Source: Liolophura sinensis
Taxonomy: Eukaryota > Mollusca > Polyplacophora > Chitonida > Chitonidae
Assembly: GCF_032854445.1 (NCBI RefSeq)
Contig: NC_088302.1
Coordinates: 39,748,191-39,812,190 of the forward strand
DNA: 64,000 nucleotides
Reading direction: 5' to 3'
Shown here: in pieces, positions 1 through 64,000 of the stretch
How the letters are laid out: every line of letters starts with the position of its first letter
How positions within the stretch are numbered: position 1 is the stretch's first letter
Program-made: the position numbers and the translations under genes
Notes under the pieces: model-generated
The model's database searches: none
The model's input: only the letters and a program-made list of their open reading frames with translations
Told to the model about the DNA's origin: nothing

Positions 1-1504
1 AACAAAGACTTGATAACGCTAGCTGCTTGAAAACGACGAGCAGACAAAAAATTGGAATCTCAAGCCGCATGAAAACGGCAAGCATTTAAAGACAGATTTG
101 ACAAAACAAACTGCTTGAAAACTCTGAAGAGAAAAAGATAAATAGATACGTGCATGTGTGCCTTTGCTGTCCCAATCTTGTTTTAATTTTAAAAACAAAA
201 CGGATGTTCAGGGCTTGGATACTTAAATGGATGCGGTTGATAACATTAAAATATGACACCTTATGTGTTATAAGGACACAGACTCATGACTGGTTTCCCA
301 ACATCCGCATACATATACCTTGCTGACAGAAGATAAAATATATGGTCCCTACGTCTAAATAACAGCTACATGTCACTTCGGAAGTGACTTGACATAAAGT
401 GTATTTTATGGATCAAATTCAGTGTAACTATCAAAACAAGGCATGCCCACAATATTGGTTGTCATGGCAACAAGGTGATAAACTATTAGGTGAGAAGGCT
501 GCATAAGATTTACCGATACACTTTGTCAGTATAGTTATAGGGGATGTCAATGTGACACCGAGCAAATGAATCGTATGAAGCGTGATGACATAAAGTACTG
601 TGTAAATTGAGTTCGTGCGAGATTTAGACAGATAAGATTCTGTAGAGATTTAATCGCAGTAACTAGTTCCATAGATACACAGACATTTAAATTGTTAAAT
701 AAAGGTTAGTGCAAAATGTGATCTGATGAAAATTGCTTTCATATTACATATGTATACATAAAAATAAACTATTGTCCTATCGGTGACCTGTACATGAACA
801 TATATTGCACTGGTTAAGGGTGCGTTAGGTCGAACCGGATGTAGTCCGGGAACCCAGACGGGTCATCATCGCTGGTCTGAGACATAGGATCTTCAAACGG
901 CCTTTCCCAAGTTAATTTTGTATCCTGCACTAATTAGACTGGGCACTGCTAAAAAAATGACAAAATTAGTAATAATTAACATGGATGAGTACAACTTCCA
1001 AATTAGTGCCAAAATACACTCCAAAGTACCGCGTAGGGTAATTATGATGAGAATTTCTTGAGTATCAATTCGTGTAGTTTGTCCACTAAAGAAGGACCTT
1101 GATTGGTGTAGCTGATTGACTAGTATCAGCTCCTGTACCAAGACTGCTTGAGTTGTGAAACGGCCAAAAGGCTCTATCCAGAAACAGGACAGCGCTGACA
1201 GAGCTCACGAGTGGAGTAAGAAAGTCAATTTGACATATGTTTAATTGTGAGCTGTCGATCTATACGAAGCCGTACACACGCTCTTGTCTGTGTACGCAGT
1301 ACTGTGACATGATATTTACTTCTGCCAAGGCGGTCATTTTTGCTGGACCCCTTAGCAAAAAAAGTGTTTGGCAGGGTTATGGATGACATTTTGTGCACAG
1401 GTCAACCTTGGGCTGTTAAAGGACAAATCCACTATAATTTAAGTTTAGTGTAGGTCTGGATCGGAATCCAGGAAATGTTTGAACGATTCTTCAATACTGA
1501 CATC

Positions 1505-1572
1505 TAACCAATGTGGTCGCTGTGAGTTCAAGTCCGCTCCGGCCGTACGTGGGAGATCTGCCAGCAACAATA
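1505..1572 (+). mobile_element. SINE family 1, head fragment
   Basis: A forward fragment around the B box (CGCTGTGAGTTCAAGTCC), followed by GGCCGTACGTGGGAGATCTG and CCAGCAAC. The A box and tail are absent. Confidence 0.6.
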
Positions 1573-1859
1573 TTCTAAGTTAAGTGGTGATAGGGATCGG
1601 AATCCAAGAAATACTTCAACGACCCTTCGATCTTCACGGACAGGAGAGAAGAGCAAAGTATGGTCTCTTTGTCTGCAGTGAGGGAAGTAATACATTTAGC
1701 GCTCTCAAAGCACCTTCTAAATTAATTTGAGATGGAGAAAAAGATTTAACTGGTAGGATGTTGTTCAGGTTTATGTAAACAATTTATTGCGATTACTACT
1801 TACATCACTCTTTTGTTTAAACTGCAAAGTACATGTATTTACAGATAGAAAAAGATAGA

Positions 1860-2290
1860 CGTTGCTCAGAGACGTACTCAATAATGTTTCACTCATAACC
1901 AATGTTAGAATCATGGGCGGAGGAAACTGCATGGTGTAATAGTGCAGACATATTCCATAATATTTCACTTGTAAAATGGTACACGTAATGCCAAGGATGG
2001 CAGAAACCACACGATGTTTGTGTAGATATACTCAATAATATTCACTCATGCAGAGATAAAATCAAGGGCGGAGGAAAACGCATGGTGTTAGTGCAGTCGT
2101 ACTCGATAATATTTCACTCATAAAATGGTACATGTAGGGTCACGGGTGGAGGAAAGCACACGTGCTAAATAATGTTTCAATCATACAATTGTCGAGTTAA
2201 TGCTAGGGGAAACCATGTGGTGGAGATGAACTAGATACTATTTCATTTGTACGACAACATGTCAGTGTTATGGGTGGAAGCTATAATTAC
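1860..2290 (+). repeat. Degenerate tandem array resembling SINE family 1 tails
   Basis: About five imperfect units of roughly 75-95 bp, each with a version of ACTCAATAATATTTCACTCA and GGGCGGAGGAAAC. These blocks match the SINE family 1 body (ACTCAAGAATATTTCACTTA and GGTGGGAGGAAAC). Confidence 0.65.
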
Positions 2291-2594
2291 CCATGACACA
2301 CGAATAAAGCACAAGTCTCGGACAAGTATGAACTGACCAGGCTTTCTCACATAAGACTCGTAAGTGGTACATGTATGTATGTACCTGTAAGATGTTAGTA
2401 GCTCTGAAGGCAATGAATTGCATTTGTGTCCCAGTTTTTGAACAGTAAAGATACGAATATGTTGTTCAGCAGATGGACTAACCATGCAGTGAAAAGAAAC
2501 TAAACATCCCTGCTACAATCAACATGTATATTGGCTAAAAAGAGTAGACCAGGTGTGCTAAAATTTATATTGTCATACTGGTGGAGGGTGAGTG

Positions 2595-2765
2595 ATCTCA
2601 AGCAAACCGTGCCATAGATCACCTGGATGCCAGAACAATCGCTTATTGTTGCCTACACCAGCGAAATGTAGAGGCAAAGGGATCAATAGAAACTGCCTGT
2701 CCGACCGGGACTGGAATTGAACCCACAATGTGTGCGAGCACTCGAAAACGAAGGAGATCGATGAT
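2595..2765 (-). mobile_element. Possible third tRNA-derived SINE
   Basis: On the minus strand a B-box-like GGGTTCAATTCC follows GTGCTCGCACACATTGT; downstream runs AGTCCCGGTCGGACAGG and an uncharacterised body. Only one copy is seen in this window, so the family is not confirmed here. Confidence 0.35.
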
Positions 2766-2909
2766 GCAATGTCAACCCCTGGGTCTGGTGCACCTGAAAT
2801 CATTATTTACCTGTTCTCTATTTTAAGAACAGATAACGTACATCGTCAGTCTTCGTTGTCAGTATGTCTGCCACACCACGTGAACTCATTGTGTATGTGG
2901 ACTAATACA

Positions 2910-2911
<2 letters not shown>

Positions 2912-2949
<38 letters not shown>
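2912..2949. repeat. (TA)n microsatellite
   Basis: Uninterrupted TA repeat of about 37 bp. Other TA runs are near 3,635-3,664, 13,525-13,545 and 57,520-57,563. Confidence 0.95.
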
Positions 2950-2951
<2 letters not shown>

Positions 2952-3490
2952 GCCTACTTGTAGTTAGGCATGCTTTTATGCAAAGTTTTCTTGTACATGT
3001 AGCTGTCTACTAGTTCATGATTTCCATGCAGATTCCTTTCATTTCAGCATCAATGTCTCTATCTAGATCTGAGAATAAACCCTCCTGGATTTGATTTTTT
3101 TTTGTGGATGGCTGTTTTTAAATCTAAGATTTCCAAGTCTGAAATTTTGAAGTCCGTTGGAGAATGGTTCATTATCACCTGATAACCAGGTATCACCTTG
3201 CACCTTGCATTCCTGCTGACAACCAGTATTCAACATGGTATTTATAGTGATAACCAGGTATCTTCCTGGTCTTTCTGTTTGCAACCAGTATCCACAACGG
3301 TTTTAATAACACTTTCAGGCGTTTTGCCGCACTGTTTCTGACAACACTGTATTACCATTGAGTTTCACACTCTTTGTTTCTGATCAGGTGATCCGTTTGG
3401 TGTTCACCTGAAAGACATCATTAAACCATTGAAGTAGGAAAAGACAATGTCTGGGATGTTTGACAGACCGAGTATTTTAATAGCCCATTG

Positions 3491-3515
3491 GTACAGACAG
3501 ACAGACAGACAGACA
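3491..3515. repeat. (ACAG)n microsatellite
   Basis: Six tandem ACAG units. Confidence 0.95.
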
Positions 3516-6189
3516 AATGCAACTTTCAGGATATACATATACATGAACCAGTCCAACTTTGGTCACAGAGTTACGAGATCCACTCAATCACGGCCACATC
3601 ATAGCATCTGCTAACACATCTTTATATTGTGCCTAATATATATATATATATATTTATATATATAACAAGGCTGTTCACCCTATATCACAGAAAAACAACA
3701 GCTACTGGTAAAATGCAGTGATTTACATGGAAATTAACATACAAAACACCTAACAGTCTAACAGGATGTTTCTATATGGGGCAAGAAATGATATTTTTGT
3801 TTGTAGACAAAGAAGTATGTTGTCAATGGTTCACAGTTTTACATTTGGAAGAAATCTATCCACTTTAATTTATAACACTTTATACTTTTCCCACCCAACT
3901 GTAAGCTTTATATACAAAAAAGAGTGTTCGAGAATGACCTACAGTAATATTCAACTCAAACAAGGCTGACAATTCTCATCCTGTATTTACCACATCATGA
4001 TTTTTGCATGTTTGTGCGTTCAAAGTAAAATTATCTACATGTACATCAAAGCTTGCGGCATTAATATACATGCTTACTGCTGATCCAAGTAAGAATGACT
4101 TCCAGACAATAAAATACCTGTATATCCATGGCTATATATACATGTAGACTAAAATCCAAACACTGCACAACTCATTTCTCGGATCACCGTATTGTACAAT
4201 TACTTATAAAGAATGTTATTTCCAGGTAACTTCATTGCACTACATGTAAATTTATAACCCCATTAAGCAGGTATACAGACCATTCAGTAAGAATCTGCCA
4301 ACACATGTGGAAAGATTACCAGAGTTCCTGTACACACAAGTACACACTGTATTAGTTCTAGGAGATCTCATTCTTCACAGCTATAATACAGAATAGTGAA
4401 CTATTGTTTCAATTAATTTATTCATATTTGGTATTTTTTTCTTAATGACAGCCAAAATATTTGTAATCTGCCCATCTGTTCTTTCGGCTAGACTCACTAG
4501 TTCATCAATCAAAGTGAATACCTGTAGGCCTCTCTTCCAAGGCAAAAGCGGGGCAGACATATCCTAATGTTTACAAAATTACATTGTTCAATTAGTTTTA
4601 ATTAATCTAGATCTTACACAATAACCTTGATTTGAAACCTTACAAACATACAATTTAGACAGTTGTGAAAGTTTTCCCAAGTGGGACATGGATATTTCAA
4701 TCAAAATACATATTCTTTACAATACATACACCACAGAATATGGTTGTCTTCTGGACTCGGATGATGTGCTGTGTAGGCTCACAATGTACTCATCAACTAC
4801 GAGAAAACCTAGGTAAAATCTGGGATGCTACCATAGTAGTCTGCAAAGGATCCACATCATCTTTACAGACTGAAGTGATCAGATTGAAGCAGTTGTGTAA
4901 ATCCAGTCAGAGCTGGCATATCACATTGATCCAACAGCCTTTAAAGTCTGTGAAGCAAAACAATTATGTCTCTCTAGGGCACAGAACTAATTAGAATGGT
5001 ACTAGTTACCATGGAAATCAGGTACAAAGAGAGTTAATGGCTTCACTTAGAAATGTTATTTTTCTGACGGCAGAACAGGATATTGTTTAATGGTATATGT
5101 TTATAGTGATATCACAGGAAATAGAACAGATTAAGATTGATCAAAGGAAATCAAAAGAAACACCTGTAAGGATACATATCAGGTTTCGTTTCTCAATAAA
5201 CAGCCCCACGTGAGCGCCATCGCCACTCCCTTACCATTTTACAGAAGATACCTTAAACAACTTGTAGTAGACATTTTCCACATACCTATTTCTAGGTATG
5301 CATTTCCATGCATACCTAGTGTGTCAACAAGGCTAAATACTGTTATTGGCAAACTATCAGGCCACCACTGGCAAACCTGTAGCAGACTTCAACAATTCCA
5401 CTACAGTTCTGTTAGTCTTCATCTACTGAGGATGTACACATTCATTTCGGTCCTACGTCTAAGGTTTATGGAATGGTAACCAGGCAACGGGAACATTATT
5501 TCAGTTTTCAACAATCAGTTCAGACAATTATGCAGCCTGTAAATACTGCTGGCAAGCTTACATGTGGGATGCTCCTACGGATACACATATTTTGTATGAA
5601 CATGTACCTAGGATACCAAATTAACAAACTTACAAATCGATAAAGATTTATCTACTTACATGTATAATTTAAAAACTATTAGGATTGTAAAGTTAGTGAA
5701 AGAGTATTGTCATAAACTGATCTTCTTAAATGGGGCATGGATTTTTTGTGGAGATACGATAGCTGGACAACAGTAGATTTCTACAGAAGTACATTTCACA
5801 GGTAAACTATTTGTAGACTTGCCATATTCTACCTGGATGCTCCAAAGGATTCATTTTAGCTTGGCTTGTGCTGCAGTGTCAATCGAATTTTGATCAGAAG
5901 ACAATTTAACTAGGAATTCATCGAAATGGTTTTATGGCCTCTACTTTAGAGTAAATCTTCAACACTAGGGGGGAATTGATCACTTAACAAAATTTCTCTC
6001 TTGAAGTGTAAAGAATTGCTCCCATGGTAATGTCAATGGCCTAAACTCTGCAAAACAGGTTCTTGGTGAAGAAATAACTGGTTTTTAATGTTCTTGATTT
6101 AGATGGTTTCTTGAAGAACTCTTGTGGAATCTTTACATCTAAAGGTGAAGTCCACTCCAAAAAGTACATCAACCAGGACTGCTTCTGCT

Positions 6190-6350
6190 GTTAGAACTTT
6201 ATTATTAATGTCCTCATCACTGACGTCCGCACATTATTAAAGTCCTGTATTATTTAAGTCCTCATTATTAAGGTCCATACATTATTAAAGTCCTGTTTAA
6301 TTTAAGTCCTCATTATTGAAGCCCTTTATCACTGAAATCCACACATTATT
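6190..6350. repeat. Short tandem repeat, about 15 bp unit
   Basis: About ten imperfect units of the type ATTATTAAAGTCCTC in the presumed CLC 3' flank. Confidence 0.75.
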
Positions 6351-7275
6351 AGTGGCAGGGAACTCTACCTCAGATATATTCTCTGCTCACACCTCTCATC
6401 ACCGTGGATATAGGCCCCTACATAAAAAAACAACAGTTTTTCGATTTAGATTGAAGTCAAAGCTTATCAGAACCTATTCTGTGCTGTTGGTATTTCCTGC
6501 ATGATAAAATCATAGTCAGTATGACCAAACAAACTACTTAGATTAAAACTGAAGGAATTCAGGGGTTGTTCAGGTAAGGAATATAACCAGGGAAGGGATT
6601 TGTCAGTGGGGGAAATTTGTCCCAAGAGAAGAATATTCGTACAGCGTGCACATATTTCATATCTCTGATCCCTCCGCTATTAGCACTAGTGATATACAGC
6701 CATTTACAATAAATTATCACGTACATATGCAATACAACCTGAAGGTTGACATGTAATGTCCATCCATCGAAAAGCACTCAATTTTGTCTTTTGTCCATTT
6801 TCGTGTTTTTTTTTTTTTTTACATACCCCAATATACAAGACACTTTTTACATCATTTTAAACGTAACAATATACACATACTAGATATTTACAAAGCAATA
6901 TGTTTGTGTAACGTACAAATAAATATGGGAATTACCCAAGTTTGGAATACACAGATGTTCATGCATAGAATGAACATAGCAAAGTACCCATAATACCAAT
7001 AATATAACTTCACTGAGGAGTAATTTACATCTCTGATAAAACAACCATGTTACATGTGTACACCTTATTATTCAAATTCATTAATAAATTTTCAACACCT
7101 TTTTTAAACAACAAAGAGAGGCAACCACTAGCCACAGCTTCTTGGGGAAATAATAGTGATGGTAAGGCCTAAAATGAATGTGGAAAAAATCAAGATTGGC
7201 ATTCTCTGGTATTATTACTGTGAATGCCATTTCATATATTAAACACAAGATATTCTGGTAAAACAGGAAACAGAC

Positions 7276-7281
7276 TTTATT
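7276..7281 (-). terminator. Possible polyadenylation signal of the CLC gene
   Basis: This is the first AATAAA I find on the minus strand downstream of the CLC stop codon, about 1.3 kb into the presumed 3' UTR. The flanks are AT-rich. Other AATAAA-like hexamers occur further down, so the true 3' end could lie several kb lower. Confidence 0.3.
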
Positions 7282-8609
7282 ATTTGGGATACTTCCGAAA
7301 TGTCGACATAATTCTGATAAATCTACAAATATTCGTTCATCTTGTTTCAGCTTTGATTTTGTGGAGAACTTAATAGGAGTATGTTTACAACAGTTTTAAT
7401 CCAGTCTGATTGTCCTCATAAATGAACAGATCTAATTTTTGTCCTTTTTTAAACATTATGTTTTGAAGGAAGCAAGCCTCTGGTAATACTTTCATTTGGA
7501 TCAGTGATTATTAAAAAAGAGATTCTGCTGTAATTCAAGCTTTACTAAATAATTTGCGGAGAATGTTGTGATTTTATAATTCATTAGTTTTTCGAGTAAT
7601 ACGACAACAACTTGCCTAAATTCTGATTGCATGCCACGCTTAATCTATTCACAGATCAATGATCACACAAAATCAGTTGTTGGCTTCACTTCATTCAAAC
7701 TTAAACTTTTGGGATAATCACTTATAAAATTGGCATTGTTACTATATATTGCAGAGCAGACAGCAAATCTTCTGAAGTAAGTATATTAGCTGATCAACTG
7801 GTAAAGAAATAAACATACATCGTTTTCTAATTGCAAGTTGCTGTTCATTGAATTTTTGTCCAATATTGCCACAATGGCTCAAAAGTCTAGAAGAAAACTC
7901 AGAACAAAAACTGAAACAAAAAAGTCTCAATATGTGAGTACGACTCAACAGAATGTATTTCTCAGCACAAGCTGGGATTTGATGTCTGAAATGGGATCTA
8001 TATCTTCTTCCAGAAATTGGAGCCAGATTTAGTATACTGAAGGCTTGATTCTGACCAGCTGAAACTGTATTATCATATTAAACACTTTCTATGTAATTAA
8101 AACAGGTCTGTTATGCACATCTGGGGCATCTGCATGTACATGTCGTCAAGGTGACGGTAACAGACTCCTTGTGGGAGGTATCAGATCATTCCACTGGCAT
8201 CCAACGATTCAAGGGGGATAACCACTGCAAGCAAATGACAATAAGACATCTGTCTGCACACAAGAACGTTCATACAGAACAGTCATTAAACTGGACACTT
8301 GAAACTTCCTGTCTTTGACCTTAACAAGAGTTCAGCCAAATTAATAATGCACTGTTTCCTGGACATGTGAGGCTTAACTCCTCCCAAAACATCATGGACG
8401 CTCGCACAGTTTATGGGACACACCAGATCTCACTCCAACAAAGATGTCTACGCGATCATTTTGCAAATCCATCCGCTCAAACCTGTTCTTAGAAATCTTA
8501 TCTGTCCAGTCAACGGATGGAGAGAAGGTTCTGTATCCAGAGAGTTGACAACTTCATGTATCTTCTCATTTGGGGTGATCGCTCCAGTTGATAATTTCAG
8601 TTTTGTGCC

Positions 8610-8700
8610 TCAGTTGAACAGAATGTTTTCTGGATCTTGGTTCTCCAACTGGGCTATGTGCCTCAAAACATCCTTCTTTGTAATGATGCCTAGGAGTCTC
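8610..8700 (-). CDS. CLCN3: CLC exon 20: C-terminus and stop
   Basis: Final coding exon after acceptor CCTACAG, encoding [20 protein letters not shown] and ending [10 protein letters not shown] before TGA. The C-terminal NQDP..I.FN is a hallmark of the CLC-3/4/5 clade, so the protein is complete. Confidence 0.97.
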
Positions 8701-11700
8701 CTGTAGGTACAAGACACACACTGTGCAATATTATCAGTCAAACAATACGCTGACACATCTATCACATTAACTAAAAGAACAAGCATTTCAATATAGCACA
8801 CCACGTATACGAAAACTAGGCAAGAATGCAAGAATCATGTCAAATGTTTATTTGTTAACTCTGCACCAATATTATGATAACCTGGCTTTTGATGACCCTG
8901 CTCAGACGAATACAAAAAGGCCTTAAAATCACATTTTTGATGCCAACACTGAAGTATTCTCATTAAAAATTAAGTGTCCATTTAAGGTGGATGCAACAAC
9001 CAGAATCAAGAAAAATATTTAACTTTGATGAAGCTAAACTTTTGGTGAAATACAGTTCCGTACTTCAGGAGATTTATCAACCATAATTCCAACTATTTAC
9101 AATTGCATTTTACTTTGAATAGACTAAATAAATTCCAAAAGTAGAATCGATTTTAATAGGTCATATTTAAACAAATTTAACACAAGATGCTAAGACTAAA
9201 TTTACTCCTCGAGCATACGTGAGTACATAAAAATCAAGTGACGCACATACCCATTATGTGTGACTAATGTTTGACGGAGACCTAATTTACGGAACATCTC
9301 TACTACTGTCTCCATGGGAGTTTGATCTGTGATGGTTATAGGGGCCTGAAAAATATAGCATGACAATAAGTTACAGCGCCTGCAAAACATATCTCACATA
9401 GCAAGAAGTACATGAAGGGTGCATGAAAAATCATGTTTTGTAACATTTATTGTGTTTTACGCCGTACTCAAGAATATTTCATTTATACAACAGTGGCCAG
9501 CACTATGGTGGGTAAAACCAGGCAGAGTCTGGGGGAAACCCACAACCATCTGCCGGTTGAGTTTTGCAAGAAGTTTAATTGTCTGGAAGACTTGGTGCCC
9601 CAACAGCCTGGACAGCTTTACATGAATTTAGATGTAGATGAAATGGCGCACAATACAAAATATTACAAGATATTTCACAAAGCAGCAAAAACACACACTG
9701 GCTCTGTCAACTTAGATTTAAATGCTATTTTGCCCTTTCACTTCCCGAATTTCACGAAATATGTGAATTTCAGTTCTGTTGCTGCATGCACACCAAGAAA
9801 AGTAACAAGGAGCTTACCATATCTAAGATCCTCCTAAGTTTAAGGGGTGCCGGCCCCATGGTGACTGTGGGTACATGAACAGTGAAGTATACCACAGAGT
9901 TCCTCACCACACCCTCTTGGTTCTTTGTAGCATTGCCTGTAATGAGGTGGTAAATGATTTACTACATAGTAAATATAGTGCTATATAATAATATAGCATA
10001 ACAATAAAACCCAGGCTCTACATGTAGTTCTTCAGGCCCACCCCAATAGCAATGCCACTAGCTTATCAGGGTATTGACTTAACATATCCACAGCTCATTG
10101 CAGTAATGCTTCAAAAGAGAATGGCAGTAGGTCACAAGATGCTTGCTAGTGGGGAGCCAGTGGCTTGCCACTGGGAACCATTAACCCAGTTGGTCCTGTG
10201 GATACAGGCAAATCTGCAGGCATAATCTTTCTAAATCTCTTACCAGTACGAATTGAAAAGTTGGGAAAATCTTCACTTTAATACTATAATGTCGCAATCT
10301 TCACCATGTTCCGTATAGGGAAGGTATTCTCAACCTGTATTTTGTCAGACATACTGGAGCAACATTATATACCAGCCTAAAGCCCAGTGCACATGGACAT
10401 TTGTTGTCGCAAACAAGATTTCTTGATCCAGACAACAAAAAATCCTCGAAATTTACTTGCGTGCGGGTAACCACAAGAAGAATTCCCGAGTCTGGAACAC
10501 TTGACCCAAAGATTCAGCCTGTTTAACTTTGGGCAACAAAAAAATCCAGAAACTCGTCTGCAGGCAATCTGGATCTTGTGAGATTGTTTACACTACCCAA
10601 TCAGAGTCTATGGAAATGTTATGTAACATGCAAAATGGAAGCTGTGACAACTTTTGAAAGTATCTCTTGACCGTCTTTCGTCACTGGAATCCTCAAAAAT
10701 GGACAAAAAAATGTTGCTCATGTGCGGGTAAACAATATTTTGGATCATCTGACAGGATCACCCTCATTATGTACACAATGGTATACTACAGTAATACTAT
10801 ACCACTCACTGATAGCCAGGTTGAGATCTCTGCGTGTCACAAAGCCCACTAAATACTGAGACTCCCTGGATACCACCACTGGGAAGCCATTATGCTCTGT
10901 TGTTTTCATTATAAATTCTGTTCAAACAAAAAATCACAGCAAATTTGAGAAATTTTGAAACTTCACACCTGGAGATATTTTGAAACTTCATTTTATTACA
11001 AGACGATGTTGATTTATTTCTTTCTTAAAAAAATTTGCACGACATTTATATTCACTAATACCAGAAATCCTTTATTTACCTAGCAGTATATAACTTTCCT
11101 TTAGCTGGTCTCCAAAGCATTTTACATTTTTCTTTGATCTCTAACACATTATGTGACATATCTGCTCAGCCATGCATTTTTCTTTCTCTCTGTTGCGAAG
11201 CCAACATTTGAGAAATGGCTGATGGGTTCCAAACACGGTTGTGTTGAAACAGACTTACAAAATTATGACAACGGATAGCTTAGTAAGAGGACCACAATGT
11301 CTTTGGTAGTAATTGTTTTGTAGTTCCTTGGAAATATAAAAATAGGCAATGAGCTCTTAACTGAATGGCAACAATGATCAGTGAAAGTGTAGTTTTTAAA
11401 TACGGAATTTTGGTCACAAGGTGTGACCAGTTCTTTCAGCAGCCATTTACAATTAGATTTCCCATGATTCAGTTCACAATTTTCCACCCACAATTTCCAT
11501 ATTTCTCCACCAGGTGGCGTGATCTTCTACAGATGTAACATGTGTACTGTGCAGTGGAGACTACCTATAGCGAAGTTGCATACTTCTAGGCCATGGACTT
11601 CTGCTACTACTGTATAGAATATCTGGTTACAAAGGCCTGTGTGCAAAATACACTGGAACATTGTGGGCACAGATCAGATTAATTTTATCAAATAAACGTA

Positions 11701-14700
11701 GATGACTCAAAACACAGACAAAGTGTCCTAAATTCACAAACAGTTCCCAAATACAAATATTAATCATGGGAGATATTGTTGTCAGTCATTGTACCTGATA
11801 ATAACCCGCTGTTTATACAAAGGTGAGCGAACCACATGTAACAGGATCAGACATTATTAAGCGCTGCTGCTTTGGCAATGGCCTGATCAAGATGAAAATT
11901 TTAAATATTATCTCAGTATGACGTGTCAGTTGTCAGCATACTTTTCTGTTTAAATTGTAAGATGGTCAAATCCATAATTCAGCATTAAAGCAAGAAAATG
12001 ATTACATTAACATTTCAACAGTTTCACTTGTTTACAAGGTGTTTACAATAATATTCTGAAGGCTTCATTCTGAGTGGACTGATAAAGTTGTGCTTTTTGT
12101 GAAGCCCTAGAATTGGCCAGTCCAACCATTGTAGTTTTGTGTCCAAAATCAAATTAAAAATGTGCATAAATTACACTGAAAGTTGCAGTATCATCTGCGA
12201 AAAGGTTGAGGAATTAGGGTATTAACAGTTGGACAACTAAGACTCACCTATTTCCTCCACAGTCATGGAATCTTGAGTTATCACACAGAGTGGGGGGTCA
12301 TTACGCCTGTACAATCAGAACAAAACATCACGTTTACACATAAATACATGTATATTAAATTTTTATCGCTATCGGTACATGCAATATCTAGAGACTATAA
12401 TGTCCTTGTGTTTCTTTCAAAGGATTTCATTTAAGGACTTAAAACAAAAAATCAGTATAAATATGGGAGACGACAATATAATACGAAACCAAGAAATAAA
12501 GCCTACGGTAAAAGTTAGCATCATTAACAAACGGGACAACTATTGTCACAGTGTCATCATGTTCTAGATAGTCATGAACAGCACTTGTAACAGTATGATT
12601 TGAATACGTAAAATGCTGGTAAAGTAGACCTGATAGTTTTGAATACAGATGCACAGATTAAATAAATTAAAATATGACAGTTATGAAAACTATCCCATTT
12701 GTGTCACCTGAAATAGACATGAGCATGCAGTGCTGATCTTGACATAACAAGGTGAGACACTGAGATAGAAACCTTGTACTTTACAGATGGCTTAATTTCC
12801 AGTTGTCCTTTTCCCACTTCAGTATGAACTTAAACTGCTCTGATTTAATACCCGTACTGTTATTCAAATTCAGATAAGTAAAACTGCCGATTCACATTAC
12901 AAAGAAAATCCGAATGACTAAATTACCCCGCAAAAAATCAAAGTGAAGAAGATATTAAACAGAATATTAAACATGTGAATGAAGTGTGTTTTACAGTGTT
13001 AATAAGCTACTCTAGCAGTAGCTCTGAAAGAAACAAGGTGATATTTCAGCTGTAGTGTGTGGCTCAGGTAAGTCTACTTTCATTAATATTATTATTCTAC
13101 TCAAGACCCAGTTACTAATGATAATGGTTAGTTTGAGATAATCAGATCTATGGAAGAAAGTATAACAGGCCATTAAATATAATACTGTTACTACGAAATA
13201 AATCTCATGTAAACATGAAACAAATTTGTTTTATCTATATGCAAAATACATATTTGAACATGATACATGTATATAATAAATTTAATACATATAATTTTGT
13301 TCATGTGTCCACAAAATAAAGCAAAATTGATAAAAACAAAATATGAGACTGTAATTATGAACTAACGCAAATCTTATCACTGAAAAACATGTTGTAAAGG
13401 TGTCTTATGAAATAAGCATACATCTGACTGAGGCAAAGAGTTTAAATAAATACGAAAAAAACCCCAAAAAAAACCCCTACATGTACATCAAAAAATATTA
13501 CCAAGGTCCACAAATTATTACAATGTATATATATATATTTATATAATTGTATATTATAGTGTACACTATACATGCTTTAATAGACTGTGGAAAACTACCA
13601 CTGCTATCTATGGGTGCTTGGGTAACTCGGGGAGAGAACTATGACAAACATCATGGACAACAGAGGTTTATCTAGACAAATACATGTGCCACAGATGTAA
13701 CAGTCTACAGGGCCCGGTTTGAACATCTGAGTCTCGTGTAACATTTCATACCCACCCAATTTGACCATGGCCTCCGCACAAAAACAAGGGCTTACCAACA
13801 TTTAATATACACACATTATGGCAGAGTAAATATCATTCTCCGTATTGATGATCAAAAACATGTGATCATCGTATTATAGTCTTAAATGAAGCCTATCATC
13901 AAATACAGTATTGACATCAAAACTTATTACAAAAAAGGCACATGCTCTAAATCTTCACTCTTTCCAACCATTAAAGCTCTCTTTTCCATGGAATTTATGC
14001 ATACAATTACATGTATGACGATGAAGATGACGCTAAAAATAATTTGTTCGTGTCACTTAAGATGCAAGCTTCATAAAACTGTGCAAGTTATTTCTCTACA
14101 CCCTATAGTTCTCTCAGAATGTTTCAAAATATTGGTTGCCGAGGCGGTTGAAAAGGTTGAAGAATTAGGGTACATGTGAAAATTTTTAAGCAATATGACT
14201 CAATATCAACAGGTTTCTGCTACAAAAAATTTACAAATTTTATAACTGGAAGTTAAGCAGCTCTGCAGATATTGTATTAAGTCCCAGCCCAGAGACGTAC
14301 ACTCAGACGATGACATAGCGTAATATGACCTGTAATATGAGCATAGAAACAATCCTGGAAAGTGAGCAAGAGCTGGAACCAGACACTTCATGGAGGTGAC
14401 GCTTCACTGATCACAACATTTTCTGGTCTTGCCAGAGATGCACTGTAATTCTTCAACCATTTCACATATCAAAGAGCAACTTTCAGTGCAATTTATTTTT
14501 AATTTTTAAGACACAATTACATTGGTTGAGTTGATAAATTTACAGAGTTTTACAGAAAGACTACAATATTCTGATTCATATCAGAAGACTGATAATTTAC
14601 AATCACTCTACACAGAACAATGTTTTCAAAATATGCTTGAATAAACACCTTGCATACATGCGAAAAGGTTGAAGAATTACAGTATGTATATTTGAAAAGA

Positions 14701-17700
14701 AAAAGAATGTAAAAATATTGTGGTCTCAGTTGATCATCATGCACCATTTTTGTTTAACAACATCCCTGAAGAGGAAAACATCTTTCTCATCGTTCCCCTA
14801 CCCTCTACCCATTTAGTAGACTGCACATTTTTTAGCTTTTTGCTCCACTTTACTAAAGGAAAAAAGCTGTGCCTTCCTCGGAGTGTAATATATGACAACT
14901 TGCTATATGTGTAATCTATATGCATCTTATTAAATCATCTTTATACCTATCTTAAACTATAAGACAGTTTCACCACAGATACAAAGGCTTGTGAGATCAG
15001 ATGTTATGATCTGTAAGAATTTAGATCTGTTATTTGAACAACAGAATGTTGGCATTGAAACCACAAAACATATGCATTTGTCGACAAGCTGGCTATTCAA
15101 AAAGCGGCATACCCTTCTAACAGAGTGAAATTTCCATTCATGCTTGGGGTTTTCTGCCATAAGTTTTCCGTCATATGACCATGAGTCAGTGTATAGGCAA
15201 AGTTACACATATCCTCCATACTTGTGAAAGCGTTTACATGCTTGGACTTAACATAACAAATTCTATTTCACTTCTTTCTATTTTCCCTTGTGTCATCTTG
15301 CATGAGGCCACTTGCTTCCACTCTGCCAGTATAAATAAATAGTGAGCAAATCTTTAAACTTCACAGAAATCTAAAATCAAGCTTTGCCCCTTTGATCCTG
15401 AAAGGAAGCCTTTCACTTATGAGCCTACCTTCCAGACACAGCTTAGTTCCAAACTGAGGAAAACAGATTACTCTTTGCTGTGACATCACCAATTCTTGTG
15501 TACTTTAAGCTCTCTAACAAGAAAGTGAACAGCTTGGGGAGAGTTTGGCAGAAGAATCCTTGTACACTAAGAGTGATGTGCAGCTCTTCATGAATGCTTG
15601 GGTTAGTGTTAGTTAACCCCGTTGCACCCCTCATGCAAAGCCACCATACTGATGTCCCTCCCATAGACTCATTACCCCTCCCCCCCCCTCCACCATTACC
15701 TGCAGGCATCACCAGACGTACAAGTAGATTATAAAACTTCTGTGTTAATACATAAAATGACAGTACAGGTGCCAGGCAGACGCCAGCGTGACATGACTGC
15801 TAATATCCCCCATTTTAATTAGACATTTTGGACATTTAACAACGTGTACCCTGACCTTGATTCCGAAGCAAATACCTTTTTATACTCAAGTAGTCTAAAG
15901 GAAAAGCGGAAAACCTGAAAAAATAAGTTCGTAATTTTTCTTTTTATAAGTTCACCTTTATGGTGGGAGAAACTACAAGATTATTAAACCTGAAGAGCAA
16001 TTAGTGTGGAAAACAGACATCCATGATTAAAAAATGCTGCTCAAAGCGTCAAGTGAGACATCAATGTATATACATGTACATGTATTAAGTATAAAGCTCA
16101 GACAAAACAAATATTAAACACATGACAGACTGGGCAGTACAACAACAACAACAGCACAGCACAACATATCAGAAGGCAGGGTGTCCTAACACTTAACTTA
16201 CACGCCTAATCCATATCGCCAGTATCTTAGGACAAAAAGTAAAACAGACACTCAATACATTCCTCTACTCAACCAAACTAGGCTTTTATTTGAATGACAA
16301 AAAACACCTGTCCCTGGCATAAAAATATTATTGGCTATTAGAGAAAAGGGCAGTGTATGGTACTTGTATTGAAATCATGGTGCACAATATTAATCACACC
16401 TAAACAGGACATACAAAATTTAAATGACCTGTACGCTGATAGCAGATTCCATTAAGTAGACTCATTTTTCCTATTATTCAGAGAATGGCTCTAAAGTTGA
16501 TTGGTACTATTGGAACATTTCAAGTAGTAGGAATTCACACAACACAAATTTTAAAACATTTCTTAAAACACCTCATAAAACATGTATTACTTTTTATTCC
16601 CAATTTCACCTTGTCCTGTGTGTTAATAGCAAATAGCATACACATGTATTAAAGCAATTCTTAATCAACAGTAGACACATTTTCCTTATTCCAAACATTA
16701 TGCAACAAACACATCAAACAGTACCAGTAACCTGATCAGGTTTCCATGTTGTCCTACATTCCCTGATCTAAATATCTGCAGACGGAAAACTTTGTACAAA
16801 ATGTTTTTCCTACAAACTTTTCTTGAAAATGATGTTGCCTTAAGGCACCATAACCTAGAAAACCTCTTTTACGAAACAAGTTACCAGAAATATGACTTAC
16901 AATGTTTTGTAAGTGGCACCAGTATACCATCAACAAGACCCTCCACCCACCCCCACCCCCTGCTGCTTGCCCCTTTATACTCCACAAAGGAAACTAGTAA
17001 GACGAGATACCAAAATGCTGAAATTCCATCAGCAGGCAATAAATTACTGAACGGTATACATGTAAGTTACGTGTACACTGTTAAAATGGTCAAAGTGGGA
17101 AGGATCAATATCTCACCTGGGTCTCATCACGTCCGCTGCTATCGTAGTGTGGGTAAACTCTTCTTTACTGTCCAGGTACGGGTAGCCATTGAGCTGGATA
17201 TGTGCATCATAGCTGCTCATGGTCAAGGGAGACAACTGCTCTATGGTTGAACATGGTAGCGTTTATTTCCAAGCCTGATCTAATATTAACAAGGTTGATA
17301 CCGATTGATTAGTTTGTTTGTTTTGGATTTCATAATAATTTTATACATTTATACATTTTTAGTTATATGGGCATGTTGTTGCAGCAGGCTGATCTGCTCA
17401 CTTTACCAGAAAAAGAATGAAATTCCTTAATGGCAAAAGCATGTTTCATGGCAAGATTGTCATGTTATCAGATAGAATTGGGTCCATATGTCAGGTCTAT
17501 TGTTTCGAAGAAAAATCATGTTGAGAAATCGAATTTCACATTACAAGAACTGTATCCCCCAGAAAGCAATTTCCCAGAAAGCAGAGCTACATGTAATGTA
17601 CCACTCTGTCTCAGAATATTGATTATATCAGGGTTGATTTTTTAATTGATTTTAGTATTCCACATTGCAGATATCGCTGATTGCAGTTGAGCCATCAAGT

Positions 17701-20700
17701 AAATCAATTACTATGTGGCAGCTAGGTGTGTGGAAAGAATGTGCACAACAAAAAATGGATAAAACAGCCTATAACCTCAAGTTGTAAAGTATCAGAGGTC
17801 AATTCTCGCAAAGACATTTTTAATGTACAATAAAATATGTACATGTACATATCTGATAAAGTAGCGTGAACATACGAAAATAAACCTCATAATGTGAACT
17901 TTTAAAACTTTAAATTAATAATTATGATGATGACTGACTTAAAATTAAAATTAAAAGTTAAAATTCAACCACTTAATTCTACTGTAACCGTTTGCAGCCT
18001 GAGTAAAGGATACATGCCCCTCCTGCCTAGGGCATCCCCCACCCATTTACTGGTCATCGTGGCAACCATCATGGGAACGATGTACTGGAGACCACCGGTC
18101 AGCTCAAACATAATCACCACCAGAGACACTGAAACAATCAGGAAGGGAAGGTTAACATTCAAAGAGAGTGAGGGTGGATCAACATCTACAGTATATGTGG
18201 AAAAAGGACTTTGACCACCAAACTACCTACCTTAATACTTCTAATTTTGGGGATATCTGGTTTGCTCCGTTTAGATAATATACATGCACCTTCCACAGGA
18301 ATACAGTTTCTCATTTCTCACATGGTTAGTCCAACTAATGAATACCACATACATATCTTTACTGTTTTCACCCCCCCCCAAAAAATAAAAAAACAAAACA
18401 AAACAAAAACATGTAATATTTTGCCATCAGCAGCACTAATATCTGTCTTAAAAATTAGATGAGTTACATACTAACATGTAGCTTCCTGCAGTGATAGGAA
18501 ATTTTAAGATACTGGTTATACATGTAAATGAAAATCTGTGTCATCCCAGAAACAATGTGATATTATGCAACTGTTATAAAATGTTATTCCCGAAACAATG
18601 TAACATTGTGTAACTGTTATAAATGAAACAATGTGATATTGTGAAACTGTTATAAAAGTTATCCCCAAAACAATGTAATACTGTGTAACTGTGATAAATT
18701 TTATCAACGAAAAAATGTGATATTGTGAAACTGTTATAAAAGTTATCCCCAAAACAATGTGATGTTATGCAACTGTTATAAAAATTTATCTCTGAAAAAA
18801 TGTAATACTGTGTAACTGTTATAAATTTTATCTAGGAAACAATGTGATATTGTGAAACTGTTATAAAAGTCATCCCAGAAACAATGTGATGTTATGCAAC
18901 TGTTATAAAAAGTTATCCCCGAAACAATGTAATATTGTGTAACTGTTATAAATTTTATCAACAAAACAATGTGATAATGTGAAACTGTTACAAAAGTTAT
19001 CCCCAAAACAATGTGATAATTTGTAACTGTTATAAAATTTATCAATGAAACAATGTGATATTATGTAACTGTTATGAAAGTTAAAAATGTGACACTGTGC
19101 AACTGTTATAAAAGTTGTTCCAGAAACAATGTGATATTGTGCAAATATTATAAAAATTATCCTTGAAGTACATCATATAGCTCAAATGTGATAAAAGTTA
19201 TCCTCCATATAACAGATCTTGATGTACATGTAGATCTGGGCATGTGCCTTCTCTCTATTCATATGAAGGTTACACAAAGAATGTATATTCTAGGTAGGAT
19301 TAAATTAGAACAGAAGTCTACTGCATTTCTGTACGTCATTCGCTATCATCATGCCCACCTGTCATCCTGGTCACACCCCCGAGTGCCGCAGCCGCCCCCA
19401 CCATGGCGTATATCCCTGGGGTGATGATAGCCTGACACTCCTCTCCTGGCTTGCAGATGTTACTCAGCAGCACATCAGGGTATTTCCTGTCACACATATC
19501 ATGTTATATATCATAATGCTTTGGCCATACAACATCTTAAGATGAAGGTTTATGGGGTTAAGATGGATTCAGGGGTTGGTGATGATGGTAGAAAAAAAAA
19601 AAATGTGATACACACACACACACACAAAAAGAAACTACTAGCCTTGAGGGCTTCGATTCCACATTTTATGCGAACTCCAAAGACCAATAACACTCAATGC
19701 CATATCTAATTCCAATTTTCAGACAAATTATCACGAATTCCTAAATTTTGAATGAAGCTTAATCTTTTTCTAAATAGTTTTTTTTTATCCTATGTCTATT
19801 TGATGCCTATCTGAACCATATGTTTGTCTGTATATATACATATGTTTTAAAATCTCTTTTTTGTCTTTGTTGAATGTAAAGTGTAGAGACAGCAGAACTT
19901 ACAAGACCAGCTGCTCCATTCCCACCCCAATAATTCTGCCCATGATGGCGCCCACAGCCATGCTGGGGATGAAGAGACCAGCTGGTACCTGAGGGACAGA
20001 CACAGACAACATCAACATAAACAAAATCAAAATTATAAACATTCTGGCATATATAGACTAATAAATCACATCCAACCTGTCTCGATTTTTTTGGTATTAC
20101 ACGGTGGCTTAAACCATTTTTAGAAACATTTGTACTTTACACACGTGTTGCTGACAGCAGACAGGTAAATATGGGTGGTGAAAAAAATATGCACGTCGTA
20201 AATTGGAGATCTCGATTCATCTGTGCAGTGTATAACAGAAAACTGAAATCTGTGGTAAATCTGAGAGATGGATTCATATGTGTAACGGAAAACTGACATC
20301 TGTGGTAAATTTGAGAGATGGATTAATATGTGTAACAGAAAACCCACACCTGCAGCAAACCTGAGAGATGGCTTCATATGTGTAATGGAAAACTCACATC
20401 TGTGGTAAATCTGAGAGATAGATTTATATGTCAGTTTTCCATTACACATATAAATCTAATGGAAAACTCACATCTGTGTTAAATCTGAGAGCTGGAATCA
20501 CATATGTGTGAGGAAAACTCACATCTGTGGTTAAACGGTGATCTGTATTCACATGTGTAACAGAAAAACCACATACGCAGCAAATCTGAGTGATGGATTC
20601 ATAAGTGTAATGGAAAACCACCACAGTCAAAAGTTTGAGAGCTGGATTCATAAGTGTAATGGAAAACCACCACAGTCAAAAGTTTGAGAGCTGGATTCAT

Positions 20701-23700
20701 AAGTGTAATGGAAAACCACCACAGTCAAAAGTTTGAGAGCTGGATTCATAAGTGTAATGGAAAACCACCACAGTCAAAAGTTTGAGAGCTGGATTCACAT
20801 GTGTTACCTCATTTATCACATGACCTGAGGTACATGCATATGTAATCACATGTTTATCCATACTTTTGAAAACAAGAATACGAGGTTTACCCCTCTCCCC
20901 CCCCACCAAAAAACAACAAAAATACTAAAGATAGTAAGGCTGGAACCAGGTTTTGTCTGTCATATTTTCCATTTCATTATTATATGTATAATATAATTAG
21001 TCTCGTATGTATGATATATGTGACTAATGCTAAACTAATGACTGGACCATATTCTCTAACCTCCTGCTGATTTCGTGTTGTTGAAACTGAACAGTATGGC
21101 ACATGTAGGAGGAGTTGTATTAAAAGACAGAGAAAATATAAAATAAAAAGTTATTAAGTACTTTCTTCACTAAATTGCCTAGATGCAATCAAATGTTTGC
21201 TTTATGAACCACTATTGGTGTCAATGGTGTCACAAACTTTTATTTCCACACCAGCACATCTTTAATGTTTTGGTAGCTCATTTATGTGCACAAGTACACT
21301 AACTAAAAGACGCGGGACATTTACTGAAATTGTTAGGTCTTTTATTATTGGCTAATTTCAATTTATTTACTTATTTGATTGGTGTTTTATGCCGTACTCA
21401 AGAATATTTCACTCATACGACGGCGGCCAGCATTATGGTGGGTGGAAACCGAGCAGAGCCCGGAGGAAACCTACGACCATCCACAGGTTGCTGACAGACC
21501 TTCCCACTTATGGCTAGAAAGGAAGCCTACATGAGCTGGTCTTGAACTCACAGCGACTGCATTGGTGAAAGGCTCCTGGATCCTTACGCTGTGCTAGCGC
21601 GCTAACCAATGGAGCCACTTTGGTTTTTTTGTCAAGTTATGTGGTTTTTTTTTGTCAAGTTAGAATTTCACTGAAAATGTATACAAATATTCTTTTAACA
21701 CCCCCCCCCCCCACCAAAAAAAAAAAAAAGATCTGATCGGCTTGAAATTTAATATGTTGTTACACACTGGGCAATGTTATTTAATCTTAAAAAGGTTTGA
21801 TTTCCGTATACAAATTACCTTTTTATCTCGGTAACTATTTGTGTAGAATGCACATACGGCAACGGTTTTTACCAAAAGTTTCAAGATTTTACCAGAAGTG
21901 GAAAAAAACAAAAACCAAACAAAAAACCAATGAAAATCACAGAAATCAGATCAATCTCATGTACTTGTTTACTTTTTATTTATTTCTTTTATAAATACAA
22001 CATGAATCGCACCTGTGAATAGAGGAAACCTGGCAGAGCTTTGGCTGAAGAAACCACCGCCTTTAGATTGCATACAGTTAGTTCTTTACCTACAAAATTT
22101 AAAACCATTGAATACGTACTAGATCTGTAAAAGAAACAAAAAATGTTCAGTACTTTCATGTAACTTGTAAAATACTTTACATGTCATACTTACAAACTGC
22201 ATGTTGCTACATGTAATTAAAAATGTTGACCTGATTGACATACCTTGATACCAAAGGTGAATATGGTGATGACAGCTTTAAAGACCAGTGCTAGGGCGAG
22301 TTGCCAAAGTGACCGCATAACACCGTCCAGGGCTCGTGCACTTTTTATATGCTCAATTCGGATACTTGTAAAATTTCTCTCATAGTCGCTGAAATATAAA
22401 TTGATCCCTAATTATTCGGTCCACAAAAAGAATAATTTATTCACTTGTTTATTTGATGTTTTATTTGATGCCATACTAAAAAAAACCCACGACCATCTGC
22501 AGGTTGTTGGTAGACATAAAAAAACAGATTTCCATCAGACTAAAACATCTGAAGCCTTGTACATGGGTCTAGAGTGCTTGTCTCATATTGTTGCAATTCA
22601 GCTCCTGACTTAATACAGGGGCCTCTGTGGCCGTGAGTCGGTGAGTCCGCTAGCGCAGCATAGCGACCCAGAAGCCTCTCACCAAGCCAGTCCCTGTGAG
22701 TTCAAGTCCAGCTCATGCTGGCTTTCTCTCAGGCCATACATGGGAAGGTCTGTCAGCAACCTGCGGATGGTTGTGATTTTCCCTCACGCTCTGCTCGGTT
22801 TCCACCCACCATAATGCTGGCCACCGTCGTATAAGTGAAATATTCTTGAGTACGGCGTAAAACACCAATCAAATAAATAAATAACTTAATATGGGATAAC
22901 TAGAATCAAGTTCTGCCGCCATGTTCACAAACAAATAAGTAAATGAGTTTTTCATTTCTTTTCTCTTAAATAGCATCCCCTTATGCCGCTAAAACCTAGC
23001 CAACGTCTTATATGAAAGAGTTATGAGAAATATTCATGATTACGGTGTAAAACATCAATCAAATAAATAAATCAAATGAAATAAATACAAAAACAACATA
23101 AAACTTGATGGCACTTGATGAGTCAATTGAAAGAATAAAGATATATATTTTACCAGAAAGCATTTTTTTCTTTCCAGCCAGCTATTAAAGCATCTAAACC
23201 TCAGATGGCAAACTAATTCTTGTACAGCCATTATTACTGCTACTGCTAATCCATACTCACCACAGCTCTATTTCATCTTCTGGTCCACATCGTTTAACCA
23301 GCATTCGGATTAGTTCACTGGTGTTCATTCTGTCACAAACAAACAGAGCTCAATGTCAATATAATACTGGTAATGTAAAATAAATCACGAAACACCACAA
23401 TGGCAATATTTCAGCTAGATTGCAGAGGTATGTGTACAAAATATTAAATAATAATACAATCCCAATAAAATATCACTAAGATATCAGTGAGAGCAGTCAT
23501 TTGGTTGGTGAGTAATTGCTCTGGAATTGAAACTCTTCAATGTTGAAAGATCACACAGGAAGTCCTGCCTACATGTACATGTATAACCCTTTTGGGGCTA
23601 ATTTACCTCAAATGTGATGAGAATTGCTGGTTTATTTAGTTTTGCCATTTACATACAGCTGTTACCACAATGAACTTTTTCGATGACCTTACTTTTCGCA

Positions 23701-26700
23701 AACGGAAATATAAATATTCCCCTTATTTCATGTGCAGATGACATTCTCAATCTTAAAAAGTGTCTTTTTTTCATTGCCTTTTCTGAAAGTTTCTACATCA
23801 ATTACAGAATTCCTATTTTTGCCAAGGTCTAACACAAACATGAAAACGGATAAACACAAAGACAATATAAATAAACAATGACCTTTTCACCTTTAAAATT
23901 TAGTTGTATGTGGTCATATACTACTGAAATTTTTTATACTGTGAAATTTATAACAAAATACCGATAACGCATTATGCTTTACATGCCCACAACATTCTCT
24001 TCTTCTTTTTCCTGTGACCTACATACATGTATTCTATGGTGAAAGCACACACAGTTACTCTGATTTAACACCCGATCTACACTTTAAATGAAAACAAAAC
24101 TACTGACATACCTTGTGTACTCGTTAGGGAAACTCAGGAGAGCTGTGACCAGTGTGACAACAACAACCTGTGTGAAGACAATTCAAATCCTTTAACATGC
24201 ACGTAACTGTACCTTGTTCCGTTTGTTGGAGGTGACACATGTATTGTAAAAAGAAACTGACCTTTACGGTCTTACTGAGCTATTGGGGAATATGTTCTGC
24301 TGCAGTTGACTGGGCCCTGACCACTACAAATCCAGCTCTCCCTAGCTTGGATAAGAATTCAAAAATCAGGAGGTTGTCAGGTACTTGGTGAAGCGCAATT
24401 CTCACCTCTAACTATGATGTGAGTAAAACATTCTTGGGTATGACATTAAACTCCAATCAAACGCATGAGTGAGTGAGTGAGTGAGTGCTTCGGGTATAAT
24501 GCCGTAGTTAACAATTTTTCAGTTATATGCCGACGAAGGAATCCTCAGAGTACATGTATGTGTAATGTGCCTTCTTGTTGCAGGGTGGATTTCCATCGCT
24601 CTTTCATCTAGTGCTGCTTTACTTAGACAACTTACTGAAGGCAAGTAAGCAGCCCGACCTTAGCCATTATACTGATACGAGCCAAAGAGTCGTTGAACTA
24701 TCTCCTTCATGCTGAACGCCAAGCGAGGAAGCTACATCCTCTTTTAAGGTTTTAGGTGTGACCCGACCCAGGATTGACCCTGGATACCCACAGAATATGT
24801 CACTCACATGGCAGCTGTCAGTTCTTTGTTGGAGAAAACCACTGTGCTGAAGACTAACAATCTGGTCCCTGGCATATAATATAAACATTTTCCTAGATTT
24901 GGTTTTCACATTAAGTTCAATGTGTAGTATATGTATGCCATACATAGATGGAAGTCATGTGATCTTGAAATGAACTTCATGTAAGACCAAAGTAAGTGCC
25001 CTACACACAAGCTTACTGTCGGAAAGGTTCCACGAATAATTTATATAGAATAGATTATCCATAAATGACACTAAATGGAAGAATTTTCAAATCATTTTAA
25101 TGATATGGTAACCACAGAAATGTACAACTTACCTCAGAGATTGGGTATTTACCCAAAAATGATGATTTTCTGAACTTGCACCACTTAATATTAAAATTGA
25201 TGAAGAAACTACCAAATACACCCTGGAATAGAAATAAACCAAAAAATGTCAGTATTTCTTTTCTAGGAAAACATGACTTTTTCTGCTAAAATAGCATTAT
25301 TTATTTATTTATTTTGGTGTGGGTCAAGGAGCCTTGCTGACGGGCTAACCCCCTTGGTCACAAAATAGCAACAAGATCATCGGTGAGCACTTATTACGTA
25401 TGATTTATCCATTTAAGACTTTATGTAACTTTATCGGTTTACTCCCAAATCACATGAAATCTGCCAAGACTAGACTCTCCCACCTCGCCATCCCACACAC
25501 AAACACCAAAGTTCCCCATCACACTCTCATATGGACTATGGGAAATACAATACGACTTTCAAACAACACCATGACAAGCACGCCCACACATAATGCCACG
25601 ACAAACATATCTATCTTTTCTCTCGACAACATGACAACCACACCATGACTTTCTTACCTCAGCACATTGAAGCACAACCAGACTTTTTCACCTCACCATG
25701 GCTTTCTCACCTAACCACGACAAGCACACCTAGACATTCTTGCTACATCATGACAAGCACACCCAGACTTTCTCACTTCATCACATCCAGACGTTCTGAC
25801 TACACTATAAAAAGCACACCCCGACTTTTCTCACCACATCATGACAAGCACACCCCGACTTTCTGGCTACACCATGACAAGCACACCCCGACTATCGCTG
25901 TACCATGGCAAGCACACCCAGACTTCTCACCACACCATAACAAGTACACCCAGACTTTCTCACCACACCACGACAAACACACCCCGAGTATCGCTGTACC
26001 ATGAGAAGCACACCCAGACTTCTCACCACACCATGACAAGTACACCCAGACTTCCTGACTACAACATAACAAACACACCCCGACTATCACTGTACGATGA
26101 CAAGCACCACACCATGACAAGTTCACCCAGACTTTCTCACCACACTATGACAAGTACCCTCAGACTTCTCACCACACCATGACTAGTACACCCAGACTTC
26201 TCACCACACCTAGACATCTCACAACACCATGACAAGCACACCCAGACTTCTCACCACACCAAGACAAGCATACTCAAACTTCTCAACACACCATGATAAG
26301 CACACCCAGACCTCAACACAAGATGATAAGCACACCCACACTTTTTGACTACACCATGGCAAGCACACCCAGACTTCTCATCACACCATGACAAGCACAC
26401 CCAGACTTCTCACCACACCATGACAAGCACCCCAGACTTTCTGACTACACCATGACAAGCACACCCAGATTTCTCACAACACCAAGACAAGCACATCCAA
26501 ACATGCTCATCACAGCATGAGATATTTTTCTTAACATTTCTACTGTGCTATGATGAACTTGTCAAATGTTTCGCAGCCTCACGATGAAAACCACCACCAG
26601 ATTTTCCCACCATGACATGACAGGCACATTACCACTTTCCTCAAGCTCATTATTCATATCCAAACATACAGACTTACCCCCAAAGCTCCCAGGATGACGA

Positions 26701-29700
26701 ATGGAATGAGTTCAATGAAATACCATGGCTCATTGTAGTCAATGTAAAACATGACCAGGTGATCATTGCCAAATGGGTTGATAGAGCGGAGGACAAAGGC
26801 TGCGGCCAGGGCACAGAAAAACGACCTCCATAACGTCTTCAGGGGAAAGTAATAGCTCACCTGTATAACAACAACGAGAAGTCACACAACTGACTTCATT
26901 AAATTCATTTTACTTGTGTAATTGTAAAGGTTCAAATAAGGAAAATGGCAATAAGTCTGTTTACAGTAAGTGTTTTGATATTACTATGGATGTAATGTGA
27001 TGTTATGTAATGTACCAGGTACAAGCTGTTTTTACCTCCTCCAGACTGAAGAGTACCCCACCAATGGGTGCCCCAAAAGCTACACTGACACCTGCTGCAG
27101 CCGCTGCTGACATGATCTGATAAATGAAAGAGGACACAGGTACATGCAACAGGCAGTTATTATTTGAATAATGTTTAATGATGTTGTTGTAGAGGGTGCT
27201 TGGCTATGGGAAAAACGCCTTAAGCAAATCAGCCATTCAGAGCCCTTTACTACAGAAAATCGAGCATATTTATAAAATTTACCATGTACATTTTGTTGTT
27301 TCTTAAATCTGAACAAAATTAAACTTTGTGAAGAATTATTATATTCAGCGATTAATATAACCAACTATCAGTGAAAGTATGAATATACAGTTTCATCAAT
27401 ATATTATTCAAATTAAGGGATCAATGTATATAAAACTTGTATTTCTATTTCAATGCAACACTCTCTCTTCCAACACTCACCTCTCTTTTCTTGGCCTCAT
27501 TTCGACCATACTTTGGGAACAGGTAAGAGAAAATATTGCCACAGCAGCTGGCCACGTGGACGAAGGGCCCTTCCTTCCCAAGACTGAGGCCCGCAGACAC
27601 CCCTAACATCATGCCCACAGACTTAATGATCAATGTCCACTTCCCCAGGTAACCACGGATAATGAACCCACTGAGAATTGTCTTGATCTGAATAAACACA
27701 GGCCCGAAATATTGCAACTACTTTTCGCTGAATAAAGTTCAGAATTAACAGTAGAGCTACATTTCATTGAAGAAGTTCAGAATTAACAGTAGAGCTACAT
27801 TTTGCTGAAGAAATTCAGAATTAACAGTAAAGCTACATTATGTTGATATTTTGAAAGTAACACTACTAACAGCAACATTATGTTCAATAAAGTTCAGAAG
27901 TAACATTACAGCTACATTTTGTTGAGGTAAGTTCCGAATTAACATCACAGCTACATTCCATTGAAGAAGTTCAGAGTAAATATTAGAGCCACATTTTATC
28001 GAAAAGTTTCAGAACTCTTTGTGCCATACAATCACAATTCAGTGTTTTCCATTATGTCAACATGAAAAGGAATTTTTAATATCAGACACCAAGGCACATT
28101 ATATGTTACTCATGAAAAATACTAAAGCTTTATGCCACATTTGTCCGTTATAAACAGATCGTTACCTCTGGAATACCTGATCCACAGGCATATGGGGCAA
28201 ATACCCGCACCAACATAGCTGCCAATGTGGCAAAAATCAGAGCCCACACAACGTATAGCAGGTATTTGATCACGTAGGCCCCAGCATTCTGACCATCAAT
28301 TCCGAACAGTTCTGCCCACGTATACCACTGTCAAATGCACAAAGAGAGCACATCCATTTAAATAAAATGCACACACACATCTGCATTAAGAGTAACCTCA
28401 ACAATACAGGAAAACAACTACTGTGTTAGATATAACTCTGCTATGACGATATATGTCAAGATCCAATTTCATTATCTTTCTACCTTTCTGGTATGGTACT
28501 TGTTTCAGTGAAAAAACATAAAAACACTGCAATATGTTATTTGCAACAAACGATCATACAGGTTAAAGAGCTTATTTGATAACAAAAACACCTGGATTAT
28601 GAGCAGCCTAGCACAATATATTAATCAAGTCCTGTCTAGTGTTGAAATATGATGTATCTTGCTGTCTTGTTGAATTGTCTTTTACCCCCTGGTTGTCAAC
28701 TGTTGTATTTCCATCATGCATTTATCTCAAGGCTCCCAAAAGGCCCTCATAGTAATACAGAAACTGCATGACAAACATGTAGTTGAATGAATGATGGATT
28801 TGTGTTTGAAGCTACATTCTGGAACAATGGACATGGATTATTAGTGGAGTAAACTGGAGTGCCCAGAGTAAACTGGAGTGCCCGGAGTAAACTGGAGTGC
28901 CCAGAGTAAACCATCATTCTTTGCCACATACATGTACCTGACAATCTTCTTCATTTTAAACTGCAGCTGAAGCAATACTTTCCAACTTCATAGTATACAT
29001 GTATGGTATCAGCCAGTTTCATGCGTGGAGGGCCTGGTAAAAACTCCTGTCATTTGGCAAGTAAGTGTCTAACTTTTACACATGTGGCCCACTGGAAGCT
29101 CAGGTGGAAGTGTGATGTATTGGAGGGGGGGCAAATGATCTCTCAACAAACTTCAAGTACATGAAAAACTACCTAGTGTTTATGGTGTTTACTGTAATTC
29201 TTCAACCTTTTCGCATGTTTGCAATGTGTTTATTCAAGCACATCCTGAAGGCATTATTCCGTAATGACTGATAAAATTATACTTTTTGTGAAACTGGCCA
29301 ATCCAACCAATGAAGTTTAATCGCCAAAATCAAATTAAAAATGTGTATAAATTGCTCTTTCATATGCGAAATTGTCGAGGAAAAGGGTATTACTGTCCAG
29401 TCCTCGAGAAGAGTACAGGCAAGGAAATTCTAATAAATCGCAACTAACATCACAGCATTTGTTTTAGCTAATTCTGCTCAAGCCATGGTGCCATGGAATG
29501 TGTATGCTGCTACTTTTCACGATCGTATACTTGAATAGTTGAAATAAAACTCTTTAACTGAGGGAAACTGACAAGGGACTGCATTTCCCTTGTCATCAGT
29601 GCTCTCCTTTTACTCCGTATGCTGTAGAGCTGTACCTTTTCCTTGCCTCCTTAAATTGAACAAATTTACAGATGAATATTTCATAAACCTATCCGACTCA

Positions 29701-32700
29701 CTCTATCACAGCCTTTGATATCATCCTCATCGGGGAAGGTATTGTTATCCATCCAACAGCATTGTTCACGGTTGAACCAGAAGGCCTGAGCGCACACCCC
29801 TTCCTTGAGGTCTGACATCCATGTCGCACCAATGTCAATTATACCTGCTGAAGCACCTGAGAAAAAGATCACAAAAGGTAATTACCAACTATCCGCTAAC
29901 AACCATGACTGTCTGCACAAATAACACTTCCTTTAATAAGGTCCTATTGGGACAATCTCTGTAATACACACTCAGAATAAACTGTCCCTGGTTAAACACG
30001 TCTACACAAATAACACTCCTTCAGAGTCCTCTAGGACCAATGTCCATAATTCCTTCTGAGGAGCCTAAGAAAGATTCCAGTAGAACACAATTACAAGCTG
30101 TCCAAAGTTAAATGAAATTAACTGCATACCCACCCCTTTCTTCTACACCTGCAATGGAAGTCAGCAGTAAAAAACAATTACAAAGAGTGAAATGATTTTG
30201 CCTTTGCCAGTAAGGTTTCCTAATAATTCTCTGGCATTAACATCAAGGATTCTTGCTCACACGCTCACATTTGTTTCAATTTACATCTGAAGGTCTCTGG
30301 TGTGCATGAGTTTGATGTAAGACATTTAAAGGGCAGTGTGATCAAAGTCAACGATACCTGCAGATGCAGTAGACAGTAGCTCAGGTTGTTTGTCGTCCAT
30401 TTCTAGATCAGTTCAGAGTACTAAGCTGGTTCTAAAATTCATGGCCTTTCCAGGCCTCATAAAAAAGAACCCTTAAAACTTAAATTCAAATTATCAGGCT
30501 TTTTACTGCTTTCAAGGTCACGTACAATCCTGTGACGAGAATTCCTGTGATCAAGCCATGTCTTTCTGATTGGTGTTTTATGCCGTACTCAAGAATATTT
30601 CACTTATACGACGGCGGCCAGCATTATGGTGGGCAGAAACCAGGCAGAGCCCGGGGGAAACCCACGACCATCCGCAGGTTGCTGGCAGAACCACATACGG
30701 CCGGAGAGGAAGCCAGCATGAGCTGGACTTGAACTCACAACGACCGCATTGGTGAGAGACTCATGGGTCATTACGCTGCAAGCCATGTCTTAATGTACTG
30801 TGAGTATTACAGACAATTTTATTTTTTCGCTAGAAACAAGGGCAGGCCTATGCTTGTATATTTTCTACAACCAAAATCTGGATTTTTAAGATATCAGTAT
30901 TTTTCAAAACCAGTGTTTTATGATGGGAGAAATCTGTATTTATAATTTAAAATTAGAATGCAATAATTCTGTAAACAATGCACTGCATGCCTCCAACTCG
31001 CTGATTTTCAAAGACAAACTGACAAGATAAGGTTGCCTGCAAAATAAGGTTGCCTGCAGAAATGTTTCCAAAGCCGACACACAAACTTTTTCACTCATAC
31101 CGGCATATTTTACAAGAAGATATGCTGGTGATTCCACACTGTTTGTGAAGTGTGTCTGCATGAGCAAATTATGGCAATCAAGGCAACCAAAGCTGATCAA
31201 TTAAATATCAATAAATTCTCAAATTCTGCACCACTTTCTTTAATTTGCATGAATATGATTTACTAAGTCATACGATATGCCTTTCTGAAGGCCATCAGTG
31301 GAAACATCTGCCAAATATGTTTGCAATTTGGAAAGAGAATATTGCTAGCATATCTGAATTAGCTGCCCAGAATTTGTACACCTCCATAGCACATACCCGT
31401 CCTGAGTATTTATTGATTGCTACAAGCATATTCTCCAATCTACACATCAACTGGATTAATAAACAGTAACATAACAATGTTACAAATATTTTCTTTACAA
31501 TGTACACATTATACAAAAATACATTTTTGATGGTCAGGGTTAGCAGCTGTTATTATTAACTCATGTACATCTCAGTCATGTACACCCAATCTTGTTTTCA
31601 GGGTTTCCTTTTGGGCCAATTAATGGATTTTTCCAAAGCATTACTGTACAGAGCACTATGCCCTGACCAAAAAAGTTGTATGCTGCAGTAACACCCTTCC
31701 CCCACCTCCTGTAAACCATAAATCGCAACTCAGGATGGGTGTTAAAGATGTCTGACATACAACTGTTTCACACGACATACAACCCATACTACTGCTGCCT
31801 TTAAAGACCTGGTTAGTTAGTCAGGACTTACAGCTTACAACATAAAAAGTGAAATGATGTCCAGTTCCTGCCAGTTTTGCTGTTACTTTAATATGTCAGA
31901 AGGTCGGTCATATTAACACAGTTCTGACTCATCTCCTCCAATCATAATCTTAATGGCTGCTATTTGATATTTATGTACATGTATACAAAGCCAATTAAAT
32001 AATACGTAAATAAATGACAAAAGGAAATTAATAGTATTTTTGAGGCCAGCAATTGATGTTTCTGTTTTTTTTTAATGACTGGCCTAAAATAAGAGCAGGG
32101 TTTACACTACAATCTAGTTAAAATGGTGGGAAAAGGCCATAAATTCCACATTAATGCATTACATATAATGTTATATATATATATCAAGATATAAATGCTG
32201 TGGGATCTATTAGGTCCATATAGATTTGCTAGATTTCACCTGCTGCCCACATAAAGCTACTGCCCATATAAAATGCTGATTTTACCCCATCAGGCATGAA
32301 TGCCCGTTTAACGACATGACCTGACTGTGTAACATAAAACACCGTTTTCTCTTGGACAGATGCTAGTGAATCATTAATGCGCAGTTGTGTTTCCATCCCC
32401 ACAGTGCATGTTGCAAGATGCATACCGACTTGAACTTCGTCCTATATCGCCTTGGGGTACTTTAACAACAGTCTGTGTTATCAGACATTAATTCACGAGG
32501 TGTAAAATCAATAGACAGATTCATGTTCCCCAACATTTTTTGCCACTTTGAGTTTTAGCGTAACAAAAAATTGGCCCAAACCAGAACAGCTTTGGAGTAG
32601 CTGAATACAGCAGGTAATTATGCAGAAAGAGGAGGTTAGACGGCCCTCTAAGGCAGCGATCAAGATAATAGGCTGGCTTATTGTACTGAGCTGAAGACTG

Positions 32701-35700
32701 GGCTGATAACGGCTACTCAACTAATCCATATGAGACATTAGCCCTAATCAGTATACATACATGTAACCCAAGTTCCCAGAGTAGGGCCAACATCTCACAT
32801 TTAATATGCACTGTCCACAAAAGCTTTGCCACAAGCTGCATTGCCACCATGGTTACAAAACAAGGGATTTTCTCCAAAACCCTGTCGAAAGTTTAACCCG
32901 CATGACAACCGATCAGCTTATCTGATGGACTATTCATGTAGGTGCTCCGTAAAAATGTGACTCGAGCTGCCGTGTTCGGCGCAAGGCCAGTAATGCTGAT
33001 TCATCAGTGCCTCATTACAGGTAACAGTACACTGGACAGCTAGCTGTGAGAAAGCCTGAAGTTATTGAACATTCAACGCTTGAGAAATGTGCCCACCAAT
33101 GGTTGGCATAAAGCTGTACCAAAAAAAGCCCGCACTATGATGACTTCACCGACTTCATGGCAGTGGTACATGTGAGTACACATGCCCACATTGTGATGAC
33201 TTCACCGGCTGCCTGGCAGTGGTACATGTGAGTACACATGCCCACATTGTGATGACTTCACTGATTGCCTGGCAGTGGTACATGTACATGTGAGTACACA
33301 TGCCCACATTATGATGACTTCACCGACTGCATGGCAGTGGTACATGTACATGTGAGTACACATGCCCACATTGTGATGACTTCACCGACTGCCTGGCAGT
33401 GGTACATGTGAGTACACATGCCCACATTGTGATAACCTCACCCATTACATGGCAGTGGTACATGTGAGTTCACATGCCCACACTGTGATGACTTCACCGA
33501 CTGCTTGGCAGTGGTACATGTACATGTGAGTACACATGTTACTGCACAGCTGTTTGCAGTTCATTGCAACAAAGCAAACTTAGCTGACAAGATTAGAAAT
33601 TTGCAAAAGCTGCAACGACATCCTGCAAAAAGCCAATGGCATCTTGTACTCAGGCCTTTTGTTAAGTTAGTGGCCCACATTATAAGACAACCCAATAACT
33701 GACATGCAGACATACAGACAAAGAGATTTACAGAGCTGCTTTTCACTGCTAAGAAAATATCTTTGATATTCATTTAGGCAACCATGGAATTTAACATACA
33801 TTTTTTCAAGACACCAAACTCTTTTCAACCCACAATATTCATATAAACAGAAAATCCTGGCCAAGTAATATCTCAGAACACCACATGGTTTATCAGAAAG
33901 GAGACACGATGGTCAGCATCATTTTTGTAAAATTTAAATACATATATCTGAAAGTTTTACCACTAGTTTTATCAAGATGAAACTACACAAAGGAAGTCAT
34001 TGATTCTCTCAGAAAAGGACAAACCTGTTAGTGAACGCACACAGATAAACAAAAGAGACCTAGAGCCACTTACACAAAACTTTGTAAGTCGTATTTCTTG
34101 TAACTTTTTTCATAAATGACTTTTTCTTGGTTATACTGCCATAAGGAGACGTCACTTAAAAGAAATGATACGAAGAAATGATTTATGAAGTTTTGTGAAA
34201 GTGGTCCCTAGTGGTCTGTTCCATAAAGTCAGTCTTCAACTGGTCCAGAGATGGCTGTCTCAAAAGTCTATGTTCGGATGCAAAAGGTAGAGTGGGAACT
34301 GTGTTAGTTTTTGCTTTCTATCTCGGCCTTAGGCCACACCAATCAAAAAATTTCTTGTACAGGCTGAATGAATGTTTTCTTAATGTCAAAGTAGGGCATA
34401 AAAATAAAACTGAAAAAATTAACTGAAAAATCATCTAATTTGTATGAGATGTGGACTGTCCCAGCAATTGTTCATCTTAAAAACACATTTATGTGATTGA
34501 AAAGCCTTGATAAACAGGGAAATTATAAAAACACTAAGTTCAGGAAAAATAAAAGGACGGATTTTCAATTTTTATTCCATTCTTGGATTTTTTAGTGTCA
34601 GTAAAACCCAAAATAACACTGGTGTTGCCTTATTCCCCAAGCACTCGCAAGCTGAGCTGACAGCACAAGTTAAATGTTCTAGTACCATTGTACCTGAATC
34701 TAGACCACATATAGTAGCTACAATGAACTTAGTCTATGGTTTACTTAGTGTAACAGGACCCAATCTGCCATCATGTCTGTTAAGGACATCTATTGTAAAT
34801 CTTCAACCTTTTCCACTTCTAAAACACTTTTATCAGTGGAATTTATGCATACAATCACTTCGAAAATGACTCTGAAATGTTGAAAAATTCACTGCAGTGG
34901 TTTATAATTAACCCTGCTTTCACTTCCCGGGACAAGAAGGATCTTCCAGAAAAGCTGAATCTTTGGAGCATTTACAATGACCAAACAAACAGCATGTTTT
35001 CAAATTATTCTACAGCTAGTCCACAAGTGACAGCTACCCTGAACACAGGTGCTGTTTCCATGACAAATGGTTATTAAGCAGTGTCTCTGGGACAGCTGGC
35101 TTACGTTTGTAATCTCAGCTATTTGTCCTTCCGCAGCTATTTGTCCTTCTGCGTCCATGACTGTCTGGACCACTTATGGTACACACTGGTGATTGGCCCA
35201 GTAAAAGCTAGAGCAAACTGCCTCACCAGTCCAGTCTGTTTATTTCGATGTTGTCTGGGTGGATCAATGCTGTGCGAATCCACAGTTTCATTTGTCAGTG
35301 TTTGCTAACTGCGTAGGGAAAGTGAAAAATTTCATCTCCATCTAGATATATGTCAATTCTGGACACCTTCTTGCTGTTTCAGATACAAACAGTTGCTAAG
35401 CACTGGTAGTCGTGTGGCTCGCACAGTACTGATGTCAATGAAAGTTACCTAACATTTCTGACATATCACATGCCATAGCTGCACTTTATTCTCCATGCTC
35501 CATGAACTGGTGGCTGTGGTAAAACAATCTCATGTCTTGAGGACCTGTTAATTAAAGCTGCAGGTGGGTTTTACATCAAATTAATGAAAGCCTCACAATG
35601 ATGACAACAGAAGCCATTAGTCATTTAAACTTATAACAGTGGGAGTACTCTTATGTCTATAATGGTAATCTTAAAACTAACATGAACACAACATACGAAT

Positions 35701-38700
35701 ACTGCTGTATGCTTTTTATAGCTGATCTAATCTGAAGAGAAGGATTTTGACTCTCTCTTGGAGTGAGTTTGTGGAACTTAACAGTATTACCATCTACTAT
35801 TATTAAGAACATATTGAAAGCAAATTTCGGCATCAACAGGCCAGTCATTAGCCGCCTTCAAATGTTTCCTGCATAGACAGAATTTTGACCTGATCTTCTA
35901 GGGCAAAATGTACTTGTCACATTGTTCAAACTTTTGTAGATGTTTAATCAAATCTCTCCAAACCCAATGACAGATGACCTACATGAAAAGCATACATGAT
36001 CTTCAGCATAATGTAAAACACGCAAAGCCTGCAGCCCATCATATTTTCAGTAACTTAATTACAGAGTCATTAAACTTTTCTCAACAACTAAGCTTTAACC
36101 GTTGCTGTGTCATTTCCACTGTATTTATTGAGATATTAATTTACTGAGGTTGCTGCAGCAGCAGGACATTCTTTACCAGGAACTGATCCCACCCTTTCAT
36201 ACAGGTAATTACACAAATAACTCATTACAGAAGAGTAATTCTAGTACGTGACAAATTTAATTTCGTTCCGAGAATTACCTGCAGCATACATCTCATTACA
36301 AAGTTCCTGGCATGCCTAAGAAAGATGACACAGGTAATCCACCACAATTTCGCCACACTGTCACCTGATGGCTATCAATTTCCAGGCTTCTGACTAACAG
36401 AAGAACTTTTGTAATTCCAAGGAAAACCAGCAATGCTCAATCACCACTAGCATGTATCTCTAATCGCCTGTCAGTATTTGTGTACCTGTGCAGACATGTA
36501 CATCCACATGTGCACACAGAATTATCTTTGTGACAATTCTATCTGCACATTACATATTAATCATATTTTTCTATCATGATTTAACAACCATCTCTGAAGT
36601 TAATGATAACTCACTGTGGGAAATGTAGGAATATTTTCTATGGTAAGCCAATGTTTGAAGCACTTCGAGTCAGTAGGGAGTAGACTATGTAGACGTAGAT
36701 ATTCCTAGTCTGTTACTTGTTCTTTTTTAAAACACCTGACATACTTGTCAGGGTCATATTTAGAAAAACAATAAAGGTTCTGAGCCCAAACTTTAATGTT
36801 GACATTGTGACTGTGCATAATGAAATTTTTAAAAATGCAACTCAAAATGATGCTTTCTAAGAGGTTTCAAGTCTGTGAGTGAAAGAGATTTATATGAAAA
36901 CATAACTTTTTATTGGTAAACCATCATATTTTTGTTTAATTTACTTGTTAGTTTTAATACAGCTTGCTTAGTGTGTGGGGCAAACAGTTCGGGAGCCCAA
37001 ACATTTTCCAGAGCCAAAGTGACTCCAGATATGGCCCTGCTTATATTAAAAGAGATACATTTGTGTAGGAGAGATTTTCTTTCTGGAATTTTGGACAATG
37101 GAGGTCATCATTTGGATTATCTGAAACTTTAATCAATGGCTGAAAGCACACCTCCATACCTGCTGCTACTCCAACCAGCAAAACACACAACCAGCCTGAC
37201 CACGCATCGTGGGCGCTTTTCACCTTTTCCCATAATCCCTCCTGTTTCTTTTTGACGATGTTACGATGCCGCATACGATCCCGCGCGATATCTCGGAGCC
37301 AATCAATAGTGTGGAAATCATCGTACTGACCAATTCCTGGTGGAAGGTCATCCAAAGCATCCATCAAATTGGTGGAGCCTAAAAGCACAAAAACACACAT
37401 TTGTCAATTTTGTAGAGCTTAAGGTACAGATAGGGACACAATCGTCATGACGATGGTCCTGCAGACATATACTGTAAATTGACAGTTACACACTTGTCAA
37501 TTTTGTAGAGCTTAAGGTACAGATAGGGACACAATCGTCATGAAGATGGTCCTGCAGACATATACTGTAAATTGACAGTTACACATTTGTCAATTTTGTA
37601 GATCTTAAGGTACAGATAGGGACACAATCATCATGAAGATGGTCCTGCAGCCATATACTGTAAATTGACAGTTACACATTTGTCAATTTTGTAGAGCTTA
37701 AGGTACAGATAGGGACACAATCATCATGAAGATGGTCCTGCAGACAGTTACACATTTGTCAATTTCATACATATATATTTATTTATTTGACTGGTGTTTC
37801 AAATCACACTCAAGAATATTTCATTTATACACCGGCAGGAAACTGGACACAGCTTGGGCAAAACCCACAACCATCCACAGGCTGAGGAAGGCAGCATGAG
37901 CTGGACTTGAACTCACAGTGACCGCAACAGTGACATGTTCTTGGGTCATTGTGCCGCACTGGCACACTAACCTTGGCCAGGGAGGTCCTCATACTTGTAT
38001 ATAGAGCAAACTGGTGAAGCCCGAAAATTCATGAGCATACAGTTGACAAACTGATGAGGTCTTAAGTATACACAAAAATACAAATTTTTTACAATAATGT
38101 AACTAATTAAGAGTAGAAAAAACAGGCTTCTCAACCTGAAAAAGATATAACCCATATAAAATGTGTGACTAGTACATAAATTCCACAAATCAAAAGAAAA
38201 AAAATTGGGACTTACATTGTGAAATCACAATTCCTTGATAAATCATATAAGCTTAGTTATGATTTTACATACATGTACATGTCTGTCAATATTTATTTAT
38301 TTATTTGTATATTCATTTATTTATTTGATTTGGTGTTTTATGCTGTACTCAAGAATATTTCACTTATACGACGGTGGCCAGCATTATGGTGGGAGGAAAC
38401 ACACGACCATCCGCAGGTTGCTGACAGACTTTCCCACTTCCCAAGTCAATATGTTTCAGATTTATTTTCGAGGAATCATTCAACAGATAAGCATTTGATA
38501 ATGTCTCATTTTGTAAATCATTTTTAAGGCCAGCCCATCAACTCATGCATGCCTGGATCAACAACACAATACCAGTCGACTTTTAAGGACGAAAGGTTAA
38601 AAACCCTGTAACACAGCCATCAACTATTAAAGGGTCTGTAAGAAAAGTATGCCAATAGAAGGTGATACATCAATACAATTTATTTATTTGATCAGCGTTT

Positions 38701-41700
38701 TATGCCTTACTCAAGAGAATTTAACATACAATGGCTGCCAACATTATGGTTGGAAGAAACTGAATACAGCCTAGGGGAAACGAACGACCATCTGCAGGTT
38801 GGTGGCAGTCCGCCCACACATGACTGAAGAGAAAGCCAGCACACAAACGCAATCAAGTCCACATATATGGACACATATTAATGTTGAGTCTGAGGAACAC
38901 TCAGACTCGATCCACATCCATTACTAATACTGGGACTTTTCAAAAGAGAATCAATAAATCATTACATGGTTTTACATCACATATAACTGCCACATTGTGG
39001 TTTGATAAAACCCTGCACCACAACCAGCCCAGGACTGATTATAAAATGTATGTTCATGTAAGACATGAACAGTCATGAACATGATACTTGGCAGGCCAAC
39101 ATGCATAACAGTTCTTCTGCTTAGAAATTAATCGTGGGGCCTCTGTGGCTCAGTGGGTTAGCGCGCTAGCGCAGCGTAGTGACCCAGGAGCCTCTCACCA
39201 ATGCGGTCGCTGTGAGTTCAAGTCCAGCTCATGCTGGCTTCCTCTCTTGCCCTACGTGGGAAGGTCTGCCAGCAACCTGCGGATGGTCGTGGGTTTCCCC
39301 CGGGCTGTGCCCGGTTTCCACCAACCATAATGCTGGCCGCTGTCGTATAAGTGAAATATTCTTGAGTACGGCGTAAAACACCAATCAAATAAATAAAATA
39401 AATAAATAAATAGAAATTAATCTTAACAATTAACAACTTCACAAAAAACATCTTCATGTAAGTGACCATACAAGGTGGATGAATCAATCAGAATCAAGCA
39501 AAATGTATGAGTTAAATAATGGTAAACTTCAGTTGAAATACAGCAATATATGAAAATATATGTACGTCTCCATGCCTGGCAATGGTATAGAGAAATGTCA
39601 GTGCTTCAGTTAGGTCAGTAAAGGCTGACATTATGTACACTTGTAAATTTAATTCATGGTAAATATGTAATCATGCGACTTTTGTCAAGGACAATCCATT
39701 TTCACAGTAATAAAAAAAGTAATTTTTGGGAAGGGGGGGGGTTCACAACTCGGGACAGACTGATGACAAAAGAAAAAACAATGTGTACTCTAAATAAATA
39801 GGCTGAATTTGCCCAACGGTTAAAAGCCACCTTGCACAGGAATAAATAATGCAATACATAAAAAAAAGAGAACAGGGAATTTGCGGAATCCTCCGCCTTT
39901 ACTGCTTATGAGACCATGGAGACAATAAGCATTTGACGATTCTCAGGTGGACAATTTCACACCCTAATGCTCCGTCAATAGTTTACCCCCATTGCACTAC
40001 TGTGCATGAGTGCATAATTCTTGAGTATGACATTATACAACAATCAAATATATAGAAAAATAAATAACTATTGTGATTTCATTTTGATTTGTGTTTTACG
40101 ACATACTCAAGAATATCTCACTTATATGACAGCGGCCAGCATTGCAGTGGGAGGAAACCAGGCAGAGCCTGGGGAAAAGACATGAGCTTCTGCAGCTAGC
40201 CAGCAGACCATCCCACATAGGATAAATAAGACATGCCTGTTACCAGGCAAGATCATCTGACATATGAAGACGAAAATAATGACCAATTCTACTTGTATGA
40301 TCGCTGCAGTAACTGTGACCTTATTTTGTTCACACTGACTGTAGATCTATGAAACAAGATACTGACACCTGAGTAGCAGCACAGAATACTGCAGTTCATC
40401 TGAACAAAAAAACAAAAAACAAAAAAACCCCACAAAACAAACAGAATCACGCGATGTCAATGACTCAATTGCTTTCATAAATAACAAATGGCTGCATGTT
40501 CTGGATGTATATTAACCAACTAAAACAAAACAACTTGACCGACACTGTTATTGAAACCGTGATCGTGATGTCAGTTCAATAAAAACATGATTAAGTGACA
40601 CTGATCACATTATTATTATAACAGAAATAGCAATGATGTGTAATTACATATTTTGAAACATTTCTTCGGAAATGTTTCAATAGACATATTTCCGAAGGAA
40701 AAAACATATTTATATTTAAACTCTCCATCATGTCAATGGAAACTTCTACATGTATATAAAAAAACCACAAAAAAAACACAAAAAAAAACCACAAAAAAAA
40801 ACTGTAGCATATCAGATAATGTATTATGCCTGTAATTATATACCAGTAGAATGTTTTATCATGTCTGTTTTATCATAACTGCTTTTGAGTTCAAACAGCT
40901 TAAAATTTGAAAACAAGTGCATCTTCTTTAAGTAATCTTAATACCAGTTTTATCAAATTGTTGTGGACCAAGACCAGGCATATCTCCTAAATTTATGTTT
41001 TGTGTTTTTACACTTAAACAATTCTCGGAAAAATATACAGGTAGCTTTATAATAAAGACTTATATATATCCTAACTTAAACGGCATGTCCACTACAGTAT
41101 AGTAATACTGCATTATTATAATTTAATTGGTCTACAAATCTAGAATGAATCAATTTATCCCATGTATACTGTATGAACTTAGACATTCAGAAGATTTGAT
41201 CAATTTGAGACAACATTCAGCAGGGTGATTGAATGTGACTACAAACAACAGTTCTGTATTAATAATATAGAATTCATTTTCTGTTTTTATAACTTTAAAG
41301 ACAAGGCCTTTCTGTAGAAGGCTGACCCCACTATCAATATATCAAGGTGCTGCCTCACTGAATCACTATGCTAAAACACCAGACAAGAGTGACAACTTCC
41401 TATCCAGTCACTGACATTGAGCTGATCAGTGCTTGGCCTATCCTCTGATGATAATGCCAAGATATTGATTCTTAATATCTTAACAGGACACAGAACCAAC
41501 ACTGATTGGTTGAATCAGTAGAGTTGCGACCAGGCATAATGATAAAGTCTAAAACCTATGAGTGATGAAAACAAATGTCCAAATCAGTACATGTAAAAAT
41601 GTATAGGAAATACATTTACAATATGTGGATAAAGATAACACCACACAGTGGTCTTGAGCACCACCGCCATTATACTCCCCAGATAAAACTGGCAAGCCTC

Positions 41701-44700
41701 TATTGCTTGAAATTGGCTATATAGAAAATATACAAAAATCAAGACAAAATAAATATTTTCAGAAAAATGTTATTTTTCTTTGTCATGCATGAATATTTAT
41801 ACTGTGAGTACATGTATGTATGATCATTAAGAGCGTTTTCTCTTGTGGTTTAATTTTTCATGTCACATGCACATTATTGCATTATATCTCTTGTGGTTCA
41901 ATATATACATGTAACAGGCACATTACTGCATGAGCATTTTCTCTTGTGGTTTGATATATACATGTAACACGCACATTAGTGCATGAGCATTTTCTCTTGC
42001 GGTTTGATATACGCACGTAACATGCACATTACTGCATGAGCGTTTTCTCTTGTGGTTTGATATATACATGTAACACGCACATTACTGCATGAGCATTTTC
42101 TCTTGCGGTTTGATATACACACGTAACATGCACATTACTGCATGAGCGTTTTCTCTCGTTTGATATATACATGTAACGTGCACATTACTGCATGAGCATT
42201 TTCTCTTGTGGTTTGATATATACATGTAACACGCACATTACTGCATGAGCATTTTCTCTTGCGGTTTGATATACACACGTAACATGCACATTACTGCACG
42301 AGCGTTTTCTCTCGTTTGATATATGCATGTAACCTGCACATTACTGCATGAGCGTTTTCTCTCGCTGTTTGATATATACATGTAACATGCACATCACTGC
42401 GTGAGCGTTTTCCCTTGTTGTTTGATATATACATGTAACGTGCACATTACAGCACGAGCATTTTCTCTCGTTGTTGGATATATACATGTAATGTGCACAT
42501 GAGCGAGGAGCAACATGGATAAAATATTTTATAACACTGCATGTACTCATTGAAGTTTCTCTTCCACTCACTGGATAAGACCATTTCACATCTGGTTCAG
42601 AAAGTTGTGACGTTACACCAGAGACATTTTCTATATGACAAATGCAATCTGCGTATAGCCTGCTAAACTGTGCTACATCACATGCATCTCTCGACACTAC
42701 TTCAGTTGAACCTCTGCCCCTCCCACCTTGTAGTGTTCCACTCATCATCTGGTTTAGTCAGACTGATATGTACATTCTTTCTGGTGTATAAAACAACAGT
42801 AAAATTAGCCTAGTTGTTTGTTCCAAGATAACAATGAATACAACAACTATTGCATGTTTGCAGACTGAAATTCTGAGATTCTCGGCTTGAGATGGCAGAT
42901 GTAAAACCAGCTCAGCGCTCAATGTAGATACAACATACAACAACTGTATAATGCTTCTGAGCCTCCATGTACATGACAAAAACCACAATAAGCATACATG
43001 TAATTATATGCAGTTTATGTTCTTCTAAATTTATGGGTTTAATAACATATGCTTATCTGAGCCTGGAGGATATTAAAACTAAGGCATGGCACCCTTAAGT
43101 TTTAATATCGTATAGGCATAATTTCCATTATAAAGCTCAGAGCAGAAATGACATTTGGCACTGGGGTCAAAATAAATCACGCTACATGTTTATAACCGTG
43201 TACCATGAGTGTACTTTCTATGTAACTCATGGGGCACTGATGACAGAATATAATCCATGTCCATGAGAAAACCACATGTGTGGTTTTCCTTGAGCATATG
43301 AAGCAGCAAGACTACATGTGGACATTATATAATGGGGCCTACCATAGGAGTACTTTCCTTCAGGTCACTGAAGAGCTCCCGGGCCTCATCCATAAAGTTG
43401 TTTTGCTTCTGTGTGGGTACATTCACGGAGCTGCCATTGGCTGCAAGGGCAGGGGGAGGTGGCGGAGGAGCGGGAGGGGGACTTGAGGGTGGGACCGCCT
43501 CCTCGTCTGCCTCTTCCTCTGACATTCGCCGATACATTGTCACCAAACCACTTAAACCTTAATGCTCAAGTACACATAAGGCTAACACTTGTCACAGATG
43601 AACGGCTTGACATGTGGACTGCTTCCTTACAATTCCAGGTCAGCGAGTGGGTACTATGACAGAGCCGGGCTGGGAGGATACAGGTCTTGAGCAGTCTCCA
43701 CACTATGATGGAACGAATGAATGCCTCACACTTTTACAAAAAGCAGGCACTGAATTTTCAACTTGAAGGCTATGCCGCAGCTTGTATTAAATCTCAGACA
43801 GTAAAACTGTACATAAAAGATATATGTATTGTTCAATCCGTGAATATAAACAATATGCTGGCAGCACTTGGCAGGTTGAGGTAAAAGAATGAGGGTACAG
43901 GAACCCACAGTGAAAACAATACCATGTAGTCATCTGCCAGTCATGTGGGTTTAACACAGTGGACAGCCAGAGGACACCACTAAAATGTGGCTAAGAGAAT
44001 CAGTATCCTGGAGTTCAATGACACAGGTCCTCTGTGATTAGAGGGCTAGATCAAACTTCAGTCTAAATCCTGTGACCCTCGGGTCAGGCAGAGATCCCTG
44101 GGCTATCACAGCTGATCCGTGACACCTGAGCTCAGTGACAACTGCAGAACATACCTGTCCTATGGACTTCCCAAACTGCATGTCCACATTATTGTAACTG
44201 CTTGTAAATCCTAGAAAGTCTGCTTACAAAATACTCAGTTGCATCAAATTTCACTGCAAAAACTTCAGCTGTTTCACCGTCAGAAGTTTTATACACAGAG
44301 ACAACTTTCTAAATTTAGCATTGATATAGTGCAGTACAGACTTTAGATTTCGCCTGGGATTTGGATTTATCTACTGGCATGCTCTCATCAGTGAATCGAG
44401 CAGCAGATTGTATGGAATGTATATGTAACCACAGGTCATAATCCAACACAGCTGAAGTTCAGGGTCTGTATGGCAGTCTGAGAAGTCATGGACTAATCAT
44501 GGACTACAGGCTGGTGCGATATTTAACATTCTCTAAAGGTAACAGTATCCCTGAGGTCTCGTCTATGGTACAGTATCCCTGCTGTCTCGTTCTCAGGTAC
44601 AGTATCCCTGATGTCTTGTGCTCAGGTACAGTATCCCCGATGTCTCGTCTAAGGTACAATATTGCTGATGTCTTGTGCTCAGGTACAGTATCCCTGATGT

Positions 44701-47700
44701 CTTTTTCTCAGTTACAGTATCCCTAATGTAATTTTCTCAGGTACAGTATCCCCGATGTCTTGTCCTCAGGTACAGTATCCCTGATGTCTTGTCCTCAGGT
44801 ACAGTATCCCTGATGTCTTGTCCTCAGGTGTGGCACCCCTGATGTCCTGTCCTTACGTACAGTATCCCTGATGTCATTTTCTCAGGTACAGTATCCCTGA
44901 TGTCATTTTCTCAGGTGCAGTATCCCTGATGTCTGGTCCTCAGGTTTGGTATCCCTGATGTCTTGTTCTCAGGTACAGAATCCCTGATGACTTGTCTTCA
45001 GGTGTGGTATCCCCAATGTCTTGTGCACAGGTACAGTATCCCTGATATCTTGTGTTCAGGTACAATATATCTGATGACTAGCCCCCAGGTATAGTTAATC
45101 CCTGGTGAATCACAGCATTTACACAGTGCTAAGTGTGAGACAGTATCTTCAGGTTGATAAAACAGCACATGTCCCAGGACTCACTGTCTATAGCTGTCTG
45201 CATGGGACAGGACATTGTTCTCCTTTGCAAGGCAACCCTGGGCTAGTTCTGTGAGCTGTCAAACTGCTCAAAGAATCTCACCACAATCTAGGGTACACTA
45301 CCCACTAGCGATAACTATGGGAGAGTCATGTATTAAACCTCTCTTTCAGCAGAATTACACAAGTCAACCAGCGTAGCAAATGTGCCATTGATTGCACCAC
45401 ATATGTGCAGGTAATTGCCAATTATTGTTTGAGCTGCAGTTGGGAGAGGAATTTCACCTGTTAGCCTACAGGCATCTCTGCCCCATATGACAGCCACAAG
45501 TGCTGTACACACTCATTAGCTGCTAGCTCCTGCTATTCCAGCCACCCACAGCGGCTTAGCTCAGGACCTTCTCCCTCGGCGGGGACGGGATAGCTCCCAG
45601 AGGTATTGTATTAGCGCAGTGGTTTGGCAAAAGCATTCCCGATAAATGACGAAGTACCGTTCAGTCACGTTTGGTTAGGCCTGCCTAAAGTGACGGATTC
45701 TGACCCTCATTAAGCCACATGGGGAGCATGGCCCATCCCCCTGGACCACGAGGCCGACCAATCATGTTATCAGCACGTTGGACACCTGACTCCCTTAATA
45801 AACCCGCTATTACACTGGCTGCCACTCGCAACCCACTCTCCAATCATCTGGGGATATCCGGCAGTGAGGATGTTCAGAGACAACTCGCATACACCAATGC
45901 TACTTCACTGTCTCCGGGAGATCTGTCGCTATGGAAACGGAGTACCCTCAGCAGAAATTGATGACAAATTCACATGGATGATAAGAGCAACACAATCAGC
46001 ACAACGGCAGTTTGGTATTTGACTCCCAAATTAATCCCTGGTGAAAAGCTGTACTTTACACTGTCAGGATTCACTGCTTTGAATTTGTCTTCAGAGCTAA
46101 TATTTTTATAAACCTAAAAACTGACCAGTAGAATCACACAGCCGCTGTTTTCTGCAGTAAAACTAGCATAAAACATACAGATATCATCTTGACATGCCAA
46201 AGCTCTTGACTTGGTATCCAAGAAAATCAAGCTTATTTATTCATGGTTATGCAAGAATTAAAACAGCTAGGCTGAAATCGAACTGGTTTTCACAACTCAG
46301 CATGCATACAGACGGGCATGGATGTATCTGTACGAAGGTCATGTGTTAAAAATTATCCGGTTATAATGTGTCAATCTGTCAGCGAGACTCAGAAAAATTG
46401 AGAAGCATTTGAAAAAAAAGAAAAAAGATGCTGTTGAGCAGTTATATACGAAGTCAGGCAAACATTTGGTGAGATTTGAGTATAAAGGATTCTTATCGTA
46501 CGCTTTCCATCTGCCGGCCCGGTACAGACGTATGGCACTGCAAACAAACCCCGTCCACCATGTTTATTTCATATTACTCTGCTGAAAATGTCTCATCAAT
46601 ATACAATCTGTAGGTTAAACAACAGCCCAAACAAATCCCCCAATGATCCCCTCAGAGCCAGTTCTCAGATGACCTCCAGGGGTGGCCAATTCTGCTCGTA
46701 TCGATCCCTGGCCGGAAGACATTTGCATGTGATCTGATTGAAAGGTAACCGCTCATTTAGGCCACATCAGTTTAAACGTTTTGGGAAATATGTACAATAT
46801 GTTGACCTTGCCAAAAACAGACATTTTGCTTCAAATCTGATAACATCATGGGACATAAGCATGCAGACAAGAGAGACGTTTTTCCAGTGGTGGACTGAGA
46901 ACTTCATAATCTGAGGTTAGAAATGACAGTAAAATAATCCTCTTTCACAAATTCTATGCATGGTGGCAACCAAGTTTACATCTGTTTGTTCTCAAACTGA
47001 GGGAAAGTGCCATTGATTTTTATGTGTGCATGTACACACAAACCGGCAGATAAACGTGTAAGAATATACATCATGCCTGCATGACACACAACAAACTGCA
47101 ATTCTTCAACTTTTTCGCATGATTGCAAGCCGTTGAAATCAAATTAAAAGTGTGCATAAATTGCAGTGAAGGTTGCTCTTTCATATGGGGTGTTCATAAA
47201 TTGTAGTGAAGGTTGCTCTTTCATATGGGAAAGGATTGATAACTTAGGATAGTACCTTCACACTGTGAATGACAAACTGAACAAGAATTGGCATGTACAT
47301 GTGTAAGGCCGTCATTAACAATATGTTTGCTGGGCTAAACTCGCTGAACAAGGTCCTATATGGACCCAGATGTCCTTTTCTTCTCCTCATATATCTGAAG
47401 AATGGCTAATGCACAATGGCAAAAGTTCTGGTGAGATTTTTTCGGTCCCAAACGCTCCCTCAACCCAACCCCCACAAAAAGGTCCTGTTTGTGAACCTAA
47501 ATTCACCTATGAGTTGCACATTTTGCTTCATCCTGATACTTCTATTGGTCTTGTTTTGAGGTTTGTTTGAAAGGTTGAACATTGTATGTTTTAAATCCCT
47601 ATCTTTTTCATTAGCCAGATATCCTTTTCCTTCTGCTTGGGTTGGGTAACGTTCAACAAAGGATATCTTAAGGATGGCCTAATGTATAACCGCAAAAGCT

Positions 47701-50700
47701 GTAGACGGTTTTATAATGTCACGCATGACATACAGCATATTGATGTACGCATACAAACATGTATATAGTCTGATAGACTGCAATATTGCATAGGTCAAAG
47801 GGGCCCTCAAATTCAGCTGTGAGTCTATAGTACTGCACTAGAAAGCACTGGTTCTAGCTAACAATTACATGTACATCTGGCCAATGAGGTAGCATGCAAG
47901 AGCCCATGTTTGTGTAAGATTGGCTGTAGCTAATGTCACAAAGTTGTCAACCAGGCTTATGGACTTTCTCTAGGATTGGTTATTACGCCATATGCTTTAA
48001 AAGCCTTGTTTCTTCCATCCATAAACCCGAATGCTGTATGTGGTTTAAAACATGTGGCAGAAGATACCCTGCCCACTAAACCTGTCCCCTGTAAAACACC
48101 TGTGGCATATACACTCACAACGACACTGTTAGTAAATCAATTTCTCCTCTTGAGACATGGGATTTCTATACCGGTACATTTTTTTTATTTAACTGGTGTC
48201 TCTAAAACAATATTCACATATTGGTGACTGTAATATACAACAGGATTCAGGAATAAGGGCCACTGAAACCTTTAATACTGCATGTTTAAATTATACCTAT
48301 GTCCTTCCCCTCCAGATCCATGTACCTCACAGACAAACCTCCTGACCACACAATTCAACTCCTGGCAGTGAGAACACTTCCTGATTCAGTCAACTGAGCA
48401 AGCCAACTGAGCATGCAATCTATTCGTTTAGACCCTCAATGTTATTATGAAAAAATATGATGCAGTATGAGAGGATACGGTGCAGTATGAGAAATTATGC
48501 TGGTTTACTAAATTAAACATGTGCATTTAAATGCAGGCACTAACTGCATATAAATATGTTGTCGCTAACTGCGTATCAATATTTTGTCAAAAAATTTGAC
48601 GAAAGCTGTGCCGTGTGTATCAGAGTCATCAGTTGTTGCAGTGGCCTAAAATCTCTACCATATACATGCAGAAGTATTATAAAGATGTGAGGAAATACTA
48701 AATATGAATTGTATGTCTACATGTACTATAGTTAATACTGTGGCAGCAGCATGGCCTTTTTTAAACCATACATGCATTGGTAGTCGCATGGAAGGGCCAT
48801 TATCTCAGAGTAAATCTCATCACCCTGATATGGCTGCAACATTGCCAAAGTGGCGTTAAGCCATAATCATTCATTCATTCAGAATAAATCAACAGTATAT
48901 TCAAATCTTTTTTTTTTTTTTTGGTGGGGGGGGGGGGGGGATCGTGTGGGGTGGTAGGGTGGTGGAAGCCTTTCTAAACCAACATGAGTGCAGTATATCT
49001 GAAATATTTATCAGTATCTGTATACCACTGAGGTCGTGTAGTTCCAGTGGCATTAAAATGTGGCAAACAATTACTCAGGGTCTAGATAACACAAAATTGT
49101 CTAAAATAATATGTTAATTGTCAACCTTTAAGTCACAAGGGCTTTTGGTAGCATATATAGGAAGGCAGTATCTTGTGACCAAAAATTAACACTCAAGTTC
49201 TGTTATATGTGATACATTAACACTGACAAATTCCACCGTAACAGTTTTTTGAAAAAAAAAAAATATACATATATTTAGGTACTATGTGCATCACAAAAAT
49301 ATTAACAACATATACTTGGTCATATATAGACATCAAGGCACTAGTCAAATGTAGACATCAAGGCACTGGTCAAATGTAGACATCAATACACCAGTCAAAT
49401 GTAGACATCAATACACCAGTCAAATAGGCACATGATTTACCCCCCCCCCCCCCAATAAATTTGATCACAAATTCCTTCTTTACATAATATGTGAGCTTTT
49501 ATATGTAACACAAACGCACCTATTTAACAAAGTCATCAAGAGGACAAAACAAAAATTGAAAGTTCTGAAAAACATACTCATTTGGTTTTATACTTGACAA
49601 GCCCTAAACTTAATGCTTTAACCTTAAAACTGATGTACATGTAATCTCATGTAATGTTGCAGGCTGGATACATGTACGTGTAGGTGGTCTTTCCACTACA
49701 TGACATATGCAGCAAAAAGGGAATTGTATTTGGCAACTCTTAATCATAGCAACTTTTAATAAATAATGGGCACATTTTGATGGTGAGCAACTTTAGATAA
49801 TGAGTAACTCTTGATAGCATGTAATAAGTACAAGCAATGATACTAGGTAATGGAGTATTTTACAATACGTATATAAACATGCATGTAGAGTCTCTCTACA
49901 TGCAGATATAACAAATATGTAGCTCAGGATTGACCTGGAATTTTAAACATTATGGTCTCTTATTAACTTTGATTTCATGAACATACAAGTCTGAAAACAG
50001 ACCTTCCAGAACTGAATCTGAAAGTTTTGGAGGGTGGGACAATTTCATATCAGACAAAAAACATGTACATAGAGTACATAAGAGTAAAGAGAATACCATG
50101 TTATTAGACCATTCACTTGAATACACATACATTTAATCTACATTTAATGGTACATTTACCATTGAACTGAACTGAAGCCTGTCTGCTGACTGACTGTAAG
50201 ACATCATTGGAGGTGAGATGAAGATGATCTACATCGTAAGGGTCTCTAGACAAGCGCCTTTGGATCTTTTTTAACACTCCCTCTTCAGGTATGGTTTCCA
50301 TCGTGAGGGTTTACAGAACTTTAAACGAGCGATAAATGCAGTGAAACAGAACTTTCAAGTCAGAGATGCAATCCATGCAAGTCAGGTGTACAAGATGTAG
50401 CTGGACACATCAGGTTGGTGATCAAAATCAATCGTTATCAACAGGTACAAAGATGAGAATGAGCCATCAGGGAGGCCATAGCACACCTACAGGTGTACAG
50501 GTAGGTCTTCAAACTTCCACGTCTTCAGACGAGTTTTCAATAACTAGCACACACACATCCTATCTTCATCTAACAACTACACTATCCACACATTTCTTTC
50601 TACTACATCAAGTCTTCTTGGTTGAATGACTTTAGTTTAAATGTTATTTCATTAAAGTTAATTACAGGTGTGATGTCACCTGTGTGAGCCCCGTGGCTGT

Positions 50701-53700
50701 CATAGATCACGGAGTGAGGAGCTAGTACGACTTGGTACAGGTAAAAACATGTGCCCGCATAAATATTATCAAGAAGTAACCTGATATGATAACAGACTTA
50801 TCTGTGATCAGTGTATCAATCAGAGTAGATATATAGAAGGTGCTGAGGTATTATCAACTGTTGTTTAAAATTTGATCTACCAAAAATAAATGAACTATGA
50901 ACTAAGCAAATGGTGAGCCTCCACTCCCTACTATGACGTATTAAGCTAATAATGCAGTAACATGTAAGGCTTTTATTTCAAACAGTCATCCATATGATTA
51001 GACACATGACTTTGAGCACACTGTAACTGGGGCGTCAGAGGTACGTATCACCAAGATTATGGAGATTAATATTCTGGTATGTACAAATGTTCTTAGGACA
51101 ACTTATACATGTAGCCCTATAGTGTCTACTGTAAATCTAGATCATCTGTAACTAATGTGCCTACACCTTTTGGATCAGATTAAAGTATCATGAGGTTTAT
51201 TTGTGCTGTTTTATTGGCTTTCATAATAAGACATTCACATGTTTGGATGTAGGAATTTTTAAGTCCTTCTAACTCTCAAATTTGTACAAAACTCTATTTC
51301 AGCATGCTTGTTGTATAGAACAGATATCTAAGGTGGTAGGAACAAAGAGACTGCATTACAAGGAATAACCTACAAGGAATAAATGTCATTACATATGGAG
51401 TTAATTTAACATACAGTTGCACTGTTCATTTCAAATTTTGGTGACGTAATGCCTACAATGCTGGTTGTCATGATGCCATGAACTTGATGCTTGCACCTAT
51501 AGGGCTTAATGCAAGCTGAGCCCAAACAATAACTTCATGTATTATTACACACTCAGAAGATCACTGTTATAGGTTACAACACTATACACATTTATGGTTT
51601 GCAAGAAGCCGGCTGTAAGCATGCTAGTAGTGGGCTTGTGGCTTGCTACTCAGAATATTTTGTCTGAAAGTTTGCAATTATATTATAATTACTGTCTGTA
51701 CAGCAATTGGTGTACATATACATGTATTAGATTGAGCGCTGCCCTTTGAAATTACACTACTGGTTACAGTTCACAACATCAAATTAGATAGTAAGCGGGC
51801 TACTAACCTACATATGGTTGCTGTTTCTCCTCCATGCCAAATTCCAGCAAGAGTCCACAAGTACAGTTCTTATCAGGGTGAACATCTAGACTTCATAATT
51901 GCTTGAACTTTAACAGGAGTCAATTCCAGAGATTACACGTATAATTATACAATGTACATCTACAATAAAATTACTGAAACCACATATTCATGGTTATAAA
52001 GTTGACCCACCAATGTGACAGAGCTGGACATGTATTGTAACTAAGGCAACATACAGTCCATCTGGTGCTCCTAAACGTGTTACTTTGAGGCAAAATGCGA
52101 CTCCGACGTACACAGAATAGCATGCTTCCAGCACCACAGCCTGAAGCAATTTCAGGGATCACAATACAACATTCAAGACAATTAGCTGTCTATTTAAAGG
52201 CTGTATCCCAACACGCAGAGCCTAAATCTGTACATTCAGACTTAAATTCAGACGGGTTTATTTGATTTGTGGCACGTGTAGTAATGAAGGCCATACATAA
52301 TGTCACTTTGACTTCTGTCTTTTTGCATGATTACGTTACTATTTTCATACATTATATACTTTCTTAGTTCATGGTTTGTGTTATATGTCGTGTTGGGAAT
52401 TGGCCACGTGATTATTGACCTGAAACATCCTTATTGGTTGACGGCTGGTATACAAATGTTGGTCACCACACTTAGATTCTAGGACAATTATCCCTAGAAA
52501 AATAGTTCTGTGGCAAGATATATTAAACCTCTGAAAAGCAAATTGTGGTATACAACGCTGCAGTTAACCAAAATGCACCGTTTTAAATACCCATATTACT
52601 GGATGGCCAAGATGTACAAAGTAACAGATATCAGTGTTAAAGTTTTGGAGAAATTTTGCATTAAACTTCGTGTGAACATCCCATGTACTAAGTTAACACT
52701 GCTTTGCTGGCTAACACAGATGACTGGCAATATTCCTGGAGTCAAGACTACATACAGTGTATCTCAAAGTATGTTTAATGCAAAAGTTTTGAAAAATCTC
52801 AACCTCTATCACATTCTAATGGTAAAATCATTTTTGATCAAAATTTAAAACTTGAGAAAAAGAAAGTTGGAGTCTATGAGCCCTTGGCTACATGTAATTA
52901 CAATGGAACTCGAAAAAAAACCCCCACATGCGTGTCCATATCCCTTAACCTGAAGCACAAACAAATGGTGTCATCAACATTCCTGCATCATCTCATTTGT
53001 CTTGTGATCATCTTGTGTATATTTTTATCCCAAGCAAGTGCTACTTTGCCAACGTATTGAATAATTCACCAATACATCTTTCAGAATAGAAGGAGGACGT
53101 GTATGGTAATTCAGCATGGCAAAAGAAGTAGAAACAGGACTGGATTTGTCTTAACATGCTCTAATCAGGCTGTGCGAACTACACAGGCTGACATGTTCTT
53201 CCTGTAGTTCTTATGGCACATAACTTTGTACATGAATCTTCCTTCAGTAAATCGTCTCCATGAAGAAGCACTAGATAAAAGAGCGGTGGAAATCCTTACT
53301 GCAACAAGGAGAAACAAAACATGCACTCTAAGGACTAATTCGTCATCATATGACTGAAAAAATGTTGTGCACGACATTGAACCCTTAGGACTCACTGACT
53401 CACTGTATTGTGTTGAAATACATGTATACCATCTGCATGTAATACAGACAAAGGGAAACCCAAAATGTTTTGGTCCCTTTTCCATTTCTTGAAAAACAAA
53501 AATAAAAAAAACAAAAAAAACCAATAACCAAGACTATAGACAAAATGATTCCAAAACTACGAGATCTTTAAAATTTAGATGCTGTTTAGTTAGGAGAGAT
53601 AAATTCATATTCAATAAGTAAGACAATGACAGCCTTATACCAAAAGGTGACTGCAATCCATTTGACTGCATCTGACTATGACCATTTGATATGTTCTTGG

Positions 53701-56700
53701 TAAGTCATTTTCATGGACACATCAAGACCCTCTACAAGAACATGACAGACATTTCGAAGTAAGCGATGAACAGCTCTGTTGTACAATCATCATGTTCTGA
53801 TTTCACGGTCTTAAAATTTAACCAGAAATATCACATGGGAACCTATAATATGTACATACAAGTACTATAAATTTGGCATTGTATGTACATGTATAATTTG
53901 TCTAATTTGATGGATAACGTCTTTTCCAGCATTTGCCATCAGACTCCAAACTCATCAAAATTAAAAGTCATCACACTCTCACACTTATGCATGACAATGA
54001 ATTTGAAAATTTAAATTAAAACACCTCACTAAGCAACACAGTTTTCACAGGCCACTTTACATGTGCTTGGTTTTGTTGAGAATCAGATATGTGCTCAGAC
54101 TGGCTTCTTCTACTACTACTTCATTACACGTACTTTATTATTTAATTAGTAGTAATCAGACACATACAGCAGGACCACAATTTAGCACAGCTGTACTTAT
54201 CATTTTATCACATTTCCCTATTTTATTACACATATTTTTGTTCTTGTCACCAGCATAATTCCTTACCTGTCCATGTTCTCCCAGACTGCAGAACATGTTC
54301 CAGCAAGGACACGGCAGTTCCAGTTTTACCCCCTTTCCCATGATTTAATTCCAGACTTAGGTATTACCAAGGGGAAAACAAAATTCTCATGTACATGAAG
54401 CTGTACATAATATAACAATCAGTACACATGCAGACGTATAGACGTAGGTGAACATCTCTGCGTGACAACCAATGGAAAGTGGAAGTAAAAAAATGCTGGA
54501 TAGTTAAATATCTTTTACAAATAAAGCAATTAACGCAGCAAAATCTTTTCATACAGGAGTGTTAGCTTTTTCAATGGAATTCCAGACAATAGTGTCACTT
54601 AAAAATGATGATGAATATATTTTTAATAGTTTTGCATTGTTCCTTCCATGTGCCATCTGTTAAGAGGAAATGAGCATCAGTTTAAAGAATAATGGATACG
54701 CATAAAAACTCAGTCATGTTGACTGGATAGATTAGGTATATCTTCTCGGTATACACTTATTCACTTATTGTGTTAAATACAGAACCTTGCATATTCTGTT
54801 AGATACACAGCTTTGTATTTTCTGTTAGCACAACCTTATATATTCTATTTGTTAAAGAACCTTGTATATGTTCTGTAAGATACAGAACCTTGTGTTTTCT
54901 GTTAGATACACTGCCTTGCCTATTGTGTTTGTTAAAGCACCTTGTGTATATTGTTAGGTACAGAACCATGTATTTTCTGTTCGCTACATAACCTTACATA
55001 TTCTGTTTTTAAGGAAACTTGTATATACTGTTAGATATAGAACCTTGTAATGTGAGAACAACAATACAATTCATGGCTTAACTCAGTAGCTAAAAACACC
55101 ATTATGCAACTACATCATGAATCAAAGAATAAATGAATACTTGGGGTTTTATGTGGTACAATTTTTCAGTCATATGATGACGAGGAGTCAGTAGGTGTGT
55201 GTACATAAACTGTCTTCTTGTGGTAGGGCGAGTCTATGCCGCCAAAGTGCTGCCCCCACTAAAGTATCATGCCAAAGACACCAGATACAACACCATACCC
55301 AGTGTGTCTGACACCAGACCAACCAGTCTTGTTTCCTTGCTCTAGGCCCCAAGATCACGTATTAGGAAGGTGAATAAAAATGTATCACAAAAAAAAATGA
55401 TGCATGTACAAATAAGTTACAAATTTAGCCCTTAAACAACTAGTATCTGGAGACAAACTATTCCATTATTTTTTCACACATTCAGTAATTTTATCAAATT
55501 ATTAGTTCTTCTTGAAGTGTTCAAACCTCTTAATCTCTGGCATTTTCTTTCTTTTTTTTTTGACCATACCAGTGACAACCATAAAGTAAATAATAAAATA
55601 TATTAAAAAAATTAAAAACAACACATTTAATTATATGCCTGCCTACACATTTTAATAATGAACCACTGGGCTGAAATTTTTTCCATTTTTTGTAAAAACA
55701 ATTATCAACACTGGACACTTAATTAGCTCATGTGGATGTTGGTTATTTAAAATTTCTATTTCTAATTGTTGGATGTGTCATATAATCTTCTCAATCTCAG
55801 TCATATCTACTCCAACTATACCTTTCATTTGGATTAAAATATGTAAGTGAACAGTCTAAAAATATCTAAATTCACAACATTTATGCAGGCAAAATAATGG
55901 GAATTTATAATCCTGACCAAACTCCCACATGAACAAACCAATGAGTAAGACATATGTAAGTTTATATATCCCAGTTTTAGTCTATAGGTTAAATCACTGG
56001 GCCAAAATCTCGATTTCTGAACCAGAGTAATGCCATTTAAACTCTTGAAGTGAGATAACTGATGGAACCTTAATAAACTGGTTCACACAACACAAAAAAA
56101 GCATGCCTTGGGCTACAATTTGGTGTAAATTTTGCAAACTTCTGACTCTCATAGTTTTCAATTTAATTCTTATATGACATGAGCCTTCCATAAAGAATGT
56201 AGCAATGACAAAATTAAGGCAGGTATACTACCATTACAGTTCCCACTAGAGTTATGTCCCCTGAATACGCAAACACCTCTATGCAGGTGTTTAATAATAC
56301 CTCGGACTATTATACTAGTACTACTGTATATAATAGTATATCACGCTAGTGCATTGTAAGAACATTAATACAAAACACCTAATATCGAACACACTATGTT
56401 AAAATGCCACTTGTTGGGAAATCAATTTTTTTAATTAGTCTTCCAATCTGAAAATTTCACGCAGAAGCCTATTGTTATTGCTCAAATCATTATTATTTTG
56501 TTCTGGAAGAATTATATAGGTAATAACTGCTGCGAGAGGAGCGTTGGTAAACCCATGAGCACCTGCAGGTAGATGGCAGAACTTCCCATGTGTGATAGGA
56601 GATCTGGGTTTGAGCTCACAGTGACCCCATTTTACCATACGTATTTATATACGTGGATACGTTGTTTTTTTTTTGTTTGTTTTTTTGTACTTTTGAATAA

Positions 56701-56946
56701 ATGTGTGTAGAATGACTATGGCTTACCATGACTCTTGTCTGCCACCTCATTGTCCAGATCTGCCCGAGGATTTGTCTCTGATATATCCAACATCTCGTCG
56801 TCGGTGCTGGAATGGATGCTAGCGTGGTCAGACACAATTCCGTTTGCTCCTCCGGTCCGGAACGAGGTCATCTGTGGAGGATGGCCAAATGTCTCCTCAC
56901 AGTCGGCTAAAAGAGCATCAGTTTCCATTAATGGAAAGTCTGACAT
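8610..56946 (-). CDS. CLCN3: CLC-3/4/5-type 2Cl-/H+ exchanger, whole gene (spliced CDS span)
   Basis: This is the gene-level entry; exons are listed separately. Joining the exon at 56,727-56,946 to the 19 downstream exons gives 2,484 nt, an uninterrupted 827-residue protein ending in TGA at 8,610-8,612, close to the usual 800-820 residues. All splice phases agree and every intron but one is ordinary GT-AG. The protein has the CLC selectivity motifs GSGIPE (about residues 247-252), GKEGP (gating glutamate about 291) and GLFIPS. A second 'proton' glutamate at about 348 in SLEEVSYYF is typical of exchangers rather than channels. A C-terminal pair of CBS domains follows. The closest family is vertebrate CLC-3, -4 and -5, which exchange two chloride ions for a proton in endosomes and support their acidification. 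Non-vertebrates usually have one gene for this clade, so the symbol means the clade rather than strict orthology to CLCN3. Confidence 0.96.
8975..9062 (+). repeat. Dispersed repeat shared with 39,470-39,548
   Basis: Both places carry AAGGTGGATG..CAA, CAGAATCAAG and later TAAACTT..GTTGAAATACAG-like blocks in the same order. I do not recognise the family; it may be a fragment of a longer element. Confidence 0.5.
9251..9345 (-). CDS. CLCN3: CLC exon 19: CBS2
   Basis: 95 nt, phase 0 in and phase 2 out, from ATTTTTCAG to AATGG/GTATGT. It encodes [20 protein letters not shown] and [12 protein letters not shown], the first half of CBS domain 2, nearly identical to vertebrate CLC-3. Confidence 0.96.
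9448..9560 (-). mobile_element. SINE family 1, 3' fragment
   Basis: Reverse fragment with GTGTTTTACGCCGTACTC and AAGAATATTTCATTTATAC up to ACCATCTGCCGGTTG. It lies in the intron between CLC exons 18 and 19 and creates a spurious plus-strand open frame. Confidence 0.82.
9818..9936 (-). CDS. CLCN3: CLC exon 18: linker between CBS domains
   Basis: 119 nt, phase 1 in and phase 0 out, from CATTACAG to ATG/GTAAGC. It encodes [17 protein letters not shown], a divergent linker, and [11 protein letters not shown]. The PLKLRRIL block matches vertebrate CLC-4; the linker is the least conserved part of the C-terminus. Confidence 0.94.
10810..10917 (-). CDS. CLCN3: CLC exon 17: CBS1
   Basis: 108 nt, phase 1 at both ends, from TTGAACAG to ATCA/GTGAGT. 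It encodes [20 protein letters not shown] and [16 protein letters not shown], the NGFPV and RRDL parts of CBS domain 1, which in mammalian CLC-5 takes part in nucleotide binding. Confidence 0.95.
11507..11520 (+). promoter_or_regulatory. CTCF-like motif in a CLC intron
   Basis: CCACCAGGTGGCGT is a very good match to the CTCF core motif. It lies in the intron between exons 16 and 17. CTCF is conserved in bilaterians including molluscs; binding here is untested. Confidence 0.4.
12010..12235. mobile_element. MITE-like element, partial copy
   Basis: The right end is GCGAAAAGGTTGAGGAATTA, and the inner ATCAAATTAAAAATGTGCAT matches the 29.2 kb copy. The left terminal repeat is not recognisable. 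It lies 12 bp or less from the acceptor side of CLC exon 16. Confidence 0.6.
12248..12306 (-). CDS. CLCN3: CLC exon 16: CBS1
   Basis: A 59-nt exon between TTGTACAG and ATAG/GTGAGT, phase 2 in and phase 1 out. It encodes [19 protein letters not shown], matching the beginning of CBS domain 1 (RNDPPLAVLTQDNMTVDDI in vertebrate CLC-3). Confidence 0.95.
13975..14170. mobile_element. MITE-like element, partial copy
   Basis: The right end GAAAAGGTTGAAGAATTAGG is clear. The left part shares TGGAATTTATGCATACAAT with the fragment at 34.8 kb. Confidence 0.55.
14442..14683. mobile_element. MITE-like element with 17-bp terminal inverted repeats (complete copy)
   Basis: It starts ACTGTAATTCTTCAACC and ends GGTTGAAGAATTACAGT, perfect inverted repeats, around a roughly 240-bp AT-rich non-coding body. 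Related sequences lie at about 12,010-12,235, 13,975-14,170, 29,189-29,395, 34,793-34,880 and 47,098-47,258. It has the form of a non-autonomous DNA transposon; no transposase is seen and the superfamily is unknown. Confidence 0.75.
17117..17212 (-). CDS. CLCN3: CLC exon 15: entry to the CBS region
   Basis: 96 nt, phase 2 at both ends, donor CCCAG/GTGAGA. It encodes [19 protein letters not shown], then [13 protein letters not shown], aligning with [20 protein letters not shown] of vertebrate CLC-3. This is the linker into the cytosolic CBS domains. The acceptor has no polypyrimidine tract; instead CCTTGAC lies about 10 nt before the AG, as in U12-type introns. Confidence 0.95.
17213..18013 (-). 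other. CLCN3: U12-type (minor spliceosome) intron of the CLC gene
   Basis: The intron begins GTATCCTTT (18,013 downwards on the minus strand), the exact U12 donor consensus. It ends with CCTTGAC followed by CATGAGCAG, a good U12 branch-point sequence with the branch A about 10 nt from the AG. There is no polypyrimidine tract. The homology junction GRRG-I-YDAHIQ matches GREG-I-YEAHIR of vertebrate CLC-3, so these boundaries are fixed independently. All other introns of the gene look U2-type. Confidence 0.9.
18014..18128 (-). CDS. CLCN3: CLC exon 14, with U12-type donor
   Basis: 115 nt, phase 1 in and phase 2 out, following TTGTTTCAG. It encodes [19 protein letters not shown], the last membrane helices ([13 protein letters not shown]) and two bases of the next isoleucine. 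No ordinary donor fits the homology. The boundary falls at AT/GTATCCTTT, a perfect match to the U12-type 5' splice site (RTATCCTTT). Confidence 0.95.
18545..19165. repeat. Minisatellite, 33-43 bp unit
   Basis: About 15 imperfect copies of a unit like GAAACAATGTGATATTGTG plus AAACTGTTATAAAAGTTATC. It fills half of the intron between CLC exons 13 and 14. Open frames through it are by-products of the period. Confidence 0.93.
19359..19486 (-). CDS. CLCN3: CLC exon 13: pore tyrosine region
   Basis: 128 nt, phase 2 in and phase 1 out, from GTGTGACAG to ACAG/GTGGGC. It encodes an extracytosolic loop ([14 protein letters not shown]) and then [18 protein letters not shown]. The tyrosine in IYAMVG is the inner-gate, chloride-contacting tyrosine of CLC proteins and is present. 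Confidence 0.96.
19903..19988 (-). CDS. CLCN3: CLC exon 12: motif GLFIPS
   Basis: 86 nt, phase 0 in and phase 2 out, from GTCCCTCAG to CTT/GTAAGT. It encodes [20 protein letters not shown] followed by GVGMEQL. GLFIPS is the third chloride-site loop of the CLC pore; vertebrate CLC-3 has VPSGLFIPSM here. Confidence 0.96.
20203..20802. repeat. Minisatellite, 49-50 bp unit
   Basis: About twelve units containing GAGAGATGGATTCATATGTG and GGAAAAC. The last four (from 20,603, period 49) are practically identical while the earlier ones are diverged. It lies in the intron between exons 11 and 12. Confidence 0.93.
21361..21622 (-). mobile_element. SINE family 1, nearly full length
   Basis: Reverse-oriented copy with the tail (TTATTTATTTGATTGG side) first and the tRNA-like head at about 21,545-21,620, including the GAACTCACAGCGAC side of the B-box region. 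It lies in the intron between CLC exons 11 and 12. Confidence 0.88.
22244..22388 (-). CDS. CLCN3: CLC exon 11
   Basis: 145 nt, phase 2 in and phase 0 out, from ATATTTCAG to AAG/GTATGT. It encodes CDYERNF, a variable loop, then [18 protein letters not shown] and TFGIK. The variable loop lacks the DIPDRPAG sequence of vertebrate CLC-3/4, but the membrane part is well conserved. Confidence 0.95.
22450..22515 (-). mobile_element. SINE family 1, short deleted fragment
   Basis: Reverse remnant in which the tail (TTTGATGCCATACT) is joined directly to ACCCACGACCATCTGCAGG, with the middle lost. It lies just upstream of CLC exon 11. Confidence 0.65.
22619..22886 (+). mobile_element. SINE family 1, nearly full length
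   Basis: Forward copy from GGCCTCTGTGG to an (AAATA)n tail. The A box is degraded (inserted CGTGAGT), the B box GAGTTCAAGTCC is intact. The flanks share ACTTAATA with small differences, a probable target-site duplication. It lies in the intron between CLC exons 10 and 11. Confidence 0.88.
23010..23082 (+). mobile_element. SINE family 1, tail fragment
   Basis: Diverged forward tail: GAAATATTCATGATTACGG, TGTAAAACATCAATCAAAT, AAATAAAT. Confidence 0.65.
23261..23329 (-). CDS. CLCN3: CLC exon 10
   Basis: A 69-nt exon between acceptor TTTGTGACAG and donor CTGTG/GTGAGT, phase 2 at both ends. It encodes [16 protein letters not shown] followed by an acidic stretch. It aligns with LNTSELIKELFTDCG of vertebrate CLC-3. 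The split cysteine at its end (TG|C) starts the CDY motif completed in the next exon. Confidence 0.93.
24112..24167 (-). CDS. CLCN3: CLC exon 9
   Basis: A 56-nt exon from TTCACACAG to AAG/GTATGT, phase 0 in and phase 2 out. It encodes a hydrophobic run [18 protein letters not shown], matching the AITAVIAFPNPYTR helix of vertebrate CLC-3. It was placed by homology and phase. Confidence 0.92.
24485..24795 (+). mobile_element. SINE-like element, family 2
   Basis: Recognised by shared blocks with the copy at 55.1 kb: a start with ACAATTTTTCAGTTATATG and a CCGACGA-type stretch, a TTCTTGTTGCAGGGTGGA block, an AGTGCTGC block, and then ATTATACTGATACGAGCCAA. The last block and the GCGAGGAAGC stretch resemble an interspersed repeat I associate with bivalves and other molluscs. 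The body ends near ACCCGACCCAGGATTGACCC. Confidence 0.6.
25133..25222 (-). CDS. CLCN3: CLC exon 8
   Basis: 30 codons, phase 0, from TATTCCAG to GAG/GTAAGT. It encodes [20 protein letters not shown] followed by LGKYPISE. This corresponds to the [20 protein letters not shown] to GKYPVLE segment of vertebrate CLC-3. The sequence is more diverged than its neighbours but the length is identical. Confidence 0.93.
25585..26515. repeat. Minisatellite, 31-36 bp unit, A/C-rich
   Basis: Roughly 28 imperfect units of the type CACCATGACAAGCACACCC plus AGACTTCTCAC in the intron between CLC exons 7 and 8. The strand asymmetry is extreme (A+C on plus), so the transcribed RNA is G/U-rich. It produces several long spurious open frames on both strands. 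Confidence 0.95.
26678..26860 (-). CDS. CLCN3: CLC exon 7
   Basis: 61 codons, phase 0, from ATACAG to GGG/GTAAGT. It encodes [25 protein letters not shown] and a membrane helix ending VILGALG. It matches vertebrate CLC-3 nearly residue for residue. It is followed by an intron that contains the largest minisatellite of the window. Confidence 0.96.
27036..27116 (-). CDS. CLCN3: CLC exon 6: proton glutamate
   Basis: 27 codons, phase 0, from acceptor TTATCAG to donor GAG/GTAAAA. It encodes [20 protein letters not shown] and ends VLFSLEE. The final glutamate lies 57 residues after the gating glutamate, the same spacing as E211 to E268 in CLC-5. That residue carries protons in exchangers and is replaced in channels, so the protein should be a 2Cl-/H+ antiporter. 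Confidence 0.96.
27481..27687 (-). CDS. CLCN3: CLC exon 5: gating glutamate
   Basis: 69 codons, phase 0 at both ends, bounded by TTATTCAG and GAG/GTGAGT. It encodes [17 protein letters not shown], then [17 protein letters not shown] and [11 protein letters not shown]. The glutamate of GKEGP (about residue 291 of the 1a isoform) is the external gate of CLC proteins and is intact. Small differences from vertebrates are GPF for GPL and ASCC for ACCC. Confidence 0.97.
27724..28010. repeat. Minisatellite, about 38 bp unit
   Basis: About seven units of the type TTCAGAATTAACAGTAGAGC plus TACATTTTGCTGAAGAA in the intron between CLC exons 4 and 5. Confidence 0.9.
28166..28327 (-). CDS. CLCN3: CLC exon 4: selectivity motif GSGIPE
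   Basis: Phase 0 to phase 0, 54 codons, bounded by TTTGACAG and GAG/GTAACG. It encodes WYTWAELFG, a hydrophobic helix, then [21 protein letters not shown] is the first of the chloride-coordinating loops of CLC proteins. The exon is too short in uninterrupted frame to be obvious as an open reading frame; it was placed by homology and by the phases of its neighbours. Confidence 0.95.
28848..28912. repeat. Short tandem repeat, 21 bp unit
   Basis: Three nearly perfect units AGTAAACTGGAGTGCCC(A/G)G plus a partial fourth. Confidence 0.93.
29189..29395. mobile_element. MITE-like element, second long copy
   Basis: It begins ACTGTAATTCTTCAACC followed by TTTTCGCATG and ends with a diverged inverted end (TATGCGAAATTGTCGAGG). 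The inner part shares ATCAAATTAAAAATGTG, TATAAATTG and CCAATCCAACCAATGAAG with the 12.1 kb copy. Confidence 0.7.
29702..29856 (-). CDS. CLCN3: CLC exon 3
   Basis: It follows acceptor TTTCTCAG and ends AGA/GTGAGT in phase 0. It encodes the end of the first helix ([20 protein letters not shown]) and the extracytosolic segment with EQCCW, both closely matching vertebrate CLC-3 and CLC-4. The potential N-glycosylation sequon NNT falls where the vertebrate proteins have NETT. The loop is slightly diverged but colinear. Confidence 0.95.
30565..30778 (-). mobile_element. SINE family 1, truncated at the head, without an AAAT tail
   Basis: Reverse copy flanked by identical 13-bp duplications (CAAGCCATGTCTT at 30,552-30,564 and 30,779-30,791). 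The first part of the tRNA head, with the A box, is missing, and at the other end the element stops at CTGATTGG without the (AAAT)n tail seen elsewhere. The body is otherwise close to the 39.1 kb copy. Confidence 0.9.
33125..33539. repeat. Minisatellite, 56 or 62 bp unit
   Basis: About seven units of CACATGCCCACATTGTGATG, ACTTCACCGACTGCCTGGCA and GTGGTACATGTGAGTA. Units differ by a 6-bp insertion that extends ACATGT to ACATGTACATGT. It lies in the large intron between CLC exons 2 and 3. Confidence 0.93.
34793..34880. mobile_element. MITE-like element, left-end fragment
   Basis: TAAATCTTCAACCTTTTCCA followed by GTGGAATTTATGCATACAAT, shared with the 14.0 kb copy. Confidence 0.5.
37160..37378 (-). 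CDS. CLCN3: CLC exon 2: start of the conserved core
   Basis: First exon shared by all isoforms. It begins after TTTTAG in phase 1 and ends GCAGCAG/GTATGG in phase 1. It encodes [16 protein letters not shown], the [11 protein letters not shown] block diagnostic of the CLC-3/4/5 clade, a basic stretch, and then DAWSGWL, which opens the first membrane helix. The stretch immediately upstream of the acceptor is a 93-bp tandem repeat. Confidence 0.95.
37396..37762. repeat. Minisatellite, 93 bp unit, next to CLC exon 2
   Basis: Four units of exactly 93 bp, almost identical, plus a shortened fifth (about 76 bp). Each has CATTTGTCAATTTTGTAGAG and TAAGGTACAGATAGGGACAC. The array ends 17 bp from the exon 2 acceptor, so the branch point of that intron probably lies in the first unit. 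Confidence 0.93.
37769..37971 (-). mobile_element. SINE family 1, diverged copy
   Basis: Reverse copy with TATTTATTTGACTGG, CACTCAAGAATATTTC and GCATGAGCTGGACTTGAAC recognisable. Part of the body is deleted. It directly abuts the 93-bp tandem array. Confidence 0.8.
38309..38445 (-). mobile_element. SINE family 1, 3' half
   Basis: Reverse copy covering the tail and body (GATTTGGTGTTTTATGC, ACTCAAGAATATTTCACTT, ATCCGCAGGTTGCTGACAGA). The tRNA-like head is missing. Confidence 0.85.
38679..38845 (-). mobile_element. SINE family 1, old 3' fragment
   Basis: Diverged reverse copy: TTTATTTATTTGATCAGCG, ACTCAAGAGAATTT, ATCTGCAGGTTGGTGGCAG. It lacks the head. Confidence 0.75.
39134..39410 (+). mobile_element. 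Full-length tRNA-derived SINE (family 1)
   Basis: This is the reference copy for the window. The head has a perfect Pol III A box (TGGCTCAGTGGG, 39,146-39,157) and a B box (GAGTTCAAGTCC, 39,214-39,225). A conserved body and an (AAAT)n tail follow. It is flanked by identical 12-bp target-site duplications (TAGAAATTAATC at 39,122-39,133 and 39,411-39,422), so the insertion is fairly recent. Confidence 0.93.
40080..40222 (-). mobile_element. SINE family 1, 3' fragment
   Basis: Reverse copy with GTGTTTTACGACATACTC, CGGCCAGCATTGCAGTGGG and CAGGCAGAGCCTGGGG. It follows a short forward tail fragment (about 40,014-40,068). Confidence 0.75.
41822..42498. repeat. Minisatellite, about 53 bp unit
   Basis: About 13 units of CTGCATGAGCATTTTCTCTT, GTGGTTTGATATATACATGT and AACACGCACATTA, in an intron upstream of CLC exon 2. 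It underlies a spurious 135-residue minus-strand frame. Confidence 0.95.
43354..43537 (-). CDS. CLCN3: CLC exon 1c: candidate proline-rich alternative first exon
   Basis: A GC-rich island inside the intron encodes a peptide beginning [13 protein letters not shown], followed by a run of prolines and then [15 protein letters not shown]. An in-frame TAA lies 27 nt upstream of the ATG. Two donors are possible. ATG/GTAGGC (exon end 43,343) looks stronger but leaves phase 0, which cannot join exon 2. A/GTACTC (exon end 43,354) is weaker but leaves phase 1 and would join as KES-STNLMD, giving an 815-residue protein. An unseen small exon could also rescue the first donor. The codon-like composition, quite unlike the surrounding AT-rich intron, suggests real coding sequence. 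Confidence 0.45.
44527..45092. repeat. Minisatellite, about 29 bp unit
   Basis: About 19 units of CTCAGGTACAGTATCCCTGA plus TGTCTTGTC, in the intron between candidate first exons 1b and 1c. Confidence 0.94.
47098..47258. mobile_element. MITE-like element with internal duplication
   Basis: It begins CTGCAATTCTTCAACTTTTT and carries AAATCAAATTAAAAGTGTGC. The segment CATAAATTG..GTGAAGGTTGCTC is duplicated in tandem before the right end. Confidence 0.55.
48782..48885 (+). mobile_element. Fragment of another interspersed repeat
   Basis: The stretch TATGGCTGCAACATTGCC, AAAGTGGCGTTAAGCCATA, ATCATTCATTCATTC looks like the 3' end of a common lophotrochozoan repeat with a CATT-type tail. Only the tail part is present. 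Confidence 0.5.
48911..48966 (+). repeat. T-run followed by G-rich stretch
   Basis: About 15 T, then GGTG and a run of 15 G, then TGTGGGGTGGTAGGGTGGTGG. It could form a G-quadruplex on the plus strand. Confidence 0.7.
49327..49426. repeat. Tandem repeat, 25 bp unit, four copies
   Basis: TAGACATCAAGGCACTAGTC AAATG repeated four times with a few changes, less than 1 kb from candidate exon 1b. Confidence 0.93.
50160..50301 (-). CDS. CLCN3: CLC exon 1b: alternative first exon
   Basis: An ATG at 50,301 opens a 47-residue frame starting [12 protein letters not shown]. It ends at a donor (AATG/GTAAAT, exon end 50,160) in phase 1, exactly the phase needed to join exon 2. An in-frame TAA lies 12 nt upstream of the ATG and I see no convincing acceptor there, so it is best read as an alternative first exon with its own promoter. 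The resulting protein would be 801 aa. The peptide is basic ([10 protein letters not shown]) and lacks the dileucine signal of exon 1a. The prediction comes from phase and composition; I recognise no homologue of this N-terminus. Confidence 0.6.
54754..55048. repeat. Minisatellite, about 27-36 bp unit
   Basis: About nine loose units of AGAACCTTGTATATTCTGTT plus AGATAC. Confidence 0.85.
55128..55345 (+). mobile_element. SINE-like element, family 2, truncated
   Basis: Second copy: ACAATTTTTCAGTCATATGA, TTCTTGTGGTAGGGCGAG, AAAGTGCTGCCCCCACTAAA, then ACCAGACCAACCAGTCTTG and TTTCCTTGCTCTAGG. It stops earlier than the 24.5 kb copy. Confidence 0.6.
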
Positions 56947-56974
56947 TCGAGATTCATCAACAAATGACACAGAA
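56727..56974 (-). CDS. CLCN3: CLC exon 1a: N-terminus with acidic dileucine motif
   Basis: This exon encodes the cytosolic N-terminus. It begins after a strong acceptor (a U-rich run ending TTTTCAG at 56,975-56,983) and ends at donor CATG/GTAAGC in phase 1. The first ATG inside it is at 56,946. The peptide is acidic and contains [11 protein letters not shown]. This fits the [DE]xxxL[LI] sorting signal and resembles the DEELL stretch at the same place in vertebrate CLC-3. Splicing to exon 2 forms HG-STNLMD. The frame is open back to the acceptor, so translation may begin in an upstream exon. Confidence 0.85.
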
Positions 56975-57525
56975 CTGAAAAGAACAAAGGAAAACTGTTA
57001 CAACATGCAGCTGTGGAGTGACTGTTGGGCACAGACACGCTTACAATGAGCAGACAGGAATGATGCAAATTTACAGGATTCAAAATACCCTAAATACGCT
57101 CAAATTTTGACCAAAAAAGTACATAGAGGCATATAAATGTCACCCAATTTTTTTTATTTTCGATGCTGAAACTTACAATTTTCCAGTACAATATCATCCC
57201 ATGTTCCAAGCAAACCTCAATACACCCTTCTAAACTAAATATAACTCTCAGAATACGAAAAAATGGGCAACTTAGTCATGGACGAAATTGATAGTCATTT
57301 AGTCGGGACCTAAATGTACTACATAAGTCTCAAAATCAATTTTTGCAATCTGCTTTTCAAATGGACAGCAGGTTTAACCAAGTAAAAAAACAGCCTTGAA
57401 AGCTACTTTTTTTTATCACTACATGAGATGTTCATGTCACTATATAGGTGATGACTCAAAGCGTCTACACAGCTGGAACCTATTTTTAGTACTCTAGGTA
57501 ATATCAACAACATATGTATAAAACA

Positions 57526-57562
<37 letters not shown>

Positions 57563-60500
57563 ACATGCATCTACATGTGAAATACATGATAGAGCAATCA
57601 CACACAAAGAGGGAGAAATGTAATCTTTTGATTTCAGCACTACTAATATCTGTCTTAAAATTATCCTAGCACATTATACTATCTAGTGAGTGAGAAGGAA
57701 ATCATATAGTTTAAATTTTAACATGACAAACAGAACTAAATGACAGGGAAACATACATTTAACAAAGATGGGATCATGCTTTGTATTAAACACGGGGATA
57801 TTCATAGAAAGACCTGCAAATATGCAAATATACATGTATGAACTTACATAAAACTGGAGGTGACTAATAGTTGGAGAGACACAGGTAACCATTTCTACAC
57901 TTATATGTACAAACAAGTTGAATTAAAGCATCTTACATATATATGATTAAGTTTTCCGGACTGACATAATACGAATAACTAAACCTACCACTCCAAAACT
58001 CTGAATTTTAGCTTTGGCTTATTAAAGCATGTCAGTTGGTCATTCTGTTTGTCCATTGCTTTTGACACCCTAGCTGTCTTTCAACACTGGGCCTTCTGTC
58101 TTTTAATAACAACCACTCACTTAACCAGGGGCCTGAGTTCAAATCGACGCCAAATCCTCCGTGACATTACTATGAAGTACGCCATACTGTTGGGAGACAA
58201 GTTGTCTTTTAAGGGGGAACCCTTGCAAATGGCCACACAAGCATACTTAACTGAATATAATATTCTCCCTAAAGCCATGAATCATGGGAGTGGGGGAATC
58301 TCAATTTAATTTTTGTTGTCCAAGGAGTGGATTGAGCCCAAACTATGAGCCGTGATGAACTAAAGTCTATGCCTGATTTTGCCACAGCAAGAATATTTGG
58401 ACATCTTTTCACATGTGTAGTCCAAGCATTTATGAAACTTTAGTTAAAGAAAGCAAAATCTCCTGAAAAAAGCAAGAACCAGCATGAATTATGCCATCGA
58501 TCTGGTATGTACACATGTGCTCCTGTTTATGTAACTTTTACTAAAACATTCCAGAAGAGAGAAATCTTTAAATTATTCAAAACCACTACTCTTACGATAA
58601 GTTTTTCTGATGTGGACATGATAAAGTAAGACAACTTTTGCGTTACCTATTTTTATAGTGCCTTGATATTTGTATCATAACTGCGTGTGGAACAAATGCT
58701 GCAGCAATATTATACAACAACCAACCAATGCATATAATGCAAGTGAAAATTGCTAACAATGCAGCACAACTGCAACCACTATATTTTATGCTAACAATCA
58801 ATATTATGTGTGATATTCAAGTCAACCTCTAAATGATAACATATAATACTTCTAGGTCTACACAGATCTAAAACACACTGTAAGAAAGTGGACGCAGACA
58901 GAAAAGATATTTTGTTCTGGACAGCATACAGATTATGACCCCATGACTGGGGTTGAATTTGAAAACAATTTGTGGGTGCATAAGTGCATTTAGATTCACA
59001 AAATGCATATATGCGCATGCACACATGCATCTTCAATTATGAACCCAATTTTCAATAGTAAAAATGCATATGATAATGTAAAATGTCATCAACTTTATGA
59101 CATTCAAAACACGTGCCAGATATAGGAAGAGTGCATGCTATAAAAAATCAATGTATGATGTGTTTAATAAAAGTGATCTAGACAGGGAAACAGACAGGAA
59201 ATCGATACAGATACCAGGAAATTGTTTATACAAACATCTGAACACAACAACATGCAACTGTTAAGGAACAGGTTTACTGAGTAAATACACCACATCTTAC
59301 CTCTCTAATAAATGACAGATGCAGCAGTCTTATGAAGCTCAAGAGCATGGAAAGCAAAGGAAAGCTTATTATACTAACATACTACCATAGGAACCTGAGC
59401 ACTGGGTTAATAAAAGTGACCAAACATTATAAGAAACTTCTGAAGAAAGGATTGATCAAGAAGAGCACACGTTCTACATGTACGCTGGTATTAAACAGGC
59501 AATGTTGGACTAGCAGACCCATATCTAGTTATATGACCATAGGCCATTAAGAGCTCCCTTGGTCTTCAAGGATATATACTTGCTACATTTTTTCAGTGAC
59601 TATGCACAGTGTTATTTTATGCATACTGTAAGAGATTTCCTCTGTCCATTTTAAGAGATGTATATAAAGTATCCACACAATTCACCTTCATTCTAGTTAG
59701 AAGTCTAACAAGTACAGTGAAAGGATTGCTAAATGATTGTGTAACATTCAAATCTACAACTAGGAGTAATATGTCATGCATTCTGTTCAATAATTAATTA
59801 AATTTAAATGCATCATTTCTTTTTCTGCAAAAGAGCAACTGCTAGTAAGTACAAAACTGTGGAGGTACATGTATGACATACTCATAAGGCATTCTCATTT
59901 CTTTATTTATTTGATTGGTTCTTTTATGCTGTACTCAAGAATATTTCACTTTAATATCATATACGATGGTGGCCAGCATTATAGTGGCGAAAAAACGGGC
60001 AGGACCCAGGAGAAACCCACGTAGCTAGCAGACCTTCCCACGTACGGCCGGAGAGGAAGCCGGCATGAGCTGGACATGAACTCACAACACTGGTTAGAGG
60101 CTCCTGGGCCAATGTGCCTAGCAGTCACGCAAACTACATCGGCTTTAAAGGTCCACCATTTTCATTTGAAGATGATAGTGTTAATCTACAAGTATCACAA
60201 TCAATCCCCCTCTGCATTAGGCCTTTCAGATATGATAAACCATGCATTGAACAACTCTTATCATACACACTTTTGACTGTAGTAAAGGCTTAGTATAGGA
60301 ATACAGTGGACCGATAGATTCCCACTCTGTTAACACTTTTACTCCCAGTGGGGATCGCTTTGGCCATGTCATTCTGTCCTGGCATTGTAAGGACTCTGAC
60401 TGGAGTGAGCTTGGTGGCTGTCCTTTACAGGTGAAAGTGGTATAAGTAACAATATTAGCATTATTAGAGTGGTCTCAGCTAATTTTCAGCCATAGAATCT

Positions 60501-60741
60501 CTTCTATATTGTACTAATACCCAGAATTAAGTGTAAATCCCAAATAACGATAATACTGTAAACACAAAGTAGTGTGACACTCAAAGATACTTCAATTTTA
60601 TTTGGGTTTAGACTCCCAACATATCATAATACACCTTTAGTGAGCATTTGATCTGGTGATTCTGCCTAGCTCTGCACGTAGTTACTGCATTGCGGATATG
60701 GTGCCTTGGGAGCATCCAAATTTTATGTAACTGCGTCTTAC
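56975..60741 (-). other. Sequence upstream of CLC exon 1a (intron 1 if the 60.7 kb exon is real)
   Basis: 3.8 kb, AT-rich, with a (TA)n run at 57.52 kb and a SINE at 59.9 kb. The strong acceptor at its lower end shows that at least part of it is intron. Confidence 0.65.
59896..60125 (-). mobile_element. SINE family 1 copy with internal insertion and deletion
   Basis: Reverse copy with the TTTATTTATTTGATTGG tail side, a short insertion after TTTCACTT, a deletion in the ACCATCCGCAGG region, and a truncated head. It lies upstream of CLC exon 1a, in an intron if the 60.7 kb exon is real. Confidence 0.85.
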
Positions 60742-60767
60742 CAAGAAGACAATGCAAGCTCGCACAT
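60742..60767 (-). CDS. CLCN3: Candidate first coding exon of the CLC gene
   Basis: The strongly spliced acceptor at 56,975 implies an exon further upstream. On the minus strand a good donor (TTG followed by GTAAGACG) lies at 60,741. An ATG at 60,767 opens a frame MCELALSS that ends in phase 2, which is the phase the exon at 56,974 requires. The joined protein would start 18 residues further upstream (845 aa). This exon could instead be purely 5' UTR, with translation from the ATG at 56,946. The match rests on donor quality, phase and position beside the divergent SR gene, with no homology support. Confidence 0.35.
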
Positions 60768-61173
60768 CCAGTTCACTCTGTTTAAAAGAATGAGTCTCGC
60801 CTCTTATTTATGTCGATTTAAGTTCGAAGTGATGTAAATGTGCTATTTTTAGTCGACAGAATGGAACTGAACATGTGACACTGAGTGACAGCGACACTGC
60901 ACGGGCTCTAGCACCAGACAAATCCACATGTTTAGATCGAATTTCAGTTCTTCTCTCGGGATTTCGTTGCTAGTACATTGGGGTGCACTTACCGCTGAGT
61001 TATTCCAGACAAGCACAAGTAGTTATTAGAATATGGCTCATACACTCAAGGCAATACTGCTAAATTAGGCCTCCCCACATATTAAGTCACCAAGATACAT
61101 CCATGTTGTTTTGCTTTATTTCCGCCTGTAAAACGAGGCTAGTCGGAGGCTCAACACGAGTGAGGATAATTTC

Positions 61174-61196
61174 GTTTCGAACACAACGTTCGAAAC
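61174..61196. repeat. Perfect 9-bp inverted repeat in the promoter region
   Basis: The arms GTTTCGAAC and GTTCGAAAC are exact reverse complements separated by ACAAC. Each arm contains the palindrome TTCGAA. It could be a dimeric transcription-factor site; I cannot name the factor. Confidence 0.6.
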
Positions 61197-61360
61197 CTAA
61201 AGTTAAACTGAGATATTTTACACCATTTCTCTCCCCGCTCCCCCACCTCCAAGTGCAACGTTGTTACAAAAATTTGGTTTAAAAGTGTTGATTAATTACA
61301 GGCTCCAGGGAGAAGGATAAATAATGGAAAAACAAGTTTACAACGATTTGGGTTTTTTAT

Positions 61361-61375
61361 CCGCCAGATGGCGCT
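61361..61375 (+). promoter_or_regulatory. CTCF-like motif upstream of the SR gene
   Basis: CCGCCAGATGGCGCT closely fits the CTCF core (CCANNAGRKGGCRS). It lies about 140 bp before the ATG in the divergent promoter region. Sequence match only. Confidence 0.35.
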
Positions 61376-61504
61376 GATGGTATTTTAGCCCGAATCCTTC
61401 AGAACCTCATTTTTTCCCCGCTCTGGTCATAGAAGAAAGAACCCGCGGGACGAAGTTGGTCAGAAATTAGAAATTTGCCGTTTTTTAATCTACAGACTAC
61501 AGCC

Positions 61505-61830
61505 ATGAGTTACGGACGAGGTCCACCAGACACAGAGGGGATGATTTCCTTGAAAGTGGACAACTTAACGTACAGAACCACGCCAGAAGAGTTGCGTCGT
61601 CAATTTGAGAAATACGGCGACGTGGGAGACGTTTACATCCCACGTGATCGTTTTACAAGAGAGAGTCGAGGGTTTGCATTCGTTCGCTACTACGATAAGA
61701 GAGACGCGGACGATGCGATGGATGCCATGGATGGAGCGACTTTAGATGGAAGAGAGGTGCGAGTTCAAATGGCGAGATACGGACGACCGGCAGAGCCGTA
61801 CAGACGGGGTCCACCAAGGAGGTACGACAG
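61505..61830 (+). CDS. SRSF2: SRSF2-like exon 1: RRM
   Basis: It encodes residues 1-108 plus two bases. RNP2 (LKVDNL, about residues 16-21) and RNP1 (RGFAFVRY, about residues 55-62) are intact, with [19 protein letters not shown] between and around them. It ends [10 protein letters not shown] at donor ACAG/GTAATC. The sequence TTTTTTAATCTACAG just before the ATG looks like a possible 3' splice site, so an upstream 5' UTR exon cannot be excluded. Confidence 0.96.
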
Positions 61831-62718
61831 GTAATCTCACTCAGTCACTCGTGGAAATGAAAATGGCTTAGCCTAGATCGCGGGACCACTCGTCTGCTAA
61901 GGATAGACCAGTTAGATCTTTCAACACGCTCAATATGCCATATGTAGCTATATCCAGTATGGGCGAAATATGTAACCCAACAGCATTAACGTTATTGTGA
62001 AATGTAGCCCCGAAAGACTCAACTCCTTTCGTTATATTTACCTGGGGTTGTTGGAGTCTCGACGAAAATCCAGGCCTTTTCTTTTTGTTATTGAACAAGC
62101 CTTGTGTCTACGAAATTAATACTGTTAGCGTCAAGACTCCAACGACGTTATGCCAGTATAAAAAAAGGAGTTGGAGTCTTTTGGGGCTAGATGAAATACA
62201 ATTTTTGGCAGTTGTTAAGACAGTGGTGTTAGTAAATGCCTGCTTCTCAGATGTTCATTGTGAAAACTGCTTCTTCAATAAATTTACGTCACTTTACCAC
62301 CTTCAAGTTTAAAGCTTCCCAATTTTTTTTATCTTATTAATATTTAGGGTAAATTGTAGTAAAATACGACGATCTCTTATGGGTGACTTTATGAGTTGCA
62401 TAGTTGTTGTTGTTGAGTAACATGGTAACAGAATAATTCAAAATGTATCCTGGATCAGGATACCAACAGAATGCTGCTAAAATGGTAAAGTGCTTTTATT
62501 TAAGCAAATGTATGGTGTATTTCAGATCTAGATCCCGTGACCGAGACCGAGGACGAAGACGCCGTTCCCCAAGTCGGTCAAGAAGCAGGAGTCGTTCACG
62601 TAGTAGATCTAGGAGCCGCTCCGGGGATCGCCAGCGGCGCTACAGCAAGAGTGCTTCGAGGAGCCCTTCACGTGGAAACTCTCGCTCACGCTCCCCATCA
62701 GTTGATGGAGACCGCTGA
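61505..62718 (+). CDS. SRSF2: SRSF2/SC35-like SR splicing factor, whole gene (spliced CDS span)
   Basis: Joining 61,505-61,830 to 62,526-62,718 gives 519 nt and a 172-residue protein. SRSF2 binds exonic enhancers through one RRM and recruits spliceosome components through an RS domain, in nuclear speckles. Exon 1 matches the SRSF2 RRM closely: [36 protein letters not shown]2 LKVDNL and RNP1 RGFAFVRY. Exon 2 is an RS domain. The protein is shorter than human SRSF2 (221 residues) because the RS tail is short, ending SPSVDGDR. The ATG sits in a fair context (CAGCCATGA), and the upstream in-frame extension has no ATG. Confidence 0.95.
62432..62484 (+). other. Candidate poison cassette exon in the SRSF2-like intron
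   Basis: An acceptor-like AACAG (62,431) follows a T-rich stretch, and a donor ATG/GTAAAG follows 53 nt later. Spliced after exon 1, it reads [16 protein letters not shown] and then TAA, and its length is not a multiple of three. Inclusion would cut off the RS domain and mark the mRNA for decay. Many SR genes autoregulate by such exons. This is a sequence prediction only. Confidence 0.3.
62526..62718 (+). CDS. SRSF2: SRSF2-like exon 2: RS domain and stop
   Basis: It follows acceptor GTGTATTTCAG and completes the split arginine. It encodes [15 protein letters not shown], a run of RS dipeptides, then [15 protein letters not shown] and a final SVDGDR before TGA. Arginine-serine repeats are the sites of SRPK and CLK phosphorylation in this family. 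The tail lacks the extra SK/SP-rich part of the vertebrate protein. Confidence 0.95.
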
Positions 62719-63715
62719 GTGTCCTGGCGAACCGTAGCAGTGTGATCAGCTGTTCGATGGAATCATAGTCGATTCTCTGCTGACATGGACTGAATATTTC
62801 CACCAGACTTAAGGTTATTGTCCTTTTTGGTGGTTTTCATTGAAAATTGGAGAATTTCTTTATTAAGTTCATAGGAGATTTCGGCTAGAGTAAAGAATTG
62901 GGTGTTATCATGTGGTGGAGAGATTAAATGGAAGAATCTGCTTTTCACAATGAACAGTGTGTTTAGGATATATTAAACACAGGCTGTATAAGTCATTTTC
63001 GCATTTCAGACAACTGCCTTCTTTTTAACTGAAATGTTTTGAGATCTTGCATTACATGAGAGCTGGGTGCTAATTTTCACTCAACAACCTATGCTTTAAC
63101 CTATCGGCGGCATGTTGGCAACATTAATTATCTGTTTCATTGAAATTCTGCATTGGTAATTGAAAAGCAGCTGCAACCTCAGACTTCAAAGGCCACTGTC
63201 TGTGACTGGGTGCTAATTTGACCACGCCTACTATGTTGTGGGGAGTGTAGTGGCACGTATCCCGAAATGCGAACTTGGCTTATACATGACCCAATTCTTT
63301 ACTTTTCCCCGAAGATTTCTTTTTTTGATATGTTTTGGGTGGGATGTTTGCTGAAATGATATAAAGCTATCATTTTTTTGAATCCATTTCTTGAAAGTTG
63401 TACATTTGTCATACAAAAATACTAGGGTTGGTAGTCTTCATCTTAGTTTTACTGGATTGTATGTTTAAGAAAAAAATATGAATCAAAGAAAGGCAAAATG
63501 CGCTTTGTTGTATTCTTAGTCATCTCCTTTAAGTTACCTGCTTCATGATTTAACTGTAAATGTACATGTTTTGCAGACTATAGTTTGCAAATTATTGCCT
63601 TTTTATACAAAAAGAAAAAAAGAAAAGAGACATTCAGTCATCTAAAATCATTGCGTTTGGATTTTAACATCAGTACAAATAGTATTTGTGGTAATAAATT
63701 GTGATCTTCCAATAT
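62719..63715 (+). other. 3' UTR of the SRSF2-like gene
   Basis: About 1 kb of AT-rich sequence between the stop codon and the polyadenylation signal, with no open frame of interest. T-rich runs occur near 63,320 and 63,375, and an A-rich stretch near 63,610. No conserved element is recognisable by eye. Confidence 0.6.
63693..63698 (+). terminator. Polyadenylation signal AATAAA of the SRSF2-like gene
   Basis: Canonical AATAAA followed within 10-50 nt by GT- and T-rich sequence (TGTGATCTTCC, then TGTATTTTTGTTATT), the usual arrangement of a metazoan poly(A) site. Confidence 0.7.
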
Positions 63716-63849
63716 TCTTTATTAACTGAGTGTATTTTTGTTATTCCCCACCATCTTAGGTGATGTATGAAATGCTGCCGTCTAAATAATGCTGAATCAT
63801 CAAGAGAGTTTGGGGGTTGGTGATTCAGCTGCGACCCGCATTCCTGGGC

Positions 63850-64000
63850 TGTATTGCAGTATGGATCCTGTCAGCGGCGTAGCAGTATTGTGCCTGCCTC
63901 AGCAGTATAGCAGTATTGTTCCCGCCGGGGCAGTTTTTGCAGTTTGGCAGTTCCTGACCACAATATACATGTAGCAGTATTGTTCCAGTCAGCAGAATTG
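63850..64000 (+). repeat. Start of a short-unit repeat cut by the window end
   Basis: Repeated AGCAGTATTGTKCC-type units (for example AGCAGTATTGTGCC and AGCAGTATTGTTCC) run to the end of the window. Confidence 0.6.

Follow-up and report, generated by a model that had tools for sequence, protein, structure and literature searches.

An intron at the junction between the membrane domain and the CBS region of a chiton CLC gene is very probably (about 0.93) a U12-dependent minor intron, residing in the apparently sole CLC-3/4/5-type Cl-/H+ exchanger gene of the genome; most likely it is an old intron that was lost toward human CLCN5. All positions below are those of the window, which is the whole 64-kb stretch of DNA that was analysed. 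The intron and its candidate splicing signals are as follows.

17213–18013, minus strand: U12-type GT-AG intron, 801 nt, phase 2, splitting the Ile codon of GRRG-I-YDAH
18005–18013, minus strand: U12-type donor GTATCCTTT, identical to the consensus TATCCTTT at all 8 positions that follow the first base
17222–17230, minus strand: U12-type branch site TCCCTTGAC, 8 of 9 positions, branch A at 17223 (position -11)
17213–17218, minus strand: tandem acceptor GAGCAG, the second AG favoured by homology

On the minus strand, the upstream exon ends in GGC AT followed by GTATCCTTT (18014/18013), and the downstream exon restarts with C TAT GAT after CCTTGACCATGAGCAG (17213/17212). The predicted splice product is GGCAT joined to CTATGATG. 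Once the intron is removed, the reading frame is open, and GRRG-I-YDAH is aligned without gaps to GREG-I-YEAH of CLC-3. These boundaries are the ones that a preceding sequence-only reading had set by homology. Usage of the first AG of the GAG/CAG acceptor would add one serine at the membrane–CBS junction, with the branch A only at -8.

The minor-intron consensus was tested as RTATCCTT(T) for the donor and TTCCTTRAC for the branch site. The branch-like CCTTGAC noticed earlier near the acceptor corresponds to TCCCTTGAC, which contains a single mismatch, with GAC rather than AAC at the end. The available text of two papers gives ATATCCTT, TCCTTAAC and an optimum of 11–13 nt for the branch spacing (PMC2831892, PMC6717393). 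The branch A at -11 is within this optimum (PMC6717393). Minor introns are described as biased away from phase 0 (PMC10639083), and phase 2 of this intron agrees with that bias. The donor and the branch site would be recognised by U11/U12, splicing would be carried out by U4atac/U6atac and U5, and the membrane and CBS parts would thereby be joined.

The gene model around the intron contains the following features.

8610–37378, minus strand: CLC-3/4/5-like gene, exons E2–E20; 19 exons, 753 codons and 18 introns, one of them U12-type; stop codon at 8610–8612
18014–18128, minus strand: exon E14, which closes the membrane domain (...GRRG), from the gene model
17117–17212, minus strand: exon E15, a linker that leads to the CBS region (...MRPR), from the gene model and homology
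56727–56946, minus strand: probable first coding exon E1 (...SHG), joined in frame to E2, donor GTAAGC

The product of E2–E20 is colinear with residues 68–818 of human CLC-3 (1162 bits, 495 identities in 748 aligned pairs). After CLC-3, the 753-residue product is most similar to a CBS fragment of CLC-5, with 250 bits across 175 residues; the remaining CLC proteins, led by CLC-2, score 231 bits at most. Judged from protein similarity, the gene belongs to the CLC-3/4/5 exchanger type, to which it is closest over the full length. The genome was searched with 127 residues around the junction, and five matches were obtained: four at the exchanger locus and a weak one on C9. As only one strong locus was met, the CLC-3/4/5-type gene looks single-copy. 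Rfam gives no matches over the 64-kb window at the gathering score. Tandem repeats of about 42 bp (18592–19162) and about 50 bp (20229–20804) lie inside introns of the exchanger gene. An open stretch (...STPM) followed by GT is found at 43343–43537 on the minus strand. Its direct joining to E2 would bring a stop in frame, so that it may be non-coding or a different sort of alternative first exon.

One rule was applied to score all 18 introns of the E2–E20 model, with 6–30 nt as the span of the branch-site search; the E1/E2 intron is outside this set. The U12 donor and branch site are seen together in only one of them, E14/E15. The other 17 introns match the donor at 1–4 of 8 and the branch site at 4–6 of 9 positions, and are U2-type by this scoring. 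Among the 7973 GT sites on both strands of the window, the full 8/8 donor is found once, at the candidate itself, leaving zero without it. Branch sites with at least 8 of 9 matches at 8–15 nt are found at 12 of the 7243 AG sites on both strands, the candidate among them. With the candidate counted, the chance of donor and branch site together is about 2e-7 per GT-AG pair, and about 4e-6 over the 18 introns. The earlier assignment of the intron to the U12 type is thus upheld (donor 8/8, branch site 8/9), and this class is as firm as sequence allows. Further exact TATCCTT donor-like sites are located at 5175 (minus), 47666 (minus), 47619 (plus) and 59575 (minus), with no exon attached.

For the comparison with human CLCN5, positions were mapped through CLC-3 by count. 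The numbering offset between CLC-3 and CLC-5 was fixed by W547, taken from a paper, and by E211. Some of the CLCN5 junctions were calculated from the lengths of exons and the distances that the sources give. In the available text of the sources, junctions can be placed after c.105, 205, 723, 804, 1347, 1534, 1933 and 2150 (PMC10669864, PMC7014080). Six of these eight agree with introns of the exchanger gene in both codon and phase (69/1, 241/0, 268/0, 449/0, 645/1 and 717/2), while those after c.105 and c.1534 are without an equivalent in the exchanger gene.

The position of the U12-type intron corresponds, by count, to Ile557 of CLCN5 in phase 2 (c.1670/1671), inside exon 10. As far as the sources describe it, this exon is c.1535–1933, 399 bp, and is uninterrupted at the mapped position. 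Two exon-10 variants, c.1657delG and c.1920delC, flank the position on both sides (PMC7014080). Because exon 10 spans the position, human CLCN5 has no intron there, and the earlier question of whether vertebrate CLCN3/4/5 have a U12 intron at the same place is answered in the negative for this gene. The same exon also spans three further exchanger introns, at codons 519, 589 and 609, and exon 8 spans four, at codons 329, 359, 378 and 400. In total, eight exchanger introns are absent from human CLCN5, as two runs of four. For CLCN4, an exon end at c.1576 is given in a table (PMC13300261), and of the 13 exons, the eleventh is said to contain A555 and the twelfth R694 (PMC10542403). This placement indirectly fits the CLCN5 layout. 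The literature search yielded no gene structure for CLCN3, and usable coordinates were not found in the available text of a paper on buffalo CLCN genes.

The other CLC genes of the genome were labelled by their best relatives of solved structure. The C1 gene is CLC-7-like: its top match, at 139 bits, is a chain that carries only the name "Chloride channel protein", followed by CLC-7 (133) and CLC-6 (119). The C5 gene is CLC-6/7-like (CLC-6 69 bits, CLC-7 57), and the C9 gene at 22.68 Mb is CLC-6-like (CLC-6 88 bits vs. CLC-7 72). The second C9 gene, at 13.80 Mb, is given no subfamily label; a CLC-2-like identity was rejected, as the tested exon has its nearest relatives in CLC-6 and CLC-3 and none of its matches is CLC-2. 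Relative to the protein, introns of the C1 and C5 genes sit almost where the exchanger intron does. Both are U2-type and phase 0, and lie 5 nt upstream, which rules them out as the same intron as 17213–18013. In the C9 gene at 22.68 Mb a U2-type intron occurs earlier, and the C9 gene at 13.80 Mb has none in the corresponding exon. A tandem array with a 94-bp unit (about 22 copies, L014 4879–6895) repeats, in the CLC-7-like gene, most of the exon that follows the membrane–CBS intron, including the donor of that exon; this array is an exon-derived minisatellite.

A scan of 10–26 kb per locus revealed one exact U12 donor in the other CLC loci, where further, degenerate ones may exist. It belongs to the C1 gene.

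C1:8669638–8670476, minus strand: 839-nt U12-type intron of the CLC-7-like gene, in phase 1; the donor is GTATCCTTT, and the branch site TAACTTAAC matches at 7 of 9 positions

The branch site contains CTTAAC, and its A is followed by 11 nt. Across this intron, KYAFVKD-Y-VDTC is read in an open frame and is aligned without gaps to KYRVVKDNIDKF of the best chain. Clcn7 is listed as a U12 intron-containing gene in print (PMC5435706), and in this respect the chiton CLC-7-like gene resembles it. Among the CLC genes, only Clcn7 is named as U12-spliced in the available text of PMC1976558, PMC5435706, PMC6717393, PMC6865273, PMC8283771 and PMC11765398. The literature search found neither the position of the mammalian Clcn7 U12 intron nor any published exon junction of human CLCN7 at the codon that corresponds to the CLC-7-like one. 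The two chiton introns differ in location: the CLC-7-like one is in the early membrane domain, whereas that of the exchanger is at the membrane–CBS junction.

It had been stated earlier, as known background, that U12 introns are often seen in ion-transport genes. This agrees with their presence in the alpha subunits of voltage-gated Na+ and Ca2+ channels (PMC6865273) and in the CLC-7-like gene here. The exchanger intron resembles the animal U12 GT-AG introns of these channels (SCN, CACNA1) in its donor, branch site and spacing, in being one minor intron among major ones, and in belonging to an ion-transport gene. The channel proteins are unrelated to the CLC exchanger, and therefore the intron positions cannot be common.

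Loss of an old minor intron from CLCN5 is the most likely history, based on published trends and on the two runs of absent introns. Losses of minor introns far outnumber gains, with one clear-cut gain only (PMC2831892). A relative enrichment of minor introns is reported for molluscs and the brachiopod Lingula (PMC10639083). The two runs of four introns absent from CLCN5 look like loss of neighbours, and the U12-type intron would have been lost together with them on the way to human CLCN5. Its gain in the chiton lineage, which would place it among the very rare gains of minor introns, is unlikely. The lack of the intron in human CLCN5 would fit such a gain, as would the lack of any intron at the exact position in the four other CLC loci, two of which carry a U2 intron located 5 nt upstream, the other two having none in the stretch. 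Both the excess of losses in the published survey (PMC2831892) and the pattern of neighbour loss in CLCN5 argue against it.

U12-type introns form a rare but established class, and this case is a small evolutionary curiosity without a new mechanism; ideas on the workings of minor splicing are unchanged by it. What is added is a well-supported minor intron in a CLC exchanger gene where human CLCN5 has none. Since it is present here and absent there, the CLC family could be used as a case of loss or gain on a largely common exon frame.

It had been inferred earlier that the intron could be rate-limiting for the exchanger. Its slow removal might set the output of the exchanger, by switching between the full-length protein and a product of intron retention that ends ahead of the CBS domains. 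This is an improbable proposal, somewhat less probable than the gain of the intron. If the intron is retained, translation reads 16 residues past the last common Gly and then meets a stop, so that the CBS domains would be absent or the RNA would be decayed. Minor splicing is described as slow or regulated, and as able to limit or switch expression in general (PMC1976558, PMC3728624), which is consistent with such a switch. Against it, the retained stop lies far upstream of the later introns and would predict RNA decay, and a pan-eukaryote survey suggests that the evolution of minor introns may in large part be accounted for by neutral processes (PMC10639083). The further idea that the intron at the membrane–CBS junction is a tunable switch of this lineage, with retention giving either a CBS-less exchanger or a dead message under a control absent in human CLCN5, is more speculative still.

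The absence of a polypyrimidine tract, also claimed from the sequence, stands for the stretch between the branch site and the junction, CCATGAGCAG. At -20 to -4, pyrimidines occupy 11 of 17 positions, compared with 7–14 in the other introns, and this count is not distinctive, because the pyrimidine-rich branch site falls inside. The match to the U1-type donor consensus (exon end included) is 5 of 9, the lowest of the 18 introns, with 6–8 of 9 in the others. Removal by the major spliceosome, with the U12-like signals having arisen by chance or been left over from the conversion of the intron, is highly improbable: the GT-AG ends, the ordinary pyrimidine content at -20 to -4 and the U2-type scores of the 17 other introns would suit it, but the poorest U1-type match in the gene, the missing tract downstream of the branch site and the joint chance of about 4e-6 for the gene speak against it. 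Duplex energies of pieces of the U11, U6atac and U12 snRNAs with the sites were equalled by 147, 319 and 236 of 500 shuffles, respectively. Pairing energy was therefore discarded as support, the real sites being no better than the shuffles.

Components of the minor spliceosome are seen in the same genome. The Pfam zinc-finger model zf-U11-48K has four matches within 3 kb of C3; this model also matched one of 14 control genomes, that of the archaeon Sulfolobus. Rfam matches above the cut-off are at least two for U6atac, at least four for U12 (four of the five matches listed), at least two for U11 and at least one for U4atac. By eye, the U12 loci retain GTAAGGAA and the U11 loci retain AAAAGGG, the parts that pair with the branch site and the donor, respectively. 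The U6atac loci likewise retain, by eye, the AAGGAGAGA box, which is reported to pair with the 5' end of the intron (PMC8283771).
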